Shown: piece by piece, positions 1 to 64,000 of the stretch
How positions within the stretch are numbered: the stretch's first letter is position 1
Layout of the letters: each line of letters starts with the position of its first letter
Assembly (NCBI GenBank): GCA_903813345.2
Contig: CAIIXF020000001.1
Span: 33,438,866 to 33,502,865, forward strand
DNA from: Owenia fusiformis
Taxonomy: Eukaryota; Annelida; Polychaeta; Sabellida; Oweniidae
Reading direction: 5' to 3'
DNA length: 64,000 nt
Notes under the pieces: model-generated
Told to the model about the DNA's origin: nothing
The model's database searches: none
Seen by the model: the letters and a program-made list of their open reading frames with translations, nothing else
Made by a program: the position numbers and the translations under genes

Positions 1-183
1 CTCGAAAAGTAGTGGAGCGATTTTGTTCATATTTGGTATGTGAATACTATAAGCATGGCACACTGTCTAATGACACTTTTGGTAGAAGGCGGCCATTTTG
101 AAAAATGTACTTTGTTTGTAAAAATGCCATCCATGGCTGTTCGATGGGATTCGCTACGCTTTGGCGTTGCTGTTGTTCTGGTT
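1..183 (+). mobile_element. HLE-A element, 3' terminal fragment
   Basis: Runs from inside a core repeat (GTAGTGGAGCGATTTTG) to the family's 3' end. The end shows GTTCGATGGGAT (subterminal inverted repeat), the hairpin GCTACGC-TTTG-GCGTTGC, and a final TTGTTCTGGTT. The same terminus recurs at 9991, 11065, 12293, 15050 and, diverged, at 54275 and 58043. Each is followed by different flanking DNA, which fixes the boundary. The 5' part lies off the window. Confidence 0.8.
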
Positions 184-810
184 AGAACATTCTCCCCAGA
201 CAATTGAGCAGTAATTAAATTCTGGTAATATGATTGTATTATAAATTGTGATGAGTGCTGCCTGTGAAACAAATGGTTTAAGCCTTCTTAAAATACCTAT
301 CTTACAAGAAATCTGTGAACAAAGCTTTTCAATATGTACTTTGAATGCTAATTTGTCATCCACAATAACACCTAAATATTTATAAGTTTCAACATTTTCA
401 ATTACATTATTTGATATTGTTATGGTATCTTCATCATTTCCATACTTTGAGGTATTTCCTATTTTCATTAATTTTGTTTTGCTATAGTTTAAATTCATCT
501 TATTACATTTCATCCATTCATCAATACAGTTAATATCATTTTGAAGTAGTGTATGTAGAGATGGTACATCATGAAGTTGACCTAGTTAAAGTAGTATCAT
601 CTGCAAACAGTCTGATGCAACCATCTTGACTGCATACCTTGGCTAAGTCATTAGTAAAGATTATGAAGAGCAAAGGTCCAATTGCTTCTTGCGAAGGTGT
701 ATCATCTAAAATAACAGTTTGTTACCTATTTTTATTTAAGTAATGTTGAAACCAAAGTAAACTTTTACTGCCTACACCATACAATTTTGTATTCAAGAAA
801 TATATATCAG
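184..810 (-). pseudogene. CR1/L2-like LINE reverse transcriptase fragment, frameshifted
   Basis: The minus strand encodes the later part of a non-LTR reverse transcriptase. Reading from 810 downwards, one frame gives the palm stretch GPLLFIIFTNDLAK and the intact catalytic box LFADDTTL. After a frameshift, a 105-codon stretch follows (about 500-184) with DEWMKCNKMNLNYSKTKL, the TYKYLGV thumb motif and LPEFNYCSIVWGECS. The usual GVPQGSILGP motif is damaged upstream. The frame stops at 184 because an HLE-A 3' terminus abuts it, so the C-terminus is missing or lies off the window. Dead copy; the clade is judged only from motif style. Confidence 0.75.
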
Positions 811-1030
811 TTTGACCTTTTTTCGTATGTTATTGATTTTACAATGAATGCGATATAATATTTGTTATTTTATTTAAAAAGCTTTAAAATATCAAAAACA
901 ATAGAACATTTTTACTCTCTTTAATTTTTTGTACTTAGGTAGGGTCTTCGGCTTCCATTTGACCATGATGAAATTCATGTTTCCTCTTAAATAACATGGA
1001 ATAAATATTTTAACACAGAAATGAATGGAT
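811..1030. other. AT-rich spacer, no gene seen
   Basis: A-T rich sequence with no sizeable reading frame, tRNA or recognisable repeat. Confidence 0.4.
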
Positions 1031-1320
1031 CAGCCTGTGAATATTTTTGAAACAAATGCGTGATATATACACATATTGTGTACCAAATGCGTGACATAAA
1101 CGGCAATCGCGTGCAAAGACCGAACGGAAAGCGTTCGCTTTTTTTTGCCATTCGGTATTTTATCGTGTCGGTATTTCACAAAAAAACGATTTTTAAAACT
1201 TTCAACAAAATGCTGTGATTAGCGTGATATTTGATCATACACGCTAAATTGATGCGTGATTTCTATTTTTCCAGCAAATGCATGACAATCACGCCTAATG
1301 CGTGAGGGTTGACAGGGCAG
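1031..1320 (+). mobile_element. Word-array element (GCGTGA type)
   Basis: Bounded by CAGCCTGTGAA on the left and GGTTGACAGGGCAG on the right, imperfect inverted ends of the CTGTCAAC class seen throughout the window. The body is made of variations on the words AATGCGTGAC and TCACGC. Related copies lie at 29228-29345, 34391-34695 and, in the other orientation, 45928-46018. No clear target duplication. Confidence 0.6.
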
Positions 1321-1350
1321 AAAAAGTGACCCACTTTAGCGGCACGTCCC

Positions 1351-1843
1351 CATACACACGCCTGTCAACTTGGGAACACCTAACATGAGTGACTTGCAAA
1401 TGTTGAACACCTTTGTTCAAATTTTGGACATCTTGGTCCAAATCTGAACACCTTGGCCACATTTTGAACACCTTGGTTTAAATTTTATTGCATACAATCA
1501 AAGTTTGGACACCTCAAATTTTTTGCTCTCGTTACGCTTGCGAACTGTCATCAGGGGGGAGGTAGGTACGAAATATTTCAAGCAAAATACATGACATATA
1601 CGGTATCCACGTGAAAATTCCGAACGAAATGCGTTCCTTTTTTTCGTCATTCGGTTTTGTGGTGTATTGCCGATCATTTTTGAAAATTTTTCAACAAGAA
1701 TATTTTTGCTGGACAATATTCAGGTAAAATGCGTATTAGCGTGACATACTCTGTCACGCAAAAAAAACTGGCGTGACTTCAAATTTTCCAGCAAATGTGT
1801 GACAAATACGCAAATTGCAGGACAGTTGGACGGCCTGCATACA
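1351..1843 (+). mobile_element. Word-array element with 6-bp TSD CATACA
   Basis: The element proper is 1357-1837, flanked by exact CATACA at 1351-1356 and 1838-1843. Its inverted ends are CACGCCTGTCAAC and the complement of GTTGGACGGCCTG. The left part repeats 'gAACACCTTGGTCCAAAT'-like words and the right part repeats GCGTGAC words. Fuller and partial copies are at 15405, 55323, 56110 and 59606. A 6-bp duplication with CAGnNCTGTCAAC ends would fit an hAT-related MITE, but no transposase is present. Confidence 0.75.
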
Positions 1844-2070
1844 GTATAGCCAATATGTGGTAAATCCTGGCCGCGGGCCTGCTAGTCACGTCTGAGACAT
1901 GGACTTGAGTGAATGTTTCTAACATATTTCCTAATAGGCCTACTTATATACGTGTTTACAATTATATGACTTATATGGAAATCCTTGTATGGAAATATTA
2001 TATAGTTTTGAAAGAAAATATGACTCGTGCGTGGTCTGAGATCGGCAAAAATAGCTTCTATAATATTTTC

Positions 2071-2146
2071 TTTTTGAACACCCTGTTGGTAGAAGGTGAA
2101 GGTCGAAGGTGCAGGTCGAAGGTCGAAGGGTTTTTATAACATTCCT
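2071..2146 (-). mobile_element. Solo end of Mutator-like element
   Basis: Carries tandem GGTCGAAGGT words and ends GGGTTTTTATAACATTCC. It matches the right terminus at 47628-47698 closely and the inverted termini of the element at 57604-59137 more loosely. The partner end is not visible nearby. The remainder of 1844-2370 shows no gene. Confidence 0.6.
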
Positions 2147-2370
2147 TTATTTTACCCTCTGATTCCAAGGTATGAAAACTTTATACCTTGGCATCCAAGA
2201 TGATTGTCAAATTGTAATGCAAGAATTGAATAAATCATAAATGAAAATGCATGTCACTGTATCGATGCCAGTAGTCAGTTCCCAGTTTCACCACAAGGTG
2301 GCTAACTTGGGTCATATATAAATGACAGGTATAAGGGAAAGCTCCTCTAAAGTTCAATATTCAGTAGATT

Positions 2371-2787
2371 TAGGGGAGGCATCAAAAGTTCGATATCGGA
2401 TAGAAAACTAAATAAATCTAGTTAGGGGGGAGGGGGTTCAAACCCATTTCAGTTTGCTATCTGACAAATTTCAACATTTCAAATTTTTGGCAATTTCGAC
2501 TCAGAATGCCTTAGAATGGTTTAAAAATAACGATTTTACCTGATGTTTTCTTCGTCAAGATCATTCCAATAGATTCTATTCTATCAATAGTTGTTAAAAG
2601 CCGCAAATTACGATAGAAATTATCAAAAACTAAATCCTGTTTACCAATAATTTTTCAAATTCTCAAACCGGAAGTCAGCGATGAACTTTCATGGTATTTA
2701 TTTAGTTTTGGGGGGGAGGGGGGTCAGAGTCAAAACTAGATTTATTTAGTTTCCAATCCGACATCAAACTTTTGATGCTGCAAAATA
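2371..2787. mobile_element. MITE with ~50-bp terminal inverted repeats
   Basis: Left end 2371-2423 (GGCATCAAAAGTTCGAT... AAATAAATCTAGTT) is repeated inverted at 2734-2786 with few mismatches. TA dinucleotides occur at both outer edges, compatible with a TA target. The interior contains a G-rich run and CCGGAAGTCAGCGATGA. A half copy in opposite orientation occurs at 34253-34378. Confidence 0.7.
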
Positions 2788-3037
2788 AACGCCTAGTGGG
2801 CGTTTTTAGAGGAACTCTACAGAGTGTGAAATAAATACCATGCTATTATATCTAATGACAGAGTTATGTGGATGGGACAGAGGAAAAGTTCCAGTTTAGG
2901 CTTTGCTCATAGGGGTATCATCTCGGATTCACTGGTGGACACTATTGGAGAATGAGAGTCTATTGTAATTTCGAAATCATCTGTTGTCATTTCATTACTA
3001 ATTTGATATTCTCGTTCTATTGCAATTTCATTGGTAA
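2788..3037. other. Spacer, no gene seen
   Basis: Short AT-rich stretch between a MITE and HLE-A. No feature recognised. Confidence 0.3.
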
Positions 3038-3374
3038 TTATCCCATCGAACGAAGTTTGGAGGGATATAGGGAACGCCTCCGTCCATCCGTCTGTCCGTC
3101 CGTCCGTCCGTCCGGGCAATAACTCAAATACCGTTGGCCCGATTTTGTTCATATTTTGTACACATATACCCAATGGGGGTAGGAGTTCTGCTCGAAAACC
3201 AATTTTCAAAATGGTCGCTCATTTACAAATGGTGGCCATTTTAGTGGCGATTTTACAGTAATTTAGGTACTGCATATAAAACTGTAATAGCAATATGTTT
3301 TCAATGTAAAAAAATTATATAGGACATTGATTAAGCTAGAAATGTAAATACAGAAGAAATTCATGGCAGCCATC
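3038..3374 (+). mobile_element. HLE-A copy 2, 5' part
   Basis: Starts TTATCCCATCGAACGAAG. This is the 5' terminal motif, in which CGAAC-GAA-GTTTG (CGAAC-GAA-GTTCG in other copies) folds into a hairpin. A (GTCC/GTCT)n block and the GGGCAATAACTCAAATACC unit follow. The element is interrupted at 3375 by the LINE and resumes at 6851. Confidence 0.85.
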
Positions 3375-6300
3375 TTTTTTTTTTTTTTTTTATATTTAAA
3401 ATTTATTTTCATATCATTTTAAAATTTTACAATTACAATACAATGTTTCTTTTTTCAAGTTCTATTTTAAAATTATGTAACATATTATTATTTTGGTACA
3501 ATTTCAACTTTTGCTTGTGGATTGTCCACTTAGCAACAATTATTACTTGGTTAATATACTCTTTATCTTTACCTAAAATACCTTTAAAGATGGTTTGTTC
3601 ATTTAAAATTATTTCACAATTGTTTCTTATAAAGTCCCATATTGGGAGTACAAAATTGCATGTTATAAATCTGTGAGCTAAATCATCCTTATTTTCATTA
3701 CAAAAATTACAATTTGGCGTTTCCTTTATTTTCATTTTAAAAAGTTTATCATTTGTTATCACAATATTGTGTAAAAATTTCCATTGAAAAGTGACATTAT
3801 GTGCTAAGCACCAATGAAAGTATTTATCTACATCTGTATCATCCTTTAATAAACTGTTTGTTGGTTCTAAAAATAAATTCTGTATGTAACTAGAATAAAC
3901 TTGTTTTGTTGTAAGGATTTTGACACTAGCTGTCTCTCTTTTGTGCAGAGCTCCTCTTAAAATGTTATATTCTAATGTGCAATTAATAGCGGTTTTTGTA
4001 TTGAGATCATTTAAAGACAAAAGATTATTTTCATCATCAAAAATATCTTGAAAGTATAATATATCTTTTTTAACCAAACGTTCTAAAAGGATACATTTGT
4101 TCTTGTACTGAAAATCCTTATTCAGCCATACACTTTGAGCTACTTTATCAATTACTTTATATGCTGAGTTATTAAAAGAAATCCAAGATTTTAATACATC
4201 TTTGTAAAATTGTGGAACACTTTTGTGTATATACTTTTGAACATTGCTAAAGGTGTCACTTGCTTTTAAAAGTACATCATTTCCACATATTTTGTTAATA
4301 TAATGTTTGGGTAAAATGCTCCATGAATTATCATGTGTTTCCAGTAAATTCTGTGCCCATTTACACAATAAACTGTTGATTTTACTTTTTAGATCAACCA
4401 TTTTATAACCACCTTGTTCATATGAACCTATTAAAGTTGACCTTTTGACTTTATCTGGTTTACCATCCCAAATAAATTCATACATTGATTTTTCTAATTC
4501 TGCTATAACTTCACATGGGGTACATTTCACTGATGCTAAATATAATATTTTTGACAGTGCTGATGTTTTTATGATTGTGATCTTTCCATGTATTGTTAAT
4601 TTACGTTTTTTCCATTTTGTGAGTTGGTTTTTAAAATGATTAACTCTACTTTCCCATGACTTTAAATTTGCTTTTACAATATCAGTACAAAAATAAACAC
4701 CAAGAGCTTTTATTGGCTCTCTTGTCCATTGTATATCAGCTAACTTATAATTTCTGTTTTCTGGATTTTTTCCTATAAACATGGCTTCAGTCTTTTGTTT
4801 ATTTACTGCTAGGCCAGATAACTTTTCAAAATCTTTAAAAATATTCAAAACATTCTCAACTGATGAATCATTGCCAAGGAACAAAGTTGTATCATCAGCT
4901 AATTGAGCTATTTTGATTTCCTTGTTACCAGGCAACAATATTCCATTAACATCCTTATCTTGCCTAATTCGACAAGCAAGTATTTCAGCACATAAAATAT
5001 ACAAAAGTGAAGAAATGCTACAGCCCTGCCTTATTGAGCGTTCAAGGCCAAAATACTCTGTTTTTGATCCATTAGTATTTACAATACAACTTTGAATATT
5101 AGTATATAAAATTTTGATCCATTTTTTAAAGGATGGTCCGAAGTTACATTTCTCTAGTACTTGATGCATAAAATCCCAGTTTAAACTGTCATACGCAGAT
5201 AAAATGTCTACATAAACAATACTTGCATTCCTTAATTGCTTCTCATTTGCATAAAATATTACATCATCTATTTTTCTAATCACTTCACCAATGTGTCTAC
5301 CTTTGAGATATCCAACTTGATCTGAATGTACAATGAGATTTAAAACCTTTTTTAACCTAGTTGCTAAAGCATGTGCTATGATTTTATAATCTACACAGAG
5401 TAGACTTAATGGTCTCCAATTTTTTAAATAGAGAGGGTCACGATTCTTCTTTTGAATCAGAGATATCATGCCTCTTCTCTGAGAAATTGAAAGTTCACCT
5501 TCATTAAAGCTTTCCTCAACTGATTCTATGAAAAATAATTTGATATTATTCCAAAATTTACGATAAAACTCAGCAGGAAGTCCATCTCCACCTGGTGTGC
5601 GATTTAGTTTCATTTTTAGCATTGAGTTATGAAATTCTTTTTCTGCCAGCATTCCTTCACAAATATCACTTTTGTTCTTGCTAAGTTTAGGAAATTCAGC
5701 TCCTTTTAAAAAGGTTTCCATATCAGTTTGTGTAGGCCTTTCTTTATAAAGGCCTTTAAAATGCTGAGACTGTTCATGTAATATGTCCGCTAAATTGGTC
5801 AGTTTTTGATTTTGATTATTAATAAGTACTGAAATGTTTTTATTTGCTGCTTTGGCTTTTTCTAGCCCAATAAAATAAGATGTTGATCGTTCTCCTTCCT
5901 CGACCCACTTTTGACGTGATCGTATTTGATAACCTCTAGCTTTTTGTAAAAACATGTTATTAAGTTGAGTTTGTAAGGAGTCTCTATTCTGAATAAGTGT
6001 AGGCGTTTCTGATCCAGAATTAATTAGCTTATCATATTTTATGATTAAATTTTCCATTTCAGACTGCTCTCGTCTTTGATCAGCTGCTTTTAGTCTGGAG
6101 TGATCCTTTGCGATAGTTTTAATTTCATTTTTTATCTGTTCCCATTTAAGCCTTTTAGAGCCAACATTGAACTTGGCACTAGTTTCAATATTTTGTGTCA
6201 TATCATTAATCTTTTTCACAAAAATATCATCCTTTAACAGACTTACATTAAATTTCCAGTTTTCAAAATATTTTGCTGAATTGTTACTATCTTGGAATTC

Positions 6301-6850
6301 AAACATCCCTTTTACAGATTTATGGTCAGTTAAAACACTTGGAATTATATTACAATCTACACAAAACTGCAGTAAATCTGCTGTACAAAATATATAATCT
6401 AACCTACATTGCACAAAAGGTTTATTTTGTTTCCAGGTAAACTGCTGCTCTTTATCATGCTTCATACGCCATAAATCTGATAAATTAATGTTTTTTATTA
6501 TTAAATTGATTGCATCAGATCCTTTTCTGTTATCATTCGTAGTTTTTCCACCATATTTGTCTAACTTAGTGTTAACCAAAATATTAAAATCACCACCACA
6601 AAAACAGTTATTAAAAATATTATTTGCTATGAAAAAGTTATTGACTTCTTTAAAAAAGTTTATTTTGTCTTTTGTATTGTTGGGCCCATAAATATTGCAG
6701 ATGTTTAACAATTTTCCATTACACTGGCCTTGAATAAGTAACAGTCTTCCTTTATAGATGTCACTAGCTTGATTTAAAGTCAATATGTTTTGAATGTTAA
6801 AAGTACATGCTGGGTTAATTAAAATAGCTACTCCTCTACTGTCATTGGAT
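3375..6850 (-). mobile_element. L1/Tx1-type LINE, 5'-truncated, inserted in HLE-A
   Basis: A minus-strand retrotransposon copy. On the plus strand it begins with a 17-nt T run (3375-3391, the poly-A tail) and a 41-nt 3' region with an AATAAA signal at 3402-3407. It carries one long open frame and ends abruptly at about 6850 inside the endonuclease domain. HLE-A reads CAGCCATC on the left and TGAAAAATGGC on the right, exactly as in intact copies. The LINE therefore entered between these, with no obvious duplication beyond shared T residues. Confidence 0.9.
3433..6850 (-). CDS. LINE ORF2 protein: AP endonuclease and reverse transcriptase, N-terminally truncated
   Basis: An uninterrupted frame of about 1,140 codons. 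The frame runs upstream of the TTG at 6783 into SRGVAILINP, a typical L1/Tx1 endonuclease motif, so the true N-terminus has been lost by 5' truncation. Counting from 6783: GGDFN near residue 64, RLDYIF and TDHKSV (endonuclease, near 130-153), GGDGLPAEFY near 398, VDILSAYDSLNW near 526 (motif A), RQGCSISS near 586, and LADDTTLF near 629 (catalytic Asp pair intact). A Cys-rich CNFCNENKDDLAHRFITC lies near 1028. RQGCSISS departs from the usual RQGCPLSP. With no internal stop this is a young copy. It could make RT but lacks a full endonuclease and promoter. Confidence 0.9.
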
Positions 6851-7317
6851 TGAAAAATGGCTGCCTTTGCACGTCATTTTACGATTTTTGCTGTAACTTG
6901 AAAAGTATTGGAGCGATTTTGTTCATATTTGGTATGTGAATAATTTGAGCATGGCACAATGTCTAATTACATTTTTGGTAGTAGGCGGCCATTTTGAAAA
7001 ATGGCTGCCATTTTTACTTGTGTTGTTTTACATTTGTTACTATAACTCAAAAAGTAGTAGAGTGATTTTTTCATATTTTATATGTGAATACTATAAGCAT
7101 GGCATACTGTCTTATGACACTTTGGGTAGTAGGCCGCCATTTTGAAAAATGGCCATATTTTGTTCATATTTGGTATGTGAATACTTATGAACCTTGCACA
7201 CTGTCTCATGACACTTCACATAGTAGGTTGTCATTTTAAAAAATTGCTGTCATTTTTACATTTTTACTATAACTCAAAAAGTATTGGAGCGATTTTGTTC
7301 ATATTTGATATTTTATT
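6851..7317 (+). mobile_element. HLE-A copy 2, core repeats continued
   Basis: Resumes after the LINE with TGAAAAATGGCTGCC and three diverged core units (GATTTTGTTCATATTTGGTA... GGCGGCCATTTT). It is truncated at about 7317, where a CR1-like LINE tail begins. Confidence 0.8.
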
Positions 7318-7442
7318 AAGGTTTGGCCTCTATGTTTGATGGATTTTTGACCAAATACTGATTTAAAATTATTAGACCTGAGATCAAATTTGTTTCTTGT
7401 ATCTCTTTTATGGACTCTGCTATTTGCTATGAAATAATCATT
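7318..7442 (-). pseudogene. CR1-like LINE, C-terminal coding piece (downstream of HLE-A insertion)
   Basis: Encodes NDYFIANSRVHKRDTRN followed by FGQKSIKHRG, which matches the conserved CR1-type C-terminus (IHxYxTRN ... GxRSIKYRG). It is in the same frame as the RT fragment at 9992-10757. Removing HLE-A copy 3 joins PINMF to NDYFIANSR without a stop or frameshift, so the two pieces are one LINE split by a later insertion. Confidence 0.85.
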
Positions 7443-8144
7443 ATCCCATCGAACGAAGTTCGGAGGGATATAGGGAACGCCTCCGTCCGTCCGTCCGTCC
7501 GTCCGTCCGTCCGTCCGTCTGTCCGTCCGTCCGTCCGGGCAATAACTCAAATACCGTTGGCCCGATTTTGTTCATATTTTGTACACATATACCCTATGGG
7601 GGCAGAAGTTCTGCTCGAAAGCCAATTTTCAAAATGGCCGCTCATTTCAAAATGGCGGCCATTTTAGTGCCGATTTTACAGTAATTTAGGTGTAATATGT
7701 AAAACTGTAATAGCAATATGTTTTAAATGTAAAAAAATTATAAAGGACATTAATAATGCTACAAATGTAGATATTAAAGAAGCACATGGCAGCCATCTTG
7801 AAAAATGGCGGCCTTTACTCGTCATTTTACGATTTTTGCTATAACTCAAAAAATAGTGGAGCAATTTTGTTCATATTTGGTATGTGAATACTATAAGCAA
7901 TGCACACTGTCTAAAGACACTTTTGGTAGAAGGCGGCCATTTTCTAAAATGGCCGCCATTTTAACATATTTTACTATAACTCGAAAGGTAGTGGAGCGAT
8001 TTTGTTCATATTTGGTATGTGAATACTATAAGCATGGCACACTGTCCTACGACACTTTTGGTAGAAGGCGGCCATTTTGAAAAAAAATTGAAAAATGTCT
8101 GCCATTTTAACGTATTTTACTATAACTCGAAAAGTAGTGGAGCG

Positions 8145-9389
8145 ATTTTGTTCATAGTTTAGTTTAGTTTAGTTTTATTGTTATTTACAGTGGTAGGTTC
8201 AATACAATGCAATACAATACAATACAAAAGAAAAGTAATAAAAAGCAACCCAGCCCACTTGGGCTTATCAACCACTAATGTTAAAAATTACAATTAGATT
8301 CATAACAAACAATTTAAAAAAAAAATACTAGCATGAATTTCTTAGACATATACATGCAGTTAAATTCAATTTACATTATAAATGGCATTTCTTCTTTTAA
8401 AATAACAAAGTTTAACAAAATGAGCACCTTGCCTAGGCATTTTTTCAAATAAATACTGAAACTTTTGATCCGTAGTCGATTCTGTTTCTTCAAAAATTTG
8501 GTGATTTTGTAAATATGTTTTCCTTATTTCCTTATAAAATGTACAATTGAAAATAAAATGTTCCTCATCCTCAATGTTGCCAGATTTACATAAAGTACAT
8601 TTTCTATTTTCCAATTTTTCATTTCTAAATCTGCCTGTTTCAATTTCCAGTGGTAAAATTCCCATACGTAATTGTGCAATTAAAGATCGTTCCAACTTAG
8701 ATAAATTTAGCAATAAATATGACTCAGTTTTGTATGAGGTTTTGAATTTGACATATGTTCTTAATTTTGGTTTCTTGTGTACTAAATCATTCCAAGTTGT
8801 TTCATATGTAAGCAGTAGTTTCTTTTTGACTTTTTCTATATAACAATACTCTAAATTCTCAAAATTATCTTGACAATCACATCTATTTAAAATTTTTTGG
8901 AGCTCTTGACTCCATTTACTATTTACAGTTTTATCCCATTTAAATATTTGTTTGGTAATTCTATTATCTGGCATCATTATCATTCTATTAAAGGTTCGAA
9001 TAATCTCCAGATCTTTTTCAATTTCTAAGGGAGTCCAAGCAAAATCACCATGCAATGCATCAAGTGGTACAAATTTATGAACTCCAGCAAAATATCTTTG
9101 AGCTCTGTTAAATACATTATTGCAAACTGTTGAACAATCGTATGCTCCCCAAACACCTACTCCATAATGGAGAACAGGCAAAACACATACATTAAATAAT
9201 TTAGTGAATGTTTTTTATCCAAGATCCTTATTCCATTTACATTTGTTAATTAATGACCCAAGTGCTCTTCCAGCTGAGTCTGATAAGGTTCTTACAATTT
9301 CATCAAATTTACCATGTTGAGTAAATGTTATACCAAGATATGTATATTTATCTGTATATTCTACAAGGGCATTCCTAATTTTGTTCATA
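8145..9389 (-). mobile_element. LINE fragment with 12-bp TSD, nested in HLE-A
   Basis: The element proper is 8157-9377. The identical 12-mer ATTTTGTTCATA flanks it at 8145-8156 and 9378-9389 and occurs once in uninterrupted HLE-A cores, so it is a true duplication. The 3' end (plus-strand left) is a short (AAACT)n tail with an upstream CAATA microsatellite. Only the RT thumb and C-terminal region survive. Confidence 0.9.
8366..9370 (-). pseudogene. LINE reverse transcriptase thumb and C-terminal domain, one stop
   Basis: Reading from 9370: YTDKYTYLGITFTQHGKFDE (thumb motif), then an in-frame TAA within the DLG/KTFTKLFN segment (about 9216). An open 271-codon stretch follows from LPVLHYGVGVWGAYD to the natural stop at 8366. 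Near the end are LRMGILPLEIETGRF and CTLCKSGNIEDEEHFIFNC, the Cys/His motif common after the RT domain. The catalytic palm is absent because of 5' truncation. Clade uncertain. Confidence 0.85.
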
Positions 9390-9991
9390 TTTGGTATGTG
9401 AATACTTTAAGCATGGCACACTGTCTTATGACACTTTTGGTAGAAGGCGGCCATTTTGAAAAAAATTTTGAAAAATGGCCGCCATTTTAATGTATTTTAC
9501 TATAACTCGAAAAGTAGTAGAGTGATTTTGTTCATATTTGGTATGTGAATACTATAAGCATGGCACACTGTCTATTTCTAATGAAACTTTTGGTAGACAG
9601 TGGCCATTTTAAAAAATGGCCGCCATTTTAACGTATTTTACTATAACTCGAAAAGTAGTGGAGCGATTTTGTTCATATTTGATATGTGAATACTTTAAGC
9701 ATGGCACATTGTCTAATAAAACTTTGGGGAGTAGTCGGCCATTTTGAAAAATGGCCACCATTTTTATGTGTGTTATTTTACAAGTACGTGTGCGATTTTT
9801 CAAAAATTTTAGAGGTGGCTACTAAAAGCATATTATTTCTTCTGATGACAACTTGGCTAGTGAGCAACCATTTTGAAAATGGTGGCCTTTCTGGTGTGTT
9901 GTTTTATGATATTTGCTATTCGTTTGTAAAAATGCCAGCCATTTCTGTTCGATGGGATTCGCTACGCTTTGGCGTTGCCGTTGTTCTGGTT

Positions 9992-10757
9992 GAACATGTT
10001 GATAGGGAATTCCTTTGGTCTTTTGATACAATTAAATACAAACAAGGCATTGAGTTTATAAACTTTAAACACATCAATAAATCTATATTTCTTAAAGAGG
10101 GGTGCTGAGGGTGTATCTTTGGCACTATGTGATATCAGTCTCAGAAACTCTTTCTGTAGCTTTAAAATCATATCCATTAATCGTTTGGTTGCAGTTCCCC
10201 ATGCAAGAATACAATAATTTAAGTGACTATATATAAGCGAATAATAAATTGATTTTGACGATTCAAAATTTAATCGGTTGTGTACCTTAAACAAAACACC
10301 TAGTGTTTGTGAGATCTTCACAGTGACATGTTTGATATGACATGAGAGGTTATCATCGATTATTTCACCAAGGAAGTTAGTTTTGTTAATTCGTTCAATA
10401 CTTCTGCTCCGTATTTTTATCTTCAAAAGGTGAGATTCATTTTGAGTGAGTTTGCGATGTGAAAAAAACATAAATTTAGTTTTATTAATATTGAGCGAAA
10501 GTTTGTTCACCCTTAACCAGTCATCTAAAATGTCTAGATCATTGTAAATAAGATTAACTAATTCGTTTAAATTTTTACCAGAGACAAGTAAATTTATGTC
10601 ATTAGCAAAAATTATAAGCTTTAGAAAAGAAGTTGTTTTCACAATATCATTAATATAAATGAGGAATAATATTGGTCCTAGAATCGACCCTTGTGGTACT
10701 CCACATGATATTCGAATAGGATGTGATACACAATTGTCATACTCCGTCGATTGAGTT
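9992..10757 (-). pseudogene. CR1-like LINE reverse transcriptase palm and thumb (upstream of HLE-A insertion)
   Basis: Encodes CGVPQGSILGPILFLIYIND (palm motif), LDDWLRVNKLSLNINKTKFM, NFLGEIIDDNLS (thumb) and YKLNALFVFNCIKRPKEF. The catalytic box reads FANDINLL rather than FADDT. The first catalytic Asp is replaced by Asn, so the enzyme would be dead. The frame continues into the piece at 7318-7442 once HLE-A copy 3 is removed. The 5' side is cut at 10757 by a truncated HLE-A piece. Confidence 0.88.
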
Positions 10758-11065
10758 GATTGATATGTGAATACTCGTAAGGATTGCATACTGTCTTATG
10801 ACATTTTGGGTAGTAGGTGGCCATTTTAAAAAATGGCCAGCATTTACATGTATGTGTGTGCGATTTTTAAAAATTTTTACATGTGGCTTCTTAAAAGCAT
10901 ATTACTTCTGATGACAACTTGGCTAGTGGGCAACCATTTTGAAAATGGTGGTCTTTTTTTATGGATGTTATTTTACGATATTTGCTATATATTTTGTTTG
11001 TAAAAATGCCAGCCATTTCTGTTCGATGGGATTCGCTACACTTTGGCGTTACTGTTGTTGTGGTT
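10758..11065 (+). mobile_element. HLE-A 3' portion, truncated
   Basis: Begins mid-core (TATGTGAATACTCGTAAGG) and runs to the terminus CTGTTGTTGTGGTT at 11065. The 3' hairpin is damaged here (GCTACAC instead of GCTACGC). It abuts the 5' end of the next copy base to base. Confidence 0.8.
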
Positions 11066-12293
11066 ATCCCATCGAATGAAGTTCGGAGGGATATAGGGAA
11101 CGCCTCCGTCCGTCCGTCCGGGCATTAACTCAAATATATGGGAGTAGAAGTTCTGCTCGAAAGCCGATTTTCAAAATGGCCGCTCATTTCAAAATGGCGG
11201 CCATTTTAGTGCCGATTTTACAGTTATTTAGGTGCAATAAGTAAAACGATAATAGCAATATGTTTTAAATGTAAACAAATTATAAAGGACATTAATAATG
11301 CTACAAATGTAGATATTAAAGAAGCACATGGCAGCCATCTTGAAAAATGGCGGCCTTTACTCGTCATTTTACGATTTTTGCTGTAACTCAAAAAATAGTG
11401 GAGCGATTTTGTTCATATTTGGTATGTGAATACTATAAGCATTGCACACTGTCTAAAGACACTTTTGTTAGAAGGCGGCCATTTTGAAAAAAATTTTGAA
11501 AAATGGCCGCCATTTTAACGTATTTTACTACTCGAAAAGTCGTGGAGCGATTTTGTTCATATGTGACTACTATAAGCATGGCACACTGTCCTATGACACT
11601 TTTGGTAGAAGGCGGCCATTTTGAAAAAAAATTTGGAAAAATGGCTGCCATTTTAACGTATTTTACTATTACTCGAACTCGAAAGTCATAGAGCGATTTT
11701 GTTCATATTTGGTATGTGAAAACTATAAGCATGGCACACTGTCTAATGACACTTTTGGTAGAAGGCGGCCATTTTGAAAAATGGCCAATCATTTTAACGT
11801 ATTTTACTATAACTCGAAAAGTAGTGGAGCGATTTTGTTCATATTTTGTAAGTGAATACTATAAGCATGGCACACTGTCTAATGACACTTTTGGTAGAAG
11901 GCGGCCATTTTTCAAAATGGCCGCCTTTTTAAGGTATTTTACTAAAACTCGAAAAGTAGTGCAGCGATTTTGTTCATATTTGATATGTGAATACTTTAAG
12001 CATTGCACATTGTCTAATAAAACTTTGGGGAGTAGTCGGCCATTTTGAAAAATGGCCACCATTTTTATGTGTGTTATTTTACAAGTACGTGTTCGATTTT
12101 TCAAAAATTTTAGAGGTGGCTACTTAAAAGCATATTATTTCTTCTGATGACAACTTGGCTAGTGAGCAACCATTTTAAAAATGGTGGCCTTTCTGGTGTG
12201 TTGTTTTATGATATTTGCTATTCATTTGTAAAAATGCCAGCCATTTCTGTTCGATGGGATTCGCTACGCTTTGGCGTTGCCGTTGTTCTGGTT
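11066..12293 (+). mobile_element. HLE-A copy 4, complete
   Basis: From ATCCCATCGAATGAAG to GTTGTTCTGGTT. It has a short (GTCC)3 block at 11107-11120 and a spacer, then five core units spaced 136-147 bp (GATTTTGTTCATA near 11406, 11548, 11695, 11832 and 11968), then the 3' subterminal repeat and hairpin. It interrupts a possible host exon at 12294. Confidence 0.85.
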
Positions 12294-12510
12294 TTATTTG
12301 ATTTTGTAGCAGTTGAATCAGAGATTTTGGATGATTTCATTTGATAATTGTCAATCACTGAAATTGTCATAAATTCATGACTTTCTACAATTATGTGTTT
12401 ATTTATTGATTTCACTTCATTTGGTATTATTCCAGAGAAATTTCTTGTTATCATTCTAAATGCCTTTATTTTCAGTAATCTTTCTCTTAATCTACTCTTC
12501 TTCATAATAT
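12294..12510 (-). CDS. Candidate downstream exon, interrupted by HLE-A
   Basis: An open minus-strand frame beginning after a plausible acceptor (CCACCTTGTAG, about 12511-12521) with NIMKKSRLRERLLKIKAF and running to about 12294, where HLE-A copy 4 cuts it. It is phase-compatible with the candidate exon at 12954-13195. It is Lys/Arg and Ser rich and no family is recognised. It could equally be chance open sequence. Confidence 0.25.
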
Positions 12511-12521
12511 TCTACAAGGTG

Positions 12522-12953
12522 GTTTATAATGTTTTGAAATTTAGAAGGTCATAATGAAGGACAGTAAAAACATGTAAGCCCAACCACTTTGAAATGCAAA
12601 GAACTTATCATTAGAAACCACATGGTAAAATCACTTGGCTGATCATAAATTGTTTTCATAACATCCTTCTTACTCGATACTGAAGGGGAGTTGGAACATC
12701 TGATATGCATGTAATGCTAAGTATTATGTATATTAACCATAGGCATGTTAGTTTTGTCGTTTTGGTAATCTAAAAACAGAAAATTTGGTGAAATCTACAT
12801 TTTCGTTCGGCGAGTTTTTGATTTTGCTTCATTTATCAACTCAGTTCAATCACTGAATCCTGTTAGCAAATGAATCTTGAGTCTCTTATACAGCATATGG
12901 AATACCATCTGTAGGCAAAATGACATTAAGGTGGTAAAGAGAAGAGAAACACA
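12522..12953. other. No gene seen (candidate intron)
   Basis: AT-rich DNA without repeats I recognise. It would be the intron if the two flanking minus-strand exon candidates belong together. Confidence 0.25.
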
Positions 12954-13195
12954 CATACCTTTCCTCCGACATTTTGAATTTTGCAGATCTTGTCGAATCT
13001 TTGATCACGCACTTGTAATAGTAGGCGATCACTGTACATACTGTGAGATAGATTGCTAGTTTTTAGACCATAATGTGTAGGATTCAAAACAAAGTCAGAA
13101 AATATTAGGTCTTTCAGACTGCGGCAAAAATAAATGTCAGGAGAATTTTGTTGAAGAGTTGAAGAATTGCGGATGTTGAAGTTCACATTATCCAT
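12954..13195 (-). CDS. Candidate upstream exon of unknown gene
   Basis: Open frame from ATG at 13193-13195 (MDNVNFNIRNSSTLQQNS) to NVGGK, directly followed by GTATGTGTG, a good 5' splice site at 12953. About 81 codons, phase 0. The composition looks coding-like (few repeats, mixed residues), unlike the surrounding LINE frames. No homologous family recognised. Confidence 0.3.
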
Positions 13196-13350
13196 TTTCA
13201 GGAATATTTTGTTAGGGGTTATAATTTATGCAACTTTCAAGACTTAGTAGAATGTATGGTATGAACATGCATGTATGGTGTGAAAATATGGAAGGATTCC
13301 TGCAGGTAACAAGGGAAATATATTTTTTTACCATCCTGTATATATATGTA

Positions 13351-13690
13351 CAGGGTTGTCCAAAAAATGGGACACTGACTCATATTGATTTTCCTGATGA
13401 AAACATGTCATATTATATACCAATGGATAGGGAATTTACTCATCTTTAATTTGGTATATCATAAGTTCAAATTTATTATAATGTCTGTCAACCAGCGTCT
13501 ATAATATAAATGACGTCATTTTCATTTCAAAACGGGGTTTCAAAACTTGCAAAAACAAAGGTTCAATATGTCCACCATTTTGATCAATTGTAGCCCTCAA
13601 GTTTGGCCTTAACTGGTCAATTTTTGGTTCCCAATCCAATTATTTTATAGTCTGTTGATTGCTTGATATCACCTCTCTGTGTAGCCTTAA
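13351..13690 (-). pseudogene. mariner/Tc1-like transposon end with transposase C-terminus remnant
   Basis: TA followed by CAGGGTTGTCCAAAAAATGG at 13349-13370 is a mariner-type terminal repeat. Inward, on the minus strand (about 13640-13557), is WEPKIDQLRPNLRATIDQNG with GGHIEPL. This is the conserved last part of mariner-family DDE transposases (LRxxLxxCIxxNGGHIE). The other terminus and the catalytic core are missing. Confidence 0.75.
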
Positions 13691-13853
13691 CTCCATGCTC
13701 AATCCTACCACTGCTGTAGACTGAGGACGTAACATTCACACTTGGTGCCTTGCTCTCTTGAAAAATCACTAGAACTGGGTCTACTCTTTGAAAAATCCTA
13801 AAACTGTATGGGTACTGTTTTTGAAAAAATCGCCGGAAGTGGGTCCTGTTTTT

Positions 13854-15050
13854 ATCCCATCAAACGAAGTTCTGAGGGATATAAGGAACGCCTCCGTCCG
13901 TCCGTCCGTCCGTCCGTCCGTCCGTCTGTCCGTCTGTCCGTCCGTCCGTCTGTCCGTCCATCCGTACGTCCGTCCGTCCGTCCGTCTGGGCAATAACTCA
14001 AATACCGTTGGCCCGATTTTGTTCATATTTTGTACACATATACCCTATGGGGGTAGAAGTTCTGCTCAAAAGCCGATTTTCAAAATGGCGGCCATTTTAG
14101 TGCCGAATTTACAGTAATTTAGGTGCAATATGTAAAACTGTAATAGCAATATGTTTTAGATGTAAAAAAATTATATACGACATTAATAAATCTAGAAATG
14201 TATATATTAAAGAAGCACATGGCAGCCATCTTGAAAAATGGCGGTCTTTACTCGTTATTTTACGATTTTTGCTGTAACTCGAAAAGTAGTGGAGCGATTT
14301 TGGTCATATTTGGTATGTGAATACTATAAACATTGCACACTGTCTAAAGACACTTTAAGTAGAAGGCGGCCATTTTGAAAAATGGACGCCATTTTTCAAA
14401 ATGGCCGCCATTTTAACGTATTTCACTATAACTCGAAAAGTAGTGGAGCGATTTTGTTCATATTTGGTATGTGAATACTATAAGCATGACACACTGTCCT
14501 ATGACACTTTTGGTAGAAGGCAACCATTTTGAAAAAAAATTTGAAAAATGGCCGCCATTTTAACAAATTTTACTATAACTCGAAAAGTAGTGAAGCGATT
14601 TTGTTCATATTTGGTATGTGAATACTGTAAGCATGGCACATTGTCTAATGACACTTTTGGTAGAAGGCGGTCATTTTTCAAAATGGCCGCCATTTTAACG
14701 TATTTTACTATTACTCGAAAAGTAGTGGAGCGATTTTGTTTATATTTGGTATGTGAATACTTTAAGCACGACACACTGTCTAATGGCACTTTTGGTAGAA
14801 GGTGGCCATTTTGAAAAATGGCCGCCATTTTAACATTTTTTTACTATAACTTGAAAAGTAATGGAGCGATTTTGTTTATATTTGGTATGTGAATACCATA
14901 AGCATGGCACATGGTCTAATAGCACTTTTGGTAGAAGGTGGCCATTTTGAAAAATGGCTGCCATTTTTGCTATATCCTTTGTTTGCAAAAATGCCCTCCA
15001 TGGCTGTTCGATGGGATTCACTACGCTTTGGCGTTGCCGTTGTTCTGGTT
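13854..15050 (+). mobile_element. HLE-A copy 5, complete
   Basis: From ATCCCATCAAACGAAG to GTTGTTCTGGTT. It has a long (GTCC/GTCT)n block (about 13895-13985), the GGGCAATAACTCAAATACC unit, the spacer, then at least five core units near 14290, 14450, 14600, 14735 and 14870. The expected 3' subterminal repeat and hairpin close it. Reading frames across the block (poly Pro-Ser-Val-Arg) are not genes. Confidence 0.85.
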
Positions 15051-15404
15051 TAAAAATTAATTGGATAGGTATTTTGAGTCTCACCGGCACTACCCCCCTG
15101 TAAAAAAATTTAACCAGTATCCCCCCTCGGCCAAGGGGGAGCTTTTTGACAGTGTTGGCTAAAAATCATTCCAATTTGCTCAAAATGGTGAAAAACTGCA
15201 TGTGTTTGAGAATTTCTGGCCGTGGGGGGGGGTTAAGTAGACCATCTTCTTGTTCACCAAGGTGTCGCTCCAGTAAAAAGAAAAAATCTTCAAAAAATCG
15301 TAGAGCTCGAATCAAATTTAATTTACCGTCATACTTAGTAATTGGTTAAACAGACACATTTTAATAGATACAGATGGAATGCCTTCTCCTTGCAGCTGTA
15401 GACA
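15051..15404. other. Unique spacer, no gene seen
   Basis: Contains a short C-rich hairpin (CCCCCTCGGCCAAGGGGG near 15125). No gene recognised. Confidence 0.3.
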
Positions 15405-15571
15405 GGCCTGTCAACTTGGGAACACCTAACATGAGTGACTTGCAAATGTTGAACACCTTTGTTCAAATTTTGGACACCTTGGTCCAAATCTGAAAACCTT
15501 GGCCACATTTTGAGCACCTTGGTTTAAATTTTATTGCATATAATCAAAGTTTGAACACCTCAAATTTTTTT
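15405..15571 (+). mobile_element. Word-array element, left half (AACACCTTGG type)
   Basis: CAGGCCTGTCAACTTGGG start, then repeats of AACACCTTGGTCCAAAT-like words and the end CACCTCAAATTTTTT. Same as 1357-1535. The right half is missing where family D begins. Confidence 0.7.
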
Positions 15572-17660
15572 TTTAGCCGAGTCATCCAGAATAAGCCGAG
15601 TCATCTAGAATATGCTGAGTCATCCAGAAAAAGATGGATGGATAAAATAGGAAGGTAGGATAGGAGAGAATAGGAAGGAACGATAGGATAGAATAAGAAA
15701 GAAGGATAGGATAGAACAGAATATGAAGAAAGGATATGATAGGAGAGGATAGGAAGTATAGGAAGGAAAAGATACGAAGGAAGGATAGAAAGGAAGGATA
15801 GGATAGGATAAGATCAGATAGGAAGGATGGATGAATTTTTCAACATTTTCTTCTCTACTCTTGACTTTCTATCAGGATACCATCAGATCGATTTTCCGAA
15901 ATTTCAAAACGCCATCACTTCCGAACCGGTAGTCGGATCCAAATTTGATTTAAAGATTCGGATTCCTGACAAAATTCTACTCCTAATTCATAACTCATAC
16001 GTTAAATTTGGCGATTTTTTATTTTGACCTACTTTTCTGACACCATATCTCAAAAGTGGGTAGAAATACTTTCTGACGGCAAAAGGCTAATACTATTAGC
16101 ACACTCTTGGCTTCCTGTATACAAAATTTTGAAGCAAATTATTAAAGTGTAGTGTCAGAATCGTAAAAATAAGGAAAAACTATGAATTTGACCTAGATTT
16201 TGACCTAGGCATTTTGGTGTCCAAATTTTAAAGCTAGACAGCCTTCGAGGTCCCCTTCTTTTATGGGATTTTAGAATATTAAGCTGTACTCAGTCTATAT
16301 CTGGTATTTTACACTTCAAAAAAATCTTTTTTTTTCTCATTGACATAACATCGGGCACCAAATTTAGTGATTTTTGAGCTTTCAAAACGCCATAACTTCC
16401 GAACCAGTAGTCAGATCGAAATTTGGTTTGTAGATTCGAATTCCTGAGAAAATACTACGCTCGTGTCATAACTCATACATTGAATTTTGAGAACTTTTTG
16501 TGTTGACCTACTTTCCGGACGCCATTCCTCAAAATCGGTAAGAGTAATCAAAAAAAGACAGTGACATTAATGAAAGGGCTGTTTCTAAGCTACGTGATGA
16601 AAAAAAGATGAATGAATAATGACGAATAGTGACCAAGATAATTGAAAAAATGTTAGAAATGTAAGATTTGACCCAGTTCTTGACCTTGGCTTTTCAGTGT
16701 CCAAATTTTTTATTAAAGGAGCTTCGGAGGTCCTCGCCTATTGTAGGCTTTAATTTATTTTATTTGTAACCAGTCTTTATCTCGTATATTTACAATTCAT
16801 AATTTTCTTGAGCTCCATAGATTTAACAGAGGGATATCATCATATCGATTTTCTTAAACTTTGAAACATCGTAACTTCCGAACCGGTAGTCAGATTGAAA
16901 TTTGGTTTGCAGAATCGGATTCCTGAGAAAATTCTATTCTTAATTCATTACTCATACGTTGAATTTGGAGAACTTTTTATTTTGATATACTTTTTGGTGG
17001 GTCAAAATACTTTCTGACGGCAAAAGGCTAACCCTATGAACACATTCTTGGCTACATGTAAGGAAAAACTTTGAATTTGACCTAGATTTTGACCTAGGTC
17101 CTAGACTGGATTTAGACCTAGACTTGACTTGGACATGGACAAACACTGGAATTAGACCTGGACTGGACCTTGACTTGGACCTGGAAATGGACTGGACTGG
17201 TATTTTTTCAATTTTTTTTCACTTTTCTTGACATTCTATAAGGGTACCATCAGCTTGATTTTTCTCGAACTTTCAAAACGTCATTACTCCTGAACCGGAA
17301 GTCGGATTTCAATTCGGTTTTCAGATTCGGAATCCTGAGAAAATTTACTATAAGACTAATATCCTGGACATTTGATTCGGAGAATTTTTTTTTGGACCTC
17401 TTTTTCGGACACTGATATCTCGAAATCGGTTTGAGATATCAAAAAACTAAATCGATCGAAACCTGGATCGAAAATATTGAAGGACGACTGAGAAAATTGA
17501 AAAAAGTGACAAAGTACTGGATTTGACCTAGTTCTTGACCTTTGACCTAGATAAAAATTTGACCCAATTTCCGAGAAACTAGATACTGTACCTAAATTGA
17601 CCACATACCGATCTTGACTCAATGTCTTCTAGTTAATGAGAAAACGTAGGTAGAAGAATA
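15572..17660 (+). repeat. Family D tandem array 1
   Basis: Starts with AGCCGAGTCATCCAGAATA repeats, then a GGATAGGAAGGAA-type minisatellite (15640-15832). About four diverged core units follow, marked by CGCCATAACTTCCGAACCGG near 15912, 16389, 16868 and 17278 (spacing about 410-480 bp). Each unit contains TTTTGACCTACTTTTCGGAC, TCAAAAGTGGGTCAAAATAC and TTTGACCTAGATTTTGACC. The last unit degenerates into TGGACCTGGA words. Non-coding. Confidence 0.8.
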
Positions 17661-17678
17661 ACTAGATTTTGGAAATTG

Positions 17679-19800
17679 AACGAGTTCAATTTCAGACTCC
17701 AGATCTAGACTTTTTTTAGCCGAGTCATCCAGAATAAGCCAAGTCATCCAAAATAAGTTAAGTCATCCAGCAAAAGATGGATGGATGGATGGATGAAAAA
17801 GGAAGGAAGGATAGGATAGAATAGGAAGGAACGATAGGATAGAATAGGAAAGAAGGATAGAATAGAATAGGAAGAAGGGATAGAATAGGAAGGAGAGGAT
17901 ACGAAGCAAGGGTAGATAGGAAGGATAGGATAGGATCAGAAAGGAAGGATGGATGCATTTTTCAATATTTTCTTCTCTACTCTTGACTTTCTATCAGGAT
18001 ACCATCAGATCGATTTTCCTTGAAATTTCAAAACGCCATAACTTCCGAACTGGAAATCGGATCGAAATTTGATTTGCAGATTCGGATTCCTGAAAATTTT
18101 TTATTCCTAATTCATAACTCATACGTTAAATTTGGCGAATTTTTATTTTGACCTACTTTTCGGACACGCCATAACTTCGGACCCGGAAGTCGGATTGAAA
18201 TTTGGTTTGCAGATTCGGATTTCTGAGAAAATTCTATTCTTAATTCATAACTCAAACGCTAAATTTGGAGAACTTTTTATTTTGACCTACTTTTCGGACA
18301 CCATATCTCAAAAGTGGGTCAAAGGCTAACGCTATAAGCACACTCTTGGCTACATGTATACACAATTTGAAGGAATATAATTAAAGTGTAGTGTCAGAAT
18401 CGCAAAAATAAGGATAAACTATGAATTTGACCTAGATTTTGACCTAGGGATTTTGGTGTCCAAATTTTGAAGTTAGGTAGCCTTCGAGGTTCCCTTCTTT
18501 AATAGGCTTTCATTATTATAAGCTGTACTTAGTCTATATCTCGTATTTTACACTTCAAAAAAATCTTTTTTCCCATTGGCATAACATGGGGCACCAAATT
18601 CAGCGATTTTTGAGCTTTCAAAATGTCATAACTTCCGAACCGGAAGTCAGATTGAAATTTAGTTTGCAGATTCGGATTCCTGAGAAAATTCTATACTTAG
18701 TTCATAACTCACACGTTAAATTTGAAGATTTTTTTATTTTGACCTACTTTTCGGATACCATATCTCAAAAGTGGGGCAAAATACTTTCTGACGGCAAAGG
18801 GCTAACACTATTAGCACACTCTTGGCTACATGTATACAAAATTTTGAAGAATATAATTAATCTGTAGTGTCAGAATAGCAAAAATAAGGAAAAACTTGAA
18901 TTTGACCTAGATTTTGACCTAGGCATTTTGGTGTCCAAATTTTGAAGCTAGATGGCTTTTGAGGTCCCATTCTTTTAAAAGCTTTCATTATATTTAGCTG
19001 AACTCAGTCTATATTTCGTATTTTTCACTTCAAAAAAATCTTTTTTCCCATTGACTTAACATAGGCACCAAATTTAGCGATTTTTGAGCTTTCAAAACGA
19101 CATAACTTCCGAACCGGAAGTCTGATTCAAATTTGGTTTTCAGATTCGGAATTCTGAGAAAATTTCCTATAAGACTAATATCCTGGACATTTGATTCGGA
19201 GAACTTTTTTTTGGACCTCGTTTTCGGACACTGATATCTCGAAATCGGTTTGAGATATCAAAAAAATAAATCAACTTAGATTTTCTTCTTTTTTATAAGG
19301 AACACAATGAAAAAAAAACGGATCGAAAATATTGAAGGACGACCGAGAAAATCGAAAAAAGTGGCAAAGTACTGGATTTGACCTAGTTCTTGACCTTTGA
19401 CCTAGATAAAAAATTGACCCAATTTCCGAGGAACTAGATTCTGGACCTAAATTGACCAAATGACTGACTTTACTGTAAACCTTATGGTTATTGAGAAAAC
19501 TGGTTTAGAATAATAAGAATAATAAGAAGAATAAGAAAACTGACGAAAACAATAGACTCCAGATTTCATCTGGAGTCTAATAAGAAGAATAAGAAAACTG
19601 ACGAAAACAATAGACTCCAGATTTCATCTGGAGTCTAATAAGAATAAAAAGAAGAATACTGGCAAAAACAATAGACTCCAGATTGACATCTGGAGTCTAA
19701 TAAGAAAACTGGCAAAAGCAATAGACTCCAGATTGAAATCTGGAGTCTAATAATAAGACTGGCAAAAACAATAGACTCCAGATTGACATCTGGAGTCTAA
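17679..19800 (+). repeat. Family D tandem array 2 with terminal hairpin
   Basis: Begins with the hairpin AAATTGAAC-GA-GTTCAATTT (17681-17700), then AGACTCCAGATCTAGAC, GAGTCATCC repeats and a GGATA-type minisatellite (17770-17955). Core units follow at CGCCATAACTTCCGAAC near 18033, 18167, 18623 and 19098. It closes with the five-hairpin array at 19554-19798 built on AGACTCCAGAT, the inverse of the starting motif. Confidence 0.78.
19554..19798. repeat. Array of five perfect hairpins (AGACTCCAGAT arms)
   Basis: Five copies of AGACTCCAGAT, a 3-4 base loop, then ATCTGGAGTCT, at 19554-19578, 19612-19636, 19673-19698, 19723-19748 and 19773-19798. Loops are TTC, TTC, TGAC, TGAA and TGAC while both 11-base arms are invariant. 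Spacers are AATAAG/ACTGGCAAAAACAAT-type. Confidence 0.92.
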
Positions 19801-19902
19801 TAATAAAACATGGATGCCAGTTGTTTATTTCTCTGGTAAGTTGTATCCAGATCAGCTTTCAATCCTTTATGTTCTTTTTCCATACATCTCAGTTTTTCAT
19901 CT

Positions 19903-20200
19903 AAGTTCACTGCTACTCACCTAGTTACACAGACGTATCATCAGTGTATCATGGCGGAACTACTTCCGGGACTAGGTTTCGGTAAGATTCTTTTATTTCC
20001 CGATATACACCTACTTATAAGTCACGTTGTGGATAATAATTTGGCTAGAAGTAAAGGAAGATAGTCTAGTTTGAGAATGTGTCGATGGTTTTAGGTTTTA
20101 TATGTTAACGAAAACACAATTCACGTATTTAGTCCCTCGCTTTTCTTACACTGACGAACGACCAATATCACACTGACGAATCTTTGATTTGGAGCTGTTG
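19903..20200 (+). repeat. Long inverted repeat, left arm
   Basis: About 300 bp matching the reverse complement of 21990-22312: CACTGCTACnCACCTAGTTA, the ATGGCnGAACTACTTC segment, a shared CACGnTGTGGATnATAATTTG, and CTAGTTTGAGAATGTGT. It may be a transposon terminal repeat or a duplicated promoter and first-exon region. Confidence 0.75.
19951..19981 (+). other. First-exon-like segment, ATG to splice donor
   Basis: ATGGCGGAACTACTTC reads MAELLPGLGFG, then GTAAGATTC, a strong 5' splice site at 19982. The inverted arm carries the same arrangement (MAELLQEFEFG, GTAAGATAT). Conservation of both start and donor in the two arms suggests a real exon rather than chance. It points right, towards the other arm. 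Confidence 0.45.
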
Positions 20201-20675
20201 CAACACTGACGAACCATTTTAACATTTGTGTATACGAGGTAACAATTTTGTATGTATGGTTAAACTATATCAGAGAGTCATGGATCTCCCAAATACAAAT
20301 GCTAGTATTGTAATAGGGGAGAGGGAAGCGCCATAAAGATGTTATTACGCATACAATACAATATCATGAGGCAGAGCCGCTAATTGTGATACTCTATGTT
20401 AATGATTTGCCATTTGTAAAACATAGCTATGTGCTATACAGAAAAATATTTCTTTATGTAGTTATACACTATTACAGAAAATAATCATATAAATTATATA
20501 AGGGATAAATATTCAAATGTAAATATGCATGTTTAAAACATCATAGAGCAACATTAAGTGCTTTTTTATTTGCCATGGACATAAATCAAAATGGCTATAC
20601 GTTTTTTACGTGTATATGTTATGAAGTGTAAGTAGCGTCATACCCTCCAAAATGTCACTAGTTATCGAGACTACG
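20201..20675. other. No gene seen
   Basis: AT-rich DNA between the inverted-repeat arm and the zinc-finger remnant. Includes CACTGACGAA repeats at its left edge. Confidence 0.3.
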
Positions 20676-20945
20676 TGAATTATAGTGTGTCACGAGTCTT
20701 CAAATGTCTCTGTAGCGACCCTTTATAAGAGAAGGGAGTGTGACATATTGGACATAGAAATTGTTTATTATTGTCCACGGCATCCATGTGCCTCTTCAAG
20801 TTGGAGAGCAGGATAACTTTATCACATTTAACAAACTTAGACGAGCCAAGGTGTTTGTGGGCTCTGTGGTCTTCTTACGATGATTTTAGAGTGAATGCAG
20901 CCACACACTCTTTGCACTTGTATTCTTTGACCTTCAAAATAAGAA
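20676..20945 (-). pseudogene. C2H2 zinc-finger protein remnant
   Basis: A single minus-strand frame encodes YKCKECVAAFTLKSS, a stop (TAA, about 20875), then EDHRAHKH, which completes finger one (C-x2-C-x12-H spacing). Next is KFVKCDKVILLSNLKRHM, a finger with its second Cys lost. Finger three is LCPICHTPFSYKGSLQRHLK, whose final His is replaced. Three decayed C2H2 fingers of the DNA-binding type. It lies inside the 19.9-22.3 kb inverted repeat, on the strand of the right-arm first exon, so it may be that unit's downstream exon. Confidence 0.75.
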
Positions 20946-21527
20946 ATATTAATGGTAAAGATAATGTAACCAAAGATAATGTAACCAAACATAGGCATAA
21001 CAAATATATTTACAATGAATCAAATATTTTTGAAGTCATATTCTAGATATTTTTATGTGTGGTATTACTAAACAATCATTTAAACTATGGTTCTCCATTT
21101 CTGAATTTCATTTCATCATCATCAATGCAATCACTCTATGGATTTTTCTGATAATAAAAACTATCACATTTCCAAAGAAAATATGGGAATGCATTTTGTT
21201 TTGTATAGTTGCTAGGTGAGGAGCTGTAATTGATGTTTTTCAAATACTTGACCCTCGCAAAAAGTTTCAGTAGAAATATGTTATTTTAGTGATTTTGTAT
21301 GTTTTAGGTGACTTTGTAGAAAATATTTTGCAATGTGTGAAAATAATTTAAGCCCAAGAATCAATGCATTGTGGAATGACAATTCCTTTTCAAGCGTTGT
21401 GTCCTAAAATTGACATTTGATGCAAGCATCTCGAGCAAATTTTGGAAAGCAACGTCCTTCAAGAAATGGTCATTCATCAATGCACTGAGTCTGAGGCTAA
21501 ATCCTTAAACAGCAACAAGAAACTTAC

Positions 21528-21545
21528 CCCACTAGTGTCCGCCAT
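21528..21545 (-). other. Short first-exon-like segment
   Basis: Minus-strand ATGGCGGACACTAGTGGG is followed immediately by GTAAGTTTC, a near-consensus splice donor. Same design as the segments at 19951 and 22263 (ATGGCGG plus donor). It lies upstream of the zinc-finger remnant on the same strand. Could be chance. Confidence 0.3.
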
Positions 21546-21989
21546 CGCAGTAGAAGTAGATGGCTCTTGGTCAACTTCCATAAGAGCCAGTCAAAACACA
21601 TGTGATGATAGTTGTAGCAAAATAATGTAAATAAACTGCGCACTCCCAATAGCGCTATCACATCAACCGCATGTTATATACTACGAGTAAATTGGGACTC
21701 CAATTTATTATTAATTGAGAATATGATGCCTGTTTTGTTTAAATATTTCGAGATGTTATGTACAAATCATAATTACATAAGAATAATTGAAAGGATTTGA
21801 TTCAATATCTCAGCTTCAGCTTCATATACCTCCCCCTGGGCACCTGCCAGAAATCTCCGAGATTTGATAGAAAGCTACCTCCATAGGCCCGGGAACATGT
21901 ATAAAAATATCGAGGCGATTTTTTAAATGTTACCGGTTGTATGGCTGTGTCCTATGTTCATGACATTCCACAGATCAACTTTCTCTATA

Positions 21990-22312
21990 ATATTATCCAT
22001 TCGTCAGTGTAAGCAAACCTCTTCGTCAGTGTAATATTGGCAATATTAATGTCGATCGTAAGTGTTAACAAAAGCGAGGGACTAAATATGTGAAATGCGT
22101 CTTCGTTAACATACCAAACCTAAAACCATCAACACATTCTCAAACTAGACTATCTCCCATAACTTCGAGCCAAATTATAATCCACATCGTGACTTATAAG
22201 TAGATGTAAATCAAGAAATAAAAATATCTTACCGAATTCAAATTCCTGAAGTAGTTCGGCCATGATACACTGACGATACATCTGTGTAACTAGGTGGGTA
22301 GCAGTGAAGTTG
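21990..22312 (-). repeat. Long inverted repeat, right arm
   Basis: Reverse-complement partner of 19903-20200, roughly 80-85% alike by eye, including the ATG-donor segment. The arms are about 1.8 kb apart. Confidence 0.75.
22233..22263 (-). other. First-exon-like segment, ATG to splice donor
   Basis: ATGGCCGAACTACTTC reads MAELLQEFEFG and is followed by GTAAGATAT. It points left towards the zinc-finger remnant. Partner of 19951-19981. The two copies differ at several residues but keep length, frame and donor. Confidence 0.45.
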
Positions 22313-23185
22313 GGCTTTGTATAAAAAACCTCCTACCTCATACCCACCTACGTGGAACATGATACAGTCATTGAAGGGTTCAATTTTAAAGATTATGAAA
22401 GCTCAATATGATTTGTGCCTTTGAAACTCCTTAGTGGCCACTCAAACGCTTAAATTGGAAATTCTGATATATCTGTAATGTATGACTTTTTATATCTGCC
22501 AATTTAATCAAGGGTAGAGTAGATGGTAAATATAGTGACATACATTTATGAATATAGCGTTCATTTGGATTTGCTACTCCGTGCTGGCTTCTAATTTTTT
22601 TCTTCTTTACATTAACATGCATATTGCACATTTCAATCATTGCATATTGTTTAATCCCATACAAAGTTAAATTTTAAACCAAAAAAGCTTGCCGAGATAA
22701 TAAGTTTAACATAAACTTGTAACAAGGAGGTACTTTGACCTTTTGGCTGATCACAAAAAAAAGTACAAGGTAGGCCGAAATTTCTGTAACATTCTTGATA
22801 ATGCACTGATTTCAAAACGTTTGACATGAGAATTTTGTCCCATATATTAGAATCAGTCTGATCCAACCTGACAGAGATCCTCCACAAATATTCTGTGCAA
22901 TATTGGAACATTGAGACCAATAAGTAAGAAATTCTGGCTGAATTATTATTGAGTCAAATGTTCAAATTTAGGTCAGACAGATTAGTGAAATACTCACTGC
23001 GTTCTAAAGAACATAAAAAACATAATTAAACATGTGTGTGCAGGTGCCACCAGGAAATTACCTAAAATGGTTATAAAACACAGCAAGAAAAGGAAAACAT
23101 CTAAAAGCACACCAGTCATAAGGAAAACAAATCCCTACTATCCCAAATCATAATCAATCATGAATAGAAACAGTGTCCAATTGTA
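22313..23185. other. No gene seen
   Basis: Open frames here are short and unrecognised. No repeat family from this window is present. Confidence 0.3.
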
Positions 23186-23189
23186 TTGT

Positions 23190-23505
23190 ATTTTGTTTAC
23201 CACCAATGAAGGTGAGCAATACCTCTTGGGTATGTCCCATTTATATACAGTCGAAATTTACGTAATTAACATGGAAGATAGACCGAGAAACCCCTCCTTG
23301 AAGGAGCCCTGTGTTCTTTTATGTGCACTTATACATAGACATACAAGTACACACCACAGCCTTTTGTACGAGTTGCGGACCACTCAGTCAAACACCCTGA
23401 AGTACTTCACGCAAACAAGCAAATTTAGTCTTGCCTGAACCGGGGATCGAATCCGGGACCTATTGCGTAAGAGGTAACTCCGCTACCGCTGAGCCCACTA
23501 CAAAC
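23190..23505 (-). mobile_element. tRNA-derived SINE
   Basis: The tRNA-like head at 23437-23505 reads, on the minus strand, GTGGGCTCAGCGGTAGCGG (A box) and CCCGGATTCGATCCCCGG (B box) at the usual spacing for RNA polymerase III promoters. A non-tRNA body continues to about 23190 and ends near an ACAAAATACAATACAATTG tail. The 3' boundary is approximate. Confidence 0.7.
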
Positions 23506-23756
23506 CACCAGAACACAACCAGGCATGACCTGTTACATAACCAATAAACACAACCAAACAAATACACCCATCAAACAATCATATCAGGCGCAACATGAGA
23601 TACCTACATATGCAACCAACTTTTGCCAACCAGAAACAACACTGACCACACAACACAATCGGGCGCAACTCGATACCCTACCAAAGTGGGTGCAATGTGC
23701 TACCCAATACATACAAAGAACACATTCGAAAAACTAACTTTCTAAACTATGAACTC

Positions 23757-23880
23757 TTACCTTGAGACATAATCAGTGTTTGCCTTTAAACCATTATGCC
23801 CTCCCCCAACCCTTCCCTGGCTGCTGATGAACATATCATGGACTACCACCCATGAGTACGAAACAGCTTGTGCTCTTATA
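23757..23880 (-). pseudogene. Possible peptidyl-tRNA hydrolase-like exon remnant
   Basis: The minus frame reads SWVVVHDMFISSQGRVGGGH then NGLKANTDYVS and runs into AAGGTAAGAG, a splice donor. Bacterial-type peptidyl-tRNA hydrolases share VxHDDLDLPxGxxR...GGHNG, with catalytic Asp and Asn in these motifs. Here VVHD and GGHNG remain but the segment between is about eight residues short and the second Asp is Met. Resemblance only. Confidence 0.22.
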
Positions 23881-24524
23881 ATAACAAACATATAAAAGAG
23901 AAGGTTCACTACTGAACAGGATATCCAGCCTTTCTCTTCAAAAATGAAAATAGGAGATGACACCACAAATGTCATCATCCTAGGATCAACTAAATATACT
24001 CTAACTGTCACATAATCACTGACAGTGGTTAGGCACTAGACTATGTCTCCCAGTTCCCCCAAACGAGACCACTCACCATTTGACACAAATTGCATGACTT
24101 GGTGCATGTTCATAATGAGTGATGTCTCGAAACATGGTCTAAGTCACCATTCCCAAAACTATACTATTATCTTTGTGGTATCAATGCTGAAAAATGTATC
24201 AAGTGTCAATATGATGAATATTTCGTGTTTCCTGTATCTCAGAACTGAAACTGTTATATGAATTGCAGGACTTTTGCAATTTGATAGACATGAGACAAGA
24301 AATGTCCCGCCACAAGAGACTAAAGTGTGCAGCATAAAGTTTTATGAATTAAAAGACATATACATTGATTTTCTTCAAGTACATATAGTGGGTATTTAGT
24401 GGAATTTTTATGAGAAACATGGCTATTTTAAGCTGTTGCTAGGTCGTTTCTAGGCAAATTTAACCTTTATTTCAAGCTATTGCAAGGTAGTTGCTAGGCA
24501 AAATTGTCAGACATAACTGCATCA
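23881..24524. other. No gene seen
   Basis: Contains repeated GTTGCTAGGnnnnTTCTAGGCAAA phrases at 24434-24500 just before the next element. Otherwise unremarkable. Confidence 0.3.
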
Positions 24525-25789
24525 ATAATCACGATGCCCATGTCAAGCTGCGCGCCTACTAGGCACGCAGTTTGAAACTCTGACAAACTGCACGCATATT
24601 TCAAAATGTAAGACGGGGAGGACACGACTCCTAAAAAAAGCCAGAATACGACAAATACAAGGTTAGTCTCGTTCTAAATATAGTACCATTCTGTGAAGAT
24701 GAACTTAATTTACTCATAGTACTCAATGTTGTTCCCGATGTAAACCTAGTTATCTCAATATAAGGGTCTTAAGTAACTTCTGTGTTCAAAATTTACAGTG
24801 TAAAGTTATATCTATGTCTTTTCCTCGTCATTTGCCGTTTATTCAGCCATTGTGTATGTGTATGCTAGGATATATAGGATCACTCCATCTGATTAAAGCA
24901 GCATAGTCTGTGTTCAAAACGATAATACGCCATAAACGTGATTTAAACATATTTCTTGTCAAACTGGGCGCCTATATTACATGTATTTCCCAAACGGCGT
25001 GCCTAATATTTCCAAACTGCTTGCCTATCCAAGCTTGTTTTGTATTATTAGAAAACATATGCGCCATATGTTAGCCACATATCAATCTAACAGTAGAACC
25101 CCATAATTGAAATACTATGTGAGTTCATCCACCAAGATGATGATCTGGAAATAAAAGTTTTTTCGTTCCCAACTTAATTGTTACTTCTATTATACATTTT
25201 GACTTTCAATATGAAAATCTCATAAAATCTGACGATAGCGAAATGTCCAAAGCTATATGAAAAACACCTACACACCTGCCTCTGTAGAAATTCCAATGAT
25301 AATATGTACTGTTGATAGTATGTGAGCAGTTTGTAATTTCCTGGCTAAAATAGGCACGCAGTTTGTGCTTTATTTCCGTTTAATCTCCCGATTATCTGTT
25401 TTATCTCGAAATATTTTGAATTATACATGATAAATACGTAAGGAATTAAATATAGAATGAGTCTGAAGTATTTATCATTTATGTTTAAAGTGCTAGATCA
25501 ATTTACGTATAAATTCCTGTTAAATCAGTGACGAAAATGCCATTAATTTGCTTATGTTTTAAAACCTAGGTCCATTTGTAAATTGTTTTTGCTAGTATTT
25601 GCAAGATTTGTATATTCGCCACAGAATGAACGCATTAAACAAGAAAACAATGCAGGATAAATGTCTTAAAATTACGTTTCAAAATTCAGACTCCAACTTG
25701 AATGATGCAATGTTGTTAGGCACACAGTTTGTGATCGAAACAAACTGCGCGCCTAAAGGCGCGCAGCTTGACATGGGCACCGTGATAAT
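24525..25789. mobile_element. Inverted-repeat element with AAACTGCGCGCCTA words and 5-bp TSD
   Basis: The element proper is 24530-25784 between ATAAT duplications (24525-24529, 25785-25789). Inverted ends of about 30 bp begin CACGATGCCCATGTCAAGC and CACGGTGCCCATGTCAAGC. The word CAAACTGCGCGCCTA recurs in both orientations (about 24545-24595, 24962, 24993, 25015, 25345, 25715 and 25740) and forms GCGCGCC-TAAA-GGCGCGC near 25747. No transposase. The internal 109-codon frame at 25599-25928 crosses the border and is not credible. Confidence 0.75.
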
Positions 25790-25990
25790 GCTTACTGGTA
25801 AAAACTGTTACTACCGGTATATGTTAAATAATGTGGATGGGATCCAAAAGCATACCAGAAATATTGTGTGCAAATGGCAAAATGGGCATTGTAACCTGTT
25901 GCCGTGTTATTGCTATGCAACATGGTGATGTCACTTCTGTAAATATGTTAGAATTGTTGTGTTTTAGGATAAGAAAACTTTTTGTAGTGG

Positions 25991-26558
25991 TCTTATACAG
26001 CGCTTGCATTAGGTTAGAAAATTTGTGAGTCCCAAGGACGCAATTTTTTTAAAAAAGTGTGTCCCCTATTTCTAGCCTGTAGGTATAACTTTATTTTAAA
26101 AGCATTTTTTACCATTTAACACCTTTCAGCTTTTGATTTCTTGCCGCGAATTTAAAACGGAAGTAAACGTTAAGTACGGACTGAATAAATGCATGTCCGT
26201 TCATTCAGCAATGAATACATTTTATTTCATGAATAACATAATATTTGTTTCTGAATAGGAAAAACTGTGGCGTGTCATGGTTTCAAATCTATAAATAAAC
26301 AAAGTCGAAAAAATTCGAGAGAATCATGATTATTTGTAAATATTCAACATGTTACAATATTATTTATTTACGATTCAAATAAAGGTGAGAGATCATAATT
26401 ATTTGTTTTTGTTAGGTATCGTTGTAAACACATTGTAGTATTGACCTAAAAAAATTTTGCGTCCAAAAAACGGAAATATTTTCAATTTTTGCATCCTCCA
26501 AATTATTTTTGAGTCCTTAACATGTACGGGACGCTGTTAATGCAAGCCCTGTCTTATA
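25991..26558. mobile_element. hAT-like MITE with 7-bp TSD TCTTATA
   Basis: Element 25998-26551. Ends CAGCGCTTGCATTA and the complement of TAATGCAAGCCCTG. TCTTATA flanks both sides (25991-25997, 26552-26558). CAG-starting ends with a 7-8 bp duplication fit hAT. The interior has TGTGTCCC and TTGCGTCC words near the ends and no coding capacity. Confidence 0.75.
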
Positions 26559-26806
26559 TCATCCTAGCATATATTAAGTGAATTTATATTGTAAAAATAA
26601 GTGCTATGTGGTTGCTAGGCAAATATATGATATCACAAACAATCAAACCAAGAGCTTATTCAATACCCGGGGCTTAGTTGTGTACCAAATGAAACGAGAA
26701 ACGACACGATATCCGGGGCATCATTATTAGCTACATAATTGATTAACTTAAATATATGACATGTAAAAAAGGGTTGATACGAACAGAATAAACAGGGAAA
26801 TGTAAT
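26559..26806. other. Spacer, no gene seen
   Basis: Contains ATACCCGGGGC and ATCCGGGGC phrases. Nothing recognised. Confidence 0.25.
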
Positions 26807-28076
26807 TTAAAGGGACCCAACACCATGGTCACATGATCAGTCGTGTGGAGGTAAGCTCCCAGTTGAAATAAAAGCACTGTCCTCCTTTGGTTTCTGTGAA
26901 AAGTAGCTAATACCCTCATGTATTGGTCAGTTTGTGTGTCACACGACTAATCCATACCATATGCTTCATTCAACATATTTTGTGCTATTGAGCTGCATAT
27001 ATAAACAGTACTTTGCAACTAAGGTCATACAGTATACTTACCCCTTGCAAATTGTAATTTATTGAATTCACAGTAAACCCATCAATTTTTAAGAAAACAA
27101 AGAATATTGTTCTCATGGATCTATTATTTATGTTAGACTAACTATGAAAATATAGATATGAAATAATATGTTAGCTTGAAGTCATATATAAGATAAAAAT
27201 ATATGTTCATGCATTTGCATTTTTCCAAAGGGAATATTCCCATGTAAGTAAATACAGGTGCAATATATAATTTATATGTATATCTATGTCATCTGTCTAT
27301 ACATGCGCGTATAGCCTAGTGTTACATGTGAACAAGATGGTTCTGGAAAGAAATGAGCGTGGCAGATTTGCTAAAAAGCCACATACACCACAAAAGCAAG
27401 ACCAATTTGAAAGTAAGTTCATTATTCTCAAGGGTACACTTCAAGCGAAAGCTACATTGCTACAGGGTGGCCTATCATTCTGAGACAAATGTATTATCCA
27501 ACGATTGTGATTTTCGAAGCTAAAATGTGATATCTTGAGCAGATGGAAATACATTCCCATGAGATATGTATATATAGTCAAAAGTGATAACTATTTATTG
27601 AGTGTAATGAAATGTATCCTTCGCTAACTCCTTTTGTTTGAGATAATTATCATGAAATATTTTTAGATTAATTTTTATGTGTGTCATTGATCCTAATCCA
27701 CCCTGTAGTCTGGTGTTTGTAGAGCATTGCGACCCGTACAACTTATTCTCACAAATATCAAACCTCATTTACTAATTAATTTTTTGTGTGAATATGAAGA
27801 GTCCAAGCATTGCTTTTTTATGTTTATTGTATAGCTATATTTAGCCTTGATATCCATGATTTTTTAAAACAAAATCTCACCGTTAGATTTCGAGCTATTC
27901 ATGTTTACTCATTTGTCTAATTGGAAAACAATGCAAATCTCATTTTTTCAAAAGAAAAAAATTGAAATTCTAAGACGGTGAAAAATCATTAAAAAATACA
28001 CCGATTCAGAATCCGGCAAGCATTTTCCCTTATTCCTCTCCGTTAAGAAGTTTTGTAAGGTGTTGGGTCCCTTTAA
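26807..28076. mobile_element. Kolobok-like TTAA element
   Basis: TTAA duplications at 26807-26810 and 28073-28076 flank perfect 14-bp inverted ends AGGGACCCAACACC and GGTGTTGGGTCCCT. TTAA targets with AGGG-type ends are typical of Kolobok (piggyBac also uses TTAA). The element is 1,262 bp, too short for a whole transposase, but it includes a candidate first exon at 27338-27412. Confidence 0.8.
27338..27412 (+). other. Candidate first exon inside the TTAA element
   Basis: ATG at 27338 gives MVLERNERGRFAKKPHTPQK followed by QDQFES, ending at AAAGTAAGTTC, a good splice donor. It is basic and hydrophilic, like N-termini of DNA-binding proteins. It could be the surviving 5' exon of the transposase. 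No downstream exon identified. Confidence 0.35.
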
Positions 28077-29225
28077 GTGGCGATTGTGTTTTCTGCTTAT
28101 GTGTGTCACCCTGCTTTTGAAGCTCCCATAACAGTATGGCTCACGTGATTATGCAAATGAGAAAACCCCATTGGTTTCACGGCAGCACAATCAAAACTGA
28201 TGCGGACAATCTTCGTTTTAACCGTTTCTGAATGGTGCATGTGCTGACATATTCAGCTCTGGACTGTATGTCCAAACCCCTAAGATTAGAGCTGATTTTA
28301 GGTTCCAACTTTGTGCCAAGTTTGGTTGCTAAACTCCCATTCTCCATTGGTGAGTTACATGTATAGCTGAAAAAGGATCCAGACAGGATCCGAGACGTCC
28401 TGTTAAGTAAAATAAAGGTTGTGAAAAGAAGAAAAAAACATTTTTTTGATATATATTCTTGTATATATAAGCCATTTAAATAACAAATTACATCTCCAAC
28501 AGAAATAGCGTTTAAATCAGTAAGTTATTAAAAAGGTATCACCCTGTAATTTTATATAAATACACATTCAGTTTTGTATATTTTGTATCTAAATGTCTTT
28601 AGGAGACAATCAAAATCAACAAAATATATTTTTTGGAGGAAACTCCTACTAAACAAATATTGGTCTAAGCAATAGCACATCTATTTCGTAAAAGAACTGA
28701 TAATTGTACTAGGGTAACTTTAAGTTTTAACACCATCAGGGTTCTGTGTGTCATTCTATGAAATTCAATTCCTTCAAATTGAAAATATACATTTCACTTT
28801 TGTAAGGATGAATATAGTTATTTTTGTGTAGAATCTCATGGACATGAAAGGTCAATATAAAAAGCCACAAGACACATAGCCTCATAGACCTCAATAAAGG
28901 AGTAAATCTTCAAGGTTTACATATTTGACATTTCAATTGATAATAATATTGGGATAGCCACACCACATATCTATACTTAAACAGAGGCACCTAAGGAAGA
29001 GAAAGCAAGATGTATTCAAGCAAATCATATCTCAAACTCCGGAGAAATTCCGACTTTACTTCAAAATACAAAGTTGGCAAATCAGTGCCAATAAAAATGG
29101 TTCCACAATATGAGGTTGATACAGTATCCTTCAAGTAAGTTGATATTTACTTTTCTATAACTTTACACACAAAGTCTTTGCAGCAGTCATTTCTCCATAA
29201 TATATCTCAGAGTGGTATGCATCTG
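28077..29225. other. Mostly unique DNA; possible 3' end of a retroelement
   Basis: 28366-28440 carries GCTGAAAAAGGATCC, AGACA, GGATCCGAGACGTCC, an AATAAAG signal and an A-rich end. This resembles 3' ends of decayed retroelements and a degenerate hammerhead core. 28880-29150 shows only short frames. No gene recognised. Confidence 0.3.
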
Positions 29226-29227
29226 CC

Positions 29228-29345
29228 CTGTCAACCCTCACGCATTAGGCGTGATTGTTACGCATTTGCTGGAAAAACTGAAATCATGCATCAATTTTGC
29301 GTGTATGATAACATGTCATGCATATCACGCATTATGTTGATATTT
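29228..29345 (-). mobile_element. Word-array element fragment (CACGCATT type)
   Basis: CTGCCCTGTCAACCCTCACG start, then ATTAGGCGTGATTGTTACGC and a copy of the 1031-1320 end. Truncated at about 29345. Confidence 0.7.
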
Positions 29346-29720
29346 AAAAAATCTGCACTACGACTTTTTTATTTTCCAACCTACATACCCCAAATTTTGC
29401 ACTTTTATATAGTGCCAAGGGTTCTTCAACTTGGATTATATTTGATCTAAAAGAGGAGTTCAATTGGTCCGCCACCCTAATTGATGATATATTTTAGTTT
29501 TGGTCGCCTTGCTGATATTGCAGTATCAATGAAATGTAAGCTAAGTTTTTTTCAAGCTGTCTTAATCGCCAGCTTTAGTTGAGCAATTTTCTAGATTGGG
29601 TGTTTTCATACAATAACCTGGAGACCTTCCCATACCCTATACTCACTGGGGTTTGTGTCAGGGCTATTAGCTTGGTGATCATCAGGTCGTAGGGCAGTAT
29701 CAGTTCAGGAATATTTTGCA
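29346..29720. other. No gene seen
   Basis: Unique AT-rich sequence. Confidence 0.25.
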
Positions 29721-30111
29721 AAGGACGATTCTCGGTTTGGAGAACGAAGTTCATCAATATAAATGAGCATTATCCCTGCTTCGGACAAATTTGATTTTTT
29801 TACATAATATAGAGTTGAAGGTCTTCTTTTGAATGGTCATAATTTAATTTGGGTAATATTTCTAGATTTTTTGCAAAAAAATATTAGCGCAGTACACTTA
29901 TGAACTTTTTTCCCCAAATCGAGACTTGTATTTTATTGAATCGGTCTAATTGATCGTTATCCCTGCTTCAGACCAATTTGTTATTTTACATCTTGTAGAT
30001 TTAAATGTCCTCTTTTGAATATTCATAGTTTAATTTGGGTAATATTTCTATATTTTTCATGAAAAAAATTATTAGCCCAGGAGACTGTTCTCCAAACCGA
30101 GAATCGTCCTT
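29721..30111. mobile_element. MITE with perfect 25-bp inverted repeats
   Basis: 29721-29745 (AAGGACGATTCTCGG...) is exactly repeated inverted at 30087-30111. The interior is a direct duplication of about 170 bp: the phrases TTATCCCTGCTTC, GGTCATAATTTAATTTGGG and TATTAGC occur twice. No clear target duplication and no coding capacity. Confidence 0.8.
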
Positions 30112-30259
30112 ATGCTTATTTCTCATGGCACACCGCATGTTTGAGTGAGACGCTGTATCCAAGTAAAAGTGTATAATTCATGATCCATGGCTAGATAACA
30201 ACCTCAAGTTTCATTTGGTATGCAAATTATGATTTAATACAAAAATTAAAAAGTTATTG

Positions 30260-30831
30260 TACAGGGTGGTCAAAAAAAAGGAAACCCTAATACCATTTTC
30301 CATCTTTTACATTTTAAAAAATAACTCCCTGATATTTTACACTTTTGTACATCATTCAATTTGCTACCAGCCTACTTTATTTCATGACCATCAGATTGAT
30401 AGTTACAATGTAACAGTACTTTAAAGAACATGCCCAGAGGCCACTATTGCGTTGTGGGGAAACCTTTACTCATCATCTAAAATGTCCCTACCTTTGGGGA
30501 TATGGCAGAGGTAGAGGATATGAGAATGAACTCAGGACAATTGCAAACTTAAAAAGTGAGATCATTTGTGTCATTCAGGCCATACCTGCAGAGGAATGCA
30601 TTGAGGTCATTGACAACTGTGCTGTTTTGCCTACAGCGCGATAATGGCCAAATCTGAAGCATGTTATTCAAAGTGCTGTCAAATTGTGACTATCAGTCTG
30701 ATGGTCATGAAATATGGCAGGGTGATAGGAAATTGAATGATGTACAAATGTGTGAAATATCAAGGAGTAATTCCTTAACATGACAAAGATATAAGGAAAA
30801 TGCAGGGTTTCCATTTTTTGACCACCCTGTA
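30260..30831 (+). mobile_element. mariner/Tc1-like MITE with transposase tail remnant
   Basis: TA at 30260-30261 and 30830-30831. Inverted ends CAGGGTGGTCAAAAAA...GGAAACCCT are about 27 bp with few mismatches. The interior plus strand has LKSEIICVIQAIPAEECIEV followed by IDNC, resembling the C-terminal helices of mariner transposases, then stops. A second mariner-like end (GTCCCACCCTGTA) follows at 30860-30871. Confidence 0.75.
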
Positions 30832-30879
30832 TTTTGAAAAAAAGTGGCGTTTTTTTGTCCCACCCTGTATAAAGCATCA

Positions 30880-31228
30880 TTTTTTGACCAAAATAGCATT
30901 AATACATATAAATTTGATATCTAACGAAGTTCGTGGTGTTGAAAAATGGTCCCAGTTTCATAATAGCAGGCCTCTAAAATTTTGCACATTTACATTGAGC
31001 TCTGTGTTAATTTATCAATCTTCAAAAGACATTTCTAGAGCCCATATTCCTAATATGTTACAAAACATGATTATCTTCAAAATCAGAAGGGGGGAGATAG
31101 TTCCAAAGATATTGACATTTGAATTTTGCAAAATCCCCATTGGCTGCCATTGTAAACCATTATCAATATGGCTTAACTTAAGTATCATTTTCTCAAAAAA
31201 TCCACTTTGGAATTTTCTAATATTGTAG
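30880..31228. repeat. Dispersed repeat, also at 32805-33045
   Basis: 31015-31225 and 32805-33045 share GATTATCTTCAAAAT-like, AAAATCCCCATTGGnTGCCAT and CTTAAGTATCnTTTTCTCAA phrases in the same orientation. Non-coding. The first copy is followed directly by the LINE tail. Confidence 0.6.
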
Positions 31229-31770
31229 ATTTCTATAGTTAATATATTCAGTATACATAGGCTTAAAAGCCAATATTAGCAAAAAGATTATTGTTGAAAA
31301 TTTGAATGTTAATGAAGTTAAAATGAATTTTATGGGTAAAGACATGACACAATGTACCAGTTCAGATTTTAGAAATGAATTTGTCAAACGTAGCAATGTG
31401 GATGTTTTAATGAACAATGTAAAAATTGATAAAAGCTCTTGGTTGCGAGCTCATAATTGTACCAATGAAAATATTCTCCGTATTTAACATTGGAAATCAC
31501 TTCACAATATCTATCCTTGTAATTCGGTCCTGTTCAAGTTCAAAATTAAAAAATCTCCTTTATTTGACCACTGTGGAGTAAATGACACTATTGTACATCA
31601 TTTTATTAAATGTAATAAAGTTAAAGATATTTGGAATAATTTCAATTTGACAGATGAACAAATTTTAGGTCTTCAAACATGTTCTAATTATAAAGATGTT
31701 CTAATAGCCAGAAAAACAATCAAAATTGTCAACTGCCAGAACTATTTAGGTAATATTAAAAGCGAGTAAC
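31229..31770 (+). pseudogene. L1/Tx1-type LINE C-terminal fragment
   Basis: One frame reads VYIGLKANISKKIIVENLN to SWLRAHNCTNENILRI, a TAA stop (31485-31487), then HWKSLHNIYPCNSVLFKFKI, CGVNDTIVHHFIKCNKVKD and WNNF, ending at GNIKSE. This corresponds to the WKFLHNI...FCNENKDDLAHRFITC region of the LINE at 3433-6850 but is diverged from it. 5' truncated and dead. Confidence 0.75.
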
Positions 31771-32350
31771 AAAATATATTTTTGTAAGACAGGTATGTTT
31801 ATTTTGTATGATTGATGTCAATGTACAATTGTAAGTTAATTTTTAAAAAATTTAGAAAAAAAGCCTAGGAAAATAAACATTGAGATCCAATTATAGCTCA
31901 GACTAAATGAACAATGCAGAAAGGAGGTTCATTTTGTTCATGCCAAGATGAATGATAATTATTAATGTAATGCAACAATTTTGAATACCATCTATAAATT
32001 GTAGTTTCTCTAAAAATGAAGTTGATTGCAAAGATTGCTTTTGGGGACTAATAATATAATAATGTATCTTTTTAACTCACCCTGTAGACTATATTTATGG
32101 ATTATACTGATATGGGAAGATATGGATTATATATAATGGACATGATGCACCAGTATCTGAATTATGATCTTGCTATGTTGGTGATGTTCATGCATTTTAA
32201 ATGATTATGTATATCTGAGAATATAAGCTTCAAAATCAATTAAAAAAAAAGTTAATATATTGATTTAAAGAAAATCAAACAGACACATTTCTGAAAATTT
32301 CTTATTTATGATATATCTAGCCGTTAAAAACTATAAAAAACTATATTGGG
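31771..32350. other. No gene seen
   Basis: AT-rich sequence following the LINE tail; may include its 3' untranslated region. Confidence 0.25.
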
Positions 32351-32365
32351 CGCCATGCTAATAGA

Positions 32366-32786
32366 CTAGATGCGAGTAGACATAATCTTGATTTACGTCA
32401 TTAAATATTCAAAATTCAAAGTGATGTCATATTTGAAATCTACATGTAAAAGTACATCTAGAAATATGGTTTCGAAAATTGTTTATCAACTTTGAAAATT
32501 AAATTTTTTTGAAAGTTTGACTTCTCGTTCGGGTTGATTCCCCATAGACCCAATGTTACAAAATCACAAACAGAGAAATATCTTTTCTTGTATCAGACAG
32601 ATAACATTTTCTTTTACTGGACATATTTCAATTTGCATAACTATTAGATACATAAGGATTTTATGAAAATTGAACCACTAAAACAAATGCAATTGAATTT
32701 AAAGGGAACTTTCTGCTATACCCGCCATGCTATCTGACCCGAATGAGCCACCTGGTGGTGAAACTGGTAAATACCTACTCGCATCT
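32366..32786. mobile_element. Inverted-repeat element, ends AGATGCGAGTAG
   Basis: AGATGCGAGTAG at about 32368 and CTACTCGCATCT at about 32776 are inverted. The right part contains TTTAAAGGGAACTTTC and a CACCACCAGGTGGCTC motif (minus strand) that is shared with 2290-2310. Boundaries approximate. Confidence 0.5.
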
Positions 32787-33045
32787 GCGTTATTCATCAA
32801 TCTTCGAAAAAAAACCTGCAGAACAGTTCAAAAGTGATAAAGCCCATATTTCTAGGATGTTACAATTGCATGATCATCTTCAAAATAAGAAGGGTTAAAT
32901 TTTTTCTTTTACCTTGTTCAAAGGATACTACTGGCGTTTCAATTTTGGAAAATCCCCATTGGGTGCCATTATAAACCGCTATCAATATGGCTTTACTTAA
33001 GTATCCTTTTCTCAAAAAGTCCACTATGGAATTTTCTATACTTAA

Positions 33046-34252
33046 AGTCAAAATCTATAATATAAAAATAATATAAAAGATATAAAAAATATACGTATTA
33101 AGTATATACTTATGTCAAAAAATGGTGCCGTATATATAGCAAGTGAAATTCAAGGGTTTTATTGTCATAACTGACTCCACTTTAAGGGTTTGTTATATAA
33201 AGTATATATGAACAATTGATCATATACTCCAGAGTTTTCATGTCATATAAGCCTTGTTTAGTTCAAATATCAAAGCATTACATCAAGGAAAGTAGTTTAA
33301 TTCAATGAAAACTAATAATATCGAAATTGACACTTCCCGTCCACCATCTTAAATGCGAAGGTGACAGCCGTAACCTTCGCTTGATACTGACCAGTGAAAT
33401 CAAATTGAAATAAGACAAAGTTGATTCATTGACCTAGACTAAATATCTATTGAAGGTATGTTTGTGAAACATGCTCTATCTTTAGTTTATCATGATATAT
33501 GGTTGTCCCAAGGTCAGTACACATTTCTTGATAACATATGAAATAACCACAATATATCATATGTTTATATGATTTCAATGGGTTAATAATTAACAGTACT
33601 GAAGTTGATTATGTTTACCTCCCTTATGTCATGTGCAAGACTGTAATTTTGATTTATGTGTTTATTTATTATAGTTTTGATATAAAGATAGCGTATAGTA
33701 TATAAGAGAGAAAAGCTAGGGCTGAGAGAGGGTGCATTTAGGTGCATTTGTCATGTTAAAATTGTGTATAGCATATGCATGTGCATTTCCTGTAACTATT
33801 GTTGAATCAAAATATCTTTGAATATGCATTTATGAATGCTTCATGTAGTATCATTACTTAGATATGCATGACTATCTATTGTACATGAAATACTGTACTC
33901 GATCCCATTTAATGATTAATTTCAAGAATTTTGAGAAACCACTATTTTGGGGCTATTAAATTCCATGGATTTTACAAGTTAAAATTTCACTGTTCTCTTA
34001 TTCCTCAAGCTCTTTAAAGTAAGTTACCTAGACTGATTTGGGTAAGGCTAGACCAAAGGAATGACTCTTATTTAAAGAGTGTAGATGAAGCAGCATTTAA
34101 AGGATTTATTGAAAAGGGTAAAGTATGACATGTACAATCTCTAATTACACTTAAAACGGGCAATGAGGGATAGAAACACAATTAGAGTAACCTAATGTTT
34201 AGGGGCCTTTAGGTACTAAAAGATGTACACCAAGTTTGTCTATCAACTTAGG
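33046..34252. other. No gene seen
   Basis: Low-complexity AT-rich DNA with no credible frame, tRNA or repeat family of this window. Confidence 0.3.
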
Positions 34253-34378
34253 GGAGGCATCAAAAGTTCGATGTCAGATCGGAAACTAAATAAATCTAGT
34301 TTTGACCCCCCCCCCAAAGAAACTATATACCGGTGAAAGTTGATCGCTGACTTCCGGTTTGAGAAATTGAAAAATGAT
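34253..34378 (-). mobile_element. Half copy of the 2371-2787 MITE
   Basis: GGAGGCATCAAAAGTTCGAT and CTAAATAAATCTAGTTTTG, then a C run and the CTGACTTCCGGTTTGAGAAA interior, matching the right half of 2371-2787 inverted. It is cut at 34378 by the next element. Confidence 0.7.
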
Positions 34379-34390
34379 TGTTATTGGGGT

Positions 34391-34989
34391 AGGTGTGAAT
34401 ATTTTCGAAACAAATGCTTAATTTTATACACATATTTTGTACCAAATGCGTGACATGAATGGGAATCGGAATGCGTTCGCTTTTTTTCACCGTTCGGTAT
34501 TTAACCATGTCGGCATTCCACAAAAAAACAATTTTTAAAATTTCAACAAAATGCGTGATTTGCGTGATATTTGATCATAAAAATGTGTGATTTGCGTGAT
34601 ATTTATGATCATACACGCTAAATTGATGCGTGATTTCTATTTTTCCAGCAAATGCGTGACAATCACGCCTAATGCGTGAGGGTTGACAGGGCAGATCATA
34701 TATAATAGGCTTTTTAGGTACGAAAAATATCGAACGGAATGCGTGACATATACGTAATTCACGTGAAAAGTCCGAACGAAATGTGTACATTTTTTTCGGC
34801 GTTCGTATTTTTGCTATGTAGACGATCTTTTTTAGAAATTTTTCTACAGAAATATTTTTGCTTGACAATTACCAGGTAAAATGCGTATTTGCGTGACATT
34901 TTCTGTCACGCAAAAATAACTGGCGTGACTTCAAATTCTTCAGCAAATGCGTGACAAATACGCAAATTGCGGGACAGTTGACAGGCCTG
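34391..34989 (+). mobile_element. Composite word-array element
   Basis: Two word-array units joined: 34391-34695 ends GGTTGACAGGGCAG, then ATCATATATAATAGGC, and a second unit ends GTTGACAGGCCTG at 34989. The identical junction occurs inverted at 45642-46018, so the composite itself is a repeated unit. Confidence 0.65.
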
Positions 34990-35423
34990 GATAATATATC
35001 ATGTCAGCAGATTCTTTTAATACTTTTGGCACATTTTCCAGCTTTACAAATAATTTCAGGTGTCCTGCATTGTAAAAACCCATGTCACTGTAAAGAGTAG
35101 TTTTATGAAATATTTTTGTTACATAATGGACCATTTGCCTTAAAACCTCTGTCGATAGGATTCACATTTTTAGTTATTTTTGTTCAACATCAATACAGAA
35201 AACTCCCCCATGACTCCTGGTTCAAAAGCTCATCTTTTTTCAAATTGGTCGCCATTTTTGTCTTGCGAAATTCACTTGTGGCCCATTTCCTAGCTTTACA
35301 AATAATTTCAGGTTTCCTGCATTGTGAAAAGCCATGTCACTGTAAAGAGAAATTATATGAAATAGTTTTGTGAGAAAAAATCGGCAAAAATTATTTCCAT
35401 TTATTTTTATTTTCTGCCATTAA
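34990..35423 (+). mobile_element. HLE-B array fragment, interrupted
   Basis: About one and a half HLE-B core units: CCTCTGTCGATAGGATTC, GTTCAACATCAATACAG, ATGACTCCTGGTTCAAAAGC, CGCCATTTTTGTCT and TTTACAAATAATTTCAGG. It resumes at 37630 after the element at 35424-37623 and ends at the HLE-B 3' hairpin (37677-37691). Confidence 0.8.
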
Positions 35424-37629
35424 CAGAGCTGTCAAGTGTCCCGCGAATGGCGGGATTATCCCGCGAATTCGATCAAAATTAGGCTAATTCGCGTGTCCCG
35501 CAATGTCCCGCGAAGTCCCGCAAATCCGGCTTTCGACCTCCGCGAATTTCCGAAATTGTTGCAATCCCCTATATTGTGATTATCTTATCTTATATAAGAA
35601 GCTAAGTTTTTGCACTTTTGAGGAGTAAAGTTTACCTAATTTTAAGTACCTAGCATGCTGTTGTTAGGTATCAAAATAAAGAGGAAGGGTTCAACTTTCA
35701 TTTTAATTACGACAATAGGGATGTAGGTCACAAATAGTTCCAACGTTGGCCTTTTTACTATCCGTGTGGCCTTCATCTCAGAACTGAGCAAATGTTAGCA
35801 AACGCGAGTTACAATAAATGGACGCTGATATCTAGAAAGGGTTTGTAGAAAAAAACCGGGTACCGGGTAGTAAATCCTCCATGCTGGGTTCAAACTTGGT
35901 AAAAACAAAAAATACGAATATACGAGTATAACATAATTAGATTATCAGAAAACGTGTAAGATTTGTTTTGAATTTACGAAAAATTTCCAATGAACATGCG
36001 TGACACATACGGGATTCGCGTGACAAATCCAAACAAATTGCGTTCGTTTTTTTCCGGCGTTCGTATTTTTACCGTATCGTAAACATATTTCGAAAAAATT
36101 TCTACAGAAATATTTTTGCTTGACAATTACCAGGTAAAATGCGTATTTTGCGTGACATTTTCTGTCACGCAAAAAAAACTGGCGTGACTTCAAATTCTTC
36201 AGCAAATGCGTGACAAATACGCAAATTGCGGGACAGTTGACAGGCCTGGTAACATCCTTCAAAATTGAGCTAGAAGCTTCAAATAAAAAGCATATTTTAA
36301 GGCTCTTTTCTTCCTCTATCGTCATGACCATATTTTCATTGGTTATGGGGGGGGGGTGTGATCGCACCATCGCACCCTCTCCTGGCTACGCCTATGACAT
36401 TGTAAGACATAACAATTTAGTGGACAATTCAGTGGACATTTTGTCGACAGTTGGGATAACTTAAATTATGATTAATAATCAAAATCTTACACATTGCATC
36501 ATGTAAATTAACACACGTCACCTCTCTGCTAAAGCAACGATAGCAATTTACAGATTTAAATCATAATCAAAACAATTCACGTACCAACATACGAACTATT
36601 GAAAATAGAGTAAAATTGATTTGCCTTGTTATTCAAATCGTCTTACAATGTCATTGGCGTAGCCAGGAGAGGGTGTGATGGTGCGATCGCACCCCCCCTC
36701 CCCCTTCATTACCAATGGAAATATGACCATGATGATAGAGGAAGAAAAGAGGCTTAAAATGCTTTTTATTTGAAGCTTCTAGCTCAATTTTGAAGGAAGT
36801 TACATACATTTTTGTAAATTCAAAACAAATCTTACACGTTTTCTAATGATTTAATTATGTTGTATATTCGTATATTTCGTTTTTTGGGTACCCGGTTTTT
36901 TCGACCGGGTACCAAGTTTGAACCCAGCATTGAGGATTTACTTCCCGGTACCCGGTTTTTTCTACAAACCCTATCTAGAAAAGTAACCTCATTCCCTATA
37001 ATTTGATGTAGATTAATCGAACCCCTATACCATGGGCTTTCAATTGAAAGCCCATGCCTACAGTATATGAAAAGGTACATTTTGATATATAACAAGCGTT
37101 TCATATATAGTTGGTCACGACGCCAGAAGTGCAAAGTATTGTTCCAAATTTTTGAATTTCGTGTTAGATTACGATACTCACACCTGAAGCATGGTTTTTG
37201 TTTTTGATAAATTACAATAAATTAATAATATTTCTATGCGTATTTTGTGAAGTTATGTTGACGTTTATTTAAGTTACAATGTAACGGTGCATTATATTTG
37301 ATTAATCAGTATCTGAAAGTTTGATTTAAGTACTTTTAGACGCTTTTACATTAGTCCAAATCACGCAAATCCCTTGAATGTCCCGGGACATCCTGCAAAT
37401 TTAGGTGGATGTCCCGCGAAATCCCGCAAATTTAGGGCACTTTTTCTAGAAAATCTGTCCCTCTATGAAGTTTTTGCTGGTAAACCTGTCAATCACGCAA
37501 ATTCCTTAAATGTCCCGCGAAATCCCGTGAATTAAGTAGATGTCCCGCAAAATCCCGCGAATTTTGGGCACTGGGTCTAAAAAAACTGTCCCGCGAGAAA
37601 ATCTTTGGGGGTTGACAGTACTGCATTAA
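35418..37629 (+). mobile_element. Word-array element E, copy A, TSD CATTAA
   Basis: Element 35424-37623 between exact CATTAA duplications (35418-35423, 37624-37629). Inverted ends CAGAGCTGTCAAGTG and the complement of GGGTTGACAGTACTG. Both ends carry TCCCGCGAA words in the same orientation. The interior contains a foldback (about 35838-36973) with GGGTACCGGGTAGTAAATCC at both edges, inverted copies of an hAT-like GCGTAGCCAGG element, and a GCGTGAC word-array insertion (about 35975-36248). Non-coding. Confidence 0.82.
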
Positions 37630-37691
37630 TTTTAGCCATCATTCACTTTTGAGCAACACCATGTAAACCTAGTACCCATGGTACTATTTAT
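37630..37691 (+). mobile_element. HLE-B 3' terminus
   Basis: CACCATGT (subterminal repeat, partly decayed) then the perfect hairpin AGTACC-CAT-GGTACT. Same layout as 50891-50919, where the loop is CAC. Confidence 0.8.
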
Positions 37692-38127
37692 TAAAACTAC
37701 GACACAGGTTTTCTCATGTTTTCTACATGATATTTTCTGATATACTCCAATTGAAATTACATTTAGATGAAAAGTGTGTTTCATCTTCTATAACCGATCC
37801 TTACACATTTTACAAAATCAACTATTTAGATCCGTGATGGGTCTTGTATATCGGCCTGTCTATCTCTACATTGTGGGCGCTTATACGTAATCTAGCGAGA
37901 TGTTTATCATTCGAAAAAGTCGTTTCTGAAAGGTATTGTTCAAATTCAAAGTGAATTTTTAGTTGTTTAAATAATCTAAGTTTCCCCTCATTCCCACTTA
38001 TAAGATTCTTCCAATATACTTGATACCTCTCTATTAATTTCTTTTTGACTTTAATAGCAAGCTTATATTAGTACTCTTCCCTATGTTTACCTTATCTTCA
38101 AGATTTAATTCATCTGACATTTTTATT
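37692..38127. other. No gene seen
   Basis: Unique AT-rich DNA between HLE-B and HLE-C ends. Confidence 0.25.
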
Positions 38128-38275
38128 ATGTCCCCACCACATAGTGCGGGGCCATTATGTCGGCCTAGGCTCGTCCGTCCATCTGTCTATCCGTCGGTAC
38201 CCACTCGATACCTACTTCCTGTCAGCCATTTTGAGGGAAACATTGTTGATTTTTGTCACTTTTTATAGAATGATG
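38128..38275 (+). mobile_element. HLE-C 5' terminus, copy 1
   Basis: TTTATTATGTCCCCACC start, hairpin CCCCAC-CACATA-GTGCGGGG, GTCGGCCTAGGC, a short GTCC/GTCT block and GCCATTTTGAGG. Cut by the element starting at 38276. Confidence 0.75.
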
Positions 38276-41200
38276 CAGTACTGTCAACCCCTAAAGATTT
38301 TCTCGCGGGACAGATTTTTTAGACCAAGTGCCCAAAATTTGCGGGATTTTGCGGGACATCTACTAAATTGGCGGGATTTCGCGGGACATTTAAGGGATTT
38401 GCGTGATTGTGCCAATAGGCCAATTTTTTTTATCAAATTCGCGGGATTTCGCGGGACCATTCGAGGGACAAACACCCTAATTGTGGGACAGTTAACAGGG
38501 GTACCACCAAAAACTTCATAGAGGGACAGATTTTTTAGACAAAGTGCCCTAAATTTGCGGGATTTCGCGTGACATCCACCTAAATTTGCAGGATGTCCCG
38601 GGACATTCAAGGGATTTGCGTGATTGGGACTAATGTAAAAGCGTGTAAAAGTACTAAAATCAAACTTCCAGATACTGATTAATCAAATATAATGCACCGT
38701 TACATTGTAACTTAAATAAACGTCAACACAATTTCACAAAATACGCATAAGAATATTATTAAACTTTATTGTAATTTATCAAAAACAAAACCATGCTTCA
38801 GGTGTGATTACCGTAATCTAACACGAAATTCAAAAATTCGGAACAATACTTTGCACTTCTGGCGTCGTGACCAACTATGAAACGCTTACCCCCATAATGT
38901 TATATATTAAAATGTACCTATTCATATACTGTAGGCATGGGCTTTCAATTGAAAGCCCATGATATAGGGGTTCGATTAATCTACATCAAATTATAGGAAA
39001 TGAGGTTACTTTTCTAGATAGGGTTTGTAGAAAAAACCGGGTACTGGGTAGTAAATCCTCCATGCTGGGTTCAAACTTGGTATCCGGTCGAAAAAAACGG
39101 GTACCCAAAAAACGAAATATACGAAGATACAACATAATTAGATCATTAGAAAACGTGTAAGATTTGTTTTGAATTATAAAAATGTATGTTACTTCCTTCA
39201 AAATTGAGCTAGAAGCTTCAAATAAAAAGCATTTTAAGGCTCTTTTCTTCCTCTATCATCGTGGTCATATTTCCATTGGTAATGAAGGGGGGGGGGGGGG
39301 TGCGATCGCACCCCCTCCTGGCTACGCCAATGACATTGTAAGACGATTTGAAAAACAAGACAAATCAATCTTACTCTATTTTCAATACCATACCTGCCAA
39401 CCTCTCAGAGAAAAAAAACAGGAGTTTTTTTTTAAAAAAACAGGAGAATCCAGGAGATATTTTGCAAAAAACAGGAGAAAAACAGGAGACTTTTACTGAA
39501 AAAAACAGGAGAAAACAGGAGACTTCTTTTAAAAAACAGGAGAAAACAGGAGGTTTCTTTTAGAAAACAAGTTACCATCTAAAAAACAGGAGATTTTCAG
39601 TCTAAACAGGAGATTTTCTTTAAAAACAGGAGAAAACAGGAGGTTTCTTTTAGAAAACAAGTTACCATCTAAAAAGCAGGAGAAAACAAGAGACTTCCAG
39701 TCTAAACAGGAGATTTTCTTTAAAAAACAGGAGAAAACAGGAGACTTCTTTTAAAAAACAGGAGAAAACAGGAGGTTTCTTTTAGAAAACAAGTTACCAT
39801 CTAAAAAACAGGAGAAAACAGGAGATTTTCAGTTTAAACAGGAGATTTTCTTTAAAAACAGGAGAAAACAATTTATTTTAAAAGCATGAGAAAACAGATT
39901 ATCTTTAAAAACAGGAGAAAGCAGAAAACTTCAAAGAAAACACATGTTCTTATAAAAAATACTCTATTTATGGCCAGAAAATACTAATGGTGAAAGATAT
40001 GATGGTCCAAAATCACTTGCAATACCGGGTTGCAATCTATAGGCCTACTGCACATGGCTAGGTCCAGGATCAAGGAGGATTGGCTCCCAGAATGCAACAT
40101 CAATACTCTGTCGATATTCTTGATGTCATGATTGCAAAATTCGAATTCAAACAGCCGCTATTTTATTCACATTTGTATCGTTAATTTTGGTCTTATTTTC
40201 AAACGAAAATGCAGTTTGAATTCGAATTTTGTAGTCACGACATAGGGAGTATCGGTATCGATGTTGCATCCTGGGAGCCAATCCTCCTTGGTCCAGGATG
40301 GAAAAACCAAAAAGCTTACCGTAAATGTGACTGATAAATCTCAATCTTTGACAAACTTCAATAGTAAAATCATTCAAACTTATTTAACATGATTTCTCTT
40401 AATGTATATACATGCTTAATCTTGGTAGGCTTACGCAATCGTGCATAAATAGACAAAATTATTCTTACCCCGTTTCATGGACATACTTGCGCAGATTCTT
40501 ATAGCCTCCACTCAGGAGATTATCTACGTAATACGCATGCGCTAGGATCGTAATAAAGGATGGATTCGCTCTTACTGATTAAAATTGTTGCGCGTGCGCT
40601 AATTTCCTTGTTGTTGATTGAACATTTATATTAGATTAACTTTGTTTTTCATGATTAGATGTCGCTGGAGTTAATTGACTTATATAGATACTGGAGAATA
40701 TCAATGAGTACTCGGATTCAAGTTAAAAATCGGGAGGTAGGAGGAAAAAACGGGAGGACACAGACAAAATCGGGGGATTTTTACCTAAAACATTCGAAGT
40801 TTTTTGTAGAAATCGGGGGAAATCGGGAGAAAAAATCGGGAGATGATGAAAAATTACAAAATTAGAAAATCGGGAGATGGCAAAATTGCGCAGGAGATGG
40901 GTTAAAAAAACAGGAATCTCCCGATTTAAATCGGGAGTTGGCAACTGTGCAATACTTCGTATGTTGGTACATGAATTGTTTTGATTATGATTTAAACCTG
41001 TAAATAGCTATCGTTGCTTTAGCAGAGAGGTGACGTGTGTTAATTTAAATGATGCAACGTGTAAGATTTTGATTATTAATCATAATTTAAGTTATCCCAA
41101 TTTTCGACAAAATGTCCACTGAATTGTAAATTGTTATGTCTTACAATGTCATAGGCGTAGCCAGGAGAGGGTGCGATGGTGCGATCGCACCCCCCCCCCA

Positions 41201-41890
41201 TAACCAATGAAAATATGGCCATGACGATAGAGGAAGAAAAGAGCCTTAAAATATGCTTTTTATTTGAAGCTTCTGGCTCAATTTTGAAGGATGTTATATA
41301 CATTTTTGTAAATTCAAAACAAATCTTACACGTTTTCTCATAATCTATTATGTTATATATTCGTATTTTTCGTTTTTTGGATTCCCGTTTTTTTGACCGG
41401 GTACCTTGTACCAAGTTTGAACCCAGCATGGAGGATTTACTACCCGGTACCTGTGTTTTTCTACAAACCCTTTCTAGATATCAGCGTCCATTTATTGTAA
41501 CTCGCGTTTGCTTATATTTGCTCAGTTCTCAGATGAAGGCCACACGGGTAGTAAAAAGGCCACCGTTGGAACTATTTGTGACCTACATCCCTATTTTCGT
41601 AATTAAAATGAAAGTTGAACCTTTCCCCTTTATTTTGATACCAAACAACAGCACGCTAGGTACTTAAAATTAGATAAACTTTACTCCTCAAAAGTGCAAA
41701 AACTTAGCTTCTTATAAAAGATAAGATAATCACAATATAGGGGATTGCAACAATTTCGGAAATTCGCGGAGGTCAAAGCCACATTTGCGGGACTTCGCAG
41801 GACATTGCGGGACACGCGAATTAGCCTAATTTTGATCGAATTCGCGGGATAATCCCGCCATTCGCGGGACACTTGACAGCTCTGATGATG
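38270..41890 (-). mobile_element. Word-array element E, copy B (inverted), TSD ATGATG
   Basis: Element 38276-41884 between ATGATG duplications (38270-38275, 41885-41890). It is the reverse complement of copy A across its length (TTTGCGGGATTTCGCGGGAC words, GGGTACCGGGT edges, TTGCACTTCTGGCGTCGTGA). A 1.56-kb element (39389-40949) is inserted. Without it the two copies are of similar size, about 2.1-2.2 kb. The copies are only 650 bp apart. Confidence 0.82.
39383..40955 (+). mobile_element. ACAGGAG/ATCGGGAG word-array element, TSD CAATAC
   Basis: Element 39389-40949 between CAATAC duplications (39383-39388, 40950-40955). Copy A lacks it and has the empty site TTTTCAATAGTTCGTATG, which proves insertion. 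Inverted ends CATACCTGCCAAC and CACAGTTGCCAAC. The left 550 bp repeat AAACAGGAGA words and the right 220 bp repeat AATCGGGAGA words, both on the same strand. The centre (40000-40720) is unique, with an inverted pair of CAATCCTCCTTG phrases. Confidence 0.85.
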
Positions 41891-41934
41891 ATATAAACTT
41901 TAAAGAGAGAATCGGAGATACCCTTAGCAAAAGC

Positions 41935-42250
41935 GCATGTATTTTTTCCATGCAAAGCACATGCAAAGTCCATGCAATCAGAAAAAATCCATGCGAGTCC
42001 ATGCAATTCGCTTTGAAAGAGAAGGCTGAACAGAAAACCCATGCACTTGTCCATGCAATGCCCATGCAAAGTCCATGCAAATGAAACTTTAAAAATTCCC
42101 CAAAATATATTTCCATGCAATCACCATGCAATTCACATGCAGCATGCAACTACCATGCAAAGTCCATGCAACTGTTTTATTATAGAAAACTAAAATCCAT
42201 GCAAGTACCATGCAATTTTGCATGTATGCGCATGGACTACTGAAATCCAT
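41935..42250 (-). repeat. TTGCATGGA word array
   Basis: Some two dozen degenerate copies of TCCATGCAA on the plus strand. A second array lies at 45365-45610, mostly in the opposite orientation. The open frames across it are artefacts of the word (Met-His-Gly). Confidence 0.75.
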
Positions 42251-43480
42251 GCAAGAACCAAGGGAAAGATCAATACCCGGTGATGTCAGCGGGAAGTGGC
42301 GTTTCGTTCAGTGGATGAGCTGCGCACGCACGCATAAATGTGATTATCCAATATAATTAGGGGAGGGCTATTTGAAATAGTTTTTGGTCTCAGGCGCGAC
42401 CCAGGGCTGTTGTCTTAAGGACATTTCGTTGAAAATGAGCCATTCGGCTGATAATTGGTAAGAGTTTGCGATCTTATAATGTATAACTGTTACTCAGACA
42501 CATATTTTGACACGATTCTGTTGGAAATAAGCTTTGAACCGAGAGATATTCACGATTGGTATGCACATTTTTGATTGTGCCATTGCTTTTCCATTGCACA
42601 ATCCATGTATTGATAGAAGTAACATTAATAATGCAGATTGTTTACCTTCAATACATGGCAGACACTACATATCGGTCTATTAAATACCAGTTTGTGCCTT
42701 AAATAGTTTTATATTTCCATCCACGGCCTGGAGCCTGGGTGTGTTTGTCTCTCAAGTTATGTGTATGCTTGTGCATGGACTTCTAATCACTAGCATAATT
42801 TAACGTGATGCAAACTCGACATTATAACTCATGCTGTAACATTTTGACTTCGCTGGAAAACAATAGGAATTATTTTTCTCGCCAATCAATCATACGGTCA
42901 CAATCAAAATTTCAGAATGATCAATCAGGCAATGGTCCAAATCAAGTTATAACATTATATGATATTCAGCAAGAAGTCCGGTAGAAATACAGAATATTTA
43001 AACATCAAAGCTGAAAGTTAAAAGCTAATCTGTCAATTTTCTGTCTGCAAAAGAGCGTTTACATTGATTTGACACAATAACAGACTGAGGCTTTGAAATC
43101 TAGGATTCCCCAGGAAAATATGACGTCATACTAATTAGCATAAGGATTTCCCTATTGGTTTGGGTCGAGCCTTGTTCGAAAACACAATCCATAAATACAT
43201 GCTAATTTCTAAGGAGATAGGAAGTGTATAACGTGTTTATCGATTTTGTTTAAAGATTTAATCAATTATCAAATTGTTTAAGTGGATAAAGTGGTCACAC
43301 TTGGTTCAATTCATAGCGAAATCGACAGATGGAAACTGACCGAATTCCCGATATCCTACCCCGTATTAATGTAGGCTATAAGCACAGTGACCTACAGAGG
43401 GCGCTATCACAAACAAGTACTGCACGAACCGATAAATTCCCGGGTATTGTAACGCCCTTGCAAGAACCATGCAATTTGAA
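42251..43480. other. No gene seen
   Basis: Unique DNA bounded by CAATACCCGG (42275) and CCCGGGTATTG (43438), a weak inverted pair. No credible frame. Confidence 0.3.
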
Positions 43481-43485
43481 TCAGA

Positions 43486-45215
43486 CTGAATCCTAATTCC
43501 AAAACGAGGCTCATGCAGCCTCTCTTTCAATCAAAGCTGGCTTAGCCATTTTGGTTTTGGTAAGTCTTCACAAAATCCTATAACATCGGCCCTGATGCAG
43601 TTTTACTTTATTTGATTTTGATGTCAACTTTACCATTAGGTATTAGTTGTGCATTTGTTCCAGTTTCATAATCATTGTTCATTTATAGTTGTCCATTTTC
43701 TTAAGCTTCAAATTTCTTTTCAATATATCCATTGAATCTTTCTACCTTTTGTGCTTTGCCTATTTGTTTTGATCTTTTCACCTAGAATTCATTCTAATCT
43801 GAATCATGATGGCATTATATCCTGGGCTGTAATTCAATATGGGTCAGTTTATTTGGATAGGTTTTACTTACTTCGGTCCAAAGCCTTCTCTATATTCCGG
43901 CTTTGAGGAGGAAGATTGAGCTGCCTTAGTATTATAAATATTGTAAATCATTGTGTCACACGCACAGTAAATATGGCATAATAATATGAAATATACCTTT
44001 ATGTATAGATTTGAAGAACATCAGCTCACATCCCCGTCTGAATCTATTGTTATATTTGATTTCTTAAAGCAAGAATAATTTCAAATGTTATTCACGTCCA
44101 GAACCGGAAGCCATTTTTAGCTACAGCGAGAAAATTTCACCATGTGTCAAAACTCCGAAATGAAATTTTGAAATATCTAAATCCAGACAAGCAACGCTTC
44201 ATCCTAAATATGATTAATATTCTTAAAAATATTTATAAAATTTATTAAAAATGAGTTCTAGGTGCGTGTAGGTGCGTGTAGCACAGTACATACGAAATCA
44301 ATGAAGTTTCGTCTAGCTGTAAGCTAGAGACTCGAGTAAGGTTTTACATAGGACATATACATTCATTAACTCCTCGGAGACTAGAAACTTTTTGGAAAAA
44401 TGAAGAAAATAAAAAAGTTATTTGTAAAAGAATCTAGAAGCAAGAGAAGGAAGCAAGGCCCAATAAATTATATAGACTTTTTTCTTGAAAAAATTGAATA
44501 TGCAAAAGAGTGTCATTGTGACATCATAATTCAAGATGGCGGATTTGAACTTTTTACAAGACAGAATTATTTTAGCATTTTTTGTTTAAAACTTCAATTT
44601 AAAAATCTGAGCAGAACTACTTGACATATTATAGACCTTTAATGCTGATCATTCTGTGACATTTGTACTATAGCATAACTCCTACAAATACTTTTTAAAG
44701 CGCTTAGACAGAAAATTCCAGGAAAATCCCCATGGCGATTTAACATGGGATTTTTGTTTTTGTAATTTTTTGCAATTCGTTATGCTTTGGACCCCCTGTA
44801 TCTTCATTAATATTATTCTCTGATCACAGTGCTTCAAAATTCAGAATATCTTTGCATTCTCTCCCCCTGCGATAAGCAGTTAGCATTTCGCCAATTAAGG
44901 ATTAGGTGAATTATGTGAACTAACTGTAAATTAAGTTTAAAATCTGACCAATCAGAATGTGCTCTTGATGTAAATTGGATGTATACTAAAGTGTAAACTG
45001 AGTGTAAACTTAGGTGTAAATTAGCTCATTTGCATGTGAAATTGGTCACCTATTTACTGGGTGTAAAGTAAGTGTAAACTGAGTGTAAACTTAAGTGAAA
45101 ACTAAGTGCGAACTGGATGTAAAGTAGATGTAAACTTAAGTGTAAAGTGGGTGTATACTAAGGTGTAAACTGAGTGTAAATTAAAGTGTAAATTAGCTCA
45201 TTTGCATATAAAATT
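43486..45215 (+). repeat. Element F, copy 1 (partial)
   Basis: Matches 48508-48876, 50930-51361 and 53493-54000 in order: GAATCCTAATTCCAAA, ATGATGGCATTATATCCTGG, TTTTTGGAAAAATGAAG, TTTGGACCCCCTGTATCTTC, then AGTGTAAACTGAGTGTAAAC words. It has about 490 bp (43861-44350) absent from copy 2 and lacks both insertions seen there. The frame at 44400-44624 is not conserved in copy 2, so I do not call it a gene. Confidence 0.75.
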
Positions 45216-45364
45216 GGTGGTGACATTTGTCAGCTTAAATGCCTTATTATAAATGTTGCATTTAGAAGACTTATTAACTCTCACAATCTAAAACAGGGGC
45301 TCCTTGATTGATTGACATTCTCAGTAAGGTTGATACTAGTATACGAATTGTATATTACGGGCAG

Positions 45365-45610
45365 AACAGCAGATGCATGGATGTAGCATGAACCATACAA
45401 GTCCATGCAAAATTGCATGTGGATTGCATGGTTTTCGTTAAAACCCATGCAGATGCATTCAATTTTGCATGTGGATTAACGTGCTTTGCATGGATTTGAA
45501 TGGATGCCGCATGGACTTTGCATGGATTTGATGCAATATTGCATGTGGATTGCATGGTTTTCATATAAATCCATGCAGATGCATGCAATTTTGCAAGGAC
45601 ATTGCATGGA
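45365..45610 (+). repeat. TTGCATGGA word array 2
   Basis: Degenerate TGCATGGATTTG and TTGCATGTGGATTGCATGG words, counterpart of 41935-42250. Directly followed by a word-array element at 45642. Confidence 0.7.
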
Positions 45611-45641
45611 ACTTATTAACAATATTTCTCGCAGCCTGCAT

Positions 45642-46018
45642 CAGGCCTGTCAACTGTCCCGCAATTTGCGTATTTGTCACGCATTTGCTGAAGAATTTGA
45701 AGTCACGCCAGTTATTTTTGCGTGACAGAAAATGTCACGCAAATACGCATTTTACCTGGTAATTGTCAAGCAAAAATATTTGTGTAGAAAAATTTCTAAA
45801 AAAGATCGTCTACACAGCAAAAATACGAACGCCGAAAAAAAAAACGTACGCATTTCGTTCGGACTTTTCACGCGAATCACGTATATGTCACGCATTCCGT
45901 TCGAAAATTTTCGTACCTAAAAAGCCTATTATATATGATCTGCCCTGTCAACCCTCACGCATTAGGCGTGATTGTCACGCATTTGCTGGAAAAATAGAAA
46001 TCACGCATCAATTTAGCG
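45642..46018 (-). mobile_element. Composite word-array element, inverted copy
   Basis: Starts CAGGCCTGTCAACTGTCCC and contains TCACGCAAATACGCATTTTA and, at 45927-45945, the same GATCTGCCCTGTCAACCC junction as 34391-34989. Cut at 46018 by family D. Confidence 0.7.
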
Positions 46019-47081
46019 TACAGCTTAACATAATGAATGCTTATAAAAGAAGGGGACCTCAAAAGCTACATAGCTTCAAAATTTGGACACCAAAATGCCT
46101 AGGTCAAAATCTAGGTCAAATTCATAGTTTTTCCTTATTTTTACGATTCTGACACTACACTTTAATAATTTACTTCAAAATTTTGTATACAGGTAGCAAA
46201 GAGTGTGCTAATAGTGTTAGCCTTTTGCCGTCAGAAAGTATTTTGACCCACTTTTGAGATATGGTGTCCGAAAAGTAGGTCAAAATAAAAAGTTCTCCAA
46301 ATTTAACATATGAGCTATGAATTGAAAGTAGGATTTTCCCAGGAATCCAAATCTGCAAACCAAATTTCAATCCGACTTTCGGTTCGGAAGTTATGGCGTT
46401 TTGAAAGCTCAAAAATCGCTAAATTTGGTGCCCCATGTTATGTCAATGAGAAAAAAGATTTTTTTTTAAAGTTTAAAATACCAGATATAAACTGAGTACA
46501 GTTTAACATTCTGAAAGCCTATAAAAGAAGGGGACCTCGAAGGCTATCTAGCTTTAAAATTTGGACACCAAAATGCCTAGGTCAAATTCATAGTTTTTCC
46601 TTATTTTTGCGATTCTGACATTACACTTTAATGATTTGCTTCGAAATTTTGTATACAGGTAGCAAAAAGTGTGCTTATAGTGTTAGCATTCTGCCGTCAG
46701 AAAGTATTTTGACCCACTTTTGAGATATGGTGTCTGAAAAGTAGGTCAAAATAAAAAGTTCTCCAAATTTAACGTATGAGTTATGAATTAAGGGTAGAAT
46801 TTTCTCAGGAATCAGAATCTTGAAACCAAATTTGGATCAAACTTCTGATTAGATAGTTATAGCGGTTTTAAGTCTCGAAAAGTCGATATGATGATATCCC
46901 CATGTTAAGCCAATGGAGTCGAAGATAACATTCTTAAGAGTTGTCTAAATGTCTATATTCTAGCTGACTCAGCTTATTCCGAATGACTCAGCTTACAAGT
47001 ATTTGGATGACTCAGCTTAAAAAAGTCTGAAATCTGGAGTCTTAAATTGAACTTGTTCAATTTACATGTCTAGTTACACTT
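46019..47081 (-). repeat. Family D array 3 (inverted) with terminal hairpin
   Basis: Two core units (GGTTCGGAAGTTATGGCG near 46383 and a diverged one near 46850), then three ATGACTCAGCTT-type repeats (46971-47021), AGACTTT, ATCTGGAGTCTT, and the hairpin AAATTGAAC-TT-GTTCAATTT at 47045-47064. The order mirrors array 2. The hairpin loop differs (TT versus GA) with identical arms. Confidence 0.78.
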
Positions 47082-47089
47082 GATTTGTG

Positions 47090-47580
47090 GTTCACAGGTG
47101 AGATCATTAAGATCTTAAATTGTAGCAACGTTTGCAGTACTCTAGGTATAGTTACAGGGGTGAAATAGCGTTTTCATGTTATCAAATTAAGATTCTGTTG
47201 ATGTTGATCGGGTAGTCAATCGGGTAGTTTAAATGGAAGTTTCCCTTTTTAGAACTTACTTCCTGGTTTTGATTCGATTGAACCGAAGTAAAATTAGAGT
47301 AAGTAGCGATCAATTACTGTTCTATTTATTGAGTTCCAATTATAGTCTTGTTGTGTGATCAATATTAAAACGGGATATGGCGTCAATAACTTGTTATTTA
47401 ACTTTGAAATCTTGTCCGAAAAGTGATGACGTCACCAGGCCTATAAAGTATTTCGCCGATGTAAACTCGAGATGAAAGCTAACTTTCGACGAGGACAGAG
47501 CTCCGTTCAATTTCATAATCTATGTGAAGTTGGACTTGGAAATATTTTTGGACTTTGACAATTTTCATAAGAAAAGTTAA
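47090..47580. other. No gene seen
   Basis: Unique DNA. Short frames only. Confidence 0.25.
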
Positions 47581-47699
47581 AGGTGCAGGTCGAAGGGTTT
47601 TTATAACTTTCTTTTTGGCCCGCTTTTTGGACACCCTGTACGTCGAAGGTGAAGGTCGAAGGTGCAGGTCGAAGGTCGAAGGGTTTTTATAACATTCCC
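47581..47699 (-). mobile_element. Solo end of Mutator-like element, copy 2
   Basis: AAGGTCGAAGGTGCAGGTCG words, GACACCCTGTACGTC, and the terminus GGGTTTTTATAACATTCC, nearly the same as 2071-2146. A second partial terminus (GAAGGGTTTTTATAACTTTC) lies just before it at 47592-47611. Confidence 0.65.
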
Positions 47700-48224
47700 T
47701 CAATAACTACTGAATGAATCTGGAGAAAATTTTCACAAAGGGAAGATACACTGGTCTGGCTCATAAAAAAAAATTTCTCATGAATTTTCTTCGTACATAA
47801 ACATGACTGGGCATAAATATACCATGAATACTCCTCCAGAATCCGCCGCTTCGTCCCTGGGGAGATTCAACGTCTAGTTAAAATCCAAAACTGAATTTGC
47901 AGCGATCGAATGTTCATTTTTTCACTTCAGAAAATATTCTAGTTTCTATTTTTGATGACCATTATCAACTTCCAAGAGCCTAAAGAGCTCGAAATCGCAA
48001 TCCATTTGCTCCACATTTTCGTTGTGATCGTATTTGGCCGCCATTTTGTACGATTTGTTCACTAAAAACGACTTAAACACTGTTTAAATTGTTGAATTGA
48101 GAATTATTTTACAAAAGATCGCCATTTCTAGGTCAACAGAAAGTCCCCACGTAAGGACTGAATAAATTGGGCAATCTAATTGGATCATAAGAACGGCGGG
48201 AAAAAGTAAAGTTTTTGAAAGTGT
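47700..48224. other. No gene seen
   Basis: Unique DNA with a GCCGCCATTTTG motif near 48040. No gene recognised. Confidence 0.25.
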
Positions 48225-48876
48225 AAAATGAGTTTAAACTGAGTCGACCGGAATCGCCGGCAGTTGCCGGGGATAGTTAAGCACGGGCGACTCCGCTCGC
48301 CGGTAGCATGCTAAAGGTTAATTTACACCAGACCTTGGTGTATACTTCGATGTTAACTTTACCTCATGTAAATAGGTATTTACTAGCAGAAAGTAAACAC
48401 TGATTTACTAGGTGTAAACTTCAATTAGAATTTGTTAAAAGTGAAAACTGGGTGTAAATTAGACTCAGAAAAATCAAAAACTAAGTGTACACTTGACTGA
48501 ATCCTAATTCCAAACGAGGCTCATGCTTTGATCTTTCAATCAAAGCTGGCTTAGCCATTTTGGTTTTGGTAAGTCTTTGCAAAATCCATCCTGATACAGC
48601 CCTGATACAGTTTTACATAATGTTTGATTTTGGTGTTAACTTAACCATTAGGTATTAGTTGTGCATTTGTTCCAGTTTCATCGTCATTGTTCATTTAGTT
48701 ATCTATTTTCTCCAGCTCCAAATTTCTTTTCAATATATCCATTGAATCTTTCTACCTTTTGTGCTTGCCTGTTTGTTCCCCCGATCTTTTCACCTAGAAC
48801 TTATTCTAATCTGCATCATGATGGCATTATATCCTGGGTTGTAATTCAATATGGGTCAGTTTATTTGTATTGTTTT

Positions 48877-50925
48877 TTGCAATCACTCACTTGTCCGTCT
48901 GTCTGTCTGTCCATCTGTCCGTCCGTCCATCCGTCCGTCCGTCCGTCTGTCTGTCCGTCAACAATAGTGGCACGTTTTAAAACCTCTGTCGATAAGATTC
49001 CTGTTTTAAGTTATTTCTGTTCAACATCAATACAGGAAACCCCCCTATGACTCCTGGTTCAAAAGCTCACCTATTTTCAAAATGGCCTATCTATTTTTTT
49101 ATTTTCAGCCATTTTACTTAACATCGATTTGTCTATCTGACTTGCGAAATCCACTTTCTGTCAATAACAGTGGCACGTTTTAAAACCTCTGTCGATAGGA
49201 TTCCTGTTTTAAGTTATTTCTGTTCAACATCAATTCAGTAAACTCCCCTATGACTCCTGGTTCAATAAAGCTTGCCTATTTTCAAAATGGCCACCATTTT
49301 TGTCTCGCGAAATTCACTTTTGACCCATTTCCTAGCTTAACAAATAATTTCATGTGTCCTACATTGTAAAAATCCATTGCAAAGTAAAGAGTAGATGTAT
49401 GAAATAATTTTGTTACGAAACATAAGCGAAAAATTATATCCATTTATTTATTTTGAGCCATTTTAGTTAACATTGATTTGTCCATCTGTCTCGCAAAATT
49501 CACTTTTGGACCATTTACCTTAAACCCTCTGTCGATAGGATTCCCATTTTAAGTTATTTTTGTTCAACATCAATACAAAAAACTCTCCTATGACTCTTGG
49601 TTCAAAAGCTCGCCTATTTTCAAAATGGCCGTCACTTTTGTCTCGCGAAATTCACTTTTGACCCATTTCCTAGCTTTACAAATAATTTCAGGTGTCCTAC
49701 ATTGTAAAAATCAATGTCAATGTAAAGGGTAGATATATCAAATAATTTTGTTACAAAAAATCAGCGAAAAATTGTATCCATTTTTTTTATTTTCAGCCAT
49801 TTTAGTTAACATTGATTTGTCTATCTGACTCGCGAAATCCACTTTCCGTCAATAACAGTGGCATGTTTTAAAACCTCTGTTGATAAGATTCCTGTTTTAA
49901 GTTATTTCTGTTCAACATCAATTCAGAAAACTCCCCTATGACTCCTGGTTCAAAAGCTCACCTATTTTCAAAATGGCCGCCATTTTTTTCTCGCGAAATT
50001 CACTTTTGACCCATTTCCTAGCTTTACAAATAATTTCAAGTGTCCTACTTTGTAAAAAATCCATGTCAATGTAAAGAGTAGATGTATGAAATACTTTCGT
50101 TACGAAAAATCAGCGAAAAATTATATCCATTTATTTATTTTATTATATCCATTTATTTATTTTCAGCCATTTTAGTAAACATTGATTTGTCCATCTGTCT
50201 CGCAAAATCCACTTTTGGACCATTTACCTTAAACCCTCTGTCAATACAAAAAACTCTCCTATGACTCTTGGTTCAAAAGCTCGCCTATTTTCACAATGGT
50301 TGCCATTCTTGTTTCGCGAAATTCACTTTTTGCCTATTTCCTAGCTTTACAAATAATTTCAGCTGTCCTGCATTGTAAAAAGCCATGTCACTGTAAAAAG
50401 TAGTTGTATGACATAATTTTGTTTCAAAAAATCGGCAAAATATTATATCCATTTTTTTTATTTTCAGCCATTTTCGTTAACATTGATTTGTCAATCTGTC
50501 TCGCGAAATCCTCTTTTGGACCATTTGCTTAAAACCTCTGTCGATAGGATTCCAGTTTCAAGTTATTTTTGTTCAACATCAATACAAAAAACTCCCCTAT
50601 GACTCCTGGTTCAAAAGCTTGCCTGATTTCAAAATGGTCGCCATTTTTTTGTCTCGCGAAATTCAATTTTGGCCCATTTCCTAGCTTTACAAATAACTTC
50701 AGGTGTCTTGCATTCCAAAAAGCCATGTCACTGTAAAGAGTAGTTGTATGAAATAATTTTGTTACAATTAAATTATTGGCAAAAAATTATATCCGTTTTT
50801 TTTCAGCCATTTTAATTGACTGAGAGACAGATGGCTTGAAGTAATTTTATAACAAAAAATCAGCAAAAAATTATATCCATTTTTTTCTGTCACCATGTGA
50901 GCCCAGTACCCACGGTACTAATTTT
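48877..50925 (+). mobile_element. HLE-B tandem array, copy 2
   Basis: TTTTGCAATCACTCACTTG, a (GTCC/GTCT)n block at 48893-48958, then about six core units marked by AAAACCTCTGTCGATAGGAT and TCAAAATGGCCGCCATTTTT. It ends with the 3' subterminal repeat CACCATGTGAGC (50891-50902) and the hairpin AGTACC-CAC-GGTACT (50905-50919). The 5' tip with GCTCACATGGTG, the inverse of CACCATGTGAGC, is missing here but present at 62657. Non-coding. Confidence 0.85.
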
Positions 50926-51361
50926 TTTAGACATACATTCATTATATCCTTGAAGACTAACAACTTTTTGGAAAAATGAAGGAAATGAAAAAGTTATTTG
51001 TAAAAGAATCTAGAAGCAAGAGAAGGAAGAGAAGGAAGCAAGACCAAATAAATTATATAGACCCATATTTTATGGGTTTTTCTTGAAAAATTTGAATATG
51101 CAAAAGAGTGTCATTGTGACATCATAATTCAAGATGGCAGATTTGGACTTTTTACAAAACAGAATTATTTTAGCATTTTTTGTTCAAAACTTCAATTTAA
51201 AAATCTGAGCAGAATTACTTACATAGATCTTTAATGGTGATCATTCCCTGATATTTGTACTATAGCATAACTCCTACAAATACTTTTTAAAGCGCTAAGA
51301 CAGAAAATTCCAGGAAAATCCCTATGGTTTTGTTTTTTGCAATTCGTTACGCTTTGGACCC

Positions 51362-53492
51362 CTGTACATACCTGCCAACCTAAGACCAAAATTTTGCGGT
51401 AGATTTTTTTGAAATTGCTGTATTTTTGCGGTAGATTTTTTCAAAATACGGTAGTTTTTGCGGTATTTTCAACAAAATTGCGGTAGTTTTTGCGGTAGAT
51501 TTAAGAAAAAATGGTAGTTTTTGAGGTAGATTTTAAAAAAAGCGGTAGTTTTTGCGGTAGATTTTTTAAAAAACGGTAGTTTTTGCAGTAGATTTTTTAA
51601 AAATACTGTAGTTTCAGAGGTTTGGGGTAGATTTTTTAAAAAAGTGTAATTTTGTGGTAGAAATTTGAAAAAAGCGGTAGTTTTGCGGAAGATTTAGAAA
51701 AAATGCGGTAGTTTTACGGTAGATTTTAAAAAATGTGGTAGTTTTTACGGTAGTTTTTTTGAAAAACTGGAAGTTTTGCGAAAGATTCTGAAAAAATGTG
51801 GTTGTTTTACGGTAGATTTTGAAAAAATGCGGTAGTTTTCACGGTAGTTTTTTGAAAAACCAGTACTTTTGTCGAAGATTTGCCAAAGATGCGGTACTTT
51901 TCGGTAGATTTTGAAAAAATGTGGCAGTTTTTGCGGTAGATTCTGAAAAAATGCGTAAGTTTAACGGTAGATTTTGAAAATTGCAGTAGTTTGTACGGTA
52001 TTTTTTTGAAAAAACGGTACTTTTGCGGAAGATTTTGAAAAAAATGCGGTAATTTTACGGTAGATTTTGAAAATTGCGGTAGTTTTTACGGTAATTTACT
52101 GAAAAATCGGTACTTTTGCCAAAGATTTGCCAAAGATGCTGTACTTTTCGGTAAATTTTGAAAAAATGCGGTAGTTTTTGCGGTAGATTTTAAAATAACT
52201 AGTTTTGCGGAAGAATTTGAAAAGATGCGGTAGTTTTTGCGGTAGATTTCTAAAAAACTAATGAATACAATATGTTAACGCATTGAACTCTCTCATAAAC
52301 CTGTAAACAGACCAACAATTTGAACACTTCAGTGTTTTTATAACTACAGTAGAACCCGCTAAGTGGAACACCTCTATAAGTGGAACACCTCATAGGTGGA
52401 GCAGTGTTTTTTTTCTAAAATTTTGTAAAAACAATTTTTCACATTTTTTCAATTTTTTTAAACATTTTTTCACATTTTTAAAATTTTTGTTTTTAAATTT
52501 CTTTTCAAATTTTTTGAAAATCTCGCAAATTTAAAGACCCAGAAAACGTGTACCTTAAGTATGTTTTGGAACTTTATAAGGTACATATATGATGTACCTA
52601 GAACCTCAGTAGGTATGAAATACATCTGTATTGGATTTGGATACAGGGTTTATCAAAAAATGCCCCTGAAAACTCGACTTGGTATAGGATAAAGCAGTTA
52701 TGTACGGTCGGTTTGGATATTGGTTCATCCCTCGTGAGCTATGCACTGGATATTGGTTCATCCCTCATGAGCTATGCACACCTACCTTCGGTCCCTACAG
52801 TCCCTCAGGTAGATATGCATATCTCCCTCTGGATAAACCCCATATCCAAAACCTCCCAGTACATAACCCTTATGTATTTTCATCAGCGGGCAGATATAGC
52901 TATACGTCCCGCTCCGAGCCGCTACGTTATAAACGCCATTCGCGTCAAACAATCAAACAATGTGAACCTGATGAGGAAGATTGGTATAGGATAAACAGAT
53001 CATCCTATAGTCGGTTCAGGATATTGGGATTATCTCTTGGCCAATATAGTATATCTACCCTCGGGATCTACGGCCCTCGGGAAGATATAATCCCAATATC
53101 CTGAACCTCATATATTTGGGTTGGTGAAGGAATATTACAGGGACAGTACAGGAAGACCTCAATCTTTCAGCATTTCGATCCCAACAATAACGGGAAAATT
53201 TACGGTAGTTTGAACAAAAATACTGTTGATTTTAGCAGAAATACGGTAGATTTTAGAAAATTTACTGTAGATTTTCAAAAATTTACAGTAGATTTTACGG
53301 CCGTTCTCATGGAAAAAACGAGTTTTTAAAAATAAAATTTACGGTAGATTTCGAACAAAAACACGGTAGATTTTTTTACGGGCATCTTTACGGGAAAAAA
53401 TGGTATAATTTTTTACGGTAGTTTGTCATTTCTTTACGGAAAAACGAAACATTTACGGTAGATTTCTGTAAAAATACGGTGGGTATGCTGTA
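51362..53492 (+). mobile_element. GCGGTAG word-array element, TSD CTGTA
   Basis: Element 51367-53487 between CTGTA duplications (51362-51366, 53488-53492). The empty site GGACCCCCTGTATCTTC exists in element F copy 1 near 44790. Ends CATACCTGCCAACC and the complement of GGTGGGTATG. Dozens of GCGGTAGTTTTT and GCGGTAGATTTT words, all on one strand, fill 51395-52250 and 53180-53480. Nested inside are a pogo/Tigger-like end (CAGTAGAACCCGCTAAG, 52347) and an unrelated block at 52640-53107. Confidence 0.85.
52640..53107. repeat. Insert with tandem and inverted repeats inside the GCGGTAG element
   Basis: A mariner-like end (TACAGGGTTTATCAAAAAAT) opens it. A 33-bp direct duplication (TGGATATTGGTTCATCCCTC...) spans 52712-52777. 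Exact 21-bp inverted arms sit at 53013-53033 and 53087-53107 (GGTTCAGGATATTGGGATT...). The 134-codon frame at 52700-53104 is Tyr/Ser/Arg rich and repeats with the DNA, so I do not treat it as a protein. Confidence 0.6.
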
Positions 53493-54004
53493 TCTTCATT
53501 AATAATATTCTCTGATCACAGTGCTTCAAAATTCAGAATATCTAAATGCATTCTCTCCCCCTGCGATAAGCATTCCCAATAAGGATTAGGTGAACTAACT
53601 GTAAATTAAGTTTCAAATCTGACCAATCAGAGTGTGCTCTTGATGTAAATTGGATGTATACTAAAGTGTAAACTAAGTGTAAACTTAGGTGTAAATTTGC
53701 TCATTTGCATGTGAATTTGGTCATCTATTTACTGGGTGTAAATTAAGTGTAAACTGAGTGTAAACCTAAGTGAAAACTTAGTGCGAACTGGATGTAAATT
53801 AGATGTTAACTAAAGTGTAAATTGGGTGTATACTAAGGTGTAAACTGAATGTAAATTAAGGTGTAAATAAGCTCATTTGCCTATGAAATTGGTCACCTAT
53901 TTACTGGGTGTAAAGTTAACATCGAAGTATATACCACGGTCTGGTGTAAATTAAGTGTAAACTGAGTGTAAATTGGATGTAAACTTGAATTCATTTTTGT
54001 TTGG

Positions 54005-54275
54005 GTAAGCATGGCACACTGTCTTATGACATTTTTGGTAGTAGGCGGCCATTTAAAGATGGCCGACATTTACATGAACGTGTGTGTTTTTTTTAAATTT
54101 TCTATGTGCCTACTTAAAAGCATATTACTTTTTCTGATGACAATTTGGCTACTGAACAACCATTTTGAAAATGGTGGCCTTTCTTATGTATTTGCTATAC
54201 ATTTTGTTTGTAAAAATGCCAGCCATTGCTGTTTGATGGGATTTGCTATGCTTTGGCATTGCTGTTGTCTTAGTT
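54005..54275 (+). mobile_element. HLE-A 3' fragment, diverged
   Basis: AAGCATGGCACACTGTCTTA to the terminus TTGTCTTAGTT. The 3' hairpin reads GCTATGC-TTTG-GCATTGC. Both arms have changed relative to GCTACGC/GCGTTGC and the pairing is kept. Confidence 0.8.
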
Positions 54276-54635
54276 AAAGCGGCTCTAAGGTCTGTGGAGA
54301 GAAAAATGGAGAAATTTTACCTTTTCTGAGCTATCGGGGTGAAGTTTGGTCCAACATCTTCTTCCTTATTCCTATTTTATAAAAATGTATGCATATGGCA
54401 ATATTCATCAACCAGTAGAACTGGCAAATCGTTTAGAATCTACAATTCCATACAAGGAGTCCCACTCATAGATTTTTCAAATTCTTTCCAAGTCGACGGC
54501 GAAACACCTAGCGGGCGAAATTGAAACTAATTTTTCTGGCTGCTCGAATCGATAAAATCTCTGATAGTGTGAGTCTTTTTATGAAATCTTTCTTATAGAA
54601 AACACTTAACGATTATTAGAAAGCATTAAAAGTTG
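54276..54635. other. No gene seen
   Basis: Unique DNA. The short open frame at 54339-54524 is not recognised. Confidence 0.25.
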
Positions 54636-54945
54636 AATCCGAAGCGTAATCTGAAATAAAAGTGAAAAAACATTGCGCGGACGTCAGAGAAAAAACTTCC
54701 GGTTTAATAAAAAATGGCGGATGTCGAAGGAGAAAATATGACGCAGAATTAGATGATTTTCCTTTGCCATTATCGATCGTTATAAGGTATGTGCACAAAT
54801 TCTAGTCGCATACATGGAAAATAGATACATTTTTAAAGGCAACAACATATTCAAAGCTTTCATTTTACGATAGGCCCAGGATCATTGGATACGACTCGGC
54901 AATCGATATTCACACTTTAATGAATCATTTAGCAGAGCTCATACT
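54636..54945 (+). repeat. Second long inverted repeat, left arm, with first-exon-like segment
   Basis: Matches the reverse complement of 56050-56610: AATAAAAGTGAAAAAACATT, TTCCGGTTTAATAAAAAATG, CTTTGCCATTATCGATCG, CCCAGGATCATTGGATA. The segment ATGGCGGATGTCGAAGG at 54714 to TATAAG at 54786 is followed by GTATGTGC, a splice donor. This copy carries an in-frame stop and frame disruption after about 12 codons. Confidence 0.65.
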
Positions 54946-55207
54946 AACGGCGTCCCTATAATGTAAGGGACGTCAAAAAAATTGGGGGGACTCAAATTTA
55001 AACTAAATTTCCATTTTTGGGACATAAAACGTCTGAGTAGAAAAAATAAAAAAGCCTGAAAACGAATTATTTTGGTGGGCGATAATAGGTTTGCACTTTT
55101 GAATGCGACATATTTTCTCACTGTAAAATTGATTTCTACCTACAAAATGAGTTCAATTGTTCAAAAATATATACTTACCAAGTAGAAGCTGTCTAATTAT
55201 GATTATT
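54946..55207. other. No gene seen
   Basis: Spacer between the inverted-repeat arm and HLE-A. Confidence 0.25.
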
Positions 55208-55955
55208 ATCCCATCGAACGAAGTATGGAGGGTTATAGGAATGATGGAACACTTCCATCCATTCATCCATCCGTCTGTCCATACGTACGTCCTTCCGTAC
55301 ATCTGTCTGTCTGGGCAATAACCAGGCCTGTCAACTTGGGAACACCTAACATGAGTAACTTGGAAATGTTGAACACCTTCCCTCAAAATGTGGACACCTT
55401 GGTCCAAATTTGAACACCTTGATCCAAATTTTGAACACCTTGGTTTAAATTTTATTACATCTTGCCAAATTTTGAACACCTCAAATTTTTCGCGCTCGCT
55501 GGCGGCCATTTTAGTGCAGATTTTACAGTAATTAAGGTACAATATATAAAACTGTAATAGCAATATGTTTTAAATGTAAAAAAAATTATATAGAACATTA
55601 ATAAAGGTAGCATATTAAAGAAGCATGTGGTAGCTATCTTGAAAAATGGTTGCCATTTTTACATTTTTACCATAACTTAAAAAGTAATAAACTGATTTTG
55701 TTCATATTTGATATTTGAATACTCATAAGCACAGCACACTGTATTATGACATTTTGGCTAGTAGGCCGCCATTTTGAAAAATGGCCGTCATTTACATGTA
55801 TAACTCAAAAAGTAGTGGAGGGATTTTGTTCGTATTTGGTATGTGAATACTATAAGCATGGCACACTGTTTAATGACACTTTTGGTAGAAGGTGGCCATT
55901 TTTACGTTTTTTACTATAACTTTCAAAGTAATAGAGCGATTTTGTTATATCACCA
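55208..55955 (+). mobile_element. HLE-A copy 7, 5' part, with word-array insertion
   Basis: ATCCCATCGAACGAAG start, then a scrambled GTCC/GTCT block. At 55323 a CAGGCCTGTCAACTTGGG element (to about 55500) replaces the unit after GGGCAATAAC. The core continues GGCGGCCATTTTAGTG and three diverged cores follow. Truncated near 55955. Confidence 0.8.
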
Positions 55956-56049
55956 CCAAAAATTGGTGCAATATTGTTATGGCCTCCATTTTTTTTTTGA
56001 CGGCGGTTGGCGATCGGCTTTTGCCAATTGGTGGTTGGCGATCGGCGTC

Positions 56050-56610
56050 TGTAACAAATTCTTACAACTTCCAATAACTTAAAGTGGGTATAAAGACTGC
56101 TGAGTCATGCAGGCCTGTTTCTGTAGAAAAATTTCCAAAAAATATCGTCTACACAGCAAAAATAAGAACGCCGTAAAAAAATGTACGCATTTAGTTCGGT
56201 CTTTTCACGCGAATTAGGTATATGTCACGCATTCCGTTCGAAATTTTTTGTACGTACGCAAAATTTGGATCAAGGTGTTCAGATTTGGACCAAGGTGTCC
56301 ACATTTTGAGGGGAGGTGTTCAACATTTCCAAGTCACTCATGTTAGGTGTTCCCAAGTTGACAGGCCTGCTCATATCCAGTGATCCTGGGCTTATCGTAA
56401 AATGAAAGCTTTGAATATGTTACTGCCTTTAAAAATGTATCTATTTTCCATGTATGCAACTAGAATTTGTGCAAATACCTTATATCGATCAATAATGGCA
56501 AAAGAAAATCCTCGAATTCTTCATCTGCTTCTCCTTTGTCTACGCCATTTTTTTATTAAACCGGAAGTTTGTTCTCTAACATCCGCGCAATGTTTTTTCA
56601 CTTTTATTAT
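56050..56610 (-). repeat. Second long inverted repeat, right arm, with first-exon-like segment and insertion
   Basis: Partner of 54636-54945. Minus-strand ATGGCG at 56548 runs to ATATAAG at 56479 followed by GTATTTGC. This copy has TAG as its third codon. A 260-bp CAGGCCTG element (56110-56369) is inserted at TCAT, where the other arm shows the uninterrupted CGAGTC... sequence. The HLE-C start follows directly at 56609. Confidence 0.65.
56110..56369 (-). mobile_element. Word-array element, short inverted copy
   Basis: Ends CAGGCCTG (56110) and AAGTTGACAGGCCTG (56369). The interior holds CCAAGGTGTCC and TCACGC words, an internally deleted form of 59606-60206. The flanks GTCATG and CTCATA share TCAT. 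Confidence 0.7.
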
Positions 56611-57954
56611 GTCCCCACCACATAGTGTGGGGCCATATTGTCGGCCTAGGCACGTCCGACTGTCTGTCCGTCTTAAGAAAAGTTTGCGCCCGATAATACT
56701 TTGTATCATATTGAATGGTGTTTTTGAGTTTTCATACTTTATACTATTTAGTAGCTTTATAAATAATTTCAGATGTACTTTGTTGTAAAAGCCTACTTTA
56801 TTGTTAACAGTAGTTATATGTGATAAATTTGTAAAAAGAAATCAGCAAAAACTCATAAGGACTTTTTTATTGTCGGCCATTTTGGATTTTTCGGCCTTAA
56901 AATCTTGTCTGTGAAGTCTTGTCTAGGCGTTTTCAGGTGAACCGTATGGTGGATCAATTTCAAATTTTCAGGGATGATTCTTAGTATGAAAATCTAGAAC
57001 TGATTATTAGTTTTTTGGCATTCTGGGTAAATGTCAAGGCAGCCATTTTGGATTTTCCGTCCTAAAATCTTGTCTGTAAAGTCTTGTCTACTCGTTTTCA
57101 GGTGAACTGTTTGGTAGATCAATTTAAAATTTCCAGGGATGGTTCTTAGTATGAAAATCTAGAACTGATTAGTTTTTGGCATTCTGGGTAAATGTCAAGG
57201 CAGCCATTTTGGATTTTCCGTCCTAAAATCTTGTCTGTAAAGTCTTGTCTACGCATTTCCAGGTGAACCGTTCTGTAGATCAATTTCAAATTTTCAGGGA
57301 TGATTCTTAGAATGAAAATCTAGATCTGATTAGTTTTTTGGCATTCTGGATAAATGTCAAGGCAGCCATTTTGGATTTTCCGTCTTAAAATCTTGCCTGT
57401 AAAGTCTTGTCTACACGTTTTTAGGTGAACCGTTTGATAGATCAATTTCAAATTTTCAAGGATGATTCTTAGTATGAAAATGTACATCTAATTAGTTTTT
57501 TTGCATTCTGCGTAAATGTTAAGGCAGCCATTTTGGATTTTCTGTCCTAAAATCTTGTCTGTAAAGTCTTGTCTACCCGTTTTCAGGTGAACCATTTGGA
57601 ACAGGAATGTACTAAAAACCCTTCGACCTACGACCCTTCGACCCTACGACTTCCTGGATGTCAAGAATTTTTGGAATATATTTTATTGAAAAACCTTTCG
57701 ACCTCTGATTTCCCAGTCCAGTTTACTAAATGATTACGTATAGTTCCAACTTGAGCTCCCTGGGCACGCAAATACGCATTTTACCTGGTAATTGTCAAGC
57801 AAAAATGTTTCAGTAGAAAAATTTCTAAAAAAGTTTGTCTACACAGCAAAAATACGAACACGGAAAAAAAAACGTACGCATTTCGTTTGGACTTTTCACG
57901 CGAATTACGTATATGTCACGCATTGCGTTCGAAATTTTTCGTCTTATATTACTT

Positions 57955-58043
57955 TTTTACTAAAACTTGAAAAGTAGTTGAAAGATTTTGAGATCAAAAC
58001 TTCGATGGGATTTGCTCCACCTCGCGTTGCTGTTATCTAGTTC
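57955..58043 (+). mobile_element. HLE-A-like 3' terminus, highly diverged
   Basis: ACTTGAAAAGTAG, then TTCGATGGGATTTGCTCCAC and CGTTGCTGTTATCTAGTT. The order matches HLE-A 3' ends, but the hairpin is not preserved. Confidence 0.6.
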
Positions 58044-58763
58044 TGAAATGTTTCATATCCATGTCTAATAAATATAGTTGTATAGATGTGTTTGTAATAA
58101 CCTTTATGCCCTTAAAATGTATATATTCAGGGGGGGACATTCGTGGGTTCAAGTGGACCACTCCATTGGCCAAATATTCTCTCAAAATCAGTACAATTTT
58201 TCACGATTCTGAGCATTTTCAAGATTTCTGGGCCACTTGAAAATTGTCAAATGTTCACCCCTTGATCCTTTTGAAAAACTTAAATTGGCAAAAGCTGGTT
58301 ATACGAACCTGATATGACCTAGCTTGCAAGCTTTTTCTTGACGGTTTGTGTTTATTTTCCTTGTACCCTTGCATGCTTTGGATTTTGTAGGATGCAAAAC
58401 AAAGAATCTACTTATTTAGTTGGCATTAGATTCTTAACTATACAAATCCAAATTGAATCAAAGTTGATAAAATCAAAAGACGGTTCTCTTTAAACTATAT
58501 AAAAAATTTCACCTCCTGAAAATATGCACGATGCGCCACTGTTACAATGTGATGGGAAAAGCACAAATATTTTTACTGAGGAGGTAAGAAACGTTCACAT
58601 TCGAATGTGCTTGAATACATTAAACCTGCACATCGCTCCAGAACGCAATATGTTGACATATATTTTTTTTACATTTTCAAGCTCTAATATAAAGTTTATG
58701 TAAATAAAAATAAAATTATCTGCGTAATGTCAAAGAACAATCATTTAGTTAAAAAAAATAAAA
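58044..58763. other. Unique block inside the Mutator-like element, no gene seen
   Basis: No frame or repeat recognised. It could be captured host DNA. Confidence 0.3.
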
Positions 58764-58835
58764 AGGCAAATTCGGGATTCGAACCCGGGCCTCCCATGTA
58801 CTAAGCAAGCATTCTTCCGCTACACCACCTTGATT
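58764..58835 (-). tRNA. tRNA-like gene or pseudogene (Gly-like)
   Basis: The minus strand reads GGTGGTGTAGCGGAAGAATG (A box region), a 5-7-5 anticodon-arm-sized segment, then GGGAGGCCCGGGTTCGAATC (B box, T arm). Layout and spacing match tRNA-Gly (GGTGGTxxAGxGGxAGAAT...GGGAGGCCCGGGTTCGA). The acceptor stem pairs poorly and the anticodon stem is weak, so it is probably a pseudogene or SINE head. Isotype not assigned. Confidence 0.5.
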
Positions 58836-59605
58836 TTATGAATGGTGGAAGTACGCTACTTATTTTGAATGCTATGATTCGGAAGTGACGTCACGTTCTT
58901 CATTTAGAAACCTTTCCAAAATCATATCGCCGGCTCCGATCGAAGTCCAGCTTTAAATATCTTTAACTCTCTTGGGACAGATTCTTAAGTTCTATACACA
59001 AAGTAATATTTCCAGCAACTTCATATGGACTGAGAAATATCTAGAAGGTCGAAGGGTTTTTATAAAAATATATTTCAAAAATTCTTGACACGCTGTAAGT
59101 CGTAGGTTGCAGGGTCGAAGGGTTTTTAGTACATTCCTTTGGAACATCAATTTCATATTTTCAGGGATGATTCTTAGAATGAAAATCTAGATCTGATTAG
59201 TTTTTTGGCATTCTGGATAAATGTCAAGGCAGCCATTTTGGATTTTCTGTCTTAAAATCTTGCCTGTAAAGTATTGTCTACGCGTTTTTAGGTGAACCAT
59301 TTGATAGATCAATTTCAAATTTTCAGGGATGATTCTTTGTATGAAAATCTACAAACAGATTAGTTTTTTGACATTCTGGGTAAATGTCAAGGCAGCCATT
59401 TTGGATTTTCCATCTTGATATCTTGTCTGTAAAGTCTTGTTTACATGTTTTCTGGTTAACTGTGTGACGGATCAATTTCAAATTTTCAGGGGTGGTTCTT
59501 AGTATGAAAATCTAGAACTGACTAAATTTTTGGCATTCTGGGTAAATTTTAAGGTGGCCATTTTGTCTACTCATTTTCAGGATAACCATTTGACGGGATC
59601 ATGCA

Positions 59606-60206
59606 CAGGCCTGTCAACTTGGGAACACCTAACATGAGTGACTTGGAAATGTTGAACACCTCCCCTCAAAATGTGGACACCTTGGTCCAAATCTGGACAC
59701 CTTGATCCAAATTTTGAACACCTTGGTTTAAATTTTATTACATCTTGCCAAATTTTGTACACCTCAAATTTTTCGCGCTCGCTACGCTCGCGTTTCAAAC
59801 ATCCGTCAACGGGGGGAGGGGGGGTGGGGGGGGGGGGGGAGGTACAAAATATTTCGAACAGAATGCGTGACATATACGTAATTCGCGTGAAAAGTCCAAA
59901 CAAAATGCGTACATTTTTTTCCGACGTTCGTATTTTTGCTGTGTAGACGATCTTTATTTAGAAATTTTTCTACAGAAATATTTTTGCTTGACAATTACCA
60001 GGTAAAATGCGCAGGGAAAGTTCCTAGCTATAGCTTCCAACCCCAATTGTCCAAGGAATCCTATTGGTTCACATAAAAACTGTTATGATACTTGCAGACA
60101 AGAACCATAACATAGCTTTCTGTCACGCCAAAAAAACTGGCGTGACTTCAAATTCTTCAGCAAATGCATGACAAATACGCAAATTGCGGGACAGTTGACA
60201 GGCCTG
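59606..60206 (+). mobile_element. Word-array element, full-length form
   Basis: CAGGCCTGTCAACTTGGG to GTTGACAGGCCTG, with perfect 13-bp inverted outer ends. The left third repeats AACACCTTGGTCCAAAT words, the middle has CGCGCTCGCTACGCTCGCG and a very G-rich run (59810-59842), and the right third holds GCGTGAC words. A 100-bp stretch (60014-60114) is not found in other copies. No clear target duplication. Confidence 0.75.
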
Positions 60207-60655
60207 ATTATCCCTTCTATCAAACCTCAAAAATCTACTCAAGACATAATCATAATAAAAGAACATGAACTAACCTACCTTAGAGAAGATAAATCTGAAG
60301 TAAAAATGACAGATAATCAACAGAATTTGAGAAATACTGAGTTATTTTTCCTTGCCGAAAAACCGGAAGTGAAGAGTATGGCTTGCCAATTCAGCAGGAT
60401 TTAGTTCAGAATCAGACTGAGTTCATGAATATAACAATTCTAGTATTTGCAGTGATTCAATTAAAGAATTGTGAATATGTATTGCATATTTATTATAATA
60501 TTGTGCACAAATGTAACATACATCAATTAATGTAAATGGATAAATTCCTGGTAAAAAGGACAATGCCAGCAAAGGAAGTGTCAGTCCAGAGAGTCAGTAG
60601 GAAGTTGAAGGCCTAAACCATTGGGGTCATCTGTAGGCCCTGGAGTTTTCGCACA
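60207..60655. other. No gene seen
   Basis: An open stretch at 60210-60404 reads SIKPQKSTQDIIIIKEHELT then YLREDKSEVKMTDNQQNLRN; not recognised and could be a chance frame or an orphan exon. Confidence 0.25.
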
Positions 60656-60946
60656 AGTTACAGGGGCGTAGCCAGCTTTCAGTCAGGGGGGGTGCGATCG
60701 CCGAAAATTTTTCAGTTTTCGGTCAGGGGGGGGGTGCGATTTTGCCATAAGCAACACAAAAAATTAAGATTTCTTTTGAATTTTACAAAATTGATGCAAC
60801 TTCCTTCAAAATTGAGCTAGAAGCTTCAAATAAAAAGCATTTTAAAGCTCTTTTCTACCTCTATCCAATGGTCATATTTTCAAAGGTTATGGGGGGGGGG
60901 TGCGATCGCACCCATCGCACCCCCCCCTGGCTACGCCCATGAGTTA
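60656..60946. mobile_element. hAT-like MITE (GCGTAGCCAG ends), TSD AGTTA
   Basis: Element 60661-60941. Ends CAGGGGCGTAGCCAG and the complement of CTGGCTACGCCCATG; AGTTA on both sides. It contains GGGGGGTGCGATCGCACC and a TCAAAATTGAGCTAGAAGC interior, the same material found inverted in the elements at 35424-37623 and 38276-41884. Confidence 0.75.
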
Positions 60947-61039
60947 TATACTTTAAATTACAAGTAACTTTTTGAAAATACTAGTAAAAACTCATACTAG
61001 TAATTTTTCAAAAAAACTTGCCATTCATACTAGTATTGT

Positions 61040-61745
61040 TTTTCTGAGGATCTGAAACTCTGAACCCTTTCCTTTCAATTATTAACCATGGTTAAGCTGC
61101 TCGTCAAAATATGTTAACAGTGTCATCATATTTTGAACATACTCGTTTTAGTCGATATTGCATGCATATCCCAAAGAAAAAACTAAAAATGTCCCAAACC
61201 CCCCCCCCCCAAGTTGATTAAACATGGTTTATTTTGAATTTTGAGTCAACTACATGTATACTGTATTTTATATAATAAATTTTCAAAAATATTTTTTATC
61301 AATTTGAAATTTTTTTGGCAAAAAACACATTTTTTTACCCAAAAACGTACTTTGACACCTATTTCATCTTGGCAAATCTCAGTATCAATAAAGGAACCCT
61401 TTTCCTTTCAATTATTAACCATGGTTAAGCTGCTCGTCAAAATATGTTAATGGTGTCATATATTTTGAACACACTCGTTTTAGTCGATATTGCGTGCAAA
61501 TCCCAAAGAAAAAACTAAATAATGTCCCAAAATCCCCCCAAGTTGATTAAACATGGTATATTTCGAATTTTGAGAGTCAACTAGACTATATTTTATATAA
61601 TAAATTTTCAAAATTTTTTTTTATTGATTTGAAATTTTTTTTTGCAAAAAACACACTTCAACACCTGTTTCATCTTGGCAAATCTCAGTATCAATAAAGG
61701 AACCCTTTACCTTTCATTTAATAACCATGGTTAAGGTGCTCGTCA
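61040..61745 (+). repeat. Short satellite, unit ~310-335 bp, just over two copies
   Basis: The phrase CCTTTCAATTATTAACCATGG recurs at 61070, 61403 and, diverged, 61709. Each unit holds the palindrome TTAACCATGGTTAA, a C run after AATGTCCCAAA, and TTCATCTTGGCAAATCTC. Non-coding. Confidence 0.8.
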
Positions 61746-62650
61746 AAATGTAAGATGTCATTTTATTTTCAACATACCAATTTTAGACTATATACACAAT
61801 TGTGCTGTGGTAGGATAGAATTCTTAAGCTGATAATTAATAATCATAAATGTATATTGAACTGGGCAATATACATTATGCTTGATGCATGTCATATTGAT
61901 GACAATTGCTGTACTAATGTATTTCCTGATAATTGTTAGGACATGGTACTATAGGATCTAATCAGATGAGGAACCAATATACACATATAAAGGAATGACG
62001 CACATAGCATCACATGTCATATCTCAATCTTGCTGAGTTTAGAGAGCATTGTATTCACAGCGGTTATGTATTACTACTTCCATACAGTATTTCTTTTTGT
62101 TATCTTCAAACTATTTCAGTCACAAGTTTGGGTTGGATAAAATAGTTTGAAAACATAATTCTAGGATAGACAAGTACTTCACCAAATATTCTACTGGCAA
62201 GGCTTTAGGATTAAACAATATTGGAAGTAATCTAATCAATATCTTGGCTGAGGGTTATGCAGTATAAGGATCATGTCTGAATGGATTGAATTCCTTTCTA
62301 TCTTGTCAAGAAGCTTCTGCAAGTAATAAGCAATAATAAAAGTTGTTTGTTCACAGTGAGTACAACTGGAGTGCTGTCATCTTGATCCTATACATGTTGA
62401 GGACAGGAAAATTTTAATTGTTTGGAACTACTTTGAATTTAAAAATAAGCAATTAAATTATTGACTATATTGAAACAGAATATGTAAAAATAGAAACATT
62501 TATACATCCTAACTTTTGTATATTTTGGTTTGTTTTGTAGTTAAGGTTCAGCTGTAAAATGTAACATTAATTTTTGGAAAAAATTGCTATACCTGCACAT
62601 GTTATTTTCTGGTACAAAATAAAGTATGAAGGCATGTGTTAATTTCCTTG
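61746..62650. other. No gene seen
   Basis: Unique AT-rich DNA without repeats of the families above. Confidence 0.3.
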
Positions 62651-62654
62651 CTTT

Positions 62655-62693
62655 TTAGCTCACATGGTGAGCTTTTGCAATCGCTCACTTGTC

Positions 62694-62725
<32 letters not shown>

Positions 62726-64000
62726 CGTCTGTCTGTCCGTCCGTCCGTAAACAATAGTGGCACGTTTTAAAACCTCTGTCGATAGGATTCCTGTTTTAAG
62801 TTATTTCTGTTCAACATCAATACAGAAAACTCCCCTATGACTCCTGGTTCAAAAGCTCGCCTATTTTCAAAATGGCCTCCATTTTTGTCTCGCGAAATTC
62901 ACTTTTGACTGACACGTTTTAAAACCTCTGTCGATAGGATTCCTGTTTTAAGTTATTTCTGTTCAACATCAATACAGAAAACTCCCCTATGACTCCTGGT
63001 TCAAAAGCTCGCCTATTTTCAAAATGGCCGCCATTTTTGTCTCGCGAAATTCACTTTTGACCCATTTCCTAGCTTTACAAATAATTTCAGGTGTCCTACA
63101 TTGTAAAAATCTGTGTCAATGTAAAGAGTAGATATATGAAATAATTTTGTTACAAAAAATCAGCGAAAAATTATATCTATTTTTTTATTTTCAGCCATTT
63201 TAGTTAACATTGATTTGTCCATCTGACTTGTGAAATCCACTTTTCCGTCAACAACAGTGGCACCTTTCAAAACCTCTGTCGATAGGATTCCTGTTTTAAG
63301 TTATTTCTGTTCAACATCAATACAGAAAACTCTCCTATGACTCCTGGCTCAAAAGCTCGCCTATTTTCAAAATGGCCGCCATTTTTGTCTCGCGAAATTC
63401 ACTTTTGACCTATTTCCTAGCTTTACAAATAATTTCAAGTGTCCTACATTTAAAAATCCATGTCAATGTAAAGAGTAGATGTATGAAATAATTTTGTTAC
63501 GAAAAATCAGCAAAAAATTATATCCATTTTTTTTATTTTCAGCCATTTTGGTTAACATCCGTCTGTCTGTCTGTCTGTCCATCAACAATAGTGGCACGTT
63601 TTAAAACCTCTGTCGATAGGATTCCTGTTTTAAGTTATTTCTGTTCAACATCAATACAGAAAACTCGCCTATGACTCCTGGCTCAAAAGCTCTCCTATTT
63701 TCAAAATGGCCGCCATTTTTGTCTCGCGAAATTCACTTTTGACCTATTTCCTAGCTTTACAAATAATTTCAAGTGTCCTACATTGTAAAAATCCATGTCA
63801 ATGTAAAGAGTAGATGTATGAAATAATTTTGTTACGAAAAATCAGCAAAAAATTATATCCATTTTTTTTTTATTTTCAGCCATTTTAGTTAACATTGATT
63901 TGTCCATCTGTCTCGCAAAATCCACTTTTGGACCATTTGCCTTAAACCCTCTGTCGATAGGATTCCTGTTTTAAGTTAATTTTGTTCAACATCAATACAA
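62655..64000 (+). mobile_element. HLE-B copy 3, 5' end and core array, runs off window
   Basis: TTTTAGCTCACATGGTGAGC start. GCTCACATGGTG (62658-62669) is the exact inverse of the 3' subterminal CACCATGTGAGC at 50891, and also folds on itself. A (GTCC/GTCT)n block at 62690-62747 follows, then core units with AAAACCTCTGTCGATAGGAT at 62769, 62924, 63270 and 63603. Some units are separated by a fresh GTCT block (63558-63582). Confidence 0.88.

What the first reader, a model, noticed from the sequence alone, without database searches (positions are those of the whole stretch)
7318..10757. Removing one HLE-A copy restores an open LINE frame at a TT, with no other duplication
The minus-strand RT fragment ends PINMF at 9992 and a CR1-type C-terminus begins NDYFIANSR at 7442. 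Deleting 7443-9991 joins them in frame as ATCATTGAACATG. This empty site fixes both element ends to within the TT ambiguity and shows the insertion made no target duplication other than TT. Insertion at TT without duplication, asymmetric inverted repeats and a 3' hairpin are features reported for Helitron2/Helentron elements. This is strong evidence for the mobility type of a tandem-repeat family that would normally be filed as satellite.
Basis: partly seen in the sequence, partly recalled or inferred. Interest (0 to 1): 0.75.

Follow-up and report, generated by a model that had tools for sequence, protein, structure and literature searches.

The report
Rolling-circle transposon carrying tandem repeats
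A satellite-like repeat in this unidentified genome is really a rolling-circle jumping gene (Helentron type) with over a thousand copies, and uninterrupted versions of its target sites show that it inserts without duplicating host DNA.

Summary
Cutting one HLE copy out of window 7318-10757 rejoins an open LINE frame at ATCATT|GAACATG, and 13 of 13 fetched LINE paralogues run through that join with no base gained or lost.

The genome holds 1,619 exact 3' ends and 1,185 exact 5' ends of this family. The element has a perfect 12-bp asymmetric inverted repeat, a 5' hairpin, a TCCG microsatellite, ~135-bp tandem repeats, and a 3' hairpin ending 11 nt before CTGG. This is the published plan of non-autonomous Helentrons (HINE / DINE-1-like).

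I could sharpen the 'TT' junction. Copies whose 3' flank is not TT are informative. One sits in an abundant short repeat: 12 of 12 fetched empty copies lack the TT (CTCTTA^TATTTTG). One in a minisatellite agrees; a third case is ambiguous. So the apparent TT duplication is element sequence, the true duplication is 0 bp (one T remains ambiguous), and the target is T-W-A-T^T, with T at -5 in 100 of 100 listed copies. Endonuclease-less fungal Helitron2 elements are reported to use the same TNAT motif.

Helentron-type Rep-helicase genes are abundant here, but I could not show one bounded by HLE-A ends. New member of a known kind.

The parts
7441..9989 (+). HLE-A, the inserted non-autonomous element (TTATCCC...CTGG, 2,549 bp; about 1,316 bp without the nested LINE-like piece). 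Equivalent reading 7442-9990 (one T ambiguous)
   Evidence: Empty sites in LINE paralogues; TT shown to be element sequence at non-TT targets; coordinates and lengths
7438..7442 (+). target TCA(TT): matches the genome-wide target motif T-N-A-T-T
   Evidence: flank profile of 100 listed copies; uninterrupted LINE copies
7442..7470 (+). 5' hairpin: subterminal inverted repeat ATCCCATCGAAC (7443-7454) pairing with the adjacent GTTCGGAGGGATA
   Evidence: strand folding DNA -7.6 kcal/mol, z -3.09, 1 of 200 shuffles as good
7482..7537 (+). TCCG microsatellite of the left module
   Evidence: TRF, 14 copies, 96% matches
7538..8155 (+). rest of the left module and first part of the tandem-repeat core
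   Evidence: homology to other window copies; 135-bp period in the sister copy 11064-12291
8156..9377 (-). younger LINE-like piece nested in HLE-A, flanked by an exact 11-bp direct repeat ATTTTGTTCAT (8145-8155 and 9378-9388); 282-aa minus-strand frame that looks like the end of a LINE reverse transcriptase by eye (no family search made)
   Evidence: gap in HLE homology, repeat, frame
9378..9946 (+). second part of the tandem-repeat core and right module
9947..9958 (+). 3' subterminal inverted repeat GTTCGATGGGAT, exact complement of 7443-7454
9961..9978 (+). 3' hairpin GCTACGC-TTTG-GCGTTGC, ending 11 nt before the CTGG terminus
   Evidence: (-5.4 kcal/mol; z -2.05 without and -1.42 with the repeat), spacing
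9986..9989 (+). 3' terminal CTGG (fits the CTRR of canonical Helitrons)
   Evidence: 1,619 exact 3' ends in the genome
9990..10759 (-). host LINE, reverse transcriptase part (Pfam RVT_1, E 4.9e-12)
7312..7440 (-). host LINE, C-terminal part, in frame with the above once HLE-A is removed
3038..11063 (+). older HLE copy that contains the LINE (exact direct repeat TTGATAT at 7305-7311 and 10760-10766) and, through it, HLE-A; 3377-6849 has no HLE homology and was not explained
   Evidence: termini, homology blocks, repeats
11064..12291 (+). another HLE copy starting directly at the TT that ends the older copy (head to tail)
13852..15048 (+). another complete HLE copy

Best explanation
HLE-A is a copy of a non-autonomous rolling-circle transposon of the Helitron2/Helentron group (HINE, DINE-1-like) that carries a short satellite-like array. 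Shown: its exact ends (within one T), its insertion into a LINE without target duplication, more than a thousand copies, its terminal inverted repeat and hairpins, and its target motif T-W-A-T^T. Inferred: a Rep-helicase encoded elsewhere nicks at the 5' end (TTATCCC...), displaces one strand, stops at the 3' hairpin and CTGG, and joins the displaced or circularised strand into a TWAT^T site. The two (or one plus one) T bases beside ATCCC and CTGG belong to the element. The tandem repeats travel as cargo between the two end modules.
For: Empty site in 13 of 13 fetched LINE paralogues. Of 58 non-redundant paired copies, 4 share more than TT at both flanks, against about 5.9 expected from re-pairing. 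Copies with a non-TT 3' flank: 12 of 12 fetched copies of the target repeat (39 places listed at 97-99%) read CTCTTA^TATTTTG or a one-base variant, without TT; in a minisatellite the TT-less join occurs twice in the fetched flanks and the TT-bearing join never. Non-T rates: 5' -2 5/1185, 5' -1 6/1185, 3' +1 5/1619, 3' +2 52/1619; +1 against +2, in the same set of copies, p 5e-11. So three T are near invariant and the fourth varies as a target base. 5' flank -5 is T in 100 of 100 listed copies, -3 is A77/T13/G10. Architecture. Rep genes: 58 PF14214 matches (some are pieces of one locus), 57 over the cut-off, 42 in open frames above 1,400 aa; OTU+Rep+PIF1+endonuclease in one protein; GSPH in 3 of 4 proteins read.
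Against: No Rep-helicase gene was found between HLE-A ends. In 20 sampled Rep loci only 1 had the 12-bp 3' repeat in the 2.2-kb stretch read downstream of the gene. That 3' end-like sequence recurs at 5 Rep loci in all, but its flanks are duplicated too and it folds no better than shuffles (z 0.89). The HLE-A 3' hairpin is only mildly more stable than shuffles (z -1.42 with the repeat, -2.05 without). An endonuclease match was found in 1 of 3 Rep proteins scanned. The 5' end is TT/TA, not the TC of canonical Helitrons. The paralogue of one non-TT copy (L064/L074) fits either assignment of the T bases. The comparison of 5' -2 with 3' +2 (p 3e-8) is biased because the 5' pattern is longer and selects less mutated copies. 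Rolling-circle transposition itself was not observed.
Confidence: 0.92

Rival explanations
1. A cut-and-paste (DDE-type) MITE that makes a 2-bp TT target duplication.
For: The focal site alone reads TT on both sides and a single TT in the empty site, which is what a 2-bp duplication would give.
Against: At a non-TT target the empty site has no TT and the two flanks differ (TT left, TA right): 12 of 12 fetched copies. A duplication would vary alike on both sides, but non-T is 5/1185 at 5' -2 and 52/1619 at 3' +2 (Fisher p 3e-8; the 5' set is selected by a longer pattern). The inverted repeat is asymmetric: its 3' copy starts 43 nt before the 3' end.
Confidence: 0.02
2. A circular element integrated by a site-specific recombinase (Crypton-like tyrosine or serine recombinase) with crossover inside a shared T.
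For: No target duplication and a T at both junctions fit reciprocal recombination between a circle and a TWAT^T target.
Against: The inverted repeat, both hairpins, CTGG end, microsatellite and tandem-repeat plan match HINEs feature by feature. The genome holds many Helentron-type genes. I did not search for recombinase genes with these ends.
Confidence: 0.04
3. A satellite array that spread by unequal exchange or segmental duplication rather than by transposition.
For: The core is a tandem repeat and a few copies lie in local arrays (three 5' ends about 1,040 bp apart with the same 8-base flank, C1:21645104-21647218).
Against: Most listed flanks differ from one another while the ends are fixed to the base; the element sits precisely inside a LINE, a short repeat and a minisatellite whose other fetched copies lack it.
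Confidence: 0.02
4. A canonical Helitron1 (A^T target, CTRR end) whose Helentron-like inverted repeat is convergent.
For: 3' CTGG fits CTRR, the hairpin ends 11 nt upstream, and the target can be written TWA^T.
Against: 5' TC is absent; the 12-bp asymmetric repeat and 5' hairpin are Helitron2/Helentron features by the passages read (PMC5148889, PMC4067079); three of four Rep proteins read have GSPH, which PMC4067079 gives as Helentron-type, and none has GLPH.
Confidence: 0.06

Closest known systems
Cg_HINE elements of Crassostrea gigas (PMC7492417; passages and section 9 read)
   Same: Non-autonomous, 11-12-bp subterminal repeat with adjacent complementary repeat, tetranucleotide (GTCC-type in several) microsatellite, central satellite-like tandem repeats, 3' palindrome, no target duplication, empty sites in other transposons
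   Different: Insertion described there as TT/T-rich. Here the target is resolved to TWAT^T and the T bases are assigned to the element. Sequence identity to Cg_HINE could not be tested.
HINE / DINE-1-like elements and Helentrons (Thomas et al. 2014, PMC4067079; passages read)
   Same: Subterminal repeats 2-4 nt from the 5' end and tens of nt from the 3' end (38-60 in mite HINEs; 31-43 here, by how it is counted), 3' palindrome, TT preference, no target modification; that paper also states that boundary T bases are part of the element
   Different: That paper reports a variable number of T bases; here the number is nearly fixed. No autonomous partner with the same ends shown here.
FoHeli1/FoHeli2, Helitron2 of Fusarium oxysporum (PMC5148889; passages read)
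   Same: Asymmetric terminal inverted repeat, hairpins, insertion after TNAT (text: before A; figure legend: before T), the same kind of one-T ambiguity, no variation in T number
   Different: Autonomous fungal elements with other termini (TCAG...ATTTT). The paper finds no endonuclease domain in fungal Helitrons; at least one Helentron protein in this genome has one.
proto-Helentron-Pi of Phytophthora infestans (PMC4067079; passages read)
   Same: 5' TT and 3' CTAG-type ends, insertion between A and T without duplication
   Different: Autonomous, about 14 kb; HLE-A has the Helentron-type asymmetric inverted repeat.

Membership tests
HINE / DINE-1-like (non-autonomous Helentron) | subterminal inverted repeat of 11-15 bp, near the 5' end and tens of nt from the 3' end | tested here: met
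   12 of 12 bp, 2 nt from the 5' end; the 3' copy starts 43 nt and ends 31 nt before the 3' end; 0 of 5,000 shuffles
HINE / DINE-1-like (non-autonomous Helentron) | inverted repeat next to the 5' subterminal repeat | tested here: met
   5' hairpin z -3.09
HINE / DINE-1-like (non-autonomous Helentron) | 3' palindrome / stem-loop | tested here: met
   stem with one mismatch, 4-nt loop, ends 11 nt from the terminus; z -2.05 without the repeat, -1.42 with it
HINE / DINE-1-like (non-autonomous Helentron) | microsatellite and central tandem repeats | tested here: met
   TCCG x14 and 135-bp repeats
HINE / DINE-1-like (non-autonomous Helentron) | no target site duplication | tested here: met
HINE / DINE-1-like (non-autonomous Helentron) | insertion at TT | tested here: met
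   3' flank TT in 97 of 100 listed copies; refined to TWAT^T, with 52 of 1,619 not T at +2
HINE / DINE-1-like (non-autonomous Helentron) | no transposase gene | tested here: met
   longest listed ORF overlapping the clean copy 11064-12291 is 110 aa, in the tandem repeats
HINE / DINE-1-like (non-autonomous Helentron) | autonomous Helentron with the same ends in the same genome | tested here: inconclusive
   Helentron genes abundant; a 3' end-like sequence with the same 12-bp repeat lies 5.6-6.0 kb past Rep at 5 loci, with no other exact match in the genome, but its flanks are duplicated and its hairpin is weak (z 0.89)
HINE / DINE-1-like (non-autonomous Helentron) | rolling-circle transposition | not testable with these tools
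   needs an assay
canonical Helitron (Helitron1) | 5' TC | tested here: not met
   5' TTATCCC or TATCCC
canonical Helitron (Helitron1) | 3' CTRR with hairpin 10-12 nt upstream | tested here: met
   CTGG, hairpin ends 11 nt upstream
canonical Helitron (Helitron1) | insertion between A and T | tested here: met
   TWA^T within a one-T ambiguity; A at -3 in 77 of 100
DDE transposon / MITE | fixed-length target duplication | tested here: not met
   0 bp at two non-TT targets
DDE transposon / MITE | terminal inverted repeats at both outer ends | tested here: not met
   the 3' copy ends 31 nt inside
Crypton / recombinase element | recombinase gene with the same ends | not tested
   no search made

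The most novel reading that the evidence does not exclude
The TNAT target motif is ancestral to the whole Helitron2/Helentron group and is read by the Rep-helicase, not by the endonuclease that Helentrons acquired later. The HINE of this genome (organism not identified), with T at -5 in 100 of 100 listed copies and the target TWAT^T, shares this motif, and even the one-T ambiguity, with fungal Helitron2 elements that have no endonuclease. The 'TT preference' reported for Helentrons would then be a partial reading of TNAT^T, blurred by element-borne T bases.
Probability: 0.35. Interest if true: 0.5.

Novelty: new member of a known kind. Interest (0 to 1): 0.32.

Why it matters
Repeats of this kind are easily filed as satellite DNA. 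Empty sites show that they move as transposons, so over a thousand satellite-like loci in this genome are best read as rolling-circle insertions. The non-TT empty sites settle, for this family, which junction T bases belong to the element, a point that the passages read describe as ambiguous. They also give a testable five-base target, like that reported for fungal Helitron2, which makes it possible to ask whether Rep or the acquired endonuclease chooses the site.

Tried and rejected
A 2-bp TT target duplication was taken seriously because the focal site cannot exclude it; the non-TT copies exclude it. An element carrying TT at its 3' end only was also considered; it is excluded by the same empty sites and by the rates at the four T positions.

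Search for the autonomous partner. I read a 2.2-kb stretch, 3.6-5.8 kb past Rep, at 20 of 58 Rep matches, larger pieces around C6, C12, C1, C2, C3, C104, C399 and C515 loci, and compared copies to find where similarity stops. Upstream, similarity runs to the fetched edge in the pairs C104/C2 and C6/C1 (mostly 94-98%). Downstream, the C6 piece ends inside its tandem array; the C1 similarity stops 2.2 kb before the fetched edge, with no HLE-type 3' repeat there. So the ends of the Helentron genes could not be fixed. A reversed HLE near the C5:30807401 Rep gene shows no HLE end in the fetched stretch and looks like a rearranged copy.

The paralogue of L064 does not decide between the T assignments. 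Of the 52 copies with a non-T at +2 I fetched 20. Fifteen had a recognisable 5' end within the stretch; I dropped L060 (211 bp, divergent 5' end, A at -5) and left L061 out of the joined query because its minisatellite flank would swamp it, so 13 were searched. Fourteen of the 15 have T at -5. Eleven of those 13 gave no listed paralogue; the search scored 40 of 2,453 candidates and was filled by the L062 repeat.

Paper searches: the terminal 12-mer occurs in no held paper. The organism was not identified.
Full report
What was checked. The window is G000:C1:33438866-33502865 in a 498-Mb genome of 525 contigs. Cutting out the stretch between 7442 and 9992 and reading the minus strand gives one open frame through a reverse-transcriptase fragment (Pfam RVT_1, E 4.9e-12) into NDYFIANSR. 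The joined flanks were searched in the same genome: 44 listed places, two of them the halves of this locus. Thirteen of the remaining 42 were fetched, and all 13 run through the join with no base gained or lost. The nine closest full matches (88-96%) read AATCATT|GAACATG.

Anatomy. The insert (7441-9989, 2,549 bp) begins TTATCCCATCGAACGAAGTTCGGAGGGATA, which folds into a hairpin (z -3.09). It continues with a TCCG microsatellite, a left module and tandem repeats (135-bp period in the sister copy), and ends GTTCGATGGGAT-TCGCTACGCTTTGGCGTTGCCGTTGTTCTGG. The 12-bp repeat is exact and asymmetric (0 of 5,000 shuffles). The 3' hairpin ends 11 nt before CTGG, with modest stability (z -1.42 or -2.05). 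A clean sister copy (11064-12291) has no listed ORF longer than 110 aa. HLE-A is longer than usual because a LINE-like piece (8156-9377, exact 11-bp direct repeats, 282-aa frame) sits in it; without it HLE-A is about 1,316 bp. The host LINE itself lies in an older HLE (3038-11063) with a 7-bp direct repeat, and another HLE abuts that older copy head to tail.

Family size and target. Exact 3' ends with eight flanking bases (the eighth not G) number 1,619 and exact 5' ends 1,185 (the eighth base not G); the first 100 of each are printed, all on C1. Sixty-one 5'/3' pairs could be made from the printed lists, median length 1,278; 58 remain after removing shared 3' ends. The 5' flank has T at -5 in 100 of 100, T59/A31/C8/G2 at -4, A77/T13/G10 at -3, T at -2 in 100 and at -1 in 99. 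The 3' flank has T at +1 in 99 and at +2 in 98. Beyond TT the two flanks are no more alike than re-paired ones: 4 observed against about 5.9 expected.

Whose are the T bases? At the focal site TT stands on both sides and once in the empty site, so a 2-bp duplication and an element-borne TT fit equally. The whole-genome rates differ: non-T at -2 in 5 of 1,185, at -1 in 6 of 1,185, at +1 in 5 of 1,619, at +2 (after T at +1) in 52 of 1,619. The contrast of +1 with +2 is within one set of copies (p 5e-11); that of -2 with +2 (p 3e-8) is between sets chosen by patterns of different length, so it is weaker evidence. The +2 exceptions are informative. Twenty of the 52 were fetched and 15 had a 5' end. 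Thirteen joined flank pairs were searched. One (L062) lies in an abundant short repeat, with 39 places at 97-99% listed; 12 were fetched and 12 of 12 lack the TT of the filled site, 10 of them matching the 20-nt TT-less join exactly. A second (L061) lies in a minisatellite; in its fetched flanks the TT-less join TACCCATTA^TGTTGTCCT occurs twice and the TT-bearing join never. A third (L064) has one paralogue that decides nothing. So the TT is element sequence. The only ambiguity left is one T: TTATCCC...CTGG in TWA^T, or TATCCC...CTGGT in TWAT^T.

Mechanism. No target duplication, defined ends with a 3' hairpin close to CTGG, an asymmetric repeat and more than a thousand copies point to single-strand, rolling-circle insertion by a Rep-helicase supplied in trans. 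This is inferred from the structure; no transposition was observed. The genome has 58 matches to the Helitron Rep family (some are pieces of one locus), 57 over the cut-off, 42 in open frames above 1,400 aa. One protein has OTU, Rep, PIF1 helicase and endonuclease matches; two others scanned have Rep and PIF1 but no endonuclease match at E 0.01. Three of four proteins read carry GSPH, which PMC4067079 gives as the Helentron signature.

The missing link. No Rep gene was shown to lie between HLE-A ends. The best lead is a 3' end-like sequence with the same 12-bp repeat and the same 31-nt spacing to TT. Its exact 27-mer occurs at five places in the genome, each 5.6-6.0 kb past a Rep domain. Its flanks, however, are shared between loci and its fold is no better than shuffles (z 0.89), so it is not proven to be a terminus. 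A full HLE copy lies 6-9 kb upstream of Rep, in the same orientation, at 4 of 6 loci read upstream in one Helentron group (C515a and C3 lack it) and at 2 of 2 in another, inside blocks of high identity between loci.

Comparison with what is known. The plan matches HINEs of the oyster (PMC7492417: passages and section 9 read) and DINE-1-like elements (PMC4067079: passages read). The TNAT target matches FoHeli1/2 of Fusarium (PMC5148889: passages read), which that paper places in Helitron2; it finds no endonuclease in fungal Helitrons. Thomas et al. already state that boundary T bases are part of the element. The resolution of the T bases by non-TT empty sites and the fixed T at -5 are therefore refinements rather than a new kind of element. 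Searches for this in print were listings; terminal 12-mer, no paper held.

Verdict. Observation confirmed, interpretation supported with a sharper junction, ordinary in kind. Interest 0.32.

Noticed in passing
window 3038-12291: Four-layer nest: older HLE > LINE (7-bp direct repeat) > HLE-A > LINE-like piece (11-bp direct repeat), plus another HLE starting exactly at the older copy's 3' end (GTGG-TT-ATCCC). The older HLE also has an unexplained stretch without HLE homology at 3377-6849.
   Followed up: partly
L043/L050, L041/L049, L039, L040 (C104, C2, C515) and L087, L088 (C6, C1): Large Helentron loci carry an HLE copy in the same orientation 6-9 kb upstream of Rep (4 of 6 loci read in one group, 2 of 2 in another), inside long stretches of high identity between loci; possibly giant elements or segmental duplicates.
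   Followed up: partly
C104:27800, C399:12700, C515:8509, C515:80316, C515:130914: A 3' end-like sequence with the HLE 12-bp repeat whose exact 27-mer occurs only 5.6-6.0 kb past Rep domains (5 of 5 places).
   Followed up: partly
52 copies listed: When the 3' +2 base is not T, +3 is T in 44 of 52 (38 of 100 in the general list), so the target seems to need a further T nearby. Unexplained.
   Followed up: no
L068 (C5:15441611-15443361): This HLE copy sits in the loop of a host inverted repeat (CACGGATAGTGGGAAGTCCTCCAT ... ATGGAGGACTTCCCACTATCCGTG).
   Followed up: no
C1:21645104-21647218: Three HLE 5' ends about 1,040 bp apart with identical 8-base left flanks: a local tandem array of the element.
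   Followed up: no
L091 (C5:30807200-30811608): A divergent Rep-helicase lineage with GAMHFH instead of GSPHxH, in two overlapping frames; its end looks endonuclease-like by eye (no family search made).
   Followed up: no
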